Source: Falsochrobactrum tianjinense
Lineage (GTDB): Bacteria > Pseudomonadota > Alphaproteobacteria > Rhizobiales > Rhizobiaceae
NCBI RefSeq assembly: GCF_019100495.1
Contig: NZ_JAHRVA010000008.1
Coordinates: forward strand, 86,919-150,918
DNA length: 64,000 nt
Reading direction: 5' to 3'
In this document: in pieces, positions 1-64,000 of the stretch
Numbering within the stretch: position 1 is the first letter of the stretch
Layout of the letters: every line of letters begins with the position of its first letter
Position numbers and translations under genes: made by a program
The notes under the pieces: model-generated
The model's database searches: none
Told to the model about the DNA's origin: nothing
Seen by the model: the letters and a program-made list of their open reading frames with translations, nothing else

Positions 1-6
1 GAATTG

Positions 7-951
7 ATGAAAAAGCTTGCTATGCTGGCGGCGCTTGCCGCTTTCTCGCTGCCATTTTCCGCTGTTGCACAGGATGCGCCCGGCACGGTGAAAAAGGACA
101 GCTATCGTTTTGTAATCGTACCTAAAGTAGTTCATCCCTGGTTTGACAAGGTGAATGAAGGTGCACAACAGGCGGCTGCGGCGCTCAAGGCACAGACCGG
201 CGCCAATGTCGAAATCGTTTATTCGGCTCCGCAAAGCGCGGATGTAGTGCAGCAGAATCAGATCATCGACAGTGCTCTCTCGACGCGTCCTGACGGTCTG
301 GCTATCGATCTGCTCGATCCGTCCGGCAATCGTGCTTCGCTGGAAGAAGCGCAGGGGCAGGAAATCCCGCTGGTGCTGTTCGATTCAGTTCCTCCCGAAG
401 GTATGACGATCACCCATATCGGATCGGATTTCTGCGAACAGGCCAAGATTGCAGCCCGCCGTCTGGTTGAAGTTCTGGGCGGTGAGGGCGAGGTCGCCAT
501 CATGATGGGCGTCCCGACCGCACCAAACCATTCGATCCGCGCCGAATGTCATCGTCAGGTCTTCGCCGAGCATCCAGGCATCAAGGTCGTAGCTGAAGGC
601 ATCGACAATGACAGCATCGAGATTGCCCAGCAGCAGGCAGCTGCTATCATGCAGGCCAACCCGAACCTGAAGGGCTGGGTCGCATCCGACGCAGCTGGTC
701 CAATCGGCATCGGCCAGGCTATCGTGGAAGCAGGCAAGGAAGGCAAGGTGACGCTGGTCGGCCTCGACAACCTGCCTGAAATGCTCGACATGATCCGCAA
801 TGGCGTCGCCGATAGCTCGTCCGCCTCGCAGCCCGAATTGCAGGGCTACTGGTCGGTCATGGTTCTGTGGGCACAGGCAACCGGTGCGCCTGTACCGGGC
901 TATATCGATACCGGCAACGCCTTCCTGACCAAGGAAAACGTAGGCGACTGA
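7..951 (+). CDS. Ribose-type ABC sugar-binding protein
   Basis: Periplasmic solute-binding protein of the ribose/galactose (Peripla_BP_4) family, predicted to deliver a sugar or polyol to the ATPase and permease just downstream. The ATG at 7 opens a clear signal peptide (basic MKKLAM, hydrophobic stretch, probable cleavage after AVA at about residue 21). The mature part starts with the family pattern in which FVIVPKVVHPWFDKVNEG leads the first strand, and it has the typical length of 314 residues. The gene begins only six bases from the window edge, so its promoter and any upstream gene are not visible. The following ketose kinase suggests a small sugar such as dihydroxyacetone or a tetrulose/tetritol, but nothing in the sequence fixes the ligand. 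Confidence 0.87.
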   Translation: MKKLAMLAALAAFSLPFSAVAQDAPGTVKKDSYRFVIVPKVVHPWFDKVNEGAQQAAAALKAQTGANVEIVYSAPQSADVVQQNQIIDSALSTRPDGLAIDLLDPSGNRASLEEAQGQEIPLVLFDSVPPEGMTITHIGSDFCEQAKIAARRLVEVLGGEGEVAIMMGVPTAPNHSIRAECHRQVFAEHPGIKVVAEGIDNDSIEIAQQQAAAIMQANPNLKGWVASDAAGPIGIGQAIVEAGKEGKVTLVGLDNLPEMLDMIRNGVADSSSASQPELQGYWSVMVLWAQATGAPVPGYIDTGNAFLTKENVGD

Positions 952-1029
952 TCCTTTCCGATCATGTTGCTGGAGCACGGGTTGTTCCCGTGCTCCCTTT
1001 TGCAAATATATTGTCCAGGATGTCCATCT

Positions 1030-2514
1030 ATGGCTTATCTTGAAACACGCGGATTAGGCCGGGACTTTCCCGGCGTTACCGCACTGGACGACGTCGATCT
1101 AGAGATCGAACTGGGTCGCACGCATATTCTCGCAGGCGAAAACGGCGCGGGTAAATCGACGCTGGTGAAGATATTGACGGGAACCGATAGCGCTTCGCGC
1201 GGTCAGGTATTCATCGATGGCCGCGACCCGGTTTCCGAACCCGCCCTTTACAAGAATGTCGCCTATGTTCCGCAGGAATTGACCTTATTTCCGCAAATGA
1301 GCGTTGCCGAAAATCTATTCATGCCGTTCAACCGGACGGGACATGGCGGTTTTCTGGTCAATCGCAGCTCTTTAATGGAAGAAGCCAAAACCTATCTCGA
1401 CCGGTTCGGGATCGAAGCACGTCCGCAGGATCTGGTAGCGAACATATCGGTCTCCGACCAGCAGCTTTTGCAGATCGCCCGCGCCTGCACCAATTCCGAA
1501 ATGAAGGTGCTTATCCTTGACGAGCCTACTTCGTCGCTAACGCGGGTCGAAGTGGAGCGCGTCTTCAAAGTTATACGCGGCCTGCTGGATCGTGATCATG
1601 CCATCGTCTTCATCAGCCACAAAATGGATGAAGTCTTTCAAATCGGCGACGATTATACGGTCCTGCGCAATGGCCTGAAGATCGAAAGCGGCAAAATCAA
1701 CGATGTAACCGAAGCCGATCTGATCCGTGCCATGTCCGGTCGCGATCTGGCATTGGACGAGCACCTACGGCCCGCTGCCCCCACCGATGAAACCATCATG
1801 GAAGTGCGCGGCCTTTCCGGTCCTCGTTTCGAGAATATCAGCTTCGATCTGCGCAAGGGCGAAATCCTTGGTTTCGCAGGACTGGTCGGGGCAGGGCGCT
1901 CCGAAGTCATGCAGACGATCTTCGGTTATTTGAAGGCAACGGCTGGAAAGGTGAAGATTGAGGGCAAGGACTGGGCGCTCAACGACACGTCGCGTTCGGT
2001 TGCGGGTGGCATGTTGTACCTGTCGGAGGAACGCAAGCATCACGGCATTTTCCCGCTTTTGTCACTGCGCGAGAATATCGGCCTGTCTGTGCTTTCGCTC
2101 ACCACTGGAAAACTCGGTATCAGCGATCGCCGCGAGCGCAATGTCGTTCAGAAAATTATCGATGATTACGGCATTCGCACTGCGGGCATGGGCAAGCGTA
2201 TCTCGGAGCTTTCCGGCGGCAACCAGCAAAAGGCAATCATTGGCCGTGCCATGGCAACCCGCCCGCGCGTGCTGATTTTCGATGAACCTACCAAGGGCAT
2301 CGATATCCGCACCAAAGCCGAGATTTACCGCATCATGAAAAATCTTGCCGAGGAAGGAGTGGGCGTCATCCTCGTTTCTTCGGAACTTAACGAATTGCAA
2401 AAATGTGCCAGCCGGATCCTGACGATGCATAACGGCCAGATTACCGGCGAATTCGATACCGCCGCAACCAGCAATGAAACGCTTGTGGGCGCGATTTTTG
2501 GAACAGAGGTATAA
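1030..2514 (+). CDS. Ribose-type ABC transporter ATPase (two nucleotide-binding domains)
   Basis: Cytoplasmic energising subunit of importer 1, RbsA/MglA type, about 494 residues with two ATPase halves. The first half has Walker A GENGAGKST and Walker B ILDEPTSS. The second half has a degenerate Walker A (GLVGAGRSE), the signature LSGGNQQKA and the Walker B-like IFDEPTKGID, as is usual in this family, where the second site is atypical. I chose ATG 1030 (MAYLETRGL) because AGGA at 1017-1020 lies at good spacing. An in-frame ATG at 964 would add an atypical Cys-rich stretch. It is followed after three bases by the permease, so the two are co-transcribed. Confidence 0.87.
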   Translation: MAYLETRGLGRDFPGVTALDDVDLEIELGRTHILAGENGAGKSTLVKILTGTDSASRGQVFIDGRDPVSEPALYKNVAYVPQELTLFPQMSVAENLFMPFNRTGHGGFLVNRSSLMEEAKTYLDRFGIEARPQDLVANISVSDQQLLQIARACTNSEMKVLILDEPTSSLTRVEVERVFKVIRGLLDRDHAIVFISHKMDEVFQIGDDYTVLRNGLKIESGKINDVTEADLIRAMSGRDLALDEHLRPAAPTDETIMEVRGLSGPRFENISFDLRKGEILGFAGLVGAGRSEVMQTIFGYLKATAGKVKIEGKDWALNDTSRSVAGGMLYLSEERKHHGIFPLLSLRENIGLSVLSLTTGKLGISDRRERNVVQKIIDDYGIRTAGMGKRISELSGGNQQKAIIGRAMATRPRVLIFDEPTKGIDIRTKAEIYRIMKNLAEEGVGVILVSSELNELQKCASRILTMHNGQITGEFDTAATSNETLVGAIFGTEV

Positions 2515-2517
2515 ACA

Positions 2518-3483
2518 ATGCAGACCAAACCCTTTTCCAACCTGATCCGTACGCCGCTGGCAGGCGTCTTCGTGGCGCTGCTGGTCATTTTCGTGCTTTC
2601 GGCAGTCATTTCGCCTTATTTCCTCACTCCCTATAACCTGTCGGTCGTGGCGCGCGGACTTGCCTTCGTCGGACTGATTACCATCGCACAGTCGATGCTC
2701 ATGGTGCTTGGCGAGCTAGACCTTTCGCTCGGCGTTATGGGTGGGCTGTGTGGCGTGGTTTCCGGCATATTGATGATGCGCGTCGGCTTTGAGCCTTATA
2801 CCGCCATGTTTCTGGCGATCTGCCTGGGTCTTTGCCTGGGTCTTCTCAATGGCCTGCTTGTAACGATGCTGCGCCTGCATTCTCTGGTCCTGACCATCGG
2901 TACGGCTGGCGTTTTCGGTGGCGCGAATCTGGTGCTGACGCGCGGCGTCGCCATTACCGGAATCCCGCGTGAGGTGCATTATCTTGGTCGCGGCGATGTG
3001 TTCGGCGTTCCTGTGCCTTTCATCATCATGTTCGTCGTGCTGTTGGTTGCGACCTTCATGATGCTCAAAACGCCGTTCGGTCGCTATATGTACGCCATTG
3101 GCAATAATCGCGACGGCGCACGTATGCTCGGTATTCGCGTTGATCGCGTGCGCCTTCTGGTGTTCGGCGCGGCAGGCGCTATTGCGGGCCTTGCCGGCGT
3201 GCTGATGGTTGCTCGTCTGGGCACGGCGCAGCCTTCGATTGGTGATAGTTGGGTACTGGCGCCGATTGCAGCTTCCGTCATTGGCGGCGTCGCCACTACG
3301 GGCGGCATAGGCAGCCCGATTGGCGCCATTTTTGGCGCTGGCATCATCGCCATCATCGAAAATATCATTGTCCTGTTTGGCGTCTCGCCCTATTGGCAGG
3401 GAATTGTTTCGGGCGCCATCGTCGTGCTCGCCATCTCCTTCGATTCCATATCGCGCCGCTATCTGCGCCGGGAAGCCAATTAG
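2518..3483 (+). CDS. Ribose-type ABC transporter permease
   Basis: Inner-membrane permease of the RbsC/BPD_transp_2 family, 321 residues, with about eight to ten hydrophobic segments. The conserved region GELDLSLGVMGGLCGVVSG near residue 70 corresponds to the usual GGIDLSVG motif, and a GxxxxxxxIGGVATTGGIGSP stretch lies near residue 255. It starts three bases after the ATPase stop, with the ATPase end (AGAGGT) acting as ribosome binding site. It completes an importer with the two preceding genes. The sugar is not determined by the sequence. Confidence 0.86.
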   Translation: MQTKPFSNLIRTPLAGVFVALLVIFVLSAVISPYFLTPYNLSVVARGLAFVGLITIAQSMLMVLGELDLSLGVMGGLCGVVSGILMMRVGFEPYTAMFLAICLGLCLGLLNGLLVTMLRLHSLVLTIGTAGVFGGANLVLTRGVAITGIPREVHYLGRGDVFGVPVPFIIMFVVLLVATFMMLKTPFGRYMYAIGNNRDGARMLGIRVDRVRLLVFGAAGAIAGLAGVLMVARLGTAQPSIGDSWVLAPIAASVIGGVATTGGIGSPIGAIFGAGIIAIIENIIVLFGVSPYWQGIVSGAIVVLAISFDSISRRYLRREAN

Positions 3484-3529
3484 AGCGTTGTGATCTGATC
3501 AAGCGGACAGCTTTATGAGGGACAAGAGA

Positions 3530-5299
3530 ATGAATGAACAAGTCAAAACCAAAAAACTGATTAATGCGCCCGAAGACATCATCGCTGAAATGATCGAGGG
3601 TATGATTGGGGCGCATCCTGATATGCTGCGGGTGGAAGGCGAAACGGGCCGCGCCGTAGTCGCGGTTGACGGCCCGCGCGATGGCAAGGTCGGGATCGTC
3701 GTTGGCGGCGGGTCTGGACACGAACCGGCATTTGCAGGCTATGTCGGCAGAGGCCTCGCGGATGCCGCAGCGGTCGGCAACATCTTTGCTTCGCCTTCGC
3801 CATCCCATATCGCTGAAGCCGCCCGCGCGGCGGATGGCGGCGTGGGCGTGCTGATGCTCTATGGCAACTATATGGGCGACGTTCTCAACTTCACGATGGC
3901 AGCGGAAGAACTAGCGCAGAGCGGCATGGAAGTGCGCCATGTTGCTGTTGCAGACGATGTGGCTTCCGCTCCCTTTGAGCGTCGCTCCGAACGGCGCGGC
4001 ATTGCAGGCGATTTCTTCGTCTTCAAGATTGCGGGTGCCGCGGCAGATCTCGGCGAACCGCTGGCTCGTGTCGAAGCGCTGGCACAGGCAGCTAATGACG
4101 CGACCCGCTCGATGGGTGTGGCGCTCAGCCCGTGCTCGCTGCCGCAGACCGGAAAGCCGAATTTCACCATTGGTGATGATGAGATGGAAATTGGCATGGG
4201 CCTTCATGGCGAGCCAGGTATTCGCCGCCAGAAGCTTGCCCCCGCTGACGAAGTGACCAATGAACTCATGGCGGCAATTCTTGGTGAACTGGCGCTTGAG
4301 GCGGGAGATCGCGTCGCCGTGCTGGTCAACGGGCTTGGCGCGACTTCGCAGATCGAGCTTTACGTTCTGTTTCGCCGCGCCAAGCAGTTGCTGGATGCGA
4401 AAGGCGTCCATATTCATGCGTCCTGGGTTGGCGAATATGCCACCTCGCTGGAAATGGCGGGCGCGTCGATCACACTGATGAAGCTGGACGATACGCTGCA
4501 AACCCTGCTCGACCATCCCTGCCATACGCCTGCGCTGACCGTGGGTGCGGTGCAGCAGGGCGAACATGCGCCCGCCCGCAGCCGTAGGGTCGAACGGGCC
4601 GTCGAACACAAGGAAGCAGCACAGGAAGCCCCGCGCGTTCTCATTACGGAGGGCGATATTACGCCTGCTATATTCAAGGCGATGATGGTCAATGTCGGCA
4701 ACCAGATCATTGCCGAGAAAAATTGGCTATCCGAACTTGATGGCATTATCGGTGATGGGGATCATGGCGTCACCATGGAGATCGGTTGGAAGGCCGTCCA
4801 GCATGCTCTTCAGGACGAGCAGGACGACGAGACCATCGAAGGCATCTGCAAGCGCATGGCCAAGGCTTTTCTCGATGCGGTTGGCGCCTCGTCGGGCCCG
4901 CTTTATGCGACGGCGTTTTTACGCGCAGGCACCGCAGTCAGCAACCGCCTCAATCTCGATGGGACTGGCATGGCCGAATGGCTCGCTGCTGCCTGTCAGG
5001 GCATTCGGGACCGCGGGCGCGCCAATTCCGGTGACAAGACAATGATCGATGCCTGGGTTCCGGCGGTGGAAGCCGCCATGCAGGCCGCACAGAAAGGCCA
5101 ATCCACGCAGGATGTGCTGATTGCGGCGCGTGATGGCGCGGAAGCGGGCATGAAGGCGACCGCTGCAATGGAATCGCGCCGAGGACGTTCGGCAAAGCTT
5201 GGCGAGCGTTCCATCGGTCATATCGACCCCGGCGCGGCATCGACCTTCGTCACGCTGCGCGCCATGGCGGAAGCGTTGCAGGACCAGAGCGATAAATAG
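3530..5299 (+). CDS. DhaK-DhaL fusion ketose kinase (dihydroxyacetone/erythrulose kinase type)
   Basis: ATP-dependent kinase for a short ketose. The N-terminal DhaK domain (residues about 5-330) carries GGGSGHEPAF and the GMGLHGEPG motif, whose His covalently holds the substrate carbonyl in this family. The C-terminal DhaL domain (about 375-585) has GDGDHG, whose acidic residues bind Mg-ATP. The fused form is the single-chain ATP-dependent type rather than the phosphotransferase-dependent split type. ATG 3530 is preferred because GAGGGA (3517-3522) sits seven bases upstream; ATG 3515 lies before that site. Dihydroxyacetone, D- or L-erythrulose are the known substrates of relatives. Its place behind an importer suggests it phosphorylates the imported sugar or its oxidation product. 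Confidence 0.85.
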   Translation: MNEQVKTKKLINAPEDIIAEMIEGMIGAHPDMLRVEGETGRAVVAVDGPRDGKVGIVVGGGSGHEPAFAGYVGRGLADAAAVGNIFASPSPSHIAEAARAADGGVGVLMLYGNYMGDVLNFTMAAEELAQSGMEVRHVAVADDVASAPFERRSERRGIAGDFFVFKIAGAAADLGEPLARVEALAQAANDATRSMGVALSPCSLPQTGKPNFTIGDDEMEIGMGLHGEPGIRRQKLAPADEVTNELMAAILGELALEAGDRVAVLVNGLGATSQIELYVLFRRAKQLLDAKGVHIHASWVGEYATSLEMAGASITLMKLDDTLQTLLDHPCHTPALTVGAVQQGEHAPARSRRVERAVEHKEAAQEAPRVLITEGDITPAIFKAMMVNVGNQIIAEKNWLSELDGIIGDGDHGVTMEIGWKAVQHALQDEQDDETIEGICKRMAKAFLDAVGASSGPLYATAFLRAGTAVSNRLNLDGTGMAEWLAAACQGIRDRGRANSGDKTMIDAWVPAVEAAMQAAQKGQSTQDVLIAARDGAEAGMKATAAMESRRGRSAKLGERSIGHIDPGAASTFVTLRAMAEALQDQSDK

Positions 5300-5326
5300 C
5301 GCCGTCTTTGGCTTTCGAAATGAGGT

Positions 5327-6283
5327 TTAGCGCGGCCCTTGCAACAGGGCTCGCGCAACACCTTCATTGGTGACAAGCCGGTTGACATATCCGCCGCGCA
5401 ATATCGCCCTTATGATCGGGATCTTGTTCAGCCCGCCGGAAACCAGTACGGAAGCGGGTTTGAGCTTTAGCTTGTCGGGCGGCAGGGCAATGATCGAATC
5501 ATTGAGGAAATGATTGATCGGTCGCCCTTGCGCGTCGAGAAAATAACCCATGAACTCGCCGACCGCGCCCAGTTTCAGCACACTGTCGAGATTATCCTTC
5601 ACGATGCGGATATGTGTGAGAGAAGTATCGGAGTTCAGCGGCCCGCAGGACACAAGGCCGATATCGGCGATCTCCGTTCTGGCCAGGACGTCGGTCAGTT
5701 CGTCGTTGAGCAGGATCGCATTGCGGCTTTCGGGATTGGCACAATAGATTGGCGCAGTGAGATAGTGACACTCCACGCCAAGTGCGCGGGCGAACGCTGT
5801 TGCCACCTCGAAACTGTTGGTTGACGATCCGCTGGTCACGCCCCCTGTCAGTCCAACGACCCAGCTTTCGGGCTTGAGCCGCACGCGCAGGCTGCGTACC
5901 GCGAAACTTAAAGTACGCCCCGAGCCGATGCCTACGCCCATATCGCGTCCACCGATCAACTCGCTGGCCATCTCGCCGGCAGCCTCGCCGATCACCCGCT
6001 TCTGATCCAGATAATCATGGAGGTCGGGAACGACGACCGTTTCCATAAGTCCATAGCGCGCGGAGACCTTCTCGGCCAGTTCGATGCAATCCACCAGCGG
6101 CAGACTTAAATGGATCTGTATCTGTCCAGACTGGCGAACCTGGCGGATGATCTTGTTGACCTTGAGCCGGGTGATATTCATCCGCTGCGCTATTTCTTGC
6201 TGGGTCTGCCCCCCGATGAAATAAAGCCAGGCGACGCGGGCGCGTTCCTGCTCATCGTCAACAAACACGAAATGCTCTTTCAT
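5327..6283 (-). CDS. SorC-family sugar-responsive transcriptional regulator
   Basis: Regulator of 318 residues. An N-terminal helix-turn-helix (about residues 28-50, QQEIAQRMNITRLKVNKII) is followed by a sugar-phosphate-binding domain with the GIGSGRTL pattern near 118 and VVGLTGG near 144. This SorC/DeoR-like arrangement is shared with EryD, the erythritol repressor of Brucella. ATG 6283 has GAAGG seven bases upstream. It lies tail-to-tail with the kinase operon and back-to-back with importer 2. It is a plausible regulator of the kinase operon, with the phosphorylated ketose as effector, but the target promoter is outside the window. Confidence 0.8.
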   Translation of the reverse strand: MKEHFVFVDDEQERARVAWLYFIGGQTQQEIAQRMNITRLKVNKIIRQVRQSGQIQIHLSLPLVDCIELAEKVSARYGLMETVVVPDLHDYLDQKRVIGEAAGEMASELIGGRDMGVGIGSGRTLSFAVRSLRVRLKPESWVVGLTGGVTSGSSTNSFEVATAFARALGVECHYLTAPIYCANPESRNAILLNDELTDVLARTEIADIGLVSCGPLNSDTSLTHIRIVKDNLDSVLKLGAVGEFMGYFLDAQGRPINHFLNDSIIALPPDKLKLKPASVLVSGGLNKIPIIRAILRGGYVNRLVTNEGVARALLQGPR

Positions 6284-6406
6284 CAAACCGCCTTCAACGC
6301 CTTCCTGTCATTCCAAACTCATTTCATAAATAAGCCCAGAGCCGCAATGTCTTTTGCAGCCAATGCCTGTTATTTATATTGATACAGCATGATAAAACCC
6401 ATACGC

Positions 6407-6420
6407 GAGGAACGTAAATC
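6407..6420 (+). promoter_or_regulatory. LacI-type operator-like site 1
   Basis: GAGGAACGTAAATC, a CG-centred imperfect palindrome. It matches the site at 16561-16574 in 13 of 14 positions. It lies about 190 bases before the importer 2 ATPase start. Confidence 0.6.
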
Positions 6421-6447
6421 CTATACGGAGAGGCATTCAACAATTTT

Positions 6448-6461
6448 GCTTTACGTACCTC
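6448..6461 (-). promoter_or_regulatory. LacI-type operator-like site 2
   Basis: Read on the minus strand it is GAGGTACGTAAAGC, which matches the site at 16561-16574 in 13 of 14 positions. It is inverted relative to site 1 and about four helical turns away from it. Confidence 0.62.
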
Positions 6462-6606
6462 AAAACGAACGCTAAGATTTTCGATGTGGTGCTTTGGGAG
6501 GAGTTCACATGCAATCAACAAGCTCGGTGAAAAATGCTGAAAGCAAGCCGCAAATACAATATTGCAGGCAGGGCCGCGAGTGGGCCGCACCCACGGATAA
6601 ACGAGG

Positions 6607-8130
6607 ATGACTGCGACCCGGCAAGGCGAGGGCGGCGCATTTCTTGAGGCAGTTTCGCTATCGAAATCCTTTGGTCCCGTTCAGGTTCTAAAGAACATCA
6701 ATCTGAGCGTGCATGGAGGCGAGGTTCATGCAGTCATTGGCGAAAACGGTGCTGGCAAGTCGACGCTGATGAAGCTGCTGGCGGGTAATGAGCGCCCTAC
6801 CAGCGGCGAGATTCATATCGACGGCAAGCCCATCACGTTTTCCGGGCCGGTGGAAGCTGAAGCGCAGGGTATTGTTCTGGTGCATCAGGAAATCCTGCTC
6901 GCGCCTGACCTTACGGTGGCACAGAACATCTATCTGGGTCGCGAGCTTTCCAACGGACTCGTGGTTGATGACAAGACGATGCGTGAAGGCGCGCGCAAGG
7001 CCCTTCACGATCTTGGCGCACAGATCGACCCCGATGCGGTTGTCGGCGGCCTGTCGATTGCCCAGCGTCAGCTTGTGCAGATCGCCCGCGTATTATTGGT
7101 GCCGCATCGTGTCGTCATTTTCGATGAGCCGACCGCCTCGCTGACGCCGCATGAAACCGAAGCGCTGCTCAAGCTGATCCGTGATATTCGCGCCAAAGGC
7201 GTGGCGGTGCTTTATATTTCGCATCGCTTGCCGGAAGTAAAGGAAATCGCCGACCGGGTGACGGTGCTGCGCGATGGCAATCTGGTGGCCTCGCATTCTG
7301 CATCCGAGCTTCAGCCAGCGGATATGGCGCGGCTGATGGTTGGTCGTGATGTTGCCAAGCTTTATCCCGATCGCGTGGCGAAACAGGGCCGGGACATCGT
7401 GCTCGAAGTGAGCGATTTCAATGTGCCCGGCTATGTCAGGGGCGCAAGTTTCAGCCTTGCAAAAGGCGAGATTCTCGGTTTTGCCGGGCTTGTCGGGGCC
7501 GGGCGCACGGAATTGATGGAAAGCGTTGTCGGGTTGAGGCCGGGCAGAGGGACGGTTCGTCATCACGGCCAGCCCGTTAATTTCCGCAATGCGCATGACA
7601 GTCTTTCCGCCGGTATCGCCTATCTGAGCGAGGACCGCAAAGGCAAGGGCCTGCTGCTTTCCAAGGATCTTGGGGTCAATCTCACGCTGGCCTCCATTAC
7701 GAAATTCATCAGCGGCTTTCAGATCGACCGGCACAAGGAGCGCGCTGCGCTTGATGAGGCGATCCGCGAATTCGATATCCGCACCGGCCGCAAGGATATT
7801 CTGGCCGGGCAGCTTTCGGGCGGCAACCAGCAAAAACTGCTGCTTGCCAAAATGATGATGCTCGATCCGTCCATCGTTATCATTGATGAGCCGACGCGCG
7901 GCATCGATGTCGGCACCAAGGAACAGATTTATCAATTTATCGCCAATCTGGCCGATGAAGGCCGGTCGATCATCGTCGTTTCCTCCGAAATGCCGGAACT
8001 GATCGGCATCTGCGACCGCATCATCGTCATGCGGGAGGGCCGCATCGCTGGCGAAGTGAGCGGCGAGCGGATGACAGAAAACGATATCGTCGTATTGGCG
8101 ACCGGCGTAGGCACCGAGGCAGCGGCGTGA
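6607..8130 (+). CDS. Ribose/xylose-type ABC transporter ATPase (two nucleotide-binding domains)
   Basis: RbsA/XylG-family ATPase of importer 2, 507 residues. The N-half has Walker A GENGAGKST, signature LSIAQRQ and Walker B IFDEPTASLT. The C-half has GLVGAGRTE, LSGGNQQKLL and IIDEPTRGIDVG. ATG 6607 is directly preceded by GAGG with almost no spacing, so the start is somewhat uncertain, but there is no better in-frame start before the domain begins. The next gene overlaps or abuts its stop. The operators upstream link it to the LacI-type regulator and xylBA, so xylose or a xyloside is the favoured ligand (inference). Confidence 0.85.
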   Translation: MTATRQGEGGAFLEAVSLSKSFGPVQVLKNINLSVHGGEVHAVIGENGAGKSTLMKLLAGNERPTSGEIHIDGKPITFSGPVEAEAQGIVLVHQEILLAPDLTVAQNIYLGRELSNGLVVDDKTMREGARKALHDLGAQIDPDAVVGGLSIAQRQLVQIARVLLVPHRVVIFDEPTASLTPHETEALLKLIRDIRAKGVAVLYISHRLPEVKEIADRVTVLRDGNLVASHSASELQPADMARLMVGRDVAKLYPDRVAKQGRDIVLEVSDFNVPGYVRGASFSLAKGEILGFAGLVGAGRTELMESVVGLRPGRGTVRHHGQPVNFRNAHDSLSAGIAYLSEDRKGKGLLLSKDLGVNLTLASITKFISGFQIDRHKERAALDEAIREFDIRTGRKDILAGQLSGGNQQKLLLAKMMMLDPSIVIIDEPTRGIDVGTKEQIYQFIANLADEGRSIIVVSSEMPELIGICDRIIVMREGRIAGEVSGERMTENDIVVLATGVGTEAAA

Positions 8131-8147
8131 ATAAACAAGAGGAATCG

Positions 8148-9146
8148 ATGACACAAAGCGCGACCGACAGCAAAGAGGTGAAGACCTCCAGAGATTGGGA
8201 CTTGCGGGCAGTCGCTCCCTTCGTTGCGCTGTTTCTGCTGCTCATTCTCGGAGCGTTCGCCAATCCGAACTTCATCAGCGTAGACAATCTGCTCAATGTC
8301 GCGACTCGCAGCGTCTTCATTGCGATCATCGCGCTGGGCGCAACCTATGTGATTTCATCCGCCGGGCTTGATCTTTCGGTCGGCTCCATGGCGGCTTTCG
8401 TCGGCAGCATCATGATATTGTTCATGAATAGCGGCGTGATTGCCGATCCGCTCATGATGCTGATCGCAGCCGTATTGCTGGCGGTGGTGGTGGGTGCCGC
8501 CTGCGGACTTGCCAATGGCCTTATTGTCACGCTGGGCGGGATCGAGCCTTTTATCGCGACGCTCGGCACGATGGGCATCTATCGCGGGCTGACCACATGG
8601 CTCTCGCAGGGCGGTGCGATCACCCTGCGCAATCCCGAAATCCAGACATTGTACCGCCCTGCCTATTTTGGCTCGGTGCTGGGCGTGCCGGTGCCGGTGA
8701 TCGTGATTTTTGTGACGGCGGCGATAGCGGCATTCGTTCTCTACCGCACGCGCTACGGACGCCATGTGATCGCGGTCGGCTCCAGCGAGGATGTCGCGCG
8801 CTATTCGGGCATTTCGGTCAAGCGGGTGCGCACTATCGCCTATGTCGTGCAGGGCCTGTGCGTTGCTGTTGCGGTTCTGCTTTATGTGCCGCGTCTGGGG
8901 TCCACTTCGGCTACGACGGGGATGTTATGGGAGTTGCAGGCTATTACTGCCGTGGTGGTCGGCGGCACGGCGTTGCGCGGCGGGGTCGGGCGTGTGTGGG
9001 GTACGATCTGCGGCGCATTCATTCTGGAGATCGTCGGCAATATCATGCTGCTGTCGAACTTCATCAGTGAATATCTGATTGGAGCGATTCAGGGCGCGAT
9101 CATCATCATCGCCATGCTGGTGCAGAGGTCACTGTCGCGGCGATAA
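8148..9146 (+). CDS. Ribose/xylose-type ABC transporter permease
   Basis: Inner-membrane permease of importer 2, 332 residues from ATG 8148. This start has AGAGGA (8138-8143) at ideal spacing; a GTG at 8127 overlapping the ATPase stop is the alternative. Many transmembrane stretches are visible, along with the family motif SSAGLDLSVGSM near residue 73 and VVGGTALRGGVG near 275. It is co-transcribed with the ATPase. The binding protein follows after 150 bases that hold a repeat element. Confidence 0.86.
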   Translation: MTQSATDSKEVKTSRDWDLRAVAPFVALFLLLILGAFANPNFISVDNLLNVATRSVFIAIIALGATYVISSAGLDLSVGSMAAFVGSIMILFMNSGVIADPLMMLIAAVLLAVVVGAACGLANGLIVTLGGIEPFIATLGTMGIYRGLTTWLSQGGAITLRNPEIQTLYRPAYFGSVLGVPVPVIVIFVTAAIAAFVLYRTRYGRHVIAVGSSEDVARYSGISVKRVRTIAYVVQGLCVAVAVLLYVPRLGSTSATTGMLWELQAITAVVVGGTALRGGVGRVWGTICGAFILEIVGNIMLLSNFISEYLIGAIQGAIIIIAMLVQRSLSRR

Positions 9147-9192
9147 AGCATTTCCAGCAAAAGTGTGTAACGGTTTTGCGTTCGGATAATGC
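9146..9192 (+). repeat. AGCATTTCC palindromic intergenic repeat
   Basis: The sequence runs from AGCATTTCCAGCAAAAG through CGGTTTTGCG to GGATAATGC. The GCAAAA/TTTTGC arms and the GCATT/AATGC ends can fold into a hairpin. It is a short copy of the family seen at 12622, 36121, 37288 and 38578. It lies directly after the permease stop. Confidence 0.8.
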
Positions 9193-9299
9193 GGGAAGGA
9201 AACAGCAAGGCTACTGAGTGGTTTTGCATTTGAAACTGGCGGGATTGAAGGGGCGGTTCCGGCCAAAGGAATGAAAGCCCCGGCTTTTGGGAGGAAACC

Positions 9300-10262
9300 A
9301 TGCGAAGGAAAATTTTGAGCGTTGCTTTCGCTGCATTGACCGTGGGCGCCATGGCGTTTACGGGCGTGGCGAGTGCGCAGGACAAGAAAGTCACCATCGG
9401 CGTATCGATACCGGCGGCTGATCATGGCTGGACGGCGGGCGTCGTCTATCATGCCGAGCGGGTGGCCAAGCTGCTGATGGAAGAGCATCCGGGCCTCAAT
9501 GTCATCGTCAAGACATCGCCCGATGCTGCCAATCAGGCCAACGCCTTGCAGGATCTTGCCGTGCAGGGGCTTGACGGGCTGGTGGTGCTGCCGAGTGATC
9601 CCGATCCGCTGGTCAATGCGATCAGGGAGATCAAGGACAAGGGAACCTTTGTAGCGCTGGTCGATCGCGCACCGAGCGTCAATGACAATTCGATCCGCGA
9701 TCTCTATGTGGCGGGTAACAATCCGGCGCTCGGTCGGGTGGCGGGCGAATATATCAAGGCTACTACGCCGGATGCGGAAGTCGTGATCATTCGTGGACTG
9801 CCGATTCCCATTGACCAGCAGCGTCAGGACGGTTTCGACAAGGGCATTGAAGGGGCCAACGTCAAGGTTCTCGACCGCCAATATGGCAACTGGAACCGCG
9901 ATGACGCCTTCCGCGTGATGCAGGATTTCCTGACCAAATATCAGAAGATCGATGTGGTCTGGTGTCAGGATGACGACATGGCTGTCGGCGTGCTTGAAGC
10001 CATCAAGCAGGCTGGCCGTGAAGATATTCAATATGTCATTGCGGGCGCGGGCTCGAAGGACATGATCAAGCGGGTCATGGATGGCGACAAGCTGGTGCCG
10101 GTCGATGTGCTCTATCCGCCAGCGATGGTTGCGACTGCCATGCAGCTGACGGCCGCCCATTTCTACGATCAGGTTCCGGTCAATGGCGAATATATTCTCG
10201 ATGCGACGTTGATCACCAAGGATAATGCGGAGCAGTTCTACTTCCCCGACTCTCCTTTCTGA
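9300..10262 (+). CDS. Ribose/xylose-type ABC sugar-binding protein
   Basis: Periplasmic binding protein of importer 2 (Peripla_BP_4), 320 residues. A signal peptide is evident at residues 1-29 (ending GVASAQD). The mature protein begins VTIGVSIPAADHGWTAG, a common first-strand pattern, and includes DGLVVLPSDPDPL. GGGAGGA lies five bases before ATG 9300. The gene order ATPase-permease-binding protein differs from importer 1. A terminator-like hairpin follows its stop, which would let the binding protein be made in excess over the enzymes further downstream. Confidence 0.87.
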   Translation: MRRKILSVAFAALTVGAMAFTGVASAQDKKVTIGVSIPAADHGWTAGVVYHAERVAKLLMEEHPGLNVIVKTSPDAANQANALQDLAVQGLDGLVVLPSDPDPLVNAIREIKDKGTFVALVDRAPSVNDNSIRDLYVAGNNPALGRVAGEYIKATTPDAEVVIIRGLPIPIDQQRQDGFDKGIEGANVKVLDRQYGNWNRDDAFRVMQDFLTKYQKIDVVWCQDDDMAVGVLEAIKQAGREDIQYVIAGAGSKDMIKRVMDGDKLVPVDVLYPPAMVATAMQLTAAHFYDQVPVNGEYILDATLITKDNAEQFYFPDSPF

Positions 10263-10280
10263 TCACGGCTCTGCCCCATT

Positions 10281-10310
10281 GCGCGCCTGCTTTTGCGGGC
10301 GCGCTTTTAT
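10281..10310 (+). terminator. Terminator-like hairpin between binding protein and isomerase genes
   Basis: GCGCGCCTGC (10281-10290) pairs with GCGGGCGCGC (10295-10304) across a TTTT loop, and TTTTAT follows. It is probably a partial terminator inside the operon. Confidence 0.7.
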
Positions 10311-10328
10311 CGAATGCAGGAGGATTTG

Positions 10329-11381
10329 ATGAAGACGATCAAGGGCCCGGGAATTTTCCTCGGGCAGTTTGCGGGCGATGAAGCGCCGTTCAACACATGG
10401 GACGGCATCACCAGATGGGCCGCGGAAAAAGGCTATATCGGCGTGCAGGTTCCCACATGGGCGAGCCAGCTGATCGATCTGAAAAAAGCTTCCGAATCGA
10501 AGGATTATTGCGACGAGTTTGCAGGCCTGGCGCGCGAGAACGGCGTCGAAGTCACGGAGCTTTCGACCCATCTGCAAGGCCAGCTTGTTGCGGTTCACCC
10601 GGCCTATGATGAAGCATTTGACGGTTTTGCGGTGCCGGAAGTGCGCGGCAATCCGAAAGCCCGTCAGGCCTGGGCTGTCGAGCAGGTCATGATGGCGATC
10701 AGGGCTTCACGCAATCTTGGCATCGGCGCTCATGCGACCTTTTCCGGCGCGCTGGCATGGCCTTTCATCTATCCGTGGCCGCAGCGCCCTGCCGGTCTGG
10801 TGGAGACGGCATTTGATGAACTGGCGCGGCGCTGGTCACCCATCCTCGATCATGCGGAAGAGCATGGCGTGGATATATGTTATGAGATTCATCCCGGCGA
10901 AGATTTGCATGACGGCGTGACTTTCGAGATGTTTCTTGAGCGGGTGAAGAACCATCCGCGCGCCAATATGCTCTACGATCCGTCGCATTATGTGCTGCAA
11001 TGCCTGGATTATCTCGACAATATCGACATTTACAAAGACCGGATCAGGATGTTCCACGTCAAGGATGCCGAGTTCAACCCGACCGGGCGGCAAGGCGTCT
11101 ATGGCGGCTATCAGGGCTGGGTCGAGCGGGCCGGGCGCTTCCGCTCGCTCGGCGACGGACAGGTGGATTTTGGCGCAGTCTTCTCCAAAATGGCCGCAAA
11201 TGATTTTGACGGCTGGGCCGTGGTCGAATGGGAATGCGCGCTCAAACATCCTGAGGACGGCGCGCGCGAAGGGGCTGAATTCGTTAAGCACCATATTATC
11301 CGCGTGACCGACAAGGCTTTTGATGATTTCGCCGCTGGTGGCACCGACGAAGCCGCCAATCGGCGCATGTTGGGTTTGTGA
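10329..11381 (+). CDS. Sugar phosphate isomerase/epimerase-like TIM-barrel protein
   Basis: Member of the xylose-isomerase-like TIM-barrel (AP_endonuc_2) family, 350 residues. Likely metal ligands sit in CYEIHPGED (Glu), LYDPSHY (Asp/His), FHVKDAEF (His/Asp) and VEWECA (Glu). GCAGGAGGA just before ATG 10329 is a strong ribosome binding site and rules out an upstream in-frame start at 10293. It is paired with the Gfo/Idh/MocA dehydrogenase that follows eight bases later. In relatives such pairs act on keto-sugars or glycosides that have been oxidised. The exact reaction cannot be read from the sequence. Confidence 0.8.
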   Translation: MKTIKGPGIFLGQFAGDEAPFNTWDGITRWAAEKGYIGVQVPTWASQLIDLKKASESKDYCDEFAGLARENGVEVTELSTHLQGQLVAVHPAYDEAFDGFAVPEVRGNPKARQAWAVEQVMMAIRASRNLGIGAHATFSGALAWPFIYPWPQRPAGLVETAFDELARRWSPILDHAEEHGVDICYEIHPGEDLHDGVTFEMFLERVKNHPRANMLYDPSHYVLQCLDYLDNIDIYKDRIRMFHVKDAEFNPTGRQGVYGGYQGWVERAGRFRSLGDGQVDFGAVFSKMAANDFDGWAVVEWECALKHPEDGAREGAEFVKHHIIRVTDKAFDDFAAGGTDEAANRRMLGL

Positions 11382-11388
11382 GGGTGCC

Positions 11389-12561
11389 ATGGTGATTGAA
11401 GCCAAAACGAAGGAAACCACCGCGCCGCGCATCCGGCTCGGCATGGTCGGCGGCGGGGCAGGGGCATTTATCGGCGGCGTGCACCGTATGGCCTCGCGCC
11501 TTGATAATCGCTTTGAACTGGTTGCTGGTGCGCTTTCATCCTCGCCGGAAAAGGCGCGGGATTCCGGGCGCGAGCTTGGCCTTGCGCCGGACCGCACTTA
11601 TTCCAGCTACAGGGAAATGGCGATCCGCGAAGCGCGGCTCAAGGATGGCATTGAAGCGGTTTCGATCGTGACGCCCAACCATGTGCATTATGATGCGGCG
11701 AAGGAGTTTCTCAGGCGCGGCATTCATGTCATCTGCGACAAGCCGCTGACCTCGACGCTAGCAGATGCGAAGAAGCTGAAAAAAATCGCGGATGAAAGCG
11801 GCGCTTTGTTCGTCCTCACCCATAATTATACCGGCTATCCTATGGTGCGGCAGGCGCGCGAGATGATTGCCAATGGCGAGCTTGGCGATCTGCGCGTGGT
11901 ACAAGTGGAGTATGTGCAGGATTGGCTGACCGAGGCGGTGGAAAAAACCGGCGCGAAGGGGGCTGTGTGGCGCACCGATCCGGCGCAATCGGGCCTTGGC
12001 GGAGCGACGGGCGATATTGGCACCCATGCCTATAATCTGGCTTGCTTCGTGACCGGCCTGACGCTGGAAAGTCTCGCCGCCGATCTCGACAGTTTCGTCG
12101 AAGGACGCCAGCTTGATGACAATGCCCATGTGATGCTGCGTTTTGCGGGCGGGACAAAGGGTATGCTCTGGTGCAGTCAGGTGGCTCCTGGCAATGAAAA
12201 TACGTTGCGTCTGCGTGTCTATGGCACCAAAGGCGGGCTGGAATGGGCGCAGGAAGACCCGAACCGGCTCTGGCATACGCCCTTTGGCGAGCAGAAGCGG
12301 CTGATAACGCGCGGCGGTGCGGGAACGGGAGAGGCCGCAGCGCGCGTGACCCGCATTCCCGCTGGCCACCCGGAAGGCTATCTGGAGGCTTTCGCGACGA
12401 TCTATTCCGAGGCGGCCCATGCCATTGAAGCGCATCGGCGAGAAGCAAAGCCCGACAGCGCGGTCGTCTATCCGACCGTGGATGACGGTTTGCAAGGCGT
12501 GGCATTTATCGATGCCTGTGTACGTTCCTCACGCAAGAATGGCGGCTGGGTCAGCCTTTAG
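11389..12561 (+). CDS. Gfo/Idh/MocA-family sugar dehydrogenase
   Basis: NAD(P)-dependent oxidoreductase of 390 residues. The N-terminal Rossmann fold shows GMVGGGAGAF at about residue 18. The family's EKP-like position appears as CDKPLTSTLADA near residue 120, with the Lys that contacts cofactor and substrate. GGATGDIGTHAYNLACF near 205 holds the conserved catalytic DxxxH pattern (Asp-Ile-Gly-Thr-His). ATG 11389 follows GAGGG at five bases, eight bases after the isomerase stop. A strong hairpin terminator follows. It probably oxidises an imported sugar or glycoside in the second operon. Confidence 0.82.
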   Translation: MVIEAKTKETTAPRIRLGMVGGGAGAFIGGVHRMASRLDNRFELVAGALSSSPEKARDSGRELGLAPDRTYSSYREMAIREARLKDGIEAVSIVTPNHVHYDAAKEFLRRGIHVICDKPLTSTLADAKKLKKIADESGALFVLTHNYTGYPMVRQAREMIANGELGDLRVVQVEYVQDWLTEAVEKTGAKGAVWRTDPAQSGLGGATGDIGTHAYNLACFVTGLTLESLAADLDSFVEGRQLDDNAHVMLRFAGGTKGMLWCSQVAPGNENTLRLRVYGTKGGLEWAQEDPNRLWHTPFGEQKRLITRGGAGTGEAAARVTRIPAGHPEGYLEAFATIYSEAAHAIEAHRREAKPDSAVVYPTVDDGLQGVAFIDACVRSSRKNGGWVSL

Positions 12562-12583
12562 AGCTATTTTTCGAGAGAGGGGA

Positions 12584-12614
12584 AGGGCGCCTTCATCGGG
12601 CGCCCTATCTTTTT
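12584..12614 (+). terminator. Intrinsic terminator after the dehydrogenase gene
   Basis: AGGGCGCC (12584-12591) and GGCGCCCT (12599-12606) form a perfect 8-bp stem, followed by ATCTTTTT. It ends the importer 2 operon ahead of the convergent xylA. Confidence 0.85.
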
Positions 12615-12621
12615 GTTGGTA

Positions 12622-12668
12622 GCATTATCCGGACGCAAAATCGTTACACACTTTGCTGGAAATGCTCT
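12622..12668 (-). repeat. AGCATTTCC palindromic intergenic repeat (inverted copy)
   Basis: Reverse complement of the 9146-9192 copy, with the same GCAAAA/TTTTGC hairpin. It sits between the dehydrogenase terminator and the xylA stop codon. The copy is close to the one at 9146 in sequence, including the variant AGTGTGTAACG in the loop. Confidence 0.8.
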
Positions 12669-12671
12669 GGT

Positions 12672-13979
12672 TCAGACGTAACGATTGACCACGTTTTCCA
12701 GATATTCCTGACGGCCTGATTTCGGCTGTGGGTTAATACCCTCCGCCTCGACTTCCGCTGCGATCTGGTCGAGGGAAAAATCGCTTAAAAGCTGTTTGCC
12801 GAATTCACCGTTCCAGCCTGCATAGCGTTCTTCGAGCGGTTTCGACAAAGCGCCGTCTTCGAGCATTCGTGCCGCTGCCTTCAGCCCGCGCGCGCAACAA
12901 TCCATGCCGCCAATATGGCCGATCAGCAGGTCCTGCGGGTCGAGCGACTGGCGGCGCAGCTTGGCGTCGAAATTGGTGCCGCCATTGGTGAAACCACCGT
13001 CAAGCAGGACCTGATAATAGGCCAGCGCCATTTCCGGCACATTATTGGGGAACTGGTCGGTGTCCCAGCCGGACTGGTAATCATTGCGGTTCATGTCGAT
13101 GGAGCCGAGAATGCCTAGGCTGCGCGCTAGCGCCAGTTCGTGCTCAAATGAGTGGCCGGCCAGAATGGCATGTCCCTGTTCGATATTGAGTTTTACTTCC
13201 TTTTCAAGGCCATAGCGCTTGAGAAAGCCATAGACGGTTGCGACATCATAATCATATTGATGTTTTGTCGGCTCCTGCGGCTTCGGCTCCAGCAGGATCG
13301 TGCCCTTGAAGCCGATCTTGTGCTTGTATTCGACCACGAGATTGAGGAAGCGGCCCATCTGGTCGAGTTCGCGCGAAAGATCGGTGTTGAGCAGGGTTTC
13401 ATAGCCTTCACGCCCGCCCCAGAGCACATAATTCTGCCCGCCAAGACGCTTGGTTGCGTCGATGCAGGTTTTCACGGTCGCCGCTGCAAAGGCGAAGACG
13501 TCCGGATCGGGATTGGTCGCCGCGCCCGCCATGTAGCGACGATTGGAAAACAGATTGGCCGTGCCCCATAGAAGTTTGACGCCGGTTTGCGCCTGTTTCT
13601 TCTCGAAAATATCGACGATTTCATTCAGATAGCGGGTGTTTTCGGCGAAGTTTTTGCCTTCAGGGCGTATATCAGCATCATGAAAGCAGTAAAAAGGCGC
13701 GCCAAGCAGCGAGAAAAACTCAAATGCCACATCGGCTTTCAGCTTCGCCGCATCGAGTTCGTTTGAAAACCACGGTCGCTCGAAGGTACGTCCGCCGAAC
13801 GGATCGCCACCCTCCCAGGCGAATGTATGCCAGTAAGCAACCGCGAAGCGCAGATGATCCTCCATGCGCTTGCCCAGCACTATTTCATCACGGTTATAGT
13901 GGCGGAATGCCAGCGGATTGTCGCTGTCCGGCCCTTCAAAGCGTATTTTCTCGATATCGCCGAAAAATCCGCTGCTCAT
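12672..13979 (-). CDS. xylA: Xylose isomerase
   Basis: Converts D-xylose to D-xylulose. It is 435 residues from ATG 13979, the usual length of proteobacterial XylA. GGGAGGG lies six bases before this start; upstream in-frame starts overlap that site. Catalytic and metal motifs are clear: YCFHDADI (catalytic His-Asp pair), [23 protein letters not shown] (metal Glu), [17 protein letters not shown] and [17 protein letters not shown] (second metal site). It is the last gene of the lacI-xylB-xylA operon, 30 bases after xylB. Confidence 0.97.
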
Positions 13980-14009
13980 TTTCATCCCTCCCACAACTGT
14001 TCGAATTGC

Positions 14010-15461
14010 TCAGGCAAGCGCATGCAATGCCGGATAAAGCGCGTGATAGCGCTGATAGGCTTCGTCATAGGCCGCGCGCAGCGCCCGTTCGGGTTCGATT
14101 GCGCGTGCGGTGGCGGGCTGCGTGCAGATCACAAACGGATCGGCTCCGGTCGCGGCGATCAGGCCAAGACGCGCCGCGCCAAAGGCTGCGCCGAAATCGC
14201 CTTCTTCCGGCAGCAGGATCGGAACATCCAGTGCCGTGGCGATTGCCTTGAGCCAATATTCCGAGCGCGACCCGCCGCCCACGGCAATCAGGGAAGTAAT
14301 TTCCGTACCCGCTGATTGCAGGGCCGCGAGATTGTCGCGAATGGCGAAGGCCACGCCCTCCAGCACCGCCTGCGTCATCGCGTTGCGATCAGTTTCATGC
14401 TCCAGTCCCGTGAAGACCCCGCGGATTTTTGCGTCGTTGTGAGGCGTGCGCTCGCCCGACAGATAGGGCAGGAAAGTAACGCCGCCGGGTCGCTGCAACT
14501 GCTTGCCCAGCGCCGCGTCGAGTGCTTGCGGGGTTGTGCCAACGATATGCGAATACCAATCGAGCGCGCTTGCGGCCGACAGGATGACGCCCATCTGATG
14601 CCAAGTGTTTGGCAGCGCATGGCAGAATGCATGAACGGCGCTTTCGGGCTTTGGCTGATAGGAACCGTTGGCGGCAAAAAGCACGCCGGATGTGCCGAGC
14701 GAGACGAAAGCGTGGCCCGGCCTGACTGTGCCCATGCCGCAGGCGGAAGCGGCATTGTCGCCTGCGCCGCCCGCAATGACCGGATGATTGGCCAGCCCCC
14801 ATTTTGCGGCAAGTTCCGCCCGTAACTGTCCCGCCGGGTCGCTGCCCTCCACAAGCTTGGGCATATGGCTTTCATCAAGGCCGGTTTTCGCAAGCAGTTC
14901 GGGCGACCAGCGCCGCGCTCCCATATCGAGCCAGCTGGTACCGGAAGAATCCGACATGTCGGAGAAATATTCGCCGCTCAGCCACAGGCGCAGATAATCT
15001 TTCGGCAACAGGATTTTACGCGTGCGCGCGAAAATATCGGCCTCGTTGCGCGCTACCCAAACGAGCTTAGGCGCGGTGAAGCCCGGAAAGACGATATTGC
15101 CGGTAATGGCGCGAAAGGCGGGGTCGGCGTCGAGTTCGGCTGCTTCCTCGTAGCTGCGCGTATCGTTCCATAAAATGCAGGGGCGCAGAACCTGACCGCT
15201 TTCATCAAGCAGCGTCGCGCCATGCATCTGGCCGGAAAGGCCGATGCCGGAGATGGAAGAAAATTCTTTTGGGTAGGCGGAGCGCAAGCCATCAATGGCG
15301 CTCTCGCATGCCTTGATCCATTGTGCCGGGTCCTGCTCGCTCCAGCCGGGATGCGGACGCGATAAATCCAGATCGCCATGCGCCGAACCGATAGGGTTTT
15401 GGTCATCATCGATCAGCAGCGCCTTGACGCCCGATGTCCCAAGATCAAGCCCCAGATACAT
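14010..15461 (-). CDS. xylB: Xylulokinase
   Basis: Phosphorylates D-xylulose to xylulose 5-phosphate, feeding the pentose phosphate pathway. It is a FGGY-family kinase of 483 residues. The N-terminus YLGLDLGTSGVKALLID carries the phosphate-binding loop. SGQMHG near 80 and DASGTSWLDMGARRW-type substrate motifs near 170 are present (here DSSGTSWLDM). AVGGGSRSEYWLKAIA near 395 is the C-terminal FGGY signature region. It starts two bases after the regulator stop, so the two genes are translationally coupled, and GGAG precedes the ATG. Confidence 0.96.
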   Translation of the reverse strand: MYLGLDLGTSGVKALLIDDDQNPIGSAHGDLDLSRPHPGWSEQDPAQWIKACESAIDGLRSAYPKEFSSISGIGLSGQMHGATLLDESGQVLRPCILWNDTRSYEEAAELDADPAFRAITGNIVFPGFTAPKLVWVARNEADIFARTRKILLPKDYLRLWLSGEYFSDMSDSSGTSWLDMGARRWSPELLAKTGLDESHMPKLVEGSDPAGQLRAELAAKWGLANHPVIAGGAGDNAASACGMGTVRPGHAFVSLGTSGVLFAANGSYQPKPESAVHAFCHALPNTWHQMGVILSAASALDWYSHIVGTTPQALDAALGKQLQRPGGVTFLPYLSGERTPHNDAKIRGVFTGLEHETDRNAMTQAVLEGVAFAIRDNLAALQSAGTEITSLIAVGGGSRSEYWLKAIATALDVPILLPEEGDFGAAFGAARLGLIAATGADPFVICTQPATARAIEPERALRAAYDEAYQRYHALYPALHALA

Positions 15462-15463
15462 TT

Positions 15464-16525
15464 TTACTCCGTTTCCGCCAAATTGCGGCAGTCCGATTGC
15501 GGCAGATTATCTTTGAGAAATATCTCGATGCGGATGTGTTCCTGCCCCGGCACGATTGCAAGACGATCCGCCGAGGCTTTCAGCACGCGAATGGCGCTGC
15601 GGATTTCATGGCCTGCATCCTGCGCCAGAATCGCATGGATGAGACCCTGCCGCAATGCCTGCGCGGTGATGCCATCGCGTTCATGGGCAACGACCAGCGG
15701 GCGATCAGCATGGGCCGGAGCGGCGGCAAGCGCCTCGACGAGCCCTCTATTGCCAGCGCCAAGGCTGTAAATGCCGGCTATGTCCTGCCGGTGGGCAAGC
15801 AGGTCCCGCACCAGTTTCTCAACCCGTTTTCCCTCATCCAGACCTTCAAGCACCGGCAGAATCTCCCGGCCGGGAAAATCCACCTGCATGGCGGTGCGAA
15901 ACCCGTCATAGCGCTCCTGATGGTCACGCACTTGCAGGGAACCGGCCAGTACCGCTATCGCGCCTTTGGTTCCATTGGCAAAAAGTCCGAGCAGCCGCGC
16001 CGCCGTGCGTCCGGCAGCGCCATTGTCGATGCCGACATAATGAGCGCGTGACGAATGGCCAAGATCGGAAACCAGCGTAACCGCGTGAACGCCGCTTTGT
16101 GTCAGCCGTTGGCAGGCCGCGCGTACCGGATCGGTATCGAGGGCAATAAAGGCGACCCCGTCTGGCTGGTGTGCGGTGCAGGCGTCAAGCGCTGCAACAA
16201 GGGCGGCTTCATCGAATGCCGGTACGAGCACCAGATTGATCTGGACCCGCTCGGCCATGGCGTGTTTGATGGCGGTTTCAAGCTCCGTGCGCAGGCTGAG
16301 CATGAAAGTATTCTCATTATCGGGCAAAATAAAATCGAAACGGTAGCGCCTGCCGCGCGCGAGATTGGCAGCACCCACATCGCGTACATAGCCAAGCGCA
16401 TTCATCGCATTCATCACCCGTTCGCGGGTTTTGGCCCGCACGCCGGGGCGGTCGTTGAGGACGCGGTCCACCGTGGCGAGACTGACGCCCGCAGTTCTGG
16501 CTATATCATGCACGGTGGATTTCAT
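15464..16525 (-). CDS. LacI-family transcriptional regulator (probable xylose repressor)
   Basis: 353 residues. The N-terminal LacI helix-turn-helix is textbook: VHDIARTAGVSLATVDRVLN followed by the hinge RPGVRAKTRERV. It is followed by a periplasmic-binding-protein-like effector domain. GAGGAG precedes ATG 16525. It heads the regulator-xylB-xylA operon, so it likely senses xylose or a related sugar and represses its own operon through the CG-centred palindrome at 16561-16574. The same palindrome before importer 2 suggests that operon is also its target. Confidence 0.9.
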   Translation of the reverse strand: MKSTVHDIARTAGVSLATVDRVLNDRPGVRAKTRERVMNAMNALGYVRDVGAANLARGRRYRFDFILPDNENTFMLSLRTELETAIKHAMAERVQINLVLVPAFDEAALVAALDACTAHQPDGVAFIALDTDPVRAACQRLTQSGVHAVTLVSDLGHSSRAHYVGIDNGAAGRTAARLLGLFANGTKGAIAVLAGSLQVRDHQERYDGFRTAMQVDFPGREILPVLEGLDEGKRVEKLVRDLLAHRQDIAGIYSLGAGNRGLVEALAAAPAHADRPLVVAHERDGITAQALRQGLIHAILAQDAGHEIRSAIRVLKASADRLAIVPGQEHIRIEIFLKDNLPQSDCRNLAETE

Positions 16526-16560
16526 TTTCGCTCCTCATGCGCAAACATAGGATCAAAAAT

Positions 16561-16574
16561 GAGGTACGTAAATC
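16561..16574 (+). promoter_or_regulatory. LacI-type operator before regulator-xylBA
   Basis: GAGGTACGTAAATC: halves GAGGTAC and (reverse complement of GTAAATC) GATTTAC agree at 5 of 7 positions around a central CG, as expected for LacI-family operators. It lies 35 bases upstream of the regulator start, so autoregulation is likely. Confidence 0.65.
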
Positions 16575-16649
16575 AGAAAAATGCCGCCACAGCTTTTTGT
16601 TCATCTATCGATGATATTCAGTATGGAAAAGGTGTTTTTGACGCGAAGC

Positions 16650-16689
16650 CATACAAAAGTTTTAGTAGGCCATGCAAAAGTTTTAGTAG
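16650..16689 (+). repeat. Tandem 19-base direct repeat upstream of nadQ
   Basis: CATACAAAAGTTTTAGTAG (16650-16668) recurs as CATGCAAAAGTTTTAGTAG (16671-16689) with one mismatch and a period of 21 bases, two helical turns. It sits in the divergent gap between the lacI-type gene and nadQ, about 70-110 bases before nadQ. It resembles a double binding site for a regulator. Confidence 0.7.
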
Positions 16690-16757
16690 ATTGTAATTCC
16701 TTGTATTATTTGTGCTTGTGGCCGTTAGTGGCCGAAGCCTGACGGAAGAAGCCATTC

Positions 16758-17669
16758 TTGACTGACGATATTGCCCATACCGAACTTATTGCCGTCCTTG
16801 TCGCGGTCACGCGCGAGCAGCCGCGTGTCATGACTGTGCGGCAGGGGCAGGCGCTGCCGTCTGGCCCATTCGAGACGGAGCATCGTTCGCTGCAAGCGGG
16901 TTTGCGCGCCTGGGTTCAGGCAAGGACTGCGCATCCTGTGGGTTATCTCGAACAGCTTTATACATTCGCCGACCGCGACCGCCATCCTGATGGCGAGCGT
17001 ATCATCTCCATCAGCTATCTGGGGCTGGTGCGCGAGGATGATGCGGCGGTGGATCAGGCGGGATGGCGCGGCTGGTACGACTATCTGCCATGGGAAGACC
17101 ATCGGCAGGGCGTGCCGGAAATCGTGGACCGCCTGAGCAACGGGTTGCGCGTCTGGGCACATCAGGCAGCGTCCTCCGAACTGACGACCCAGCGCCTGCG
17201 CCGCATCGCTTTCGCTTTCGGGCTGAATGGAGAGCGCTGGAACGAGGATCTGGCGCTTCAGCGCTATGAACTGCTTTATGAAGCCGGGCTGGTGATGGAG
17301 GCGGGCAGAGGCGACGAGGAAAATGGACGGCATATGTTTGCCGACCATCGCCGTATTCTTGCAACCGCCATTGCGCGGCTGCGCGCCAAAATCAAATATC
17401 GGCCCGTTGTCTTTGAGCTGATGCCGGAAAGCTTTACACTTTTGCAGCTTCAGCGAGCGGTCGAGGCGCTGGCGGGCCTGCGTCTGCACAAGCAGAATTT
17501 CCGTCGGCTGGTCGAGCAGCAGGATCTGGTCGAGGACACCGGCGAGAGCGACAGCGAAACCGGCGGGCGCCCGGCCAAGCTGTTTCGGTTCCGCTATTCG
17601 ATCGTCGAAGAGCGCGCCCTTTCCGAGCGCCATCTGGCCGGAACAAAATTACCTGTCTCCCGCGATTGA
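16758..17669 (+). CDS. nadQ: NadQ-type NAD biosynthesis regulator (Nudix-like domain plus winged helix)
   Basis: 303 residues. The N-terminal part (about 1-150) is Nudix-like, with TELIAVLVAVTREQPRVMTV opening the fold, but the catalytic Nudix box is not recognisable. It therefore probably senses an NAD-related ligand rather than hydrolysing it. The C-terminal part (about 200-290) looks like a winged helix (FTLLQLQRAVEALAGLRLHKQNFRR) ending in the family's GGRPAKLFRFRY. This is the alphaproteobacterial NadQ family, known for repressing nadABC. The gene directly precedes nadABC, and two matching palindromes lie between them. TTG starts could extend it, but ATG 16758 begins where the fold begins. 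Confidence 0.85.
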   Translation: MTDDIAHTELIAVLVAVTREQPRVMTVRQGQALPSGPFETEHRSLQAGLRAWVQARTAHPVGYLEQLYTFADRDRHPDGERIISISYLGLVREDDAAVDQAGWRGWYDYLPWEDHRQGVPEIVDRLSNGLRVWAHQAASSELTTQRLRRIAFAFGLNGERWNEDLALQRYELLYEAGLVMEAGRGDEENGRHMFADHRRILATAIARLRAKIKYRPVVFELMPESFTLLQLQRAVEALAGLRLHKQNFRRLVEQQDLVEDTGESDSETGGRPAKLFRFRYSIVEERALSERHLAGTKLPVSRD

Positions 17670-17671
17670 CA

Positions 17672-17692
17672 ATATGCTCCCATTGAGTATAT
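17672..17692 (+). promoter_or_regulatory. NadQ-like operator box 1
   Basis: ATATGCTC (17672-17679), a five-base spacer, and GAGTATAT (17685-17692); the arms match at 7 of 8 pairs. It lies just after the nadQ stop and about 80 bases before the nadA start. Confidence 0.75.
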
Positions 17693-17706
17693 CTATATCC
17701 CATTAA

Positions 17707-17725
17707 AATGCTCATTATGAGTATA
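17707..17725 (+). promoter_or_regulatory. NadQ-like operator box 2
   Basis: AATGCTC, five bases, GAGTATA: same half-sites and same spacer as box 1, centred 34 bp further on. It overlaps any start of nadA upstream of the GTG at 17774, which argues that the region is promoter, not coding. Confidence 0.75.
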
Positions 17726-17773
17726 AAGAGATGGCTTTGCTTACGGCAAGCCATACACTGCTGGGAGGCTGTC

Positions 17774-18745
17774 GTGAACGAATTTGTTTCCGTCTCGAAA
17801 CTTTATGACCGGGTGGCCAGTGTGCTTCCGAAGGTTGAATGGCTGGGCTTCGAGGATGATGTGGCGGCAATCCTCGAACTCAAGCGCAAGCGTAATGCTG
17901 TCATCCTTGCCCATAATTACCAGACGCCGGAAATCTTCCACTGCGTGGCCGATATTGTCGGCGACAGTCTGGCGCTGGCGCGCAAGGCGGTGGAGGTCGA
18001 TGCCGATGTGATCGTGCTGGCGGGCGTGCATTTCATGGCCGAGACGGCCAAGCTGCTCAACCCGAAGAAGACGGTGCTCATTCCTGATATGGAGGCGGGC
18101 TGTTCGCTGGCTGATTCCATCACGCCTGAAGACGTGGCGCTTCTGCGTCAGGCGCATCCGGGTGTGCCGATTATCACCTATGTCAATACGTCTGCTGCTG
18201 TAAAAGCCGCGTCCGATATTTGCTGCACTTCCGGCAATGCAAAAAAGGTCGTCGAGTCGCTGGGCGTTCCGCGTGTTCTGATGATCCCGGATGAATATCT
18301 CGCCCAGAATATCGCACGCGAAACCCATGTCGAAATCCTCGCCTGGCATGGCCATTGCGAAGTACATGAGCGCTTCACGCCCGACGATATTCGCGAGCTT
18401 CGCGAGAGCCATCCCGGCATCATGGTGCTGGCGCATCCCGAATGTCCGCCGGAGGTGGTGGAAGCGGCGGATTTCGCCGGTTCGACTGCCGTCATGTCGG
18501 ACTATGTGAGCGAGAGAAAGCCGCAACGCGTCGTGCTTTTGACCGAATGCTCGATGAGCGACAATGTCGCTGTCAACCACCCGGATGTCGAATTTATCCG
18601 GCCCTGCAATCTATGCCCGCATATGAAGCGCATCACGCTTGCCAATATTCGCGAAGCGCTGGAACATAATCGTCATGAGGTCAGCGTTGATCCCGCCATT
18701 GCCGGACCAGCGCGCCGGGCGGTCGAACGGATGCTGGCCGTATGA
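17774..18745 (+). CDS. nadA: Quinolinate synthase
   Basis: Condenses iminoaspartate with dihydroxyacetone phosphate to quinolinate, the second step of de novo NAD synthesis; it needs a [4Fe-4S] cluster. 323 residues from GTG 17774, chosen because GGGAGG (17763-17768) lies five bases before it and the NadQ-like boxes occupy the region further upstream. Motifs: [11 protein letters not shown] near 40, [14 protein letters not shown] with a cluster Cys, [18 protein letters not shown] with the second Cys and [12 protein letters not shown] with the third. Its stop overlaps the nadB start by four bases (ATGA). Confidence 0.96.
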
Positions 18746-20250
18746 GCGCCGTCCCCGTCCTTGTGGTGGGCAGCGGCCTTGCGGGGCTTATGACGGCACT
18801 GTTGCTTGCTCCCCGGCCTGTTTTGCTGGCGACGGCTGGAAAGCTGGGATTTTCCGGTTCCAGCGCGCTTGCGCAGGGCGGGATTGCGGCAAGCCTTGGC
18901 GCGGATGACAGCCCCGCCCTGCATCTGGCGGATACGCTGGCTGCTGGCGATGGGCTGTGCGATGCAGATGTGGCCGCTGGCACTGTCGGCTCAGGCGGCG
19001 AAGTCATTGCCGCGCTTGAGAGAAACGGGGTCTGTTTCGACCGCAAATCAGACGGCTCTTATGCGCTTGGTCTGGAGGCAGCACATAGCCGCCACCGCAT
19101 CGTTCATGTCGGCGGCGATGCAACAGGCGCCGGTATCGTTCGCGCGCTGGTCGCGAAAGTGCGGACTACACCGTCGATTGCGGTTATGGAAGATACGCGC
19201 GTCTTGCGGCTGTTGAAGCAGGATAATTGCATTGTCGGGGCATATCTTGAAGGTGTCGGCCCGGTTGCGGCGTGCGCCGTGGTGCTGGCTACTGGCGGCG
19301 CGGGCGGGCTTTATGAGGAAACCACGACACCCAACGGAAATCTGGGGCAGGGGGCTGCGCTGGCGGCTCGCGCAGGCGCGCGGCTTGCCGATATGGAGTT
19401 CATGCAGTTTCATCCGACTGCTCTGGCTGTCTCTGCAATACGCCTGCCGCTGGTCAGCGAAGCGGTGCGCGGTGAGGGTGCAATTCTCGTCAATGATCAC
19501 GGCGAGCGTTTCATGCTTGACCAGCCGGGGCAGGAACTTGCGCCGCGCGATGTGGTCGCACGCGCCATTGCGAGGCAGCAAGCGCTCGGTCACAAAACCT
19601 TTCTTGATGCGCGTTACGCGCCGGGAAAAGATTTCGCACCCCGTTTTCCGGGTATAGATGTCTTGTGCAGGCAATATGGGATCGACCCCTCGCGGGACCT
19701 CATTCCGGTAGGTCCTGCCGCCCATTATCATATGGGCGGGATAGAGACTGATGGTGCGGGCCGCACCAGCCTGTCCGGGCTGTGGGCGGTGGGCGAGGCA
19801 GCCAGCACCGGCCTGCATGGCGCCAACCGGCTTGCCAGCAACTCGCTGCTCGAAGCGACCATCATGGGGCTTCGTGCTGCACGCGCCATTGCCGATGCGC
19901 CTGATCATGCGCCTGCGCGTCTTGCACCTTTGAGCCTGCCGCCATCATCGCCCGATCCCGCTCCGGTCCGAGGGATCGTCTCACGCCATCTTGGCCTGCT
20001 GCGCGACGAGAACGGGTTGCGCACGGCGATAGGTGCACTCCTGCCGCTTGCCGATGAGGATGATGCGGCTGCGGTGGCGCTGGTGATGGCGGTTGCGGCC
20101 TTTGAGCGGCGCGAATCGCGCGGTAGCCACGCGCGCACCGATTATCCGGACAAAATAGCGGGCAGCACCCGCAGCTTTCATACGCTGGAAACGGCCTTTG
20201 CGCTGGCGCGCCAGATCGCCGTTCAACAACCTGTATCGAGGACCGCCTGA
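18742..20250 (+). CDS. nadB: L-aspartate oxidase
   Basis: FAD enzyme oxidising L-aspartate to iminoaspartate, which NadA uses directly. 502 residues, a little shorter than the E. coli enzyme, mainly in the C-terminal helical region. The FAD-binding [13 protein letters not shown] sits at residue 9, [13 protein letters not shown] near 39, and [16 protein letters not shown] near 335 with active-site residues. [20 protein letters not shown] near 355 is the succinate dehydrogenase/aspartate oxidase flavoprotein signature. It is translationally coupled to nadA (four-base overlap) and nadC (TGATG). Confidence 0.96.
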
Positions 20251-21104
20251 TGAATTTTCCACGCCTTTCCCCTTTGCTGGTCGAGCCGTTGGTACGGGCC
20301 GCACTTCTTGAAGACCTTGGGCTGGCTGGCGATATTACCAGCAATGCGGTTGTCCCGGAGGATCATCGCTCGGCCATGGAGTTCAACCTGCGCCAGCCGG
20401 GCGTGGTTGCCGGGCTGGACGTGGCCGAAATGGCGTTCCGGCTGGTCGATCCGGTGCTGGTCTTCGAGCGCCGGGCTCGTGATGGCCAGTCTTTGCCACA
20501 GGGGACAACGATTGCTCGTGTATCGGGGCCGTCGCGGGGCATTCTCGCGGGCGAGCGCACGGCGCTTAATTTTCTAGGCCATCTTTCGGGCATTGCCACC
20601 GCTACAGCCGGGCTGGTCAAGGCCGTCGAAGGCACGAAAGCTGCGATTGTGTGCACGCGCAAGACAATGCCGGGCCTGCGTGCCTTGCAAAAATATGCCG
20701 TGCGGGCGGGCGGCGGCATGAATCACCGCTTCGCGCTCTATGATGCTGTGCTGATCAAGGACAATCATGTTGCGGTCGCGGGCGGCGTGCGCGAGGCTAT
20801 CGCGCGTGCCCAAGCCGGTGCGGGTCATATGGTCAAGATCGAGGTGGAAGTCGATACGCTCGCACAGCTTCGGGAAGTCATGTCCATCGGTGTCGATGCG
20901 GTGCTGCTCGACAATATGTCGCCAGCGCAGTTACGCGAGGCGGTAGCGATCATCGATGGCCGCGCCATTGCCGAAGCATCGGGCGGAATCACGCCGCAAA
21001 CGGTGGCGGAGGTCGCCGCAAGCGGCGTCGATCTGATTTCCATCGGCTGGATCACGCATAGCGCGCCCAATCTGGATATAGGGCTCGATTTCGAGGTGGT
21101 TTGA
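20250..21104 (+). CDS. nadC: Nicotinate-nucleotide pyrophosphorylase (carboxylating)
   Basis: Converts quinolinate and PRPP to nicotinate mononucleotide, the last step of the nadABC pathway. 284 residues, normal length. The PRPP/quinolinate site is visible in TRKTMPGLRALQKYAV near 132 and GGGMNHRFALYDAVLIKDNH near 156. KIEVEVDTLAQL near 195 and ASGGITPQTVAEVAASGVD near 247 complete the beta-barrel phosphate site. It shares one base with the nadB stop, so the three genes form one operon under the NadQ boxes. Confidence 0.96.
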   Translation: MNFPRLSPLLVEPLVRAALLEDLGLAGDITSNAVVPEDHRSAMEFNLRQPGVVAGLDVAEMAFRLVDPVLVFERRARDGQSLPQGTTIARVSGPSRGILAGERTALNFLGHLSGIATATAGLVKAVEGTKAAIVCTRKTMPGLRALQKYAVRAGGGMNHRFALYDAVLIKDNHVAVAGGVREAIARAQAGAGHMVKIEVEVDTLAQLREVMSIGVDAVLLDNMSPAQLREAVAIIDGRAIAEASGGITPQTVAEVAASGVDLISIGWITHSAPNLDIGLDFEVV

Positions 21105-21125
21105 AATATTGTGCGCAAGAAAAAC

Positions 21126-21202
21126 TGGAGTGAGCGACAAGGATTCGAATTCTTGACCTCCTAACCTTGGCAAGGTCGCGAACCACCTACGCCACGGTAT
21201 CC
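21126..21202 (-). pseudogene. Decayed tRNA-Gly(GCC)
   Basis: On the minus strand the anticodon arm ACCTTGCCAAGGTT, the T-loop TTCGAATCC and a terminal CTCCA match the intact tRNA-Gly at 34163-34237. The D arm is shortened, the T stem no longer pairs (it carries an extra base), and the acceptor arms do not match. The flanking AAGAAA-ACTGGAG is shared with the intact copy, which points to an old duplication. It is unlikely to be functional. Confidence 0.75.
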
Positions 21203-21245
21203 AGAAAACCATAACTTGCTGCCATTACATAATAATTTATATTCC

Positions 21246-21278
21246 ACCCTAGGGCATATCCCGGATATGCCCTAGGGT
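21246..21278. terminator. 33-base near-perfect palindrome, probable bidirectional terminator
   Basis: ACCCTAGGGCATATCC (21246-21261), one base, then its exact reverse complement (21263-21278). It sits between the convergent nadC and ialB-like genes. Only a short T run follows on either side, so a DNA-protein role such as a binding site is also possible. Confidence 0.55.
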
Positions 21279-21324
21279 TTCTGTTCTGTTGCTTACAATG
21301 GCCGGGGTGATGGGCTACCCGGAT

Positions 21325-21864
21325 TTATGTCCCAGACAGCGCCTTCAACCGGTCAAGTGCCGCAGCAAATCCCTTCAACGACACGGACAGAAGCATTTCC
21401 TTCTGATCCGTATCCTGAACCTTGATCTTCAGCAGCGTACCCGAACGCAGCGCATCGGCCATGTCGGGATCGAAATTCAGCCGCGCGACGCATCCCGCAG
21501 GCAGGCAGGTCAGGAACCTGACGGGCTCTTGCGGTTTTTCCTCGTCGACCTGAAGGACAACACCAGCATCGAGCAGAAGCCCGAAGGGAAGAACCAGATT
21601 ACCCGACAGGCCGTCTTTGGCACCATGCTGCAATTCAATGGCCAATACCCGTTGGCCGTTGCGCTGCGCCTGTTGCTGTGAAATCGCACAGACCCTCTGC
21701 GGGGCGCTTTGGCAGGAAAGACTCCAGGTCTCGTAGTTCTCTTGCAGAGAGGACGCGCCGCCCGGCAGCTGTGAACCTGCTCCCTGAGCGCCCGCAAATG
21801 TCGTCAGCGCCGTGAAAACGATTGCCGCCGCCATTCCGGTCCTGGAGAAATCGAGTATTCGCAA
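21325..21864 (-). CDS. Invasion-associated locus B (IalB) family protein
   Basis: Secreted or periplasmic protein of the IalB family, about 180 residues. The start is uncertain: TTG 21864 has AAGAAAGG at 8-base spacing and yields MRILDFSRTGMAAAIV, a good signal peptide with cleavage after FAGA. GTG 21873 directly abuts that ribosome binding site. The mature protein shows the family pattern YETWSLSCQSAPQRVCAISQ, with conserved Cys residues. SLPAGCVARLNFD-type (here CLPAGCVARLNFD) near the centre and LLSVSLKGFAAALDRL at the end are also present. Family members in Bartonella and Brucella are linked to host interaction, but a general envelope role is equally possible. It lies 50 bases downstream of the autotransporter gene on the same strand. 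Confidence 0.8.
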   Translation of the reverse strand: MRILDFSRTGMAAAIVFTALTTFAGAQGAGSQLPGGASSLQENYETWSLSCQSAPQRVCAISQQQAQRNGQRVLAIELQHGAKDGLSGNLVLPFGLLLDAGVVLQVDEEKPQEPVRFLTCLPAGCVARLNFDPDMADALRSGTLLKIKVQDTDQKEMLLSVSLKGFAAALDRLKALSGT

Positions 21865-21911
21865 GCTAGTCACCTTTCTTGTTGCAGTCCGCGGAAATCC
21901 GCTTGCCGCCG

Positions 21912-24900
21912 TTACCATTTCACCATGAAGCCGAGCTTGGCGCCTATGCTCTTGCTATCGCCGAAGTCCTTCAAGCTGGTTTTGGCAAGCGCTTCGCCAT
22001 AAAGCGCATAGTGCCCGTCATCCCAGCTCAGCGTTCCACCCATTCCGATGCCGCCCCACAGCGCCTGATTGCGGCTTGAGAAGCCCACACCTGAAACATC
22101 GACATCCGAACCGTTCAGGAAATCGTAGTAGACGTTGGCAATGCCATAAACGTGGGATCTGCGAACCTGTCCAAGGCTATCGGTCCACTGGCGCTCATAG
22201 TTGCCGGACAGGCCAAGCCGGCCAAGCAGACGATCCCCGTCACCGGCCGATACCTCCGCGCTATACGGATCGGTAAACCGGCTGAAGCGAACGGACGAAT
22301 AAGCCAGTTGAGCCTGTGGGGTCAGCGACCAGCCGTCCTGCAATGCGATCTTCTGGCCCGCTTCGATGCTAAGCGCATAACCGAAACCGTTATTGCCCTC
22401 GGCAAGTGTCTTGCCCAGCGTCGCGGACTTGATATCGCTGTCGTACCAGGTGAGCTGCGCCTGGGCGTCGGCATAGAAACCGTTCTCGCCATACCAGGTC
22501 ATCGTACCGCCCAGACCGTAGCCGGTCGTATCGATGGAGCCAGTGCCGAAAACCGACATGATGCTGGACGAAACCGTTCCGAAATGAGCGGTCACGCCGC
22601 CGATAAGAATCCCGCTTTCGCCCTCATGCAGCATGCCGTCCAGACCCGCCTGCAACTTCCAGACAGTCGTATCGTAATCGGACACGGTAGTGGAACGTTC
22701 CGGCGTGATGCTGGAGTGAGCCGCTTCGATGCGGGCCCAGATCGCGCTGCGGTCGACCGGTCCCGCGCCGGGTACATCCGCTCCCTGCGGCGTCGCTTCA
22801 GCACCCCACGACCGGTTGCCGACCCGCTGCTGCAAGGTGCCGAGCTCATTGAAGCTCTGCAGCACATTGGCATAGGCCTCATAGAGCGGAACGCCTGGCG
22901 CATAGAGCGGCTGCGGCTCCGGATTATTGGGATTGAGATAGGTGGAACGCAGATACCAGTCGCCATCTGCCGGCGTGCTGATACCGTCCTTGTAGAGCCG
23001 GTATGCATAGGCCCCGCCCACGACGGCCTTCTCTCCCTGGAAGAGATAATCGCCAAGCAGGCTGAAGGTCCCTTCCGACTTGCCGCCGACATCGATGATC
23101 TTGATGCCGTTTTCAGTCTGCGCACCACCGCCGCCGAGATTGACCACCTTCACATTGCTGGTGCCGGAGGTATTGCCGGTCACGACCAGCCGGTCAGCCT
23201 TGGACGAATCGCCGCCAAGTTCCGCCTCGATCTCCAGCGTACCGTCACTTCCGCTATAATTGCCGTCAACCGTCAGCGTACCAATGGAAACGCCTGGCGC
23301 CACGGTGCCGCCCTCGAAGTTATTGGTGTCGCAGACCGTTCCGTTGCCCTCAAGCCTGCCGCCTGAGAGAACGTTGACATCGCCGCACAGACTGCCGCTG
23401 ACTTCCAGCACACCTTCCTGCACGGACGTCGTACCCGCGAAAGCGGAGTTGTCGGACGCAATATCCAGCCTGCCGCCGCCCAACTTGTGCAAATTGCCCG
23501 CACCGGAAATGAACCCGTTCCAGGTCAGCACGGTCTCCGCATCGGTACGCACATTGACCTCACCGAGCGCATTGAGCTGGCGCGCGGTTTCGAAGCTCGC
23601 GGTGGTGTTGAGCGTGCCGCCATTGAGACTGACTTCCCCGCTCGCTTCGCCCAGATTGGCATCGGAGGAGACCGCAAGCGTGCCGCCGTTGACAGCCGTA
23701 CCGCCGGTATAGCTGTTGGCTCCGGTCAGCACGAGTGTGCCGAGATCGGTTTTGACGAGCTGTGTCGATCCGGTCAGTTGCGACGAAATCGTCGCCGTGA
23801 AACCGGCACCGTCGGTTGTGCCGTCGCCTACACGGATTGTCGAGGTCGTTCCGCCGGTCAGGGCAAGATCATCACCCTCAATGACATAGCCGTCACTTGC
23901 GAACTGCATGCCGGAAGCCGTCACATTACCAAGGCTGTTATCGACCGTTACCATACCGGCTTTCCCCGCGAAGATCGCGAAGGAGGAATCGGAATATGGC
24001 GCGTTGATGGTGCCGGTGCTGTCGGTCCAGTTTTCATTACCGATGGAGCTCTGCCACAGGCCGTCGCCGCCATCCACAACACCATTGTTTTTGGGGCCGG
24101 CATTGCCATCCCAATAATTCAGGGACAGCCCGTCGGTGGTCACCAGATTGACCTGATTGGCAATCGAGGTCTGCACATAGGCGCCGGAGGAAGGTATGCT
24201 GCCGATGGACAATCCGTTGTCGGTCAGCGCGCCGTCATAGCTGAACACGCGATAGACGCCCGGTCCGAAAGAACCGCCCGGTGTGACCGAGACATTGATC
24301 GTGCCATCAAGAACCAGATTGCCGCCCACCGTCGTCAGGTCGTTCAGCGATCCGCCAACTTCATTGGCCGAACCAAAGCTGTAATTCAGGATCGAACCGC
24401 TGCTGAGGCTGAGATCGCCGAGAATGGAAAGCGTACCCGGCGTACCATCGGCATCGCCCGGATTGAGCGTTCCGCCATCTGAAATCGTCACGTTGCCGCC
24501 GATAATGCCCTTGCCGCCCAGCGACGCCCCGCTCAGAACCGAGGTCGCGCCGTTTGCTGCCGTCTGGTCGCCATTGACGAACAGCCCACCGGCAGAAACT
24601 GTAGTATCACCGCTGTAGCTGTTGGTGCCGGTGAGGATCAGCGCGCCATTGCCGCCCTTGGTCAGGGCACCCATTCCGCTGATCAGTCCGGACAACGTCA
24701 GTTCGGCATCGGTCTGGAACGAGCCGCCGCCTGCGAGCAGGCCTGCATCGCGTGTGGAAGACATTGCTGCTGTGTTGCGCAAGGTGCCGCTGTCGAAAGT
24801 CAGTTGCCCCGACAGAGCACCAAGATTGCTGTCATTCGAGATTTGAACCGTACCGCCATGGATCGCCGTACCGCCGCTATAGCTGTTGGCGCCGTCCAGC

Positions 24901-27900
24901 ACCAATGTGCCCAGATCGGTCTTCACCAACTGGCTGTTGCCCGTCAGATCGGAAGCGATCGTCGCCACATAACCCGCACCGGGCATTGTGCCGTCGCCGA
25001 CGCGGATCGTCGCCTGCGGGCCGTTCAGAGCGATGCTGTCGCCCTCGACCAGATAGCCGTCGGTAGCGAACTGCATTCCGGCAACCGTGATGGCGCCTGC
25101 ACCGGCATCGACAGTGACATTACCCGCCTTGCCGCCGAAGACAGCAAAGCTGCCATTATCGAATGTGCCGTTCAGGTCGCCGGTCGAACCTGTCCAGTTC
25201 GCAGATCCACCCAGTTGCCAGACACCATCGCCGCCGTTCACCGCATCGTTATGATGAAGCGATGCGTCCGCACCGTCCCAGAAGTTCAGCAGCAGACCGC
25301 TCGTGCTGACGAGATTGACTTGATTGGCAATGGCCGTCTGCACCGCATGATCAGGCGATGCGCTGACAAGCCCGCCATCGGTCAGCGCGCCGTCATAGCT
25401 GATGACACGATAAATACCGGGTCCGAAATTACCGCCGGGTGCCTCGGTCACATCGATGATGCCGTCCAGGAGCAGATCGCCGTGAACAACCGTCAGGTCG
25501 TTATAGGCACCGCCGATGACGCCCGCCTGACCGAAATTGTAAGCCAGCGTTGCATTGGGCGCGATCGTGAGGTCGCCATTGATGGTCAGAGTGCCGGGCG
25601 TTACACTCAAATCACCGGGGTTGAGTGTTGCCAGCGCGCCAAGTGTGACATTGCCGCCGATAGTCCCCACGCCGCCAAGCGAAGCGCTGCTGGCCACGGT
25701 CACTTCTCCGGTCGCCAGCGACTGGTCGCCATTGATGTAAAGCGCCCCGCCGTTAACCGTCGTCTGACCGGCATAGGTGTTGTCCGCCGTCAGGATGACC
25801 GTGCCTGGTCCCTTCTGTTCAAGCGTTCCCGAACCCGAGATCAGTCCGTCAAAATTGACTGTATCAGACCGGTTGAAGGCCAGAGCGTCGTTATTGGTAA
25901 CATCACCGATAATGAAGCCGCTCGTGCCGCCATTACCAAGCTGCAACGTGCCTGCCGAAATAGTCGTGCCGCCGGAATAGCTCGTATCAGCAGTGAGGAC
26001 GAGTGCGCCCGCTCCCGTTTTGGTCAGACTGCCTGCGCCGGAAATCATGCCCTGCCACGACAGATCTCCATCCGTCTTGAATGTGCCGCCAGAGGCATTC
26101 AGTACGGCATCGCGGCTGGAGGCGAAGCCTGCCGTATTGTTCAACGTGCCGCCATTGAAGGTCACAGCGCCGTTGGCTTGGCCCAGATTCTGGTCTGCCG
26201 AGACCGCAACAGTCCCACCATTGATTGCTGTGCCGCCGGCATAGCTATTCACACCCGCAAGCGTCAGTGTTCCGCCACCCGTCTTGGTCAGACTGCCCGT
26301 ACCGCTGACGATACCGTTCAGCGTCAGATCGGCAAGCGTATCGAATGTGCCGCCGCCCGCATCCAAAGCTGTAAGACGCCCCGAAACGATCGCTCCGGTG
26401 TTGCGTAATGTACCGCCATTAAGAGACAGGTTACCGCTCGCAAGCCCCAGATTGGAGTCGGCTGAGATCTGTATTGTGCCGCCATTGATTGCCGTGCCGC
26501 CGCTATAGCTGTTGATGCCGCCCAGAACCAGGGTTCCCTGGTCTGTTTTCTCAAGCACGGAAGTTCCGGTGAGATTGGAAGTGATGGTTGCAACATAGCT
26601 TGCGCCTGCTTGCGTCCCATCACCGACGCGGATGATCGCATCCGGACCAACCAGTTCTATGTCGCTGCCCTGCACAATGTAACCGCCGGTCGCAAACTGC
26701 ATGCCGGTGGCCTGCACCTGTCCGGCACTGTTGTCGACAATGACTGTACCGGAAGTACCGGCAAAGATCGCAAAGCTGCCATTGTCGAAAGGTGCGTTGA
26801 ATGTACCGGTTTCATCCGTCCAGTTCCGGCCACCGGCGGCAAACCATGTGCCGTTGCCGCCATTGACCACGCCATTGCCGTGCGGACCGGCGTCGCCGTC
26901 CCAGTAGCTCAGCGCCATTCCCGCCGAATTGACCAGATTGACCTGATTGTTGACGGAGGTCTGCAACGAGTAATCCGGCGAAGTCAGGTTCAGGCCGTTA
27001 TCAGTCAGGCTACCGTCATAGCTGATGACACGATAGATACCGGGACCAAAATTACCGCCCGGCGTCTGCGTAACATTCAATGTACCGTCGAGGGTCAGAT
27101 CGCCCCCGACAACCAGATGATCGTTGAGCGGCCCGCCGACAATGTCGGCTTCACCGAAGTTGAAGTTGAGGCTGGAGCCGGAGGAAAGCACCAGATCGCC
27201 ATTGATGGTCAGTGTGCCCGGCGCGCTTCCCGCCTCGCCGGGATTGATCGCACCGCCATCGGCAACCATGACGTTGCCGCCGACAGTCCCCGTACCGCCA
27301 AGGGCAGCGCCGTTTGCAACCGATGTCTGCCCTGTGGCGGCAGACTGATTGCCGTTCACCAGCAGCGTGCCGCCCAGAATATTTGTCGCGCCCGCATAGC
27401 TGTTATTGCCGGTCAGGGCCGTTGTGCCGGTGCCAAGCTTGTTCACGCCGCCGCTGCCGGAAATCGTTCCGGAGAAGCCGTAATCATTGTCGAGATTGAA
27501 CGCCAGCGTGCCGTTGTTGAGTACGTCCCCGCCGAGTGAACCGGCCATGGCACCGCTGCCGATCTGTAGCGTACCTGCATCGATCATGGTGCCTGCGCTG
27601 TAGCCGTGTGCGCCGGTCAGGGTCAGTGTTCCCGTGCCCAGCTTGTCGAGGCTCTCGAAATTAGTGACATTTGCTCCGTCAAGCGTGCGTCCTGCCGTGG
27701 TATCGACCTTCAGCGTATCTCCGCGACCGGTCTCTCCGCCCGTACCCGCATCGACACCGCCGCCATCGAAGACGGCGCTGTCATTGAGTACCAGCGTGTC
27801 GTTGCCCGCACCGAGCTGCAGATTGCCTGCGCCGGTGTCGAGTGTGCCGCTGACATTGATTGTGTCATCGCCTGCGCCGAGATATCCGTTGGCGCGCAGC

Positions 27901-30900
27901 GTTCCGCCAGCATTGACATTGATCGTGCTGGACCCGGCATCACCCGTGAAGACTGCCGTGCCGCCGGACGCTGTTTCGACCGTGCCGTTCACCGTGAGGG
28001 TGGAATTGCCATTCATGGCAATCGTCGGCGTGTCAAGGCTGCCATCCACCTGCAGCGTTCCGTTATCCACGCTGGTAGCGCCGATGCTGTTACCCGAGGC
28101 AGTCAGCACTGTGGTTCCGCTGCCGATCTGCGCCAGGCTGCCCGGACCGCTCAATGTGCCCGTGAAATCGAAAGTGTCGCTGCGGTTGATCGACAATGTT
28201 GAGGTCGGTGCAAAGACGATGATATTGCCTGCACCGGCATTGCCGGAGGTGCCGCCATTGCCGATCATCAGATTACCGTCATTGATGACGGTGTTGCCGG
28301 TATAGCTGTTATTGCCGGTCAATACCCATGTGCCGCTGTCATTTTTGGCCAGCGTGGTCTTGCCGGTTCCGTTGTCAGCGATGGTTCCGCCAAGAGTGTT
28401 GAAATCGGTGTTGGTTCCGCCAAGCGCGATGGTGCGTGCAGTATTGTTGCCCGACAGCGTTACTGCCGAAGTATTGTTGAAAACGAGCGCGCCTGTGCCG
28501 GAGGATTCGATAAAAGTCGTTCCGGCTGCCAGTGTGAAGAGCCGGTCCGTAGTGTCGCCGCTGCCGTTATAACGCAGCGTTGAACCGTTTCCGATCACGA
28601 GATTGCCCGCGGCCAGTGAAGATGCGCCGATGCTGCTGGCTTCGCCGCCATTGGACATTTTGTCGACAACCAGAACACCGCCGTTGATATTGGTTCTGCC
28701 GGTATAGGTGCTGTCAGGATTGGACAATACCCAGGTGCCTGTGCTCGCCTTGTTAAGCGATGTCACGCCGGTACCATTGTTCGTAAGCTGGGCAGCAAGC
28801 GTATTATTGCCGGTGTTTGTGCCGGTCAGGGTCAATGTCTGCGCGGTATTTGAACCACTGAATGTTACCGGCGCATTGCTGGCAAAACTGATCGCACCCG
28901 TGCCGGAGGCATCGAGCACATTACCGCCGGAAGCTCCCAGCGTGAACCGGCGATCCGTGCTGTCGCCTGACCCTATGTAGCGTAATGTCCCGCCATTGAT
29001 AACGAGATTGCCGGCATCCGCGCTCGAAGCGCCGATCGAACTGTTCACGCCGCCATTGTTCAGATGAGTGACAGCCAGCACACCGCCATTGATTGTGGTC
29101 GGCCCGTCATAACTGCTGGTGGCCCCTGAAAGAGTCTGGATACCTGTACCAGCCTTGATTAGTGAACCGCTGCCCGAAATCGCACCGCTATAGGTCTGAT
29201 TTGAACCATAAGTGATCGTCAGTGCGGCTCCGCCCAATGTAATTTCACCAGGTGTGCTGCTGCCGCCCTGTCCGATATAGAGCACATTGTTGTTGAAACC
29301 GGCCAGATCAACAATTGCGCCGGCATTATCCATCCGCAATCCGCTGTCGCCAAATGCGGCAGTGGATCCCGCACGCAAGGTTCCTTCGAGTGCAAACGTA
29401 TGCCCGGTATAGCTATTGGCCCCTTCAAGAACCAGCGTTCCGGCACCCCGTTTTCTGAAACTGGCATTGCCGACGACTGCCCCCTCAAAGCCCAGCGTCG
29501 TTGTAGCTTCGGTCACAAAAATATCGCTTGTCCCGCCCACAGTGAGGCCGCGGTCGACGCTCACGCTGGTGCCTGTGTACTGGAGCGCTCCATTGGAAAT
29601 GACAAGATTGGCTGAATCTGCGGTAGAGGCACCGATGCCGCTGGCCTGTCCGCCGTCAGCAAGACAATTTGTGCTCAGTATGCCCTTGATCGTCGTTGCG
29701 CCCGTATAGTCATTATTACAGCCGGATATGGTCAAAGTGTAGCTGCCAGTGCGCGTCAGGCCACCGGTACCGCTGATCGTACCGCTGAAGTTCCCCCCGG
29801 CGGCAACCTCAAGTGTTGCCGAACCAAGCTCGACCGCGCCGGCGCCAAAGAGACCGCCGACCGTGTTATCATAATCGTTGAGATTCAGACGCGCTCCGGC
29901 GTCGACCGTCATCGGTCCTGTGCCGAAGGCAGTCGTCGAACCGGCTTGCAACTCTCCCGCACTGACGATCGTGTCGCCCGTATAGCTGTTGTTGCCCGAG
30001 AGCAGCAGCGTTCCTGCTCCATATTTGCGCAGGCCGCCGTCTCCGACAACATCTCCGCTGAAACCGAGCGTCGTGCCAATGTCGGCAACATCGATGCCGC
30101 CCGCCGGTGTTTGCAGCGTAAAGCCGCGGTCAACACTTACACTGCTGCCTGTATATTGCAGTGTGCCGGAATTGCTCAGAACCAGATTGGCGGAGTCGCT
30201 TGACGAGGCGCCGATACCGCTGGCAAGTCCGCCATCGGCGAGCGTATTGACAGAAAGCGTACCGCCGGCAACAGTCGTTGCACCGATATAGTCGTTGCCG
30301 CCATTGGCAAGCGTCAGCGTGCCGGCACCTGTTTTCGTCAGCCCGCCATCGTCGGGGCTGGTTACTTTACCGGTGAATGTCAGGTTGGTCGAGGTATTGG
30401 CAACATCGATGGCAGCACTCGTTGCGCCGCCATTCACGACAGTAAATCCACGATCCGTAATGGTAGAGCCGCCCGTATATTGAAGCGTGCCGCTTTCCAG
30501 AACGAGATTCGCCGAGTCGCTGCTCGAAGCGCCGATGGCACTTGCGCTTCCGCCATTCCCGATGCTGTTGACGGATAAAGTGCCCTGACTGACGATCGTT
30601 GCACCGCTATAGGTGTTGGAGCCTGACAGAGTTGCGAGGCCGGTGCCGCCCTTGGTGACACCGATCGCACCGCCATTGTCCACGATCTGGGATCCAATGG
30701 TGAAATTGCCGGTGCTGTTTTGATGAATACCGACGACACCGCCGCCGGAACTCCCTGTCAGCATCCCACCCGTTATCGTCTGGTCATTCTTGCCGACACT
30801 CGGAGCAACGATAATGGTGCCGTCCACCCCAAGGGTTTGCCCGCCTGCAACCGTTACTGTGGAGGGTTTGCCAACCGTATAGCGCAAGCCACCAAGCTGA

Positions 30901-33215
30901 ACGGTTGAGCCGACAGTTCCGAAAAAGCCGTCGACATCGGTAATATACTCTCCGTTCTGCCAGTTACCGGCATCGTCCTTGTCGGTATAATCCGCCTCGG
31001 TGAAAGCCACGATATTGCCGCCAACCACTTTGGCATAGTCGGTTCCGTTGACCGTCGCCCAGCCGCCAAGCACAGTGCTGGTTGTGGTGATGTTTCCGGT
31101 CGTAGGCAGGATAAAACTCACAATCCCGCCTGAATGAGTTACGGCCCCCAGATTGACGGTAAGGCTGCCCCCTGTACCCGAGGTCGCGCTGATCGTATTG
31201 CTGCCGGCTGTAACGCTCAGCCCATTGAAAGTCTGTTCATTGGCTGCCCCGGCACCACCTGTAATGCTGAGCCTGCCGCCAGCCATATTCAGGGCCGAAG
31301 CATTTGAAATAATATTGGAACCAGGTGCACCCGCAGCGGCGAAATCAAGCGCAAGCTCACCGCCGCCAATGATGGTGCTGCCCGTATAGGTGTTTGTGCC
31401 GCTCAGCGTCAGCTTGCCCGTACCAAGCTTCTCCAGACCGCCGCTACCGCTGATGCTTCCAGCAAAGCTCGTGCTGATGGTGCCATTGTTCGTCAGCTTG
31501 CCGCTGCCAAGTGCAACATTGCCACCAGTACCGGCCAGCGTCGGCGCAACGAGATCGTAACTGTTAAGATCGAGCGTACCGCCATTGACCGTAACGCCCG
31601 TTAGCACGCCAAAAGCAGCGGCGTTGCCAGCCCTCAGCGTGCCGCTATTGACAATCACAGCACCTTCGCGCGTGTTGGCAGCGCCGAGCGCCCAAGTGCC
31701 GGCGCCATCGCTTATGAGGTCGCCCTTGCCGCTGATAACGCCGGAAAGCGTGTTTACCCCGGCAAAGCTGCCACCGAGCGTAAAACTGTTATTGCTGGCG
31801 AGCGGATCGAGATTGACCCCACCGGAAAGTGTCAGGGCGCCACTGCCATCGTTGAGAATATTTCCCGATGCAATCGTCCACTGACGATTACTGTTCCCGC
31901 CGGTGCCAGTGTAGCTCAGCGTACCCTTATTCGAAATAGAGATGGGATCGGTACCCGCGCCGAGAGAGCTTGCAGTCCCCGCGTCCGCAAGCACCGAAGC
32001 GCGAACAGTGATGGTACTGATCTCGGATGTGCCAGTATAGGAATTGACGCCACCCAAGGTAATCGTCCGGCCAGTCTTCCCGCTGAAGTCGTACTTATCT
32101 CCGCTGAGCGTGCCCAGAAGCTCTATATCCGCATCTTCCGCGAAAAAACCGCTGGCGCCCGAAGTGAGGACATCGCCGGTTATCGACAGCGTTCCCGTAC
32201 CCCGGTTACGGATGAGCGCCGCTCCCCCATACAGTTCCCAGTTGCGGTTGGAGCTGTCGCCGTCACCGAGATAGATGACATTGTCGGAATATTGGCTCGA
32301 CTGGGCGAATATGATCGTGCCGTCGCTAACCGTCACCGGCGCTCCGAGGGAGCTTGCTTCACCGAGATTGCCGATTGACGTGAAATAGCTGCTGCCGGTG
32401 CCGTTGACACCGTTGAAGGTCGTGATGCCGGTATAGGTGCTGGCATCGTTGCTCATCGTGACGCCGACACCCACTGAGACTTGACCATTGCCCGTAACAA
32501 GCGCGGACCCTGCACCAGCGCCAGCCAGATTCAGCTTGCCGCCATCCCCGATATTAACTGTTCGGTTCGTATTCGCACCCGATATCGTCAACCCGACCGA
32601 TGCACCAGCTGCCGTGACGATATTATTGCCAGCCGCACCCAAAGCGGCATCACTCCCCACATTGAGTGTACCTGCGTCGAGATTTATTCCGCCGGTGAAT
32701 GTGTTGATGCCATTCAATGCCAGTATGCCACCTCCGGCTTTGGTCAAGCCGGATGTACCCGCGATCACAGAATTAATGGTACTCGTTCCAGTGCTGACCG
32801 TGACCGTCGGCATCACACCGCCCAGCGTTAGCGTACCGCCGCTCAGCGTATAGCCGTTCGTATTAAATGCGAGGCCATTGGCCGTGATCGGCGAGCCCAG
32901 TGTTACTGTGCCAGCCGTACCGCCAAAAATCGCGATGTCTAGTCCAGCATTGTTCCACGCAGTATAGGGGCCGCTGACCCCGTCCGCATTCGGGCTCCAG
33001 AAAGACGATGTCAGATTCCAGGTACCCGTACCGCCGGATCCGGGAGACGTCTGATTGGCATCCCAGTACTGATCAGCAGCCGCAGCCGGATAAAGCATAA
33101 GCCCGGCCAGCAAAGCCCCTGGGAGAGTGCTCGCACGCACCGCACGCGCAAAAACGGAAACAACCTGTCCAATATAGGGCGCATAGCTGGCGACCTCGCC
33201 CTTGTACTTCGTCAT
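21912..33215 (-). CDS. bmaC: Giant monomeric autotransporter adhesin (BmaC-like)
   Basis: Type Va autotransporter of 3767 residues. ATG 33215 opens an extended signal peptide (MTKYKGEVASYAPYIGQ, then hydrophobic LPGALLAGLMLYPAAAA; cleavage near 48). The passenger (about 50-3350) is made of dozens of PATR-type beta-helix repeats of the form G-GTLTLTG-NSYTG-T-I-GGTL. Larger modules beginning Y/F-WDG start at Trp51, 2105, 2646 and 3035; the last three are close copies. The beta-barrel occupies about 3490-3767 and ends GFMVKW with an aromatic last residue. Mature protein has only four Cys (1166, 1184, 3277, 3295). Size and design fit BmaC, the roughly 340-kDa fibronectin-binding adhesin of Brucella; the symbol rests on that, not on alignment. 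The ribosome binding site is weak, and an upstream ATG at 33332 lacks a signal peptide. Confidence 0.85.
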   Translation of the reverse strand: MTKYKGEVASYAPYIGQVVSVFARAVRASTLPGALLAGLMLYPAAAADQYWDANQTSPGSGGTGTWNLTSSFWSPNADGVSGPYTAWNNAGLDIAIFGGTAGTVTLGSPITANGLAFNTNGYTLSGGTLTLGGVMPTVTVSTGTSTINSVIAGTSGLTKAGGGILALNGINTFTGGINLDAGTLNVGSDAALGAAGNNIVTAAGASVGLTISGANTNRTVNIGDGGKLNLAGAGAGSALVTGNGQVSVGVGVTMSNDASTYTGITTFNGVNGTGSSYFTSIGNLGEASSLGAPVTVSDGTIIFAQSSQYSDNVIYLGDGDSSNRNWELYGGAALIRNRGTGTLSITGDVLTSGASGFFAEDADIELLGTLSGDKYDFSGKTGRTITLGGVNSYTGTSEISTITVRASVLADAGTASSLGAGTDPISISNKGTLSYTGTGGNSNRQWTIASGNILNDGSGALTLSGGVNLDPLASNNSFTLGGSFAGVNTLSGVISGKGDLISDGAGTWALGAANTREGAVIVNSGTLRAGNAAAFGVLTGVTVNGGTLDLNSYDLVAPTLAGTGGNVALGSGKLTNNGTISTSFAGSISGSGGLEKLGTGKLTLSGTNTYTGSTIIGGGELALDFAAAGAPGSNIISNASALNMAGGRLSITGGAGAANEQTFNGLSVTAGSNTISATSGTGGSLTVNLGAVTHSGGIVSFILPTTGNITTTSTVLGGWATVNGTDYAKVVGGNIVAFTEADYTDKDDAGNWQNGEYITDVDGFFGTVGSTVQLGGLRYTVGKPSTVTVAGGQTLGVDGTIIVAPSVGKNDQTITGGMLTGSSGGGVVGIHQNSTGNFTIGSQIVDNGGAIGVTKGGTGLATLSGSNTYSGATIVSQGTLSVNSIGNGGSASAIGASSSDSANLVLESGTLQYTGGSTITDRGFTVVNGGATSAAIDVANTSTNLTFTGKVTSPDDGGLTKTGAGTLTLANGGNDYIGATTVAGGTLSVNTLADGGLASGIGASSSDSANLVLSNSGTLQYTGSSVSVDRGFTLQTPAGGIDVADIGTTLGFSGDVVGDGGLRKYGAGTLLLSGNNSYTGDTIVSAGELQAGSTTAFGTGPMTVDAGARLNLNDYDNTVGGLFGAGAVELGSATLEVAAGGNFSGTISGTGGLTRTGSYTLTISGCNNDYTGATTIKGILSTNCLADGGQASGIGASTADSANLVISNGALQYTGTSVSVDRGLTVGGTSDIFVTEATTTLGFEGAVVGNASFRKRGAGTLVLEGANSYTGHTFALEGTLRAGSTAAFGDSGLRMDNAGAIVDLAGFNNNVLYIGQGGSSTPGEITLGGAALTITYGSNQTYSGAISGSGSLIKAGTGIQTLSGATSSYDGPTTINGGVLAVTHLNNGGVNSSIGASSADAGNLVINGGTLRYIGSGDSTDRRFTLGASGGNVLDASGTGAISFASNAPVTFSGSNTAQTLTLTGTNTGNNTLAAQLTNNGTGVTSLNKASTGTWVLSNPDSTYTGRTNINGGVLVVDKMSNGGEASSIGASSLAAGNLVIGNGSTLRYNGSGDTTDRLFTLAAGTTFIESSGTGALVFNNTSAVTLSGNNTARTIALGGTNTDFNTLGGTIADNGTGKTTLAKNDSGTWVLTGNNSYTGNTVINDGNLMIGNGGTSGNAGAGNIIVFAPTSTLSINRSDTFDFTGTLSGPGSLAQIGSGTTVLTASGNSIGATSVDNGTLQVDGSLDTPTIAMNGNSTLTVNGTVETASGGTAVFTGDAGSSTINVNAGGTLRANGYLGAGDDTINVSGTLDTGAGNLQLGAGNDTLVLNDSAVFDGGGVDAGTGGETGRGDTLKVDTTAGRTLDGANVTNFESLDKLGTGTLTLTGAHGYSAGTMIDAGTLQIGSGAMAGSLGGDVLNNGTLAFNLDNDYGFSGTISGSGGVNKLGTGTTALTGNNSYAGATNILGGTLLVNGNQSAATGQTSVANGAALGGTGTVGGNVMVADGGAINPGEAGSAPGTLTINGDLVLSSGSSLNFNFGEADIVGGPLNDHLVVGGDLTLDGTLNVTQTPGGNFGPGIYRVISYDGSLTDNGLNLTSPDYSLQTSVNNQVNLVNSAGMALSYWDGDAGPHGNGVVNGGNGTWFAAGGRNWTDETGTFNAPFDNGSFAIFAGTSGTVIVDNSAGQVQATGMQFATGGYIVQGSDIELVGPDAIIRVGDGTQAGASYVATITSNLTGTSVLEKTDQGTLVLGGINSYSGGTAINGGTIQISADSNLGLASGNLSLNGGTLRNTGAIVSGRLTALDAGGGTFDTLADLTLNGIVSGTGSLTKTGGGTLTLAGVNSYAGGTAINGGTVAVSADQNLGQANGAVTFNGGTLNNTAGFASSRDAVLNASGGTFKTDGDLSWQGMISGAGSLTKTGAGALVLTADTSYSGGTTISAGTLQLGNGGTSGFIIGDVTNNDALAFNRSDTVNFDGLISGSGTLEQKGPGTVILTADNTYAGQTTVNGGALYINGDQSLATGEVTVASSASLGGVGTIGGNVTLGALATLNPGDLSVTPGTLTINGDLTIAPNATLAYNFGQAGVIGGAYNDLTVVHGDLLLDGIIDVTEAPGGNFGPGIYRVISYDGALTDGGLVSASPDHAVQTAIANQVNLVSTSGLLLNFWDGADASLHHNDAVNGGDGVWQLGGSANWTGSTGDLNGTFDNGSFAVFGGKAGNVTVDAGAGAITVAGMQFATDGYLVEGDSIALNGPQATIRVGDGTMPGAGYVATIASDLTGNSQLVKTDLGTLVLDGANSYSGGTAIHGGTVQISNDSNLGALSGQLTFDSGTLRNTAAMSSTRDAGLLAGGGSFQTDAELTLSGLISGMGALTKGGNGALILTGTNSYSGDTTVSAGGLFVNGDQTAANGATSVLSGASLGGKGIIGGNVTISDGGTLNPGDADGTPGTLSILGDLSLSSGSILNYSFGSANEVGGSLNDLTTVGGNLVLDGTINVSVTPGGSFGPGVYRVFSYDGALTDNGLSIGSIPSSGAYVQTSIANQVNLVTTDGLSLNYWDGNAGPKNNGVVDGGDGLWQSSIGNENWTDSTGTINAPYSDSSFAIFAGKAGMVTVDNSLGNVTASGMQFASDGYVIEGDDLALTGGTTSTIRVGDGTTDGAGFTATISSQLTGSTQLVKTDLGTLVLTGANSYTGGTAVNGGTLAVSSDANLGEASGEVSLNGGTLNTTASFETARQLNALGEVNVRTDAETVLTWNGFISGAGNLHKLGGGRLDIASDNSAFAGTTSVQEGVLEVSGSLCGDVNVLSGGRLEGNGTVCDTNNFEGGTVAPGVSIGTLTVDGNYSGSDGTLEIEAELGGDSSKADRLVVTGNTSGTSNVKVVNLGGGGAQTENGIKIIDVGGKSEGTFSLLGDYLFQGEKAVVGGAYAYRLYKDGISTPADGDWYLRSTYLNPNNPEPQPLYAPGVPLYEAYANVLQSFNELGTLQQRVGNRSWGAEATPQGADVPGAGPVDRSAIWARIEAAHSSITPERSTTVSDYDTTVWKLQAGLDGMLHEGESGILIGGVTAHFGTVSSSIMSVFGTGSIDTTGYGLGGTMTWYGENGFYADAQAQLTWYDSDIKSATLGKTLAEGNNGFGYALSIEAGQKIALQDGWSLTPQAQLAYSSVRFSRFTDPYSAEVSAGDGDRLLGRLGLSGNYERQWTDSLGQVRRSHVYGIANVYYDFLNGSDVDVSGVGFSSRNQALWGGIGMGGTLSWDDGHYALYGEALAKTSLKDFGDSKSIGAKLGFMVKW

Positions 33216-33331
33216 GCGCCCACCCCGCAGCAAGCACAGGAAAGCTCGCGCATGTGGCTGTGTTGTTCTACTTATTCTCTGAGCAACGGGATGATATCCA
33301 CGCCAGTTCGACCGCTTTTTTGTCGGTGACA

Positions 33332-33532
33332 TTATTTCTCTCCCGCGCTGCTAATTGCTTCAATAAACTCACCTGCGGTCGTCACATAATAACTGGCGGC
33401 ACGCGCAGTGTTCATTGGGCTAAAAGAAAAAACACCTGCATACAGGAGCGTCCCAAAAGACTCCCCTGGACGCAATTTTCGAGCCAGAGTAATAGTCGAG
33501 TTAATGCGCCTTCTGGTTACGGGAATCGACAT
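33332..33532 (-). pseudogene. Short signal-peptide-like reading frame upstream of the autotransporter, possible remnant
   Basis: A 66-codon frame on the same strand as the autotransporter. It starts with basic RRRINSTITLARKLRPG, has a hydrophobic stretch and an ARAA cleavage-like site, then SYYVTTAGEFIEAISSAGEK and stop. That tail resembles the first strand of beta-helix surface proteins. It could be the broken beginning of another autotransporter or a decayed 5' end. AAGGA lies about ten bases upstream of its start. Product and function are unknown, and it may simply be chance. Confidence 0.3.
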
Positions 33533-34162
33533 AATCGAGAAGGTCCTTTGTTCTGGCAGGTGTGTTTATGGTCTCAATAACAAAGATAATAATTTTTGCA
33601 CAGTGTAAATAAGCTTTATGAAAAATTAGATAATACTTAATAGTTGCTTTAGTTAAAGCTAATATACTTATGGTTGTATAATGCCTGTGCAAGCAGTACG
33701 GTGCTTTTATATTTCAAGCTTTCGCGCACTACTAAAGGTTGAGGTTTCTGGCGTACTTAAAGACTGGAGCGATGAGCAACCATCGTCGACTGGTGGATCG
33801 CAACAGTTTGCGTTCTCGGTATTGATTTTTACTGATGGGTTGGAAGCTCGCTCTCACGAGCGTGTCGCAGAATGCCGTGATGGTGATGCTTTACGTCATC
33901 AATAGAGGAGGAGGCATCCATGGATGAAGTTATCATCGTTGGCGTCGCTGCCACTGTGTGTGATTGCAATGGAGCTTGTGATCGAAGGCAGGGAAGCGCT
34001 TGCGCGTCGGCATCAGGCTGATATTGGCAATGAGGCCGTATGTATCCGAACTCACGCATTTTCGTGATTGCAAATTGCTGACAAAAGTTCCTTAGATGAA
34101 CGCTACAAGCAAGAGGCATTCTGTAAGATGCTTCTTAAATCATTGTTCTTCTTTAAGAAAAC
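33533..34162. other. A+T-rich intergenic region between autotransporter and tRNA-Gly
   Basis: About 600 bases, strikingly A+T-rich at 33580-33690, with no recognisable long gene. It probably holds the promoter of the minus-strand surface-protein region. The only coding candidates are the short frames at 33920-34067, behind a strong ribosome binding site. No repeat of the AGCATTTCC family was seen here. Confidence 0.5.
33924..34067 (+). CDS. Possible small protein, 47 residues, unknown
   Basis: ATG 33924 is preceded by GAGGAGGAGG (33905-33914), one of the strongest ribosome binding sites in the window. The frame encodes MKLSSLASLPLCVIAMELVI followed by a charged segment EGREALARRHQADIGNEA and stops at 34067. 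A competing ATG at 33920 in another frame gives 33 Cys/Ala-rich residues. The hydrophobic N-terminus could be a membrane or export segment. I do not recognise the protein; the ribosome binding site is the only real support. Confidence 0.3.
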   Translation: MKLSSLASLPLCVIAMELVIEGREALARRHQADIGNEAVCIRTHAFS

Positions 34163-34237
34163 TGGAGCGGGCGAAGGGATTCGAACCCTCGACCCCAACC
34201 TTGGCAAGGTTGTGCTCTACCCCTGAGCTACACCCGC
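34163..34237 (-). tRNA. tRNA-Gly(GCC)
   Basis: 75 bases including encoded CCA. The acceptor stem is GCGGGTG/CGCCCGC, the D arm TAGCTCAGGGGTAGAGC and the anticodon arm AACCTTGCCAAGGTT with anticodon GCC at 34203-34205. The T arm GAGGGTTCGAATCCCTT is intact. All stems pair. It lies alone between the intergenic region and the proX-like gene. Confidence 0.97.
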
Positions 34238-34490
34238 TCGCGCCAGTCGTTTCCGCCAAGCAGGCGCTATATGGACCAACACTTCGCCGATTGCAACAGG
34301 GAAATTGCAGGAAATGCCGTTTCCCTCAAATAAACTCTATGCTGCCCTGTAAGTAGCTGTAAAAACACTTTATTGTCCTTGAAGCCGATGGCGGTTCCGC
34401 TCCGGCGGCGAACCATATATGACTTTCAACAGGATATTTTCCGGTAAGAACCATCGAAATAGCCCGATTGCCGGGGGAAATGGAATAGAT

Positions 34491-35012
34491 ATGCCTCTGA
34501 CGCCACAGGAACTTCACGATTATCTGCGCGATCTCGATATCGAGGTCAGGACTGTCGAACATCCGCCATTATTCACCGTGGCGGATTCGCAAGGCCTACG
34601 CGGGGAAATCACCGGTGGCCACACCAAGAATCTCTTTCTCAAGGACAAAAAGGACAATTTCTTTCTGGTGACGGTGGAAGAGGAGGCAGTCGTCGATCTC
34701 AAATCGATACACCATATCATCGGCGCAGCGAGCCGCGTTTCCTTCGGTAAGCCGGAAAAGCTGTTCGAATATCTGGGCGTCATTCCCGGCGCGGTGACGG
34801 TGTTCGGCGCGGTCAATGACAAAGAACATAATGTCGAGATCATTCTTGATGCAGGATTGATGCAACATGACATCATCAACGGTCATCCGCTGACCAATGA
34901 AGCCACGACTTCAATAGCGCGCGGCGATTTGATGCGCTTTCTTGAGGCAACGGGCCATAAGCCGCGTATTCTTGCCGTTTCGGAGGATGCGAAAGCCACT
35001 GTATCGGTATAG
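34491..35012 (+). CDS. ProX/YbaK-type aminoacyl-tRNA editing protein
   Basis: Free-standing editing domain of the prolyl-tRNA synthetase INS/YbaK superfamily, 173 residues; relatives hydrolyse mischarged Ala-tRNA(Pro). Key features: VEHPPLFTVADSQGLRGE near 22, and GGHTKNLFLKDKKDNFFLV near 42 with the conserved Lys needed for deacylation. VSFGKPEKLFEYLGVIPGAV near 83 and HPLTNEATTSI near 146 complete the fold. ATG 34491 begins where homology begins; an in-frame start at 34419 would add an unrelated stretch. It is a single gene. Confidence 0.87.
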   Translation: MPLTPQELHDYLRDLDIEVRTVEHPPLFTVADSQGLRGEITGGHTKNLFLKDKKDNFFLVTVEEEAVVDLKSIHHIIGAASRVSFGKPEKLFEYLGVIPGAVTVFGAVNDKEHNVEIILDAGLMQHDIINGHPLTNEATTSIARGDLMRFLEATGHKPRILAVSEDAKATVSV

Positions 35013-35132
35013 ACTGCGGACGAATATTTGTTCGCCCGGCTGACTTGAAATCTGCGGACATAAGTACAAACTGAAATATCGAAACCGGTCACGCTTGCTG
35101 TCGTGCGAACCGGCAGACATGAGGAATATCCG

Positions 35133-36095
35133 ATGACAAGCCAGAACAATCCCTATTCCAGCGCAGGCGGGCAAATGTCGGCCAATGTAACTTTTGGTGC
35201 ATCGGGTGCCGCGCCGGCAGGGGCTGATCTGATCAAGGACACGACCACCGCAGGTTTTCAGGCGGACGTTATCGCCGAATCGCGCAAACAGCCGGTGCTT
35301 GTGGATTTCTGGGCACCATGGTGCGGCCCGTGCAAGCAATTGACGCCAGTGCTTGAAAACGCAGTGCGTCAGGCGGGTGGCGCAGTGAAGCTGGTCAAGA
35401 TGAACATCGATGATCACCCGGCTATCGCCGGACAGCTTGGCATCCAGTCCATCCCCGCCGTGATTGCTTTCGTCAACGGCCAGCCTGCCGATGGTTTCAT
35501 GGGCGCCGTACCCGAATCTCAGATCAAGGAATTCATCACCAGGATTGGCGGTCCCAGCGACCAGGAAACGGCGCTCAATGAGGCTATAAATGCCGCAGCC
35601 GAACTGCTTGAAAGCGGCGATTTCGTGCAGGCCGCCAAAATCTTCTCTTCGATTCTTCAGGCAACCCCCGACAATGTCGATGCGGCTGTTGGTCTTGCCA
35701 CTTGCCTGCTGGAATCGGGCGATGCGGAAAAAGCGCGCGAAATACTGGCAAGCCTGCCTGCCGACAAGAAGGATGCGGCGTCCGTGCGGGCGCTTGAGGC
35801 CAAGTTGGCGCTGGCCGACCAGGTGAAGCTCATTGGCGATCCGATCGAGCTGGAACGCCGCGTTCAGGCGGATGGCAAGGATTATCAGGCTCGTTTCGAC
35901 CTCGCGCAGGTGCGCAACGCGCAGGGACGGCGCGAGGAAGCTGCTGATGAATTACTGGCGATCATGCGGGCCGATCGCACATGGAACGACGATGGCGCGC
36001 GCAAGCAGCTTTTGCAGCTTTTTGAAGCGTGGGGCAATACCGATCCGGCAACGCTAGGTGCGCGCCGCAAACTCTCGTCTCTGCTCTTTTCCTGA
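35133..36095 (+). CDS. Thioredoxin-TPR co-chaperone (YbbN/CnoX type)
   Basis: 320 residues. The N-terminal thioredoxin fold (about 45-145) keeps an intact WCGPCK active site in VDFWAPWCGPCKQLTPVLE, unlike E. coli CnoX, which lacks the second Cys. The C-terminal half (about 150-320) has TPR-like helical repeats: AAELLESGDFVQAAKIFSSI, then AVGLATCLLESGDAEKAREI. Proteins of this type guard clients from oxidation and pass them to chaperones. ATG 35133 follows GAGGAA by six bases. Confidence 0.85.
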   Translation: MTSQNNPYSSAGGQMSANVTFGASGAAPAGADLIKDTTTAGFQADVIAESRKQPVLVDFWAPWCGPCKQLTPVLENAVRQAGGAVKLVKMNIDDHPAIAGQLGIQSIPAVIAFVNGQPADGFMGAVPESQIKEFITRIGGPSDQETALNEAINAAAELLESGDFVQAAKIFSSILQATPDNVDAAVGLATCLLESGDAEKAREILASLPADKKDAASVRALEAKLALADQVKLIGDPIELERRVQADGKDYQARFDLAQVRNAQGRREEAADELLAIMRADRTWNDDGARKQLLQLFEAWGNTDPATLGARRKLSSLLFS

Positions 36096-36120
36096 TCGGG
36101 AAGTCCGGAGGCGGGACTAT

Positions 36121-36226
36121 TAGAGCATTTCCAGCAAAAGCGTGAAACGGTTTTGCGTCGGATAATGTGACAAAACAAAGATTTGGAGCGGGTCCGGTGA
36201 CTCCGTTTAAACAGGAACCGCTCCAA
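36121..36226. repeat. Composite palindromic intergenic repeat (full-length copy)
   Basis: Starts TAGAGCATTTCCAGCAAAAG. A first hairpin unit (GCAAAA/TTTTGC, 36121-36168) is followed by a second unit in which TTGGAGCGGGTCC (36183-36195) pairs with GGAACCGCTCCAA (36214-36226). The right end abuts the ribosome binding site of the LON-domain gene. The total of about 106 bases fits the size reported for Brucella palindromic repeats (Bru-RS), though identity to them was not tested. Confidence 0.75.
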
Positions 36227-36237
36227 GGGAGATTGCA

Positions 36238-36927
36238 ATGCAAGTGGGCAATGCCCGTTACCGGACGGGCGCGGACATACCGGATGTTGTGGCGGTCTTT
36301 CCGTTGCGAGGCGCTCTGCTTCTGCCCGGCGGTAAGCTTCCGCTGAATATATTCGAGCCGCGCTATCTTGAAATGGTGGAAGCCGCCATTTCGAGCAAGC
36401 GGATCATCGGCATGATCCAGCCGCATATCCAACCGGATGAAGAGGAAAGTGACGAGCTTGACGAGACCGCAAAACCGCCTTTGAGCAAGGTTGGCTGCCT
36501 GGGACGCATAACTACATTTTCCGAAACCGGAGACGGGCGCATTCTCATTACGCTTGAAGGCATTTGCCGCTTCCGCGTGCTCGAAGAGGTTCACTGCCGC
36601 CGTCCTTATCGCCAGTGTCGCATCGCGCCATTCCTCACCGATCTCGAAGATGCGCGTGACGCCGCCAATATCGACCGCGAAGCATTGCTGCGTGCCTTCC
36701 GCGACTATCTCGAAGTGCATAATCTGGAAGCTGACTGGGACAGCATTTCACGCGCGGGAAATGAAACGCTGGTCAACGCCCTGTCGATGATGTCTCCTTT
36801 CGGAGCCGCGGAAAAACAGGCGCTGCTGGAAGCGGCGGATCTCAAAACGCGCGCGGCGACGCTGATCGCCATCACCGAAATGATGCTGGCCAAAATCAGG
36901 GATGATTATAGCTCGCGCCTGCAATGA
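36238..36927 (+). CDS. LON substrate-binding (N-terminal) domain protein
   Basis: 229 residues corresponding only to the N-terminal substrate-recognition domain of Lon protease, without ATPase or peptidase. Diagnostic stretches: [20 protein letters not shown] followed by [14 protein letters not shown] near residue 18, and [11 protein letters not shown] then LEGICRFRV near 85-115. Its role is unknown; such proteins may deliver substrates or act in peptide handling. AAGGGAGA precedes ATG 36238 and immediately follows a palindromic repeat that could fold over it. The gene overlaps or nearly abuts the Trm112-like gene. Confidence 0.88.
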
Positions 36928-36953
36928 AGATCGGGAGAAGATCGAGGAATGAA

Positions 36954-37145
36954 ATGGCTGAATGTGAAAAGACCGATAATCTCGACGTGAAATTGCTCGA
37001 ACTGCTTGTTTGCCCATTGACCAAGGGACCGCTCGAATATGATGCGGAACATCATGAATTGGTCTCGAAAAAGGCCCGGCTCGCCTACCCTATTCGCGGC
37101 GGAATCCCGATCATGCTGCCTTCGGAAGCGCGCACTCTCGATTGA
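36954..37145 (+). CDS. Trm112-family (UPF0434) small zinc-ribbon-like protein
   Basis: 63 residues: [26 protein letters not shown] then [17 protein letters not shown], the UPF0434/Trm112 pattern. Relatives are small partners or activators of methyltransferases; the bacterial YcaR role is unclear. Only one of the usual zinc-ligand Cys is visible. ATG 36954 follows GAGGAA; the alternative ATG 36924 overlaps the previous stop (ATGA) and would add ten residues. It is co-transcribed with the LON-domain gene. Confidence 0.85.
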
Positions 37146-37287
37146 GCCGCAGAGCCTTTCTGGCGCGCTTTGATGGGATATATTCCGACTGTTATATAAT
37201 TTCTGATCGCGGCCTATTCTTTTTCATAAATTTCGCTGCGCTGATTATTGCTTGCCGCGCCGGTGGGTTCTATAACCCTGGCGGAAC

Positions 37288-37382
37288 TAGAGCATTTCCA
37301 GCAAAAGCGTGAAGCGGTTTTGCGTCCAGACAAGGCGTAAAACAAATAGACAGGGCGATTCCGTCACAACGGAAATCGCTCC
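37288..37382. repeat. Composite palindromic intergenic repeat
   Basis: The first unit (TAGAGCATTTCCAGCAAAAG to GGTTTTGCG) is followed by a second (GCGATTCCGT / ACGGAAATCGC). It has the same two-part design as at 36121, with the second unit diverged. It lies in the leader region of leuB. Confidence 0.75.
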
Positions 37383-37413
37383 GTTGCGTACGAAATAATA
37401 GAGGCTTGGCATT

Positions 37414-38526
37414 ATGGCATCCAGAAAACTCCTTCTCCTGCCCGGCGATGGCATCGGTCCCGAAGCAATGGCTGAGGTCCGCAAAATTATCGCTTTCCTC
37501 AACTCAGGCCTCAATCTCGGTTTTGAGACTGACGAGGGACTGGTTGGCGGATCGGCATATGATGCGTGTGGGCAAGCCATTTCCGATGCCGATATGCAAA
37601 AGGCGCTGGCAGCCGATGCCGTGCTGTTTGGCGCGGTGGGCGGCCCCAAATGGGATGAGGTGCCTTATGAAGTGCGCCCCGAAGCCGGACTTCTGCGCTT
37701 ACGTAAGGAGATGGAGCTTTATGCCAATTTGCGTCCGGCTATCTGCTATCCGGCGCTGGCGCATTCTTCCTCGCTCAAGCCTGAAGTGATCGAAGGTCTC
37801 GACATCCTGATCCTGCGCGAATTGACCGGCGGCGTCTATTTCGGCGAGCCGAAGGAAATCATTGATCTGGGCAACGGCCAGAAGCGCGGCATTGATACGC
37901 AGGTCTATGACACCTATGAAATCGAGCGTATCGCCGATGTGGCCTTCGAGCTTGCGCGCACCCGCCGCAACAAGGTCACGTCGATGGAAAAGCGTAATGT
38001 GATGAAATCGGGCGTGTTGTGGAATCAGGTCGTCACTGCCCGCCACAAGGAAAAGCACGCCGATGTGGAACTGACGCATATGCTGGCCGATGCCGGCGGC
38101 ATGCAGCTTGTTCGCTGGCCCAAGCAGTTCGATGTGATCGTCACCGACAATCTGTTTGGCGACATGCTTTCAGACGTTGCCGCTATGCTGACCGGCTCAC
38201 TGGGCATGCTGCCATCCGCATCGCTGGGCGCGGCCGATGCGAAGACCGGCAAGCGTAAGGCGCTTTACGAGCCGGTGCATGGTTCGGCCCCCGATATCGC
38301 TGGCAAGGGCATTGCCAATCCAATCGCCATGATCGCTTCGCTGGGCATGTGCCTGCGCTATTCGTTCAATTTGATCGATGAAGCCGACCGCCTCGATGCG
38401 GCAATTGCCGCTGTGCTCGACGATGGTCTGCGTACGGGGGACATATGGTCGGAAGGCACAACCCGTATCAGCACCTCCGAAATGGGCGATGGGATCCTTG
38501 AAAAGTTCAGGGCATTATCTGCCTGA
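37414..38526 (+). CDS. leuB: 3-isopropylmalate dehydrogenase
   Basis: NAD-dependent oxidative decarboxylase of leucine synthesis, 370 residues, usual length. It opens [36 protein letters not shown] near 93 holds the substrate Arg residues, [12 protein letters not shown] near 134 the leucine-specific loop, and [20 protein letters not shown] near 246 the metal-binding Asp residues. [20 protein letters not shown] near 287 is the NAD site. AGAGG precedes ATG 37414. LeuD lies 5 kb away on the other strand, so the pathway genes are not in one operon here. Confidence 0.97.
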
Positions 38527-38542
38527 TTTCTCATGCTATCGT

Positions 38543-38640
38543 GGAGCGCCGATCTGATCGTATCAAATCGGCGCTCCAGAGCATTTCCAGCAAAAGTGTG
38601 AAACGGTTTTGCGTAGGAAAATGCGTAAAAGAACAGCTCT
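38543..38640. repeat. Palindromic repeat with units in reversed order
   Basis: A perfect 11-bp stem (GGAGCGCCGAT 38543-38553 with ATCGGCGCTCC 38567-38577) directly precedes an AGAGCATTTCC unit (38578-38640, ending GCTCT). At 36121 the AGAGC unit comes first, so the family is modular. It lies between leuB and the hypothetical membrane gene and reaches the latter's stop codon. Confidence 0.72.
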
Positions 38641-39178
38641 ACTGAAGCATGAAATCCGCCAAGACGCCAAAAATGAGCAGGAAAATCAGGAAGAACTGAA
38701 ACTCTCGCTGCTTTATGCGTATCGCGAATATTATTCCTATTGTTTCTACCGAGAATAGAAGTGTGTCGGCCCTGACAGATGTATAATCCCGGGCAGGCAG
38801 ATGGACTCGTAACTGGCTCAGATATTCGACCAGATTGAGGAACATGAAGAGTGAAAAGAGCCAGGCTTTTCTTGAGAGAAAATACTTCTCATAATCGCCA
38901 TACTCTTTAACTTCATCCGGCGTCAGCGTGACGCAGACGAAAAACAGGCCGAATACGTAAAGTAGATCGAGTATATACGTATATACATCATACTGCTTGG
39001 TTTCGCTCTCCAGGAGATAATCCCACCAGAACTGGATTATCCATAGAAAGACGACCAGAACCCAACCGATATGCATATAGGAAATCTTATGCCTGTTGGG
39101 ATGCTGTACGAATTTGGAAGCAAAGATAAGCAGGCGTGACAGGCACAGACTGATGCCCATGCCATTGATAATTCTCAT
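38639..39178 (-). CDS. Hypothetical membrane protein
   Basis: About 179 residues with probably five transmembrane stretches. Readable ones are around WVLVVFLWIIQFWW, YILDLLYVFGLFFVCV, WLFSLFMFLNLVEYL, LLFSVETIGIIFAI and FFLIFLLIFGVLADF. I recognise no family. Base composition is clearly richer in A+T than the neighbours, and codon use differs, suggesting recent acquisition. No clear ribosome binding site precedes ATG 39178; ATG 39160 is an alternative and longer forms are possible. It sits between leuB and serA, flanked by a repeat. Confidence 0.6.
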   Translation of the reverse strand: MRIINGMGISLCLSRLLIFASKFVQHPNRHKISYMHIGWVLVVFLWIIQFWWDYLLESETKQYDVYTYILDLLYVFGLFFVCVTLTPDEVKEYGDYEKYFLSRKAWLFSLFMFLNLVEYLSQLRVHLPARDYTSVRADTLLFSVETIGIIFAIRIKQREFQFFLIFLLIFGVLADFMLQ

Positions 39179-39421
39179 ATGAGAGAATGAATCAGCGAAA
39201 TTGATCGCAGCGTCGACACCGGAAGCCAAATTGCACCTGTAATGATCTGGAGCGTCTACTCTTGCCGGAAATTCTTTAAATGTCGTGAATGTGATGGCCG
39301 CGCTCCCTTCATAAGCCGGGAGCCAAAATATCGCAGTGACGACATGATATCGCAGTGACGACATGGACTGATTGATTTATGTCGCTATGTGAATATTGAG
39401 ACTCACCCTGAAAGCCCCCTC

Positions 39422-40660
39422 ATGACCGCACGTCTTTCATTCGCGCGCGAGCGCATCAACGTTCTTCTTCTCGAAGGCATCAATCAGTCGGCTGTCGATT
39501 ATTTCAAATCGTCGGGCTACACGAATGTTGTTCACATACCCAAAGCGCTCGACAAGGCAGAGCTGATCGAAGCCATCGCCTCGGCGCACATCATCGGCAT
39601 CCGTTCGCGCACGCAACTGACGGACGAGGTATTTGAAGCGGCGCAGCGGCTCATCGCAGTCGGCTGCTATTCGGTGGGGACCAATCAGGTCGATCTGAAA
39701 GCAGCGCGCAAGCGCGGCATCCCGGTTTTCAATGCGCCCTTCTCCAATACGCGTTCGGTGGCGGAACTGGTGATCGGCGAGATCATCATGCTGATGCGGC
39801 GCATCTTCTCGCGCTCCGTCAAGGCCCATGCAGGCGGCTGGGAGAAATCGGCCATCGGCAGCCGCGAGGTGCGCGGCAAGACGCTGGGTATCGTCGGCTA
39901 TGGCAATATCGGCTCGCAGGTGGGTAATCTCGCCGAAAGCCTTGGCATGAACGTGCGTTATTACGATACGACTGACAAGCTGCAATATGGCAATGTCATT
40001 CCGACCGACACGCTTGATGAGCTGCTCGCCATTTCCGATGTCGTCAGCCTGCATGTGCCTTCCAACAAATCGACTGCCAAGATGATTACGGAAGCCCGGC
40101 TGCGCAAGATGAAGAAGGGAGCCTTTCTCATCAACAATGCGCGCGGCTCGGTGGTGGACCTCGAAGCGCTGGCACGCATACTTGACGAAGGCCATCTGGC
40201 CGGTGCGGCGATCGACGTATTCCCGACTGAACCCGCCTCCAACAAGGATCCGTTCACATCGCCCTTGCAGGGGCTTGAGAATGTCATTCTCACCCCACAT
40301 ATCGGCGGCTCGACCGAAGAGGCGCAGGAGCGGATCGGCACGGAAGTCGCCCGCAAGCTGGTGGAATATTCCGATGTCGGCTCCACGCTCGGCGCGGTCA
40401 ATTTTCCGCAGGTTCAATTGCCGCCCCGTCCAAGCGGTACGCGCTTCATGCATGTGCATGAAAACCGCCCCGGCATTCTCAACAGCCTGGTCAATATTTT
40501 CTCCTCGCACGGCATCAACATCGTCAGCCAGTTTCTGCAAACCGATGGCGAGGTCGGCTATGTCGTGATTGAGGCTGATGGGATGGACGATTTCAGCGAT
40601 GATGTGTTTCAGGCCCTGCGCGAGATACCCGGAACAATCCGGGCCCGTCTGCTGTACTGA
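39422..40660 (+). CDS. serA: D-3-phosphoglycerate dehydrogenase (ACT-domain form)
   Basis: First step of serine synthesis from 3-phosphoglycerate, NAD-dependent. 412 residues, the length of the E. coli type (about 410), not the long form. The NAD site VGYGNIGSQVGNLAESLGM lies near 160. The catalytic Arg is in NNARGSVVDLEAL near 240, Glu near 265 and His in TPHIGGSTEEAQERIG near 292. A C-terminal ACT domain (about 338-412, HENRPGILNSLVNIFSSHGI) gives serine feedback. Start is uncertain: ATG 39422 lacks an obvious ribosome binding site, and GTG 39389 is in frame. Confidence 0.95.
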   Translation: MTARLSFARERINVLLLEGINQSAVDYFKSSGYTNVVHIPKALDKAELIEAIASAHIIGIRSRTQLTDEVFEAAQRLIAVGCYSVGTNQVDLKAARKRGIPVFNAPFSNTRSVAELVIGEIIMLMRRIFSRSVKAHAGGWEKSAIGSREVRGKTLGIVGYGNIGSQVGNLAESLGMNVRYYDTTDKLQYGNVIPTDTLDELLAISDVVSLHVPSNKSTAKMITEARLRKMKKGAFLINNARGSVVDLEALARILDEGHLAGAAIDVFPTEPASNKDPFTSPLQGLENVILTPHIGGSTEEAQERIGTEVARKLVEYSDVGSTLGAVNFPQVQLPPRPSGTRFMHVHENRPGILNSLVNIFSSHGINIVSQFLQTDGEVGYVVIEADGMDDFSDDVFQALREIPGTIRARLLY

Positions 40661-40804
40661 TCAACGAGCTTTTAGACGGCTGATCCGCGTGGTTTTCCGG
40701 AGCCGCGCGGGTCGTTTATTTGCGCCCGGTGCGTAAAGTCACCGAGAAATCATTGACTCTTTTTCTAAAGAGCTTAAAAGCGCACACGGAAAAGGAGACA
40801 CTCC

Positions 40805-40933
40805 GTGAACGCTTCCAGCGCATCACATAGCCTGTATGGAATGAATGGCCGTGCCGCCATTCGTTGTCCTATGGCGTCCGTTTCCAAAACGACCACGGCC
40901 ACTTGCATTAAAACGACCACGAAAACGGTCTGA
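40805..40933 (+). CDS. Putative Thr/Lys-rich leader peptide of asd
   Basis: GTG 40805 follows AAAGGAG (40791-40797) at seven bases and opens 42 codons ending in TGA 40931. The last 16 residues read SKTTTATCIKTTTKTV: eight Thr, three Lys and one Ile, all aspartate-family products made downstream of Asd. This resembles the threonine operon leader of enterobacteria. Competing RNA stems and a terminator follow before asd. Likely role: ribosome stalling at Thr/Lys codons when these amino acids run short. Inference; no homologue known to me. Confidence 0.6.
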   Translation: MNASSASHSLYGMNGRAAIRCPMASVSKTTTATCIKTTTKTV

Positions 40934-40960
40934 TCCCTTGGCCTGCTCGCCCTCTCTCCC

Positions 40961-40986
40961 CGGGTCTGGCCCTGGGAAAAGGCCCG
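40961..40986 (+). promoter_or_regulatory. Candidate antiterminator stem before asd
   Basis: CGGGTC (40961-40966) can pair with GGCCCG (40981-40986). That pairing uses the same CCCG bases needed for the 5' arm of the terminator at 40983-41003, so the two stems exclude each other. Confidence 0.5.
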
Positions 40987-41003
40987 CTGGTTGGCGGGTT
41001 TTT
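40983..41003 (+). terminator. Leader terminator before asd
   Basis: CCCGC (40983-40987), a 6-base loop, GCGGG (40994-40998) and TTTTT (40999-41003). It sits 50 bases after the leader-peptide stop and 30 bases before asd, so it would stop transcription before the gene. Confidence 0.7.
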
Positions 41004-41032
41004 ATGGAAGCGGAGAGGACAGGAGAAGACAG

Positions 41033-42067
41033 ATGGGATTTAAGGTAGCAATTGTCGGCGCCACCGGAAATGTCGGGCGCGAAATGCTCAATATTCTTGA
41101 AGAGCGCGGCTTTCCCGCCGATGAGGTTGTCGCGCTTGCCTCGCGCCGCAGTCAGGGTACGGAAGTATCCTATGGCGACAAGACGCTGAAAGTGAAAGCG
41201 CTCGATAATTACGATTTCTCCGACACCGATATTTGCCTCATGTCCGCTGGCGGCTCGATCTCGCAGGAATGGTCGCCGAAGATCGGCGCGCAAGGCTGTG
41301 TCGTTATTGATAATTCCTCGGCCTGGCGCTATGACGCCGAAGTGCCGCTGATCGTACCGGAAGTGAATGCGGATGCGATCGCAGGCTTTCGCAAGAAGAA
41401 CATCATTGCCAATCCAAACTGCTCGACTGCGCAGCTCGTCGTAGCGCTCAAGCCGCTGCATGACGCAGCCACAATCAAGCGCGTTGTCGTCTCCACCTAC
41501 CAGTCGGTTTCGGGTGCGGGCAAAGAAGGCATGGACGAGTTGTTCGAGCAGTCGCGCGCCGTTTTTGTCGCCGATCCGATCTCCACAAAGAAGTTCACGA
41601 AACGCATCGCTTTCAACGTTATTCCGCATATCGATACATTTATGGAAGACGGCTACACCAAGGAAGAATGGAAGATGATGGCCGAAACCAAGAAGATGCT
41701 CGATCCGAAGATCAAGCTGACGGCGACTGCTGTGCGCGTGCCAGTCTTTATCGGCCATTCCGAGGCGGTGAATATCGAGTTCGAAAAGCCGATTTCGGCG
41801 GAAGAAGCCCGCGAGATTCTGCGCGAAGCGCCCGGTTGCCTCGTTATCGATAAGCATGAAGATGGAGGCTACATCACGCCTTATGAATCTGCTGGGGAAG
41901 ATGCGACCTACATCAGCCGTATCCGCGAGGATATCACGGTCGAGAATGGACTTGCTCTGTGGGTGGTCTCTGACAATCTGCGCAAGGGTGCCGCGCTCAA
42001 CACAATCCAGATCGCGGAGCTTCTGGTTGCGCGCGGCCTGATCAAGCCGAAAGCTCTGGCCGCGTGA
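41033..42067 (+). CDS. asd: Aspartate-semialdehyde dehydrogenase
   Basis: Reduces aspartyl phosphate to aspartate semialdehyde, the branch point to lysine/diaminopimelate, threonine and methionine. 344 residues. The NADP site VAIVGATGNVGREMLNIL opens the protein. Phosphate Arg lies near SRRSQGTEV, and the catalytic Cys is in ANPNCSTAQLV near 130. GAGKEGMDEL near 160 and VPVFIGHSEAVNIEF with the general-base His near 245 complete the site. ATG 41033 has AGGAG (41021-41025) at ideal distance; upstream bases form the terminator of a Thr/Lys-rich leader. A bidirectional terminator follows. Confidence 0.97.
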   Translation: MGFKVAIVGATGNVGREMLNILEERGFPADEVVALASRRSQGTEVSYGDKTLKVKALDNYDFSDTDICLMSAGGSISQEWSPKIGAQGCVVIDNSSAWRYDAEVPLIVPEVNADAIAGFRKKNIIANPNCSTAQLVVALKPLHDAATIKRVVVSTYQSVSGAGKEGMDELFEQSRAVFVADPISTKKFTKRIAFNVIPHIDTFMEDGYTKEEWKMMAETKKMLDPKIKLTATAVRVPVFIGHSEAVNIEFEKPISAEEAREILREAPGCLVIDKHEDGGYITPYESAGEDATYISRIREDITVENGLALWVVSDNLRKGAALNTIQIAELLVARGLIKPKALAA

Positions 42068-42086
42068 TCAGGTTCAAAGGTTGAAG

Positions 42087-42114
42087 AAAAAACCCCGCGT
42101 GAGCGGGGTTTTTT
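42087..42114. terminator. Bidirectional intrinsic terminator after asd
   Basis: AAAAAACCCCGC (42087-42098), loop GTGA, GCGGGGTTTTTT (42103-42114). A perfect stem with T runs on both strands. Confidence 0.92.
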
Positions 42115-42193
42115 ATTGGCTGCTTGGTTGCGACCATGGAGAGGTGCTGTCATTCTGGTGGAAATACAGCGGATCTCTAGCAAGGTGAGAACA

Positions 42194-42634
42194 ATGGCCA
42201 GCAAAATGCCGGAAAATGCGGGGAAGTCCGCCAAGCCAACACTTCTGGCAGGCGGAAATCCTCAAATCGCGAAAGCCTATGGTGATGCTCCGGTGCAGGC
42301 TTATATCGCAGCCATGCCGGGATGGAAGAGCGATATTGGGCACCGTCTCGACGCACTCATTACGAGTGCGGTCCCTGATGTGCATAAGGCGGTCAAATGG
42401 AATTCGCCGCTATATGGGTTGGAAGGGCAGGGCTGGTTTCTCAGCGTCCATTGTTTCACGAAGTATATCAAGGTTGCTTTCTTTCGTGGTGCATCGCTAC
42501 GGCCCGTTCCGCCGGTCGAGTCGAAACACAAGGAAGTACGCTATTATCATATTTACGAGGATGACCAGTTCGACGAGGCCCAGTTTACCGATTGGGTGAA
42601 GCAAGCCAGCCAATTGCCGGGCGAACGCATGTAG
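42194..42634 (+). CDS. DUF1801 domain protein (first of two tandem copies)
   Basis: 146 residues with a YdhG-like DUF1801 fold: QAYIAAMPGWKSDIGHRLDALI near 38 and AVKWNSPLYGLEGQGWFLSVH near 72 are the family landmarks. The middle has YIKVAFFRGASLRP. The function is not established. ATG 42194 follows AAGGTGA by six bases. The next gene is a relative: both share the W-x-W/N-x-P...VKVAF/FAKGASL pattern, so this looks like an old tandem duplication with substantial divergence. Confidence 0.8.
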   Translation: MASKMPENAGKSAKPTLLAGGNPQIAKAYGDAPVQAYIAAMPGWKSDIGHRLDALITSAVPDVHKAVKWNSPLYGLEGQGWFLSVHCFTKYIKVAFFRGASLRPVPPVESKHKEVRYYHIYEDDQFDEAQFTDWVKQASQLPGERM

Positions 42635-42683
42635 CTCCGCAATGCGAGGTCTATTGGGGGCGATGACAACCAGAAAGGAAGCG

Positions 42684-43136
42684 ATGACGATGATGGAAAC
42701 AGGTAAATCCGACGCGCAGCAAGGAAACGCAGAGGTCTCTCCCTCTCATCTGATCGACGCAAGAATTCGGGAACTGGGCGACTGGCGGGGTGAAACACTG
42801 GCGCGCATTCGAAATCTCATCCAGCAAGCCGATCCCGATGTGATCGAGGAATGGAAATGGAGAGGTGTACCGGTCTGGTCGCATGCGGGGATCATCTGTA
42901 CTGGCGAGACTTATAAGAATGTCGTCAAGATGACCTTTGCCAAAGGCGCCTCATTGCAGGATCCGTCAAATCTGTTTAATTCCAGCCTCGAAGGCAACAC
43001 TAGGCGCGCCATCGATGTTTATGAAGGAGACAGGATTGATGAAGAAGCTTTGAAAACGCTGATCCGGGCCGCCGTGACGCTGAATACATCAACAAAAGCT
43101 GTTGCCCGTTCCCGGAAGAAATCAGGAAGCGGTTGA
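42684..43136 (+). CDS. DUF1801 domain protein (second copy)
   Basis: 150 residues from ATG 42684 (AAGGAAG upstream). The stretch IRNLIQQADPDVIEEWKWRG near 46, then WSHAGIICTGETYKNVVKMTF near 70 and KGASLQDPSNLFNSSLEGNT mark a DUF1801 member. The C-terminus is a Lys/Arg-rich tail (VARSRKKSGSG). It lies 49 bases after the first DUF1801 gene, probably in the same transcript. No assigned function. Confidence 0.8.
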   Translation: MTMMETGKSDAQQGNAEVSPSHLIDARIRELGDWRGETLARIRNLIQQADPDVIEEWKWRGVPVWSHAGIICTGETYKNVVKMTFAKGASLQDPSNLFNSSLEGNTRRAIDVYEGDRIDEEALKTLIRAAVTLNTSTKAVARSRKKSGSG

Positions 43137-43211
43137 CGGTCGCCAAAATTTGGCACCAAGACAAAAGCTTGGCTTTGTGGCCCTTCCGGTTCTGCTTGTC
43201 GAAGCGACCAC

Positions 43212-43634
43212 TCAGCCTGCCTGTGCTTCGATATTCTCCATATCGTCATCCGACAGCCCGAAATGATGGCCGATCTCATGAATGAGGACATGGGTAATGA
43301 TGTCGCCCAACGTTTCTTCATGTTCGGCCCAGTAATCGAGGATTGCGCGGCGGTAAAGAGTAATCCTGTTGGGTCCGTCGCCCGTTTGCAGGCTGAAACG
43401 CTCGCCTATGCCGTGACCTTCAAACAGGCCGAGAAGATCGAAGGGCGTTTCCAGCCCCATATCCTCGATGATCTGTTCTTCGGGAAAATCCGAAATCTGG
43501 ATGACGATATCGCCGCATAGCACACGAAACTCCTGCGGCAGATGCGCAAGCGCTTCTATCGCAATGGATTCGATTGCATCCAGCGACGGCGAGAGGCGGT
43601 CCCCCCAGTCGCGGCTTTGATCTTCATGGGCCAT
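43212..43634 (-). CDS. Small zincin-like metallopeptidase family protein
   Basis: 140 residues with the zinc-binding helix HVLIHEIGHHFGLSDDDMENIE at the C-terminus (HExxHxxG..D), typical of the minimal-zincin DUF1025/metallopeptidase family. The preceding RITLYRRAILDYWAEHEETL also fits that family. Substrate is unknown. The start is uncertain: ATG 43634 is used, but TTG 43643 has AAGGA at better spacing. It is a monocistronic gene upstream of leuD, both read to the left. Confidence 0.8.
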   Translation of the reverse strand: MAHEDQSRDWGDRLSPSLDAIESIAIEALAHLPQEFRVLCGDIVIQISDFPEEQIIEDMGLETPFDLLGLFEGHGIGERFSLQTGDGPNRITLYRRAILDYWAEHEETLGDIITHVLIHEIGHHFGLSDDDMENIEAQAG

Positions 43635-43709
43635 TTCAGCCAACCGGGTCCTTTTCAATGGTTCAGGCCACCGGATTTTGAGGCAATGGGTTTGTAAGGA
43701 GACAAGCCA

Positions 43710-44315
43710 TTATGCCCAGGGACGCTCTTGAACGTTCTTTGCTTCGAATGTATCGATGCTCTTAGCCTTTTCCATAGTTAAGCCGATATCATCCAGGCCA
43801 TTGAGCAGGCAATGACGTTTGAATTCATCGACGTCGAAAGAGATCGTGCCGCCATCGGGGCCGTGAATTTCCATGGCTTCCAGATCAATCGTCAGCGTCG
43901 CATTTGCGCCGCGCGATGCGTCATCCATCAGTTTTTCGAGGTTTTCAGGGCTGACCTTGATCGGCAGAATGCCGTTCTTGAAGCAATTATTGTAGAAGAT
44001 ATCAGCAAAAGAGGTGGAGATCACGCAACGAATGCCGAAATCAAGCAAAGCCCATGGCGCATGTTCGCGCGAGGAGCCGCAGCCGAAATTGTCGCCGGCA
44101 ACCAGAATCTGCGCATTGCGATAGCCGGGTTTGTTCAATACGAAATCCGGGTTCTCGGTACCGTCTTCGTTGAAACGCATTTCAGCAAAAAGACCCGTGC
44201 TCAGACCCGTGCGCTTGATCGTCTTGAGATAATCTTTCGGGATGATCATGTCCGTATCGACGTTGACGATCGGCAGGGGGGCGGCAACGCCCGTGAGCTT
44301 GGTGAACTTATCCAT
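43710..44315 (-). CDS. leuD: 3-isopropylmalate dehydratase, small subunit
   Basis: Small subunit of isopropylmalate isomerase in leucine synthesis; it pairs with LeuC, which is not in this window. 201 residues, normal length. Landmarks: [20 protein letters not shown] near 18, the substrate loop [21 protein letters not shown] near 73 and [18 protein letters not shown] near 101. Iron-sulfur ligands are in LeuC, as expected. The GC-rich gene has no neighbour in operon orientation except the zincin gene, 76 bases downstream. Confidence 0.96.
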
Positions 44316-44484
44316 ATGCGCAGCCTGTCAGTTTCATATTTCCAATTCAGGACTGGTTTACATCAGCATGGCGCAGAGTCAATGTTTGAGGGGCCGGATG
44401 CCGAATAGGTCGCAACCTTGAGAAACGCGTAATGGCAGTGCCTGCCTGCTTGCGCCATGTTGTTATTCGGTGCACAAATCTTCC

Positions 44485-45360
44485 ATGAAAACATCTGTTC
44501 GCCCCCGCCGTTCCCTTCTGTTCGTGCCAGCCGCCAACAAGCGTGCATTGGAAAAATCACTCGCGCTTTCGGCGGATGGCGTCATTTACGATCTGGAGGA
44601 TTCCGTTGCGCCCGAGGCTAAAATTGCCGCACGCGGGGCGCTGACGGCACATATTGCTCAAAACCCTCAAGTGGCCTTTGAGCGAATCGTGCGGGTTAAT
44701 GCGGTCGATACACCATGGGGCAGGGATGATCTGGCGATGGCGGCAAAATCGGGTGCCGATGCGATCCTGCTGCCCAAAGTGGAGCGACCGCAGGATGTCA
44801 TCGATGCCGCAAGGCTGCTTGACCGTAGCGATGCCGATCCGGCCCTGCAGATATGGGCGATGATCGAGACCGCGCGCGGCATTCTCAATGCCGATGAGAT
44901 CGCCATTCTTGGCCATCGTTCGGCGGCAAGACTTGCCTGTTTCGTCGTCGGACCGAACGATATAGCGCGCGAAACCGGCGTGCGGCCTTTGCCCGGCAGA
45001 CCTTATCTGGTGCCATGGCTCATGCAGATTATTCTCGCCGCTCGTGCGGGTGGACTGGGCGTGCTTGACGGGGTTTATAATGATTTTCGCGATCATGCCG
45101 GTTTCGAGGCGGAATGCGGGCAGGGAGCGGACATGGGGTTTGACGGCAAGACGCTGATCCATCCGGGCCAGATCGAAGCGGCCAACCGCGCCTTTTCGCC
45201 GACCGGCGAAGAAGTGGAACAGGCTCGCGCCGTGATCGATATTTTTGCCCGCCCCGAAAATGCCGGGAAGGGCGTGGTTTCGCTCGACGGCCAGATGGTC
45301 GAGCGCCTGCATCTGGAAATGGCCGAACGCCTGCTGGCAAAAGCGGGCCTTGATTCATGA
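44485..45360 (+). CDS. HpcH/HpaI-family CoA ester lyase (CitE/malyl-CoA lyase-like)
   Basis: 291 residues of the CitE-like beta/alpha-barrel family. RRSLLFVPAANKRALEKS at the start, YDLEDSVAPEAKIAARGAL near 36, RVNAVDTPWGRDDL near 69 and LPKVERPQDV near 93 define it. The metal-binding Glu/Asp are visible in MIETARGILN and GPNDIARETG, with GKTLIHPGQIEAANRAF at the end. Members cleave malyl-, citramalyl- or similar CoA esters; the substrate is not evident. No lone citrate-lyase partner genes are present. It is followed twelve bases later by a DUF1737 gene. Confidence 0.85.
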   Translation: MKTSVRPRRSLLFVPAANKRALEKSLALSADGVIYDLEDSVAPEAKIAARGALTAHIAQNPQVAFERIVRVNAVDTPWGRDDLAMAAKSGADAILLPKVERPQDVIDAARLLDRSDADPALQIWAMIETARGILNADEIAILGHRSAARLACFVVGPNDIARETGVRPLPGRPYLVPWLMQIILAARAGGLGVLDGVYNDFRDHAGFEAECGQGADMGFDGKTLIHPGQIEAANRAFSPTGEEVEQARAVIDIFARPENAGKGVVSLDGQMVERLHLEMAERLLAKAGLDS

Positions 45361-45372
45361 GGAAATGAGAGA

Positions 45373-45579
45373 ATGAAACTTTATCGATTTATCACCGGGC
45401 CGGATGATTCCGCCTTTTGCCATCGCGTCACGGCGGCGCTCAACAAAGGCTGGCAGCTTTATGGTTCGCCGACCTATGCATTCAATGCGGCGACGGGCGT
45501 AATGCAATGCGGCCAGCCTGTGGTGAAGGAAGTCGACGGCGTGGATTATACGCCCGATATCAAGCTCGGCGAATATTGA
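45373..45579 (+). CDS. DUF1737 small protein
   Basis: 68 residues: KLYRFITGPDDSAFCHRVTAAL then GWQLYGSPTYAFN and MQCGQPVVKEVDG. That is the DUF1737 pattern. The function is unknown, and a GAGAG site precedes ATG 45373. It follows the CitE-like lyase in the same transcript and ends in a bidirectional terminator. Confidence 0.82.
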   Translation: MKLYRFITGPDDSAFCHRVTAALNKGWQLYGSPTYAFNAATGVMQCGQPVVKEVDGVDYTPDIKLGEY

Positions 45580-45590
45580 TCGAAAATCAG

Positions 45591-45612
45591 AAAGGCCGGC
45601 TTCCCGGCCTTT
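45591..45612. terminator. Bidirectional terminator between DUF1737 and M3 peptidase genes
   Basis: AAAGGCCGG (45591-45599), CTTC loop, CCGGCCTTT (45604-45612). Convergent genes share it. Confidence 0.85.
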
Positions 45613-45617
45613 CATTG

Positions 45618-47666
45618 TCAGTTCAGGCCGCGCTTTTCGATCATCGCATCGGGCGTTGGCATTTTGCCCCGAAAAGCCTTGTAAAGCTCTTCCGGGTCAC
45701 GGCTGCCGCCTGCTGCATAGATGTGCTGCCTGAGTTTCGCGGCCAGTTCGGGGTTGAACGCATCGCCGGTTTCCTCGAAGGCGGCGAAAGCATCGGCGTC
45801 GAGCACCTCCGACCACATATAGGAATAGTAGCCGGCTGAATAACCATCGCCCGAAAAGACATGGGTGAAATGCGGCGTGCGGTGGCGCATGATGATGGCA
45901 TCAGGCATGGCGAGCTTTTGCAGCGTCGCCGTCTCGAAGGCCAGCGGATCGGTGATCTTTTCCGTCCCCGTATGGAAGGCCATGTCGACCAGCGCTGACG
46001 AGGTGAATTCCACCGTGTTGAAACCTGCATTGAAGGTGCGTGCGGCCAGAACCTTATCGAGCAGCGCCTTTGGTATGGCTTCACCTGTGCGATAATGCAC
46101 GGCATATTTTTCCAGCACTTCCGGCACGGTCAGCCAATGTTCATAAAGCTGCGAGGGCAGTTCCACGAAATCGCGCGAAACGGCAGTTCCAGCTACGGCA
46201 GGCCATGTCACATCGGACAGGAGCCCGTGCAGCGCATGGCCGAATTCGTGAAACAGCGTGCGCGCATCATCAAGGGAGAGCAGCGCCGGTTCGCCTGCGG
46301 CGGGCTTGGCGAAATTCATCACATTATAGATGATCGGCTTGCGTCCGCCATCAAGCTTGTGGCTCGATTGCAGCGAACTCATCCATGCGCCCGAGCGTTT
46401 TGACGTGCGGGCGAAATAATCGCCCAGAAACAGGCCGCGGGTGCTGCCGTCGGCATTGAGAACCGCAAATACCTGCACATCCGGGTGCCAGGCGGTGATG
46501 CCTTTTTGCTCCTCAAAGCGGATGCCGAACAGGCGGTTGGCCACATCGAAAGCTGCTTCGATGATCTTTTCGAGTTGCAGATAGGGCTTGAGTTCCGCTT
46601 CATCGAAAGAAAAGCGTTCGGAGCGCAGTTTTTCGGCATAAAAACGCCAGTCCCACGGCGCGACCTTGTGATTGCCGCCTTCGGCAGCGATCAGCCGTTC
46701 AAGCTCGGCCTCTTCTTCCACAGCCTTCGCGCGGGCTTTATCCCAGACCGGCTCCAGCAGTTCCATCACGGCCTTCGGCGTCTTGGCCATGGTATCGTCG
46801 AGTTTATAGGCGGCGAAATTGGCATAGCCAAGCAGGCGAGCTTTACGCTCGCGCAGTTCCACCATCTCGCGCACGATCTCGCGATTGTCGGTCTCGCCGC
46901 CATTTTCGCCGCGTTTCGCCCATGCATTGAACGCCCGTTTGCGCAGATCGCGATTTTCCGAAAAAGCCAGGAAAGGCTCGACGATAGACCGCGAAAGCGT
47001 GACTGCATAGGCATCCGGCTGGCCGCGCTGAGCGGCGGCGCTGCGCATCGCATCGCGCAGGAAATCCGGCAGGCCAGCGAGTTCCGCTTCGTCAGTGATG
47101 AACAGCGCCCAGCTTGATTCATCCTTCAGCACGTTCTGGCCGAAGCGCGCGCCAAGCCCCGCGAGCCTTTCATTGATGCCCGCAAGCTCGGTTTTTCCGG
47201 CCTTATCAAGCTTCGCGCCGGAGCGGACGAAGCCTTTCCACGTCTTTTCCAGAACCCGCTTCGTCTCAATGTCGAGATCGAGCATGTCGCGGTTTTCGTA
47301 AAGCGCGTCGATGCGCGCAAAAAGGGCCGGGTCCATCATGATGCGCGAATAATGCCGTGAGAGCTTCGGTGCAATTTCGCGCTCCAGCGCCTGGATGGCC
47401 TCATTGGTGTGCGCACCCGCACGCAGCCAGAAAACCGAGGATAGCCGGTCGAGCGCCTGACCCGAAAGCTGCAATCCTTTCAGTGTATTGTCGATGGTCG
47501 GCGCGCTGGGGACATTGGCGATTGCCTCCACCTCCGCCAGATCCTGCGCCAGCGCCGCATCGAAGGCGGGGCCGAAATCCGTATCCCTGAAAGCGTTGAA
47601 ATCCGGCAGGCCCAATGGCCCGTTCCATTCGGTCAGGGCGTGATTACAGGAAGGTTTTTCGGACAT
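45618..47666 (-). CDS. M3-family zinc oligopeptidase (oligopeptidase A/Dcp type)
   Basis: Cytoplasmic metallopeptidase of 682 residues that trims short peptides. The zinc site HEFGHALHGLLSDV lies near residue 472 (HExxH) with the third ligand Glu a little downstream. The domain opens with NPLLTEWNGP-like NHALTEWNGPLGLPDF and ends with SYMWSEVLDADAFAAF, typical of M3. ATG 47666 has GGAG eight bases upstream. Earlier in-frame starts give a non-conserved, Pro-rich stretch. It faces the mgtE region, with a short divergent gap. Confidence 0.9.
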   Translation of the reverse strand: MSEKPSCNHALTEWNGPLGLPDFNAFRDTDFGPAFDAALAQDLAEVEAIANVPSAPTIDNTLKGLQLSGQALDRLSSVFWLRAGAHTNEAIQALEREIAPKLSRHYSRIMMDPALFARIDALYENRDMLDLDIETKRVLEKTWKGFVRSGAKLDKAGKTELAGINERLAGLGARFGQNVLKDESSWALFITDEAELAGLPDFLRDAMRSAAAQRGQPDAYAVTLSRSIVEPFLAFSENRDLRKRAFNAWAKRGENGGETDNREIVREMVELRERKARLLGYANFAAYKLDDTMAKTPKAVMELLEPVWDKARAKAVEEEAELERLIAAEGGNHKVAPWDWRFYAEKLRSERFSFDEAELKPYLQLEKIIEAAFDVANRLFGIRFEEQKGITAWHPDVQVFAVLNADGSTRGLFLGDYFARTSKRSGAWMSSLQSSHKLDGGRKPIIYNVMNFAKPAAGEPALLSLDDARTLFHEFGHALHGLLSDVTWPAVAGTAVSRDFVELPSQLYEHWLTVPEVLEKYAVHYRTGEAIPKALLDKVLAARTFNAGFNTVEFTSSALVDMAFHTGTEKITDPLAFETATLQKLAMPDAIIMRHRTPHFTHVFSGDGYSAGYYSYMWSEVLDADAFAAFEETGDAFNPELAAKLRQHIYAAGGSRDPEELYKAFRGKMPTPDAMIEKRGLN

Positions 47667-47907
47667 GGGGGAACTCCGGTGGAATGTCATTGTTCCAGAC
47701 TTAGGATCTCGGCGGGAAGGGGGCAAGGGCGTGGAGGTCGCTTCATGCTGTGGGGGCAAAAAAATCGATGCCTGCCCCGGGCAGGGCTTGACTTTGAGAG
47801 CCAGCCAGCGCACATCAGCTCCGCAGCCGGATTTTTGCCGCAACTGCAATTTTCAACCGGAGTCTTATCCTCTTATGCCAAGCGACAGTCATAGTCGATT
47901 GTTTCAG

Positions 47908-47986
47908 CCGTCAAGGCAAATCGTGATCTGATCGCCTGTGGTCGGTTTGCACGGTCTGCCTTTGACGGCGGATCGACAGAAAGGCA
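47908..47986 (+). promoter_or_regulatory. Candidate structured leader controlling mgtE translation
   Basis: CCGTCAAGGCA (47908-47918) pairs with TGCCTTTGACGG (47957-47968; one bulged T). The TGCCTTT part (47957-47963) can instead pair perfectly with AAAGGCA (47980-47986), which contains the mgtE ribosome binding site. The two pairings exclude each other, as in translational riboswitches. Confidence 0.5.
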
Positions 47987-47991
47987 AGCCT

Positions 47992-49377
47992 ATGACCAAC
48001 ACCGACTTCTCCCCGGAAGTGCTTGATATTGCCAATCTCCCGGCGGCTGCAATTGCAAGCCGCCTCGCCGATATCCGTACCGGCGATGCAGTAGAGATCG
48101 TCAATGAACTGGATGCTGATGATGCAATCGCCGTTATCGGCCAGCTTTCGCACGATGACGCCGTTCGTCTGCTCGACCAGCCGGAGCTGGAACGTGCGCC
48201 CGAAATCATCACGACCCTTTCGCCCAATATTGCCAGTCAGTTGCTGGATGATATGTCCGCAGACCGCGCCACAGACGTTTTTCAGGAATTGGAAGACGAT
48301 GAGCGCGCACGCCTGTTTCCCATTCTGGCGCCCGAAACCAAGGCCGCGCTGAAAAAACTGATGGACTATCCGCCCAATACGGCGGGTAGCCTCATGACTA
48401 TTGAGTTCATCGCCGTGCCGTCCGACTGGAATGTTGGACAGGCGCTTGAGCATATCCGCAAGGTCGAGCGTACACGCGAGACCGTTTACGCGATCTATGT
48501 ACTGGACCCCCAGACCCGTGTTCTGCTTGGCGTCGTCAGCCTGCGCCGCCTGATTATCCGCGAGCCGTCCGAGCCGATCCTGTCGATCACGCGCGATGAT
48601 GATCCAATCACCATTTCGCCGCTGACGAGCCGCGAGGATGTCGCGCGGCTGTTCCGCAAGCATGACCTTCTGGCGGTTCCGGTGGTGGATGAAAGCCGTC
48701 ATATCATCGGGATCGTGACCGTCGACGATGTGCTCGACGCCATGACCGAGGAAGCGAGCGAAGACACCTATCGTTTCGGCGGTATGGAAGCGCTCGACAA
48801 GCCCTATATGCGCATCGGCTTTGGCGAGATGATCAAGAAGCGCGCTGGCTGGCTGGGCATTCTGTTTCTCGGCGAAATGCTGACCGCAAGCGCCATGCAG
48901 CATTTTGAAGTGGAGCTGGAAAAGGCGCTGGTCCTGACCTTGTTCATTCCACTCATCATGTCGTCAGGCGGTAATTCGGGTTCTCAGGCGACATCGCTGA
49001 TAATCCGTGCTCTCGCCTTGCAGGAAGTCAAACTGCGCGACTGGTGGCGCGTGGCCTTGCGCGAAGTGCCGTCAGGACTGGTGCTGGGCAGTTTCCTCGG
49101 GCTGATCGGCATCATCCGCATCGTCGTATGGCAAGTACTGGGCATCTATGATTACGGCGAACATTGGATACTGATCGCCGCCACGGTTGGCATGGCACTG
49201 GTCTGCATCGTCACATTCGGCTCGGTTACGGGGTCTATGCTGCCCTTTATCCTGCAAAGACTGGGCTTCGACCCGGCCAGTGCATCCGCGCCCTTCGTGG
49301 CGACGCTGGTCGACGTCACCGGGCTGGTGATTTATTTCAGCGTGGCGCTGCTTATCCTGTCCGGGACGCTCTTATAG
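47992..49377 (+). CDS. mgtE: Magnesium transporter MgtE
   Basis: Mg2+ channel/transporter, 461 residues. The N-terminal MgtE_N helical domain is about residues 30-130 (DDAIAVIGQLSHDDAVRLLD, ELEDDERARLFPIL). Two CBS domains follow at about 135-255 (MTIEFIAVPSDWNVGQALEHI; HDLLAVPVVDESRHIIGIV). Five C-terminal transmembrane helices start near 290 and include the signature MSSGGNSGSQATSLIIRALAL. ATG 47992 follows AAAGG by seven bases; in-frame starts upstream would run through the leader structure. A terminator follows. Confidence 0.93.
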   Translation: MTNTDFSPEVLDIANLPAAAIASRLADIRTGDAVEIVNELDADDAIAVIGQLSHDDAVRLLDQPELERAPEIITTLSPNIASQLLDDMSADRATDVFQELEDDERARLFPILAPETKAALKKLMDYPPNTAGSLMTIEFIAVPSDWNVGQALEHIRKVERTRETVYAIYVLDPQTRVLLGVVSLRRLIIREPSEPILSITRDDDPITISPLTSREDVARLFRKHDLLAVPVVDESRHIIGIVTVDDVLDAMTEEASEDTYRFGGMEALDKPYMRIGFGEMIKKRAGWLGILFLGEMLTASAMQHFEVELEKALVLTLFIPLIMSSGGNSGSQATSLIIRALALQEVKLRDWWRVALREVPSGLVLGSFLGLIGIIRIVVWQVLGIYDYGEHWILIAATVGMALVCIVTFGSVTGSMLPFILQRLGFDPASASAPFVATLVDVTGLVIYFSVALLILSGTLL

Positions 49378-49448
49378 GCTGTTTTGACAAAAAACTGTCA
49401 GATTGTCGGTATAAAAGGCTTTGAAATGGGCTATTTGCCGGAGAAATA

Positions 49449-49474
49449 AGGGGCAGTTTGACGCTGCCCCTTTC
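49449..49474 (+). terminator. Intrinsic terminator after mgtE
   Basis: AGGGGCAG (49449-49456), 7-base loop, CTGCCCCT (49464-49471), then TTCT. Confidence 0.8.
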
Positions 49475-49565
49475 TAAAAGGCAAAAAAACCTGTAAGAGC
49501 GCCGCATTGCTTTTCCGCGCGGTTAGACTGGCGCGGCTCCCAACTCATACAGAAGTGATCCTGAT

Positions 49566-51389
49566 ATGGAATTGCGTAATATCGCTATTATCGCACACGT
49601 CGATCATGGCAAAACCACACTGGTTGATGAACTGCTGAAACAGGGCGGTTCGTTCCGTGAGAATCAGCGCGTTGCTGAACGCATGATGGATTCGGGTGAT
49701 ATCGAACGCGAGCGCGGCATCACCATTTTGGCTAAAGCAACTTCTGCGGTCTGGAAAGATACGCGCATCAACATCGTTGATACGCCGGGTCACGCCGACT
49801 TTGGTGGTGAAGTTGAACGTATCCTCAGCATGGTTGACGGCGTTGTTGTTCTGGTCGACTCCGCCGAAGGCCCGATGCCCCAGACGAAATTCGTCGTCGG
49901 CAAGGCCCTTAAGCTCGGCTTGCGCCCAATTGTGGCGATCAATAAGATCGACCGTGCAGATGCACGTCATCAAGAAGTGGTCAACGAAGTTTTCGATATG
50001 TTCGCAGCACTTGATGCAAATGACGAACAGCTCGACTTCCCTATCCTTTATGGTTCAGGCCGTAATGGCTGGATGGCCGAGAATCCGGAAGGTCCTTCGG
50101 ATCGTGGCTTGGCTCCGCTTTTTGAGCTGATCATCAAGCATGTCCCGGCACCGACTGTTGCTGAAGGTCCGTTCTCGATGATCGGCACCATTCTTGAAGC
50201 AGATCCGTTCCTCGGTCGGATCATCACCGGACGTATTCATTCGGGTACGTTGAAGCCGAACCAGGCTGTCAAGGTTCTCAACCAGGAAGGGAAAGTACTT
50301 GAAAACGGTCGCGTTTCCAAGATTCTTGCTTTCCGAGGCCTGGAGCGTACGGCTATTGAAGAAGGCATGGCAGGCGATATCGTTGCTATTGCCGGTCTTT
50401 CCAAAGGCACTGTTGCAGATACATTCTGCGACCCTTCGATCTCTGTGCCGATGAAAGCACAGCCGATTGATCCGCCAACCGTGACCATGTCTTTCATCGT
50501 CAATGACAGCCCATTGGCTGGTACGGAAGGCGATAAAGTGACCAGCCGCGTTATTCGCGACCGTCTGCTCAAGGAAGCCGAAGGTTCGGTTGCGCTGAAG
50601 ATTGAAGAATCCGAAGACAAGGATTCGTTCTATGTTTCCGGTCGCGGTGAATTGCAGTTGGCGGTTCTGATCGAAAACATGCGCCGTGAAGGTTTTGAGC
50701 TCAGCATCTCGCGTCCGCGCGTTGTGTTGCAGAAAGCTGAAGACGGCACGATGCTTGAGCCCGTCGAAGAAGTTGTTATCGACGTTGACGAAGAATATTC
50801 CGGCACTGTTGTTCAGAAAATGTCTGAACGCAAAGCTGAAATGGTTGAACTGCGCCCATCCGGTGGTAGTCGCGTTCGTTTGGTGTTTTATGCACCGACC
50901 CGTGGTCTGATCGGTTATCAGTCCGAACTGATGACTGATACGCGTGGAACCGCGATCATGAATCGCCTGTTCCACGAATACCAGCCCCATAAGGGTGAAA
51001 TCGGCGGCCGTAACAATGGCGTGCTGATTTCCAACGATCAGGGCGAGGCTGTGGCTTATGCCATGTTCAATCTGGAAGATCGCGGCCCCATGATCATCGA
51101 GGCTGGCACGAAGGTTTATCAGGGTATGATCGTTGGTATTCATACGCGTGATAACGATCTGGAAGTGAACGTTCTTAAAGGTAAGAAGCTGACGAATATG
51201 CGTGCATCCGGCAAGGACGAAGCGGTCAAGCTGACTCCGCCAATTCGGATGACTCTGGAACGCGCTTTGTCGTGGATTCAGGACGACGAACTGATGGAAG
51301 TGACGCCTAAGTCAATTCGTCTGCGTAAGCTTTATCTCGATCCCAATGATCGCAAGCGCTTCGGCAAGGCGCGCTCAAACGCAGCATAA
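49566..51389 (+). CDS. typA: GTPase TypA/BipA
   Basis: Ribosome-associated translational GTPase involved in stress and ribosome assembly, 607 residues. G1 [10 protein letters not shown] at residue 11, switch [11 protein letters not shown] near 45, G3 [10 protein letters not shown] near 77, and G4 NKID near 130 are all present. Domains EFG-III/V-like and the TypA-specific C-terminus ([21 protein letters not shown]) follow. Codon use favours GGT/CGT/GTT more than the surroundings, consistent with high expression. The ribosome binding site is weak. Confidence 0.97.
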
Positions 51390-51396
51390 TGAAATA

Positions 51397-51422
51397 AAAA
51401 CGGCGCCTTCGGGCGCCGTTTT
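51397..51422. terminator. Bidirectional terminator with UUCG-type loop after typA
   Basis: AAAACGGCGCC (51397-51407), TTCG loop, GGCGCCGTTTT (51412-51422). Perfect and shared with the convergent ABC operon. Confidence 0.92.
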
Positions 51423-51433
51423 CGTTTGGGGGT

Positions 51434-52378
51434 TTAGCGTTCGCCGCGCCGATAGGGCTGCATGAGCGCCTGCGGAACGCGCGCGCGCCGCGCCATGACG
51501 GCCAATGCGACAATCGACATGATATAGGGGATCATCAGGAATATCTGGTAGGGAACGGCCTTGCCATAGACCGTTTGCAGGCGAAGCTGGAACGCGTCGA
51601 AAAGAGCAAAGAGCAATGCGCCGAAAAGCGCGCGCGCGGGTCGCCACGAGGCGAAGACCACCAGCGCAATACAGACCCAGCCGCGGCCCTGCATCATGGT
51701 CGGAAAGAAGCTGTTGAAGGCTGAAAGCGTAAGAAACGCCCCGCCGACCGCCATAAGCGCGCTGCCGAACATGATGGTGAAAATGCGTACCCGGATCGGG
51801 TTTATGCCCTGTGCTTCCGCTGCATGGGGATTTTCGCCGGTCATGCGGATGGCAAGGCCAAGCGGCGTGCGAAACAGCACATAGCCAAGCAGAAGTGCGA
51901 GCGGAATGGCGATCCAGGTCAAGGCGGTCTGCGTTCCCAGCACCTGCCCGATAAAGGGAATATCCGCAATAAAAGACGGTTTGACCGGCTGGAAAGGCAC
52001 GATTGCGGGCGGCGTCGAGGATAGCGGCACGAGAAGGCGGAACAGGAAGTAGCTCAGGCTCGACGCAAAAAGCGTGATGCCCAGACCGACCACATGCTGC
52101 GAAAGGCCAAGCGGGACGGTGAGCGCCGCATGGAGCAGGCCAAACAGCGCGCCTGATGCGGCAGCGGCCAGCACGCCCACCCACAGATCGGCGCCATTAT
52201 AGACGGTCAGCCAGCCGATCATCGCGCCAAAGGTCATGATGCCTTCAATACCAAGGTTGAGAACGCCTGCGCGTTCGCAAAAAAGCGCGCCAAGCGTGCC
52301 GAAAATCAGCGGTGTCGCAATGCGCAGAACCGAGACCCACAGGCCGGCGGAAAGCAGGATATCCATCAACTCGTTCAT
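51434..52378 (-). CDS. BMP-type nucleoside/nucleobase ABC transporter permease 2
   Basis: Inner-membrane permease of 314 residues (BPD_transp_2, YufQ/NupQ-like). TPLIFGTLGALFCERAGVLNLGIEGIMTFGAMIG near 22 is the hallmark of the BMP/guanosine permease family. Several membrane segments follow, with FGSALMAVGGAFLTLS near 209. It overlaps the other permease by four bases. It is the last gene of the operon, with the typA terminator behind it. Confidence 0.88.
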   Translation of the reverse strand: MNELMDILLSAGLWVSVLRIATPLIFGTLGALFCERAGVLNLGIEGIMTFGAMIGWLTVYNGADLWVGVLAAAASGALFGLLHAALTVPLGLSQHVVGLGITLFASSLSYFLFRLLVPLSSTPPAIVPFQPVKPSFIADIPFIGQVLGTQTALTWIAIPLALLLGYVLFRTPLGLAIRMTGENPHAAEAQGINPIRVRIFTIMFGSALMAVGGAFLTLSAFNSFFPTMMQGRGWVCIALVVFASWRPARALFGALLFALFDAFQLRLQTVYGKAVPYQIFLMIPYIMSIVALAVMARRARVPQALMQPYRRGER

Positions 52379-53418
52379 CGGGCGATCCTGTATTGGGTGA
52401 AAAACAGCGCGACCAGCATGGTGAGAAGCGACAGCGCCACGGTGACATCGGCGATGAAGGAGGGAATACCGATGGCACGGCTCATGCCGTCAGCGCCGAC
52501 AAACATGGCGGCGGCAAAAAGCGCGGAGAATATCGCCCCGATTGGATTGAGATTGGCGAGCATGGCGACGATGATGCCCGAATAGCCGAAGCCCGGCGAC
52601 AGATCGGTAGTCACATAGCCTTTGACGCCCATCACCTGCACCGCACCGGCAAGCCCTGCCAGGCCACCGGAAATGCAGGCGACTTTAACCAAGGTGCGTC
52701 CGAGCGGAATACCTGCAAATCGGGCAGCTTGCGGGTTGAGTCCGGCGGCTTTGGTTTCGAGGCCAAAGACCGTGTACTTTTGCACATAGGCAAGGATGAC
52801 GGCCAGCGCGATGGCGATCAACAGGCCGATATGAAGGCGCATGCCCGACATGATCTTGGGCAGCACGGCGGCATCGGGCACGGGTTCGGACTGTGGCCAG
52901 CCAAAGGCGAGCGGGTCTTTCATCGGCCCTTCGATCATCATCGAGACAAGCAGCACGGCGACGAAGTTCAGGAGCAGGGTCGTGACCACTTCATCGACGC
53001 CAAAGCGCAAGCGCAGGCCAAGCGGAATGAGAAGAAATATCATTCCCGCAACCGCACCGGCAATGAGCAGAACCGGGATCAGCAAGGGCGCGGGGAGTTG
53101 CAATTGCATGCCCACCGCTGCGACCGCAAGCGCTCCCATATATAATTGTCCCTCTGCGCCGATATTCCATAGCCGCGAGCGGAAGGCGACAGCGGCAGCA
53201 AGGCCGGTCAGCATCAAAGGGGTTGCGCGGGTCAGTGTTTCACTGATCGAGAGGCGGTTGCCGAACGCGCCGATAGCGATCTGGCGGAAGGATTCGAAAA
53301 CCGGCGCACCAGCACTCGCAATCAGCAATCCGGCGAGGATGAAAGCGGCCAGAACGGCAATGACCGGCGCTGTCGTCACCAAAATCACGGGCCTTTTTTC
53401 GCGTCGTTCGATGCGCAT
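52375..53418 (-). CDS. BMP-type nucleoside/nucleobase ABC transporter permease 1
   Basis: 347 residues, YufP/NupP-like. About nine membrane segments are visible. LTGLAAAVAFRSRLWNIGAEGQLYMGALAVAAVG near 50 is the permease motif; KVACISGGLAGLAGAVQVMG near 226 is another conserved membrane stretch. ATG 53418 overlaps the ATPase stop (TGATG) and gives tight coupling with the upstream gene. TTG 53421 is a less likely start. Confidence 0.88.
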   Translation of the reverse strand: MRIERREKRPVILVTTAPVIAVLAAFILAGLLIASAGAPVFESFRQIAIGAFGNRLSISETLTRATPLMLTGLAAAVAFRSRLWNIGAEGQLYMGALAVAAVGMQLQLPAPLLIPVLLIAGAVAGMIFLLIPLGLRLRFGVDEVVTTLLLNFVAVLLVSMMIEGPMKDPLAFGWPQSEPVPDAAVLPKIMSGMRLHIGLLIAIALAVILAYVQKYTVFGLETKAAGLNPQAARFAGIPLGRTLVKVACISGGLAGLAGAVQVMGVKGYVTTDLSPGFGYSGIIVAMLANLNPIGAIFSALFAAAMFVGADGMSRAIGIPSFIADVTVALSLLTMLVALFFTQYRIAR

Positions 53419-54956
53419 CAATTCAGCCCTTTCGCGTCATTTAACTCAGCCTCTTGCCATTCACCGGCCATCATCAGTCCCAGCCTTTGCGCATCCGCCA
53501 TTTCCGCATCAATGGGGGGTGACAGACGGCCTTTGACGATGGCTTGCACCCGATCGGCAAGGCCGATGATTTCATCGAGATCTTCCGAAATCAGCAGCAC
53601 GGCGGCACCCCTGGCGCGGGCTTCGAGAATGCGCATATGAATGGCTGCGACCGCGCCTTCATCAAGACCGCGCGTCGGCTGTGCTGCGATCAGGATACGC
53701 GGCGCGGTTTCAAGATTGCGGCCCAGAATGAGTTTTTGCATATTGCCGCCTGAAAGCAGGCGGATACGGCTGTCAGGCGTGCCGCCGCGCACATCGAAAC
53801 CCTTGATGATACGGTTGGTAAATTCACGGGCTGCGTTTCGGTTGACCAGCAGACCATGGGAGAATTGCGGATCGCGTATGCGTTCCAGCACGGCATTTTC
53901 CCATAATGTCAGATCGCCGATTGTGCCTTCCGCATTGCGGTCTTCCGGGATGCGCCCGATGCCCTGGGCTACGAAATGGCGTGGATCAAACCGGGCAACC
54001 TGCTGCCCGAACAGGGCAAGCGAGCCGCTGGCAGGATGGCTCAGACCCGAAACAAGACGGCCAAGCGCTGCCTGTCCATTGCCGGAAACGCCGATTATGC
54101 CTAGCGTTTCCCCAGCACGGACGTGAAAATTGAGTTCGGTCAGCCGGGCGATACCTTCTTCGATAAGGGTAATGTTGCGAGCTTCGAGCAATGTTTCGCC
54201 GGGCGTTGCGGCAGCACGGGCAGGGCGCGAAACGCGGCGTCCGACCATCAGTTCGGCCAGTTCTTCCTTGGAGGTATCGTGCGCTTTTCGCTCCGCCACC
54301 AGCTTGCCGCCACGCAGCACGACGATGCGATCGGCCGCTGACATGACTTCATGCAGCTTGTGCGAAATGAAGATGAGCGAAAGCCCCTGTCGCGCCATTT
54401 CTTTCAGCGTTGCGAACAATCCTTCGGCTTCCTGCGTGGTGAGAACGGCGGTCGGCTCGTCGAGGATCAGAATATCCGCGTCGTTATAAAGTGCTTTCAG
54501 GATTTCGACGCGCTGCTGCTCGCCCACTGAAAGATCACCAAGCCGCACATCCGCATCGACCTTCAGGCCGAAACGTTCGGCAATTCGTTCGATTTTGGCG
54601 CGCGCGCCAGCACGGTCGGATTTCAGTTTCCACAGGCTTTCCGTGCCGGTGATGATGTTTTCAAGCACGGTGAGATTGGGCGCAAGGGTGAAGTGCTGGT
54701 GCACCATGCCCACGCCCGAATCGATTGCCGCGCGCGGCTTGCCTTGCGGAATTTCCGCGTCCTTGACGAAGACGCGGCCTTCATCGGGCACATAATGGCC
54801 GAAGAGAATATTCATCAGCGTGGTTTTTCCAGCGCCGTTTTCGCCAAGAAAAGCGAGGATTTCGCCGCGTTCGAGCCGGAGCGAAATATCGTCATTGGCG
54901 ATCAGCGCGCCAAAACGCTTGGTAATGTTTTGCAGTTCGAGAACGGTACTACTCAT
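53418..54956 (-). CDS. BMP-type ABC transporter ATPase (two nucleotide-binding domains)
   Basis: 512 residues, NupO/YufO-like. The first half: Walker A LGENGAGKTTLMNIL near 37, signature LSVGEQQRVEIL, Walker B LILDEPTAVLT. The second half has degenerate Walker A IGVSGNGQAALGRLVSG near 285 and signature LLSGGNMQKLILGRNL. Its start overlaps the amidase stop by four bases, and its stop overlaps permease 1. Powers uptake of a nucleoside or base. Confidence 0.9.
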   Translation of the reverse strand: MSSTVLELQNITKRFGALIANDDISLRLERGEILAFLGENGAGKTTLMNILFGHYVPDEGRVFVKDAEIPQGKPRAAIDSGVGMVHQHFTLAPNLTVLENIITGTESLWKLKSDRAGARAKIERIAERFGLKVDADVRLGDLSVGEQQRVEILKALYNDADILILDEPTAVLTTQEAEGLFATLKEMARQGLSLIFISHKLHEVMSAADRIVVLRGGKLVAERKAHDTSKEELAELMVGRRVSRPARAAATPGETLLEARNITLIEEGIARLTELNFHVRAGETLGIIGVSGNGQAALGRLVSGLSHPASGSLALFGQQVARFDPRHFVAQGIGRIPEDRNAEGTIGDLTLWENAVLERIRDPQFSHGLLVNRNAAREFTNRIIKGFDVRGGTPDSRIRLLSGGNMQKLILGRNLETAPRILIAAQPTRGLDEGAVAAIHMRILEARARGAAVLLISEDLDEIIGLADRVQAIVKGRLSPPIDAEMADAQRLGLMMAGEWQEAELNDAKGLN

Positions 54957-56359
54957 TGGTTCAACCCCGCTACGGGAAATTTGTGCTGCCAGCGCCGGTC
55001 TTTCTCCAGCCGCTCGCCCAGAGCAAGAAGCAGCCTGTCAGCGCCCATCGGAGCCATAAGCTGGATGGCCAGCGGCAACCCCGCCATATCCTCGCCAAAG
55101 GGAAGCGAAAGCGCCGGGAAACCGGAAATATTGCCTAGGCCCGCATAGGGCGCAAAGGCGGTCATCCTGTGCCAATGCGCCTCCACATCGCCATGATCCA
55201 TCGGAAAAGAACCAAGCGGCAAGGGTGCGCGTGCAAGCATGGGCATTATCAGCACGTCAATATTGTGGAAAATCTGCCAAAGCATATGGGTGGCGCTGAC
55301 CGCGCCATTCATCGCATCGTAAAGGGTGGTCGCATTGAAATTGCGGCCTCGCTCGGCAACGGCGCGCGTCAATGGTTCGAGCTTGTCTTCATCAAGAGCG
55401 AGCGCTTCGACGGCGCAAGCGAGATTGACCGAGATGATGCGGTCGAAAGCGCACGCGCTGGCCGCGACCAGCGGTGCGAGCCTGTCCGCAGCGATTTCGC
55501 TGACAGCATGTCCCCGCGTCTCGAGAAAGTGCGCCGCATCGACAACGGTCTGCATACGCTCAGACGTAACGGGAAAATCGGCAAGATCGCCACTCACCAC
55601 ACCGATGCGGAGGGATGAGGACAGTTCGCCGGACATCATCGCCAGATCTGGAACGAAGCCCTCGGTTCGGCCTTCGAGCAGCGGAAACAGCCTGGCCGCA
55701 TCGCGTACCGAGCGGCAAAGCGCAAATTCGCTGGCGATACCAGCCAGATAATTGCCAAAGTGCGGGCCGGAGGGCATCGCGCCGCGGCTGGGTTTGAGGC
55801 CGATCAGGCCGCAAGTTGCAGCAGGCACGCGGATGGATCCGCCTGCATCGGTGGCATGGGCTATGGCGACAATACCGCTTGCTACTGCCGCCGCCGCGCC
55901 GCCGGAGGAGCCTGCGGGCGAGAGCGCTGCATCAAAAGGGTGGTGGGCAATCGGACCGCTTGCCGGTTCGCTGGCCAATGCAAGGCCGAATTCCGGCACG
56001 GTCGTCGTCCCGAAGAAATTCAGTCCTGCCTTGCGCAGCCGGTACGCAAGTTCTGAATCAGGTTGCTGCGAGGCATTCGCAAAGGCGCGCGAACCAAGCC
56101 GGATCGGCAGGCCCGCACAGGGACCGCCCAGATCCTTGAACAGGGACGGGACACCCGCAAAAGGGGCGCTTGTCGCGTCCTGAGAGCGAGCCGCATTTGC
56201 GCGGCCCAGTTGCGCATCGAGATATGAAATGGCGCCCAGGGAGCGCCAGTTTTGAGCAGCGGCAAGGGCGGCTTCCATGGCTTCACCAGCAGACAGAACG
56301 CCAGTGGCAATTGCCCGTGCAAGCGCAGTCGCATCCTGCTCTTTCATTTGGTTAGCCAT
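54953..56359 (-). CDS. Amidase-signature family hydrolase
   Basis: 468 residues. Ser-cisSer-Lys triad visible: Lys in SLFKDLGGP near 72, SPAGSSGGAAAAVASGIVAIA near 147 (cis-Ser), and ATDAGGSIRVPAATCGLIGLKPSRG near 170 with the nucleophile Ser. Members cleave amide bonds of many small compounds. Position between the BMP binding protein and the transporter ATPase suggests it acts on the imported compound or its ring-opened product. The ribosome binding site is not obvious; ATG 56359 is used, 24 bases after the binding-protein stop. Confidence 0.87.
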   Translation of the reverse strand: MANQMKEQDATALARAIATGVLSAGEAMEAALAAAQNWRSLGAISYLDAQLGRANAARSQDATSAPFAGVPSLFKDLGGPCAGLPIRLGSRAFANASQQPDSELAYRLRKAGLNFFGTTTVPEFGLALASEPASGPIAHHPFDAALSPAGSSGGAAAAVASGIVAIAHATDAGGSIRVPAATCGLIGLKPSRGAMPSGPHFGNYLAGIASEFALCRSVRDAARLFPLLEGRTEGFVPDLAMMSGELSSSLRIGVVSGDLADFPVTSERMQTVVDAAHFLETRGHAVSEIAADRLAPLVAASACAFDRIISVNLACAVEALALDEDKLEPLTRAVAERGRNFNATTLYDAMNGAVSATHMLWQIFHNIDVLIMPMLARAPLPLGSFPMDHGDVEAHWHRMTAFAPYAGLGNISGFPALSLPFGEDMAGLPLAIQLMAPMGADRLLLALGERLEKDRRWQHKFPVAGLNQ

Positions 56360-56383
56360 ATTGGCGCCGCCCCATGCCGCTGG

Positions 56384-57382
56384 TTAGCTTGGCTCTGTTA
56401 TGTCCGCTTCCACGGTGAAAGTACCGGCCTTGATCTCGGTGCGGCGCGCCTCCATCTTGGCTTCGGCTTCTTGCGTGGCGACGCCCTTGACATAAACAAT
56501 GTCGTTGCCGCCTTCCTTCATCTTGCTGAACGGCGTGTAGTCTTTGCCGGTCGGCTGTCCGGCCTTCACATCGGCAATCGCAGCATTGAGGATCGGGCGG
56601 AAATACCACATCGCATTGGCGAATACGGTGTCAGGATAACGCGGCGTGTAGTCGAGCAATGAGCCGACAGCCTTGATGCCGCGCTCCTTGGCAGCGTCTG
56701 CCGTTCCGATACGCTCGCCCAGAAGGACATCCGCGCCCGCATCAATCTGGGCAAGACCCGCTTCGCGCGCCTTCGGCGGATCGAAGAAGGTGCCGATGAA
56801 GGATGCCATGAATTTGGCATCCGGGCGGGTTTCCTTGATGCCTTGCCTGAAAGCGTTGATGAGCATGTTGACTTCCGGAATTGGCACAGCACCGACCGCA
56901 CCGAAAGTTCCTGTCTTGCTCACCGAGCCTGCAAGCATGCCTGCAAGATAGACGGATTCCAGATTCCACGTACCGAATACGCCGAAGTTTTCGCCATGCG
57001 GCTTGCCTGAAGAGCCCATGATGAAAGTAGTTTCAGGATAGTCGCCTGCCACCTGCCGCGCTTCGCGTTCGACGGCATAGGATTCGCCAACAATAAGCTT
57101 GATGCCCTGTTCGGCATATTCGCGCATGGCGCGGGGATAGTCGCTGGCCGAAATGCCTTCCGAGAAGACATATTCAATGGCACCTTCATCATTGGCCTGC
57201 TGGAGCGCTTCATGCAGGCGCGAGTTCCATGCATTTTCCACCGGCGAGGCGTGAAGGCCCGCCACTTTGAGCTTTTCATCAGCGGCAAAAACGCGGGAGG
57301 CGAAAGCTGTTGCGCCGACAGTCGCCGATATGGCGAGAATATCGCGGCGGGTGAATGCGGATTTTCTTGTTATACCGGTCAT
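56384..57382 (-). CDS. BMP-family substrate-binding lipoprotein-like protein, Tat-type signal
   Basis: 332 residues of the basic membrane protein (BMP/PnrA-like) family, binding purine nucleosides or related bases. RKSAFTRRDILAISATVGATAF at the N-terminus has a twin-arginine motif (TRRDIL) and no lipobox Cys. It is therefore likely exported folded by Tat. Later: LHASPVENAWNSRLHEALQQA near 45, GVFGTWNLESVYLAGMLAGSVS near 138, and ADVLLGERIGTADAAKERG near 215. ATG 57382 has AGGGG before it. It is likely the ligand receptor of the following transporter. Confidence 0.87.
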   Translation of the reverse strand: MTGITRKSAFTRRDILAISATVGATAFASRVFAADEKLKVAGLHASPVENAWNSRLHEALQQANDEGAIEYVFSEGISASDYPRAMREYAEQGIKLIVGESYAVEREARQVAGDYPETTFIMGSSGKPHGENFGVFGTWNLESVYLAGMLAGSVSKTGTFGAVGAVPIPEVNMLINAFRQGIKETRPDAKFMASFIGTFFDPPKAREAGLAQIDAGADVLLGERIGTADAAKERGIKAVGSLLDYTPRYPDTVFANAMWYFRPILNAAIADVKAGQPTGKDYTPFSKMKEGGNDIVYVKGVATQEAEAKMEARRTEIKAGTFTVEADITEPS

Positions 57383-57557
57383 GTGGACCCCTCTTATGAT
57401 GTCGGTACGCATGGCCATGCGCCCGGTTGCTTCTTTTGAACACAAGGCTTCGCATTTGAGCACGAGGCTTCACTGGCAACAATTGCATTCTTGCCCAATT
57501 GGTCTCGAATTCAAGTGAATTACGAAATGATCTCCGAAAGAGACCGATGGTTTCCTA

Positions 57558-58847
57558 TCAGCCAAGCGGCGCATAGTCTGCGGCATCGACCTGCGTCGGG
57601 CGACCTTCAATATGCAGCGCCGCTACACGCTGCGGGGTTTCGGCGATGACCTTGCCGCGCCGGACGACCGCCAGACGGTTGGCCTTCAGACGCAGTGCTT
57701 CCAGAGGATCGCGCGCCTGCAGCATGACAAAATCCGCATTGCAGCCTTTTGCAAGCCCGTAACCTTCAAGCCCCAGCGCTCTGGCCGAATTGACGGTCAA
57801 TGCATCGAAAACCTGGTGCTTGCCTTCGATTGTGGTCATCTGCGCCACATGAAGCGCCATATGGCCCACTTCCAGCATGTCGGCTGAACCCATCGAATAC
57901 CAGGGATCCATCACGCAGTCATGGCCGAAAGCCACATTCACGCCTGCCGCCATAAGTTCGGGAACGCGCGTCATGCCGCGACGCTTGGGATAGGTGTCGG
58001 CGCGGCCCTGAAGCGTGATGTTGATGAGCGGATTGGGAATAGCGTTCATCTGCGCTTCCGCGATCAGCGCAATCAGCTTGGTGGCGTAATAATTATCCAT
58101 GGAATGCATGGAGGCAAGATGTGATCCCGACACGCGGCCTTGCAGGCCGAAACGAATGGTCTGCGCTGCCAGCATTTCCACATGGCGCGACATGGGATCG
58201 TCGGACTCGTCGCAATGAATATCGACCGGCAGGCCGCGTTCAGCGGCGATCCGGCACAACGCTTCCAGCGATGCTGCGCCATCAGCCATCGTGCGCTCGA
58301 AATGCGGAATGCCGCCGACAATATCGAGGCCCATATCCAGCGAACGGTTGACCAGATCGACCGCGCCGGGCGAGCGGTAATAGCCGTCTTGCGGAAAGGC
58401 CACCAGTTGCAGATCGAGATAGGGTTTGACCTTTTCGCGCACTTCGATCATCGCTTCGGCGGTCAGAAGGCGCGGGTCACTGACATCCACATGGCTGCGA
58501 ATCGCAAGCAGGCCCTGACTGACGGCGAGATCGCAATAGCGCAGCGCGCGCTCGACCATGGCCTCACGGGTGAGCAATGGCTTCAGCTCGCCCCAGACCG
58601 CGATCCCTTCCAGAAGCGTTCCCGACATATTGAGGCGCGGCATACCGAGCGAGAGGGTCGAATCCATGTGAAAATGCGGATCGACAAATGGGGGGGTCAC
58701 GAGCCGGTCGGTTGCGTCGATTTCGCGGGATGCCTGATGATCGCTGCTGGCAGCAGCAATATCGGCAATCTTGCCGTCCTTGACCAGAATGTCCTGCTTT
58801 TCACGCCCGTCCGGCAGATTTGCATTTCTTACGATCAAGTCGAACAT
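57558..58847 (-). CDS. CodA-like amidohydrolase (cytosine deaminase family)
   Basis: 429 residues, metal-dependent amidohydrolase of the cytosine deaminase branch. PPFVDPHFHMDSTLSLG near 61 provides the first metal His pair; IHCDESDDPM near 211 holds further ligands; SHLASMHSMDN near 242 and VAFGHDCVMDPWY near 307 the second His and the catalytic Asp. ATG 58847 follows AGGAG. First gene of the minus-strand operon with a BMP-type importer, so it may deaminate an imported pyrimidine or related ring compound. Substrate is not proven: members also act on other heterocycles. A gap of 175 bases precedes the binding-protein gene. Confidence 0.85.
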   Translation of the reverse strand: MFDLIVRNANLPDGREKQDILVKDGKIADIAAASSDHQASREIDATDRLVTPPFVDPHFHMDSTLSLGMPRLNMSGTLLEGIAVWGELKPLLTREAMVERALRYCDLAVSQGLLAIRSHVDVSDPRLLTAEAMIEVREKVKPYLDLQLVAFPQDGYYRSPGAVDLVNRSLDMGLDIVGGIPHFERTMADGAASLEALCRIAAERGLPVDIHCDESDDPMSRHVEMLAAQTIRFGLQGRVSGSHLASMHSMDNYYATKLIALIAEAQMNAIPNPLINITLQGRADTYPKRRGMTRVPELMAAGVNVAFGHDCVMDPWYSMGSADMLEVGHMALHVAQMTTIEGKHQVFDALTVNSARALGLEGYGLAKGCNADFVMLQARDPLEALRLKANRLAVVRRGKVIAETPQRVAALHIEGRPTQVDAADYAPLG

Positions 58848-59012
58848 CGGTGAAACTCCTGATAACCTTATGGATATGAGCATGAAATAGCGGCTCATTT
58901 CCAGATTGGCTTATACCGTCCAGCCTTGCCGCGCAATGCCGTGCAAACGACGAGGGGTCGTCATCCGCAGCGCAAAATGCTAGGCCGCAGGGAAAATAGT
59001 CACAGGGACGCC

Positions 59013-59600
59013 ATGTTCACCATCGGTCGCATTGAAACCTTCGCTCAGGAGATCAGGAAGAGCCGCTTTCTTGCGATTGCCGCACCGGTGACGAACGAGC
59101 AGGCGGCGAAGGAATTTCTGGCGCAGCATTCGGATATGGCGGCGACGCATAATTGCTGGGCCTGGCGCATAGGGCAGAATTATCGTTTCAGCGACGATGG
59201 CGAGCCGAGCGGCACTGCGGGCAAGCCGATCCTGCAAGCCATCGACGGCCAGCAGCTTGATAATACCGTGGTGGTGGTAACGCGCTGGTTCGGTGGCATT
59301 CTTCTAGGGAGCGGTGGTCTGATGCGCGCTTACGGCGGCACTGCCGCCACTTGTCTGCGGCAGGCGGGAAAAACGGAAGTGATCCCGATCGTGGGCTTTT
59401 CGCTCGCATGCGATTTCTCTGATCATGCATTATTAAAGGCGCGTCTTGCGGCGGTGGATAATGTTATTATCGAGCAGGAGAATTTTACGGCAAGCGGCGT
59501 TGAAATGGCGGGCGTTATGCCCATTGCCGTCCGGGATGAGTTGTCGCGCCTTGCAATGGATATTACGCGCGGAAAGACCATCATCAGGTTTGACGACTGA
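59013..59600 (+). CDS. IMPACT/YigZ-family protein
   Basis: 195 residues of the YigZ/IMPACT (UPF0029) family. RKSRFLAIAAPVTNEQAAKEFL near 12 and AWRIGQNYRFSDDGEPSGTAGKPIL near 49 are the landmark motifs. NTVVVVTRWFGGILLGSGGLMRAYGG near 82 is the other. Function in bacteria is unsettled; the eukaryotic homologue regulates Gcn2 signalling. ATG 59013 has AGGGA a few bases before it. Divergent from the CodA-like operon. Confidence 0.9.
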   Translation: MFTIGRIETFAQEIRKSRFLAIAAPVTNEQAAKEFLAQHSDMAATHNCWAWRIGQNYRFSDDGEPSGTAGKPILQAIDGQQLDNTVVVVTRWFGGILLGSGGLMRAYGGTAATCLRQAGKTEVIPIVGFSLACDFSDHALLKARLAAVDNVIIEQENFTASGVEMAGVMPIAVRDELSRLAMDITRGKTIIRFDD

Positions 59601-59799
59601 TCCCAAAGGGATTTGCGCGCCATCAGATACAAAGCCGTGATATATTTATGATTGACTGCGTTTGCTGTTGTACTTTTTTTGAATAACAATTACCGATTGC
59701 AGAAAATATTCATTCTTCGTTTGGTATCTTGTTTTATGCGTTGCATAACGGGCAGGTGACGGGACTTGCCGGGCCGCATATAGGCGGGGGGAATTATAT

Positions 59800-61233
59800 A
59801 TGAACGAGCGGGTACAGAGCGCGCATGTGCCATTGGCAGTGGATCTCGATGGGACGCTGGTCGCAACGGATCTGTTATGGGAAAGCCTGTTCATTCTTCT
59901 CAAGAAGAATGCCTTTTACGCATTCCTGCTGCCCGTCTGGCTTCTGTCCGGCAAAGCGCACCTCAAGCGCGAGATTGCACGCCGCATCACCATCGATGCG
60001 TCCTTGCTACCCTATCGGCAAGATTTTCTTGAATTTCTGCGGGAAGAGCATGGCCGGGGACGCAAGCTTGTGCTGGCAACCGCTGCGGCGGAGCCTCTGG
60101 CGCGAGCTGTCGCATCTGAACTTGGGATTTTCGACGCCGTTCATGCGACCGAGACGAATAATTTGTCGTCGCATCGCAAGGCGCACACCCTGACCGAGCA
60201 TTACGGCCCTAACGGGTTTGATTATGCCGGAAACGACCGGGCGGACATAGCCGTCTTTCAGGCCGCGCGCGAGGCGATCATAGTCGCGCCTGACCGCACC
60301 GCCGCGCGCTTTCAAAAGGCAAATGGCGGACGTCTGTTCGCAAACAAATCTCGTGGCATCAAACCCTATCTGAAAATGTTGCGTGTACATCAATGGCTCA
60401 AGAACCTGCTGGTCTTTGTGCCTGCGTTTCTTGCCCACGATATTTCCGAGCCTGACATTTTTATGGCTGCCTGTCTGGCCTTCATTGCCTTTTCCGCAGC
60501 CGCATCGGCCATTTATATCGTCAATGACATCATCGATCTTCCGCTCGACCGCCAGCATAAAAGAAAGCGAAACCGGCCTTTCGCAAGCGGGGTTCTGAGC
60601 ATTCCGTTCGGGCTGACGGTATCGGCTCTCCTTCTGCTCGTATCGGGGATCATAAGCCTGTTCCTGCCTCTCGCTTTCGTACTTGTTATGGCGGCCTATC
60701 TGGTTACGACAACGGCCTATTCGCTGCTGCTCAAGCGTATGCTGTTGGTCGATGTGATCTGCCTTGCCGCACTATACAGCCTGCGGCTTCTGGGCGGTAT
60801 GGCGGCGACCCATATTCCGCTTTCCTTCTGGCTGATGGCGTTTGCCATGTTCTTTTTCCTGTCGCTGGCGCTGGTGAAGCGTTATGTCGAGTTGCAGCAT
60901 TCGACCGGGACCGAGAAAGACCGGATCGCGGGGCGCGGCTACCGGCCCGAAGATATTGATATTGTCGGGCAGAGCGGCGTGGCCTCTGCCTTTACCGCCG
61001 TTCTGGTGCTTGCGCTTTATATTAACAGCGATGCGGTTCGCACCCTTTATACCTATCCCTGGTTGATATGGCCGCTGGTGCCCATCGTGCTTTATATTGT
61101 TATCCGTGTGTGGATATTGGCGCATCGTAAGGAAATGGATGACGATCCGGTCGTTTTCATTGCCAATGATTGGCGTAGCCAGTTGGTTATCCTGATTGGC
61201 GCAATGCTTCTGTTCACCGCCGGGATGCGATGA
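59800..61233 (+). CDS. HAD phosphatase - UbiA prenyl-phosphate phosphoribosyltransferase fusion
   Basis: 477 residues in two parts. Residues about 10-180 are a HAD phosphatase: DLDGTLVATD (nucleophile Asp), LATAAAEPL and GNDRADIAVFQAA as motifs II and IV. Residues about 190-477 are a UbiA-type membrane transferase with about nine segments. Its ASAIYIVNDIIDLPLDRQH followed by KRKRNRPFASG matches the decaprenyl-phosphate phosphoribosyltransferase subgroup (as in Mycobacterium Rv3806c), with the NDxxD metal motif. The two parts could place phosphoribose on a polyprenyl phosphate and then remove the 5-phosphate. GGGGGG precedes ATG 59800. Its stop overlaps the DprE1-like gene by four bases. Confidence 0.85.
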   Translation: MNERVQSAHVPLAVDLDGTLVATDLLWESLFILLKKNAFYAFLLPVWLLSGKAHLKREIARRITIDASLLPYRQDFLEFLREEHGRGRKLVLATAAAEPLARAVASELGIFDAVHATETNNLSSHRKAHTLTEHYGPNGFDYAGNDRADIAVFQAAREAIIVAPDRTAARFQKANGGRLFANKSRGIKPYLKMLRVHQWLKNLLVFVPAFLAHDISEPDIFMAACLAFIAFSAAASAIYIVNDIIDLPLDRQHKRKRNRPFASGVLSIPFGLTVSALLLLVSGIISLFLPLAFVLVMAAYLVTTTAYSLLLKRMLLVDVICLAALYSLRLLGGMAATHIPLSFWLMAFAMFFFLSLALVKRYVELQHSTGTEKDRIAGRGYRPEDIDIVGQSGVASAFTAVLVLALYINSDAVRTLYTYPWLIWPLVPIVLYIVIRVWILAHRKEMDDDPVVFIANDWRSQLVILIGAMLLFTAGMR

Positions 61234-62552
61234 TGGAACGGTCTTTCGACAGTTTCGGGCGGATCGACCAGCACAGCCGCAGTTCGATTGCGCTTGAAGA
61301 TGCATGGGCTGGATTTGGAGCGCCGGAAACAAACGGGAAAAGCTTGCTGGCCTTCGGCAATGGGCGCTCTTATGGCGATAGCTGTCACAATGATGCCGGG
61401 CTTCTGGTGCCGATGCGCCCGCATAATCGCATTCTCAGCTTTGGCGAAGAGACCGGCATTCTGGAAGTGCAAGCCGGGGCGTTGTTGAGCGAGATTATCG
61501 CGGCCGTCGCACCCTATGGCTATTTCCCGGCCGTGACGCCCGGCACGCGCTTCGTAACGGTTGGCGGCGCAATCGCCAACGACGTGCACGGCAAAAACCA
61601 TCATTTGCGCGGGACATTCGGCTGTCATGTCGAAAGTCTTGAATTATTGCGCTCCGATGGCGCTCGCCATCATTGCTCCAATGCGCAAAACCCGCAACTG
61701 TTTGCCGCTACCATAGGCGGCATGGGCCTGACGGGGCTGATTTTGAGCGCGCGCATCCGCCTGATGCCGGTCGGTTCTCTTGATATTGAAGAGCATATTA
61801 CTCCATTCGGCAGTCTGGCCGAATATTTCGATATGGCGGAAGCCACGGATAATATGAATGAATATGCTGTTGCCTGGGTTGACCAACTGGCCAGTGGACG
61901 CTCGGAAGGGCGCGGCGTATTGATTGCGGGCAATCATGCGCGAAACGGTAATCGCGATACGGGTCGCGGCGAAGCGCGGTTTTCCGTGCCGTTTGATCTG
62001 CCGTTTTCGATGCTGAACAGGCCAAGCCTGACCCTGTTCAACGCTCTTTATTTTCATGCCAAGCGCCGAAAGCAGAAGCCGCATCTCGCAGGCTTTGGCA
62101 GCTTTTTCTATCCGCTTGACGGTGTGCGTGGCTGGAACCGCCTTTATGGGCCTTCAGGGCTTTATCAGCATCAGAGCGTGGTGCCTCTTGAGACCGCGCC
62201 GCATGTGATACCGCCCATGCTTGCCGCCAGCCGCGATGCGGGGCAGGTATCCTTCCTTACTGTGTTGAAACGCTTTGGCAATATGCGTTCGCCGGGGCTG
62301 CTGTCCTTCCCCAAGCCGGGCTACACCCTGACCATGGATTTTCCTAATCGCGGGCAAAGGACATATGATCTGTTGGCGCTGCTCGACCGGATGACCATTG
62401 AAGCTGGCGGTCGGGTCAATCCCTATAAGGATCAGCGTATGAGTGCGGCGACCTTCAGGTCGGGCTTTGCGCAGTGGCAACAGCTTGAGCAATGGCGCGA
62501 TGAGCGTTTTTGCTCGGATTTCTGGCGGCGCACTGCGCTGACATCGGCATAA
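61230..62552 (+). CDS. DprE1-like FAD oxidase (polyprenylphosphoryl-ribose 2'-oxidase type)
   Basis: 440 residues. The FAD-binding half shows FGNGRSYGDSCHNDAGL near residue 42 and FVTVGGAIANDVHGKNHHLRG near 109, then TFGCHVESLELL; these are the signature stretches of DprE1. The catalytic Lys region appears as NPYKDQRMSAATF near 395. The Cys that covalent benzothiazinone drugs use in mycobacterial DprE1 (in a VCVDFP stretch) is Thr here (LTMDFP). Predicted role: oxidise polyprenylphosphoryl-ribose at C2 before a reductase makes the arabinose form. Starts at ATG 61230, overlapping the fusion gene's stop (ATGA). Confidence 0.87.
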   Translation: MMERSFDSFGRIDQHSRSSIALEDAWAGFGAPETNGKSLLAFGNGRSYGDSCHNDAGLLVPMRPHNRILSFGEETGILEVQAGALLSEIIAAVAPYGYFPAVTPGTRFVTVGGAIANDVHGKNHHLRGTFGCHVESLELLRSDGARHHCSNAQNPQLFAATIGGMGLTGLILSARIRLMPVGSLDIEEHITPFGSLAEYFDMAEATDNMNEYAVAWVDQLASGRSEGRGVLIAGNHARNGNRDTGRGEARFSVPFDLPFSMLNRPSLTLFNALYFHAKRRKQKPHLAGFGSFFYPLDGVRGWNRLYGPSGLYQHQSVVPLETAPHVIPPMLAASRDAGQVSFLTVLKRFGNMRSPGLLSFPKPGYTLTMDFPNRGQRTYDLLALLDRMTIEAGGRVNPYKDQRMSAATFRSGFAQWQQLEQWRDERFCSDFWRRTALTSA

Positions 62553-62590
62553 TTGATTAGCGGGCAAAATAAATTCGGCAGGGCAGAAAA

Positions 62591-63013
62591 ATGAAATATA
62601 TTCCCTTCATCCTTTTCACGGTAATGACCAATGCGGCGGCGCAGCTTATGCTCAAACATGGCATGATAACGCTCGGGCCGGTCAGCTTTTCGGCGGACAC
62701 GCTGATCCAGCGTATCTTCCAGATCGTCTTTAGTCCGTGGGTATTCGCGGGTCTGTTCACTTTCGTGATTTCCATGGCGTCGCATCTCTATGTGCTCTCG
62801 AAGGTTGATCTTTCCTTCGCCTATCCATTCCTCAGCCTTGCCTATGTGGCGGTCGCACTTTTTGCATGGCTTTTGTTCAAGGAGGAACTGGGCGCTTACA
62901 AGATTGCTGGTATCGCCTTCATTTGCATCGGAACGGTGCTGATCGCCCAGAGCGGCAGCAAGGCACCCGATGCCGGGCAGGCTGCTGCCGTTCACGATAA
63001 TTCGTCGATATAA
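62591..63013 (+). CDS. SMR/EamA-type small membrane transporter, possible lipid-sugar flippase
   Basis: 140 residues, four transmembrane stretches: FILFTVMTNAAAQLMLKHG, VFAGLFTFVISMASHLYVL, FAYPFLSLAYVAVALFAWLL and IAGIAFICIGTVLIAQSG. It resembles the ArnE/ArnF and EmrE type of small carriers. In this cluster it would suit flipping of a polyprenyl-phosphate pentose across the inner membrane (inference). AGGGCAG before ATG 62591. 38 bases after the oxidase gene. Confidence 0.75.
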   Translation: MKYIPFILFTVMTNAAAQLMLKHGMITLGPVSFSADTLIQRIFQIVFSPWVFAGLFTFVISMASHLYVLSKVDLSFAYPFLSLAYVAVALFAWLLFKEELGAYKIAGIAFICIGTVLIAQSGSKAPDAGQAAAVHDNSSI

Positions 63014-63033
63014 ATTATAGTTGGGGCATGAAT

Positions 63034-64000
63034 ATGAGACATATTATTTTCGGTGGTGACGGCTTTGTCGGGCGCTATCTGGCGCCATCGCTTCTGGCGG
63101 ACGGGCATGAGGTGATCGTCGCCGATATCGTCAAAAGCGACCTCGCACATTATCGCGACGCGGCTTTCGTTCATACCGATGTAACTGAACCGCAATCGAT
63201 CCGCAGCCTGGGCATTCGTGCCGACGATATGGTCTATAATCTCTCGGCCAAGATGCTCTCGCCCATTCAGGTCCGCGCCAAGCGGCATGATTTTTTCTTT
63301 CCGGTCAATTATTATGGTACGGAGAATATTATCAAGGCGATGGACGCAGCAGGCGCAAAATCGCTGGTCCACTTCACCACGGACATGGTCTATGGCCATA
63401 CTTATTCGTGGCCGCAGAAAGAAGACCATCCGTGCAATCCGCTGGGCGAATACGGGCTTTCCAAATTTAAAACCGAAGAGCTGGCTGCTGAATGGCGCAC
63501 ACGCGGCATGAATATCTCGCTGTTTCGTCCGCGCCTCATCATCGGCCCCGGTCGTCTGGGTATTCTGGAAAAGCTGTTCAAGCTGATTGACAACAATCTG
63601 CCGGTGCCGATGATCGGTTCAGGCAAGAATCCTTATCAGTTCATTTCTGTGTTCGACTGCGCTTCTGCGGCCTATGCCGCCTATAAGGCGGGCGTGCCGA
63701 ACGAGGTCTATAATCTTGGTTCTCTCAATCCGCCGCCGGTGCGCAAATTGCTGGGCGATCTGGTCAAGCATGCGGGATCGAAATCCATTCTGCTGCCCAC
63801 GCCCGCCTGGGCGGTCAAGCGGACGCTGGATTTTCTCGATTGGCTCAACATGCCGTTGATGGACCCGGAGCAATATCTGATTGCTGATGAAATGTGCGTG
63901 CTCGATGTCTCCAAGGGCGAGCGCGAACTGGGCTGGGTTCCGCAATATCGCGATGAGGACATGCTGATCGCCGCCTATGGTGAATACCGTAAAAAGCTTG
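63034..64000 (+). CDS. NAD-dependent epimerase/dehydratase (extended SDR), cut by the window edge
   Basis: At least 322 residues, still open at 64000, so the stop lies outside. The N-terminal Rossmann motif FGGDGFVGRYL and the YGLSKFKTEE active site (Tyr-xxx-Lys) mark an extended short-chain dehydrogenase. FRPRLIIGPGRLGILEKLFK near 165 and an ELGWVPQYR-type end are typical of nucleotide- or lipid-sugar epimerases. It could be the reductase partner that completes the epimerisation started by the DprE1-like enzyme, or modify a nucleotide-sugar. ATG 63034 is preferred because GGGG lies seven bases before it; ATG 63028 is also possible. Confidence 0.8.
   Translation, partial: MRHIIFGGDGFVGRYLAPSLLADGHEVIVADIVKSDLAHYRDAAFVHTDVTEPQSIRSLGIRADDMVYNLSAKMLSPIQVRAKRHDFFFPVNYYGTENIIKAMDAAGAKSLVHFTTDMVYGHTYSWPQKEDHPCNPLGEYGLSKFKTEELAAEWRTRGMNISLFRPRLIIGPGRLGILEKLFKLIDNNLPVPMIGSGKNPYQFISVFDCASAAYAAYKAGVPNEVYNLGSLNPPPVRKLLGDLVKHAGSKSILLPTPAWAVKRTLDFLDWLNMPLMDPEQYLIADEMCVLDVSKGERELGWVPQYRDEDMLIAAYGEYRKKL

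What the first reader, a model, noticed from the sequence alone, without database searches (positions are those of the whole stretch)
40791..41033. Thr/Lys-rich leader peptide and competing stems before asd: likely transcription attenuator
A good ribosome binding site (40791-40797) leads a 42-codon frame whose last 16 residues are SKTTTATCIKTTTKTV. It ends 50 bases before a terminator (40983-41003). CGGGTC (40961-40966) can pair with GGCCCG (40981-40986), destroying the terminator's 5' arm. Asd makes the precursor of Thr, Lys, Met and (via Thr) Ile, the very amino acids enriched in the peptide. Leader-peptide control is classic for the thr operon of enterobacteria. I know of no description for asd in this group, so it may be new. 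The antiterminator stem is 28 bases beyond the stop codon, farther than in trp, so the mechanism may differ in detail.
Basis: partly seen in the sequence, partly recalled or inferred. Interest (0 to 1): 0.85.

Follow-up and report, generated by a model that had tools for sequence, protein, structure and literature searches.

The report
Threonine-lysine leader peptide before asd
Just ahead of the gene asd, which makes a shared building block of lysine, threonine and methionine, this bacterium and many relatives carry a tiny gene packed with lysine and threonine codons plus a conserved RNA fold, most likely a sensor that raises enzyme production when those amino acids run short.

Summary
A 42-codon frame with its own ribosome site ends SKTTTATCIKTTTKTV, just before a terminator-like hairpin and asd. 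At least 7 Thr+Lys in the last 16 codons occur in 72 of 80 named relatives (79 of 80 at 6), 33 of 34 family loci (own locus and 6 repeats included) and 57 of 104 loci of other families in the order, against 0 of 4000 control windows. Variation sits mainly at third codon positions. A conserved promoter and a covarying RNA fold accompany it.

Thr/Lys leader-peptide control of asd is the best reading. The proposed antiterminator is at shuffle level. U-run hairpins occur in 26 of 59 Brucella/Phyllobacterium/Mesorhizobium-type leaders, 0 of 36 Rhizobium/Agrobacterium-type and 1 of 48 others. The conserved fold ends beside the asd ribosome site, so translation may be the read-out; folding did not decide.

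Prior art: S. meliloti SEP5, called possibly a leader peptide, conserved only in Sinorhizobium (PMC10117765, passages). The wider range and the fold were not in the papers I found.

The parts
40753..40758 (+). -35 promoter element TTGACT; the -10-like TTAAAA lies at 40774-40779
   Evidence: TTGA[CA] lies 258-325 nt before asd in 77 of 80 named relatives (anywhere upstream of the tail in 79 of 80). In those 77 rows T-A-A-A at 22-25 nt from its start is 92/94/86/60% conserved. No transcript data.
40791..40797 (+). ribosome binding site AAAGGAG of the leader peptide
   Evidence: sequence; 7 nt before GTG 40805
40805..40933 (+). leader peptide frame, GTG start, 42 codons, VNASSASHSLYGMNGRAAIRCPMASVSKTTTATCIKTTTKTV
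   Evidence: tail conserved in relatives
40883..40930 (+). Thr/Lys-rich tail, last 16 codons SKTTTATCIKTTTKTV (8 Thr, 3 Lys)
   Evidence: codon conservation; 0 of 4000 control windows
40897..40901 (+). P0 outer 5' arm GGCCA inside the leader codons, pairs with TGGCC 40939-40943
   Evidence: 86 of 95 family sequences keep 5 or more complementary bases between these two stretches, against 18% when the 3' stretch is shuffled; variants such as CAGCC:GGCTG; in the window's predicted fold
40915..40930 (+). P0 inner hairpin GACC (40915-40918) : GGTC (40927-40930) within the tail codons
   Evidence: GACC:GGTC 40, GACG:CGTC 36, CACC:GGTG 4, not fully paired 15 of 95
40934..40943 (+). E3, TCCCTTGGCC just after the leader stop: holds the 3' arm of P0 and can pair with the purine element near asd
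   Evidence: E3 with purine element paired in 96.6% of cells against 92.0% shuffled, 0 of 500; weakened in the window, which lacks one G of the partner
40951..40956 (+). E4, P1 5' arm CCTCTC
   Evidence: pairs with 41013-41018 in the predicted fold; P1 covariation
40957..40977 (+). P2 hairpin
   Evidence: predicted fold; C-G to G-C exchange between clades
40978..41003 (+). P3 hairpin with U run 40999-41003: intrinsic-terminator-like in this lineage
   Evidence: U-run hairpin in 26 of 59 clade A, 0 of 36 clade B, 1 of 48 other leaders
41013..41018 (+). E7a, P1 3' arm GAGAGG, just upstream of the asd ribosome site
41021..41025 (+). asd ribosome binding site AGGAG
   Evidence: sequence
41033..42067 (+). 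asd, aspartate-semialdehyde dehydrogenase, 344 aa
   Evidence: NCBIfam TIGR01296 asd_B and NF011456 above their cut-offs

Best explanation
A leader-peptide attenuator of asd. The asd transcript starts just before a small frame whose last codons are mostly Thr and Lys (inferred from the conserved promoter). When charged Thr- or Lys-tRNA is scarce, the ribosome stalls in the tail (inferred). The last codons form one arm of a hairpin (P0: GGCCA:UGGCC plus GACC:GGUC) whose other arm lies around and just after the stop codon (shown by conservation and compensatory change). A stalled ribosome would open P0 and free that arm, changing the fold of the rest of the leader: P1, which closes over P2 and P3 and ends beside the asd ribosome site, with E3 and E4 as alternative partners of the same purine element. 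asd expression then rises and restores the common precursor of Thr, Lys and Met (inferred).

How the fold is read out is not settled. I think control of asd translation the more likely general read-out (about 40-50%), with termination at P3 added in lineages, including this one, where P3 carries a U run (about 25-30% that termination is the main read-out here). The confidence given is for Thr/Lys leader-peptide control of asd, whatever the read-out.
For: Tail: 72 of 80, 33 of 34 and 57 of 104 loci against 0 of 4000 (overlaps). In 95 family sequences the last seven codons read K-T-T-(T/A/I)-K-T-V with mean minority-base fractions 0.029, 0.063 and 0.253 at codon positions 1, 2 and 3, the mark of selection on the peptide. 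The N-terminal part varies.

In this genome only asd was found to have it: model R1 hits once at E <= 1 (150 of 870 candidates scored), the KTTTKT pattern once; hom and lysC lack such a frame. Other pathway genes were not checked one by one.

Promoter: 77 of 80 named loci. Fold: 91.7% of cells paired against 83.9% shuffled, covariation 0.224 against 0.110, 0 of 500; wider, model-fitted set 0.280 against 0.111, 0 of 500. P0 inner pairs are swapped between ACC and ACG, both Thr. R1 finds the asd leader in 75 of 80 named loci at E <= 0.001 (46 of the 51 not in the seed, some of them close kin of seeds) and in 28 of 95 loci of other families at E <= 0.01 (95 of the 105 held).

Independent: S. meliloti SEP5, in the 5'UTR of an 'aspartate dehydrogenase' gene with six Thr and three Lys codons near its end, is translated by Ribo-seq and western blot of a tagged copy (PMC10117765, passages); the form KTTAKTTTKTV seen here has the same count.
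Against: No expression data here. Folding with a ribosome placed at each codon moved mean exposure of the asd ribosome site by at most about 0.08 (clades A, B, others). In the window alone exposure was 0.83 free, 0.34-0.38 with the ribosome at codons -12 to -10 and 0.55 to 0.89 after that, yet 0.35 free when a shorter stretch was folded, so these values are fragile. E3:E7a is weak in the window (forced state -39.7 against -46.1 kcal/mol for E4:E7a). P3 in the window forms at all ribosome positions tried, so a terminator switch is not shown either.

A tree-aware single-pair test found no pair with E below 1 in either clade (low power). The own-versus-swapped duplex test favours P1 only outside the family and P0 only in clade A; P1 in clades A and B gave p 0.11 to 0.96, and two of five control pairs were also significant. 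The both-sides changes of P0 and P1, and most of those of P2, follow one split between two clades. 47 of 104 loci of other families fall below the tail score.
Confidence: 0.8

Rival explanations
1. Classical transcription attenuator: stalling favours CGGGTC:GGCCCG, which breaks the terminator at 40983-41003.
For: In the window there is a U-run hairpin, and such hairpins occur in 26 of 59 clade A leaders against 7 of 295 shuffles. By eye the window has another candidate antiterminator, E3 GGCCT (40940-40944) with AGGCC (40980-40984), five pairs, not tested on relatives.
Against: The proposed antiterminator is no better than shuffles. The hairpin dominates at every ribosome position tried. Clade B has 0 of 36 U-run hairpins yet keeps the peptide, P0, P1 and P2.
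Confidence: 0.25
2. Translational attenuator only: stalling frees the asd ribosome site from pairing with the pyrimidine-rich elements E3/E4; no termination step.
For: P1 ends beside the ribosome site in clades A and B and in several outside families. In clade B the ribosome-site bases are paired with mean probability 0.72, of which 0.66 is with bases 18-23 after the leader stop, the E4 region. Forcing E3:E7a opens the site in clade B from 0.31 to 0.58 (15 rows, one of them really clade A). A U-run hairpin was found in 0 of 36 clade B and 1 of 48 other leaders.
Against: A placed ribosome altered mean exposure little at equilibrium. In clade A forcing E3:E7a changes little (0.47 to 0.49). In clade A and outside the family no single partner of the ribosome site dominates.
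Confidence: 0.4
3. The peptide or the short leader RNA acts in trans, as reported for the S. meliloti trp attenuator RNA rnTrpL and peptide peTrpL, and cis control of asd is secondary.
For: Precedent in the same order (rnTrpL and peTrpL as described in PMC10117765, passages).
Against: Only the Thr/Lys tail is conserved; the N-terminal half is not. The conserved RNA reaches to the asd start codon, which fits cis control.
Confidence: 0.07
4. Chance or composition: the frame is a by-product of the sequence and is not translated.
For: The N-terminal half is not conserved and its start codon cannot be assigned from the relatives.
Against: 0 of 4000 control windows, third-position pattern, translated S. 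meliloti counterpart (PMC10117765).
Confidence: 0.02

Closest known systems
S. meliloti SEP5 sORF (PMC10117765, 2023; passages seen)
   Same: A small translated ORF with six Thr and three Lys codons near its end, in the 5'UTR of a gene the paper calls aspartate dehydrogenase; suggested there to be possibly a leader peptide. Very probably the same element (inference).
   Different: The paper says it is conserved only in Sinorhizobium; the passages I saw describe no RNA structure and no regulation test. I could not identify S. meliloti itself among the loci.
thr operon leader peptide thrL of enterobacteria (recalled)
   Same: A leader peptide rich in codons for end products of the aspartate pathway, before a biosynthesis gene, with a terminator-like hairpin in the window.
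   Different: It controls thrABC, with Thr/Ile codons; here asd with Thr/Lys codons. No Rfam match. The U-run hairpin is not conserved.
trp attenuator (trpL/rnTrpL) of S. meliloti, as described in PMC10117765
   Same: Same order; small leader ORF at the start of the transcript before an amino-acid gene.
   Different: 14-aa leaderless peptide and Trp codons; here 42 codons in the window, with a ribosome site.
Ribosome-stalling translational attenuators such as ermC leaders (recalled)
   Same: A leader ORF whose stalled ribosome could expose the next gene's ribosome site.
   Different: Induced by drugs through the nascent peptide, not by codon starvation; ribosome-site exposure was not shown here.

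Membership tests
Ribosome-mediated transcription attenuator (thrL/trpL type) | short leader ORF with its own ribosome site before a biosynthesis gene | tested here: met
   conserved promoter; translation itself not testable here
Ribosome-mediated transcription attenuator (thrL/trpL type) | conserved run of codons for the pathway's end products | tested here: met
   K-T-T-(T/A/I)-K-T-V at the end of most of 95 family leaders (86 to 94 of 95 for each position other than codon -4), third-position variation
Ribosome-mediated transcription attenuator (thrL/trpL type) | intrinsic terminator between leader and gene | tested here: inconclusive
   present in the window and 26 of 59 clade A leaders; 0 of 36 clade B, 1 of 48 others
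Ribosome-mediated transcription attenuator (thrL/trpL type) | conserved antiterminator competing with the terminator | tested here: not met
   the proposed CGGGTC:GGCCCG is at shuffle level; hairpin dominant at all ribosome positions tried; other candidates not tested
Ribosome-mediated transcription attenuator (thrL/trpL type) | hairpin formed by the leader codons and the segment after the stop (1:2) | tested here: met
   P0: 80 of 95 keep the four inner pairs, in three versions; 86 of 95 keep 5 or more outer complementary bases against 18% shuffled
Ribosome-mediated transcription attenuator (thrL/trpL type) | read-through depends on the amino acid | not testable with these tools
   needs expression data
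Ribosome-stalling translational attenuator | gene's ribosome site sequestered unless the leader ribosome stalls | tested here: inconclusive
   site 0.41-0.54 unpaired by default on average; little change with a placed ribosome; opened in clade B when E3:E7a is forced
Rfam families, threonine leader and lysine riboswitch included (those two names recalled) | match to the covariance model | tested here: not met
   only a tRNA in the window at gathering scores; nothing up to E = 1 in 40660-41100
S. [quoted passage not shown]
   composition and place agree with PMC10117765 passages; the S. meliloti sequence itself was not compared

The most novel reading that the evidence does not exclude
A widespread, dual Thr/Lys starvation sensor in this order that acts mainly on translation of asd: the ribosome's position on the leader codons chooses between two near-repeat pyrimidine elements (E3 and E4) competing for one purine element beside the asd ribosome site, with intrinsic termination added or lost lineage by lineage on top of a constant sensor.
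Probability: 0.35. Interest if true: 0.75.

Novelty: new variant of a known kind. Interest (0 to 1): 0.62.

Why it matters
Asd sits at the branch that feeds Lys, Thr, Met and cell-wall diaminopimelate. A leader that counts both Thr and Lys codons would be a shared control point for many bacteria of this order, for which my paper searches turned up only the SEP5 remark. The comparison also offers a natural test of how attenuators evolve: the sensor (peptide and P0) is kept in the family while the U-run hairpin is present in some lineages and absent in others.

Tried and rejected

Per-pair covariation against a tree-based null within clades A and B: lowest E 3.5 and 1.7, nothing significant; few substitutions, low power.

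Ribosome-site exposure with a placed ribosome: mean change at most about 0.08, so a simple occlusion model is not supported.

Own-versus-swapped duplex test: P1 better than swapped outside the family (p 0.0015 and 0.0005) and P0 in clade A (0 of 2000), but not P1 in clades A and B nor P0 in clade B or outside. Two of five control pairs (lead:pre, upl:post) were also significant outside the family. I do not lean on it.

P(P1) against shuffles: mean 0.85 against 0.59 in 153 loci, but the measure is loose.

Other leaders in the genome: hom and lysC have none. Other orders of the class: of 29 loci fetched from 88 matching genomes, 26 had a readable start (one, L223, is of the same order); 1 (L233) scored 8, the rest 5 or less. 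One viral contig encodes an Asd relative, not followed.

Rows dropped: 22 of 219 loci had no recognised asd start; 21 were recovered for the counts only (L211 not). Structure tests used loci with tail score >= 6 and stop 85-135 nt before asd: 153 of 197, then 142 unique, of which 95 family rows (59 clade A, 36 clade B). Clade A/B is my own split by the bases after the stop codon; one search used a looser rule and put one clade A row (L052) in B. The 'Out' set of 48 held one family member (L131), and its single terminator is that locus. One search covered 95 of 105 held loci of other families. A3 was built from 100 loci, nearly all chosen because the model had hit them, and holds 6 rows that are not asd leaders, counted as they were. 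One search lists the longest helix per locus, which is not always P1.

Full report
What is there. The window (genome of 3.5 Mb; nearest named relatives listed are Brucella, up to 94% in Asd) holds asd at 41033-42067 after serA (39389-40660; phosphoglycerate dehydrogenase). Before asd lies a frame of 42 codons, 40805-40933, with the ribosome site AAAGGAG, ending SKTTTATCIKTTTKTV. The coordinates in the finding are correct. After asd a strong hairpin with a U run is visible at about 42090-42115, so asd is probably transcribed alone (inference).

Is it conserved? I took 80 named relatives, genomes of the same family and order and of other orders of the class. The tail score passes in 72 of 80, 33 of 34 and 57 of 104 loci respectively, against 0 of 4000 control windows and 0 of 800 shuffles. 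The 34 include the window's own locus and 6 identical to named ones. In other orders, 1 of 26 readable loci scores as high (one of the 26 is of the same order). In 95 family sequences the last codons read K-T-T-(T/A/I)-K-T-V; bases vary at codon positions 1, 2 and 3 by 0.029, 0.063 and 0.253. The mean tail holds 6.3 Thr and 3.2 Lys (clade A), 5.1 and 2.9 (clade B), 7.1 and 2.4 (outside), with Ile and Met below 1. From this I infer that Thr is the main signal and Lys the second. This is a peptide under selection for its Thr/Lys codons, not a chance frame.

Promoter. TTGA[CA] lies 258-325 nt before asd in 77 of 80 named loci; T-A-A is 92/94/86% conserved 22-24 bases on. In the window this is TTGACT 40753-40758 and TTAAAA 40774-40779. 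The transcript would start a few bases before the leader's ribosome site, as in known attenuators (inference).

RNA fold. A structure-blind alignment of 30 sequences supports four helices: P0, formed by leader codons with bases around and after the stop; P1, between E4 and a purine element beside the asd ribosome site; P2 and P3 inside P1. 91.7% of cells pair against 83.9% in shuffles; covariation 0.224 against 0.110, 0 of 500. A wider set gives 0.280 against 0.111, with the bias that it was fitted to the structure and chosen by the model. P0's inner pairs occur as GACC:GGTC in 40, GACG:CGTC in 36 and CACC:GGTG in 4 of 95, not fully paired in 15; the first two versions use Thr codons ACC and ACG. 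Its outer arms keep 5 or more complementary bases in 86 of 95, against 18% when the 3' stretch is shuffled. P1 shows replaced helices such as CGCTTCCC:GGGAAGCG (L087), TTACTCCCC:GGGGAGTGA (L108) and ATGCTCTCCC:GGGAGAGCAT (within the 11-base match of L139). The model hits the leader in 75 of 80 named loci, 28 of 95 loci of other families and the window's genome once. Against this, a tree-aware single-pair test was not significant, and much of the change is one split between two clades.

The read-out. A U-run hairpin is found in 26 of 59 clade A leaders (7 of 295 shuffles), 0 of 36 clade B and 1 of 48 others, so intrinsic termination at such a hairpin cannot be the common read-out. In the window P3 forms at P >= 0.88 with a ribosome anywhere tried on the leader. 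E3, freed when P0 opens, can pair with the same purine element as E4 (96.6% of cells against 92.0% shuffled, 0 of 500, though one slid control has a higher covariation score). The two states have similar energy on average (-48.7 and -46.7 in clade A, -44.3 and -45.1 in clade B). Forcing E3 opens the ribosome site in clade B (0.31 to 0.58) but not in clade A (0.47 to 0.49). In the window E3:E7a is clearly weaker. Folding with a placed ribosome changes mean exposure by at most about 0.08; the window's own values swing more (0.34 to 0.89) and depend on the stretch folded. I hold the sensor as established by comparison and the read-out as open, leaning to translation with termination added in some lineages.

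Known or new. PMC10117765 (passages only) reports S. meliloti SEP5: a translated small ORF with six Thr and three Lys codons near its 3' end, in the 5'UTR of an 'aspartate dehydrogenase' gene, possibly a leader peptide, conserved only in Sinorhizobium. This is very probably the same element (inference); the present comparison shows a far wider range. PMC1273637 (passages) describes alphaproteobacterial RNA elements and mentions an ilvB leader peptide; 'asd' does not occur in its main text. Vitreschak et al. 2004, cited by both, was not read and may contain related predictions. Searches of the held library listed no other paper that looked to be on this; I judged by listings and opened only the two named. 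Rfam has no match.

Verdict. A real, conserved Thr/Lys leader-peptide element of asd: a known kind of control at a gene for which I found only one earlier hint, with a conserved fold that does not depend on a terminator.

Noticed in passing
window 42090-42115: Strong GC hairpin with a U run directly after asd, so asd is probably a single-gene transcript (not listed by the simple scan).
   Followed up: no
window 40681-40714: Terminator-like 15-pair stem after serA, before the asd leader promoter.
   Followed up: no
L124, L129, L135, L136, L147, L148, L152 and other loci outside the family: 47 of 104 order loci outside the family fall below the tail score upstream of asd, although asd itself is conserved; possible loss of the leader in some families.
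   Followed up: partly
L233, about 112 nt before asd: A Thr/Lys-rich frame (APTTTKKTKTVA) in a family labelled 'same class', not same order: an outlier that may date the element earlier or be a transfer.
   Followed up: no
L255: A viral contig (IMG/VR) encodes a relative of Asd, 64% identical over residues 1-242.
   Followed up: no
window 40805-40880 and relatives: The N-terminal half of the leader peptide and its start codon differ between genera; frames listed run from 19 to 70 codons because the true start is not known.
   Followed up: no
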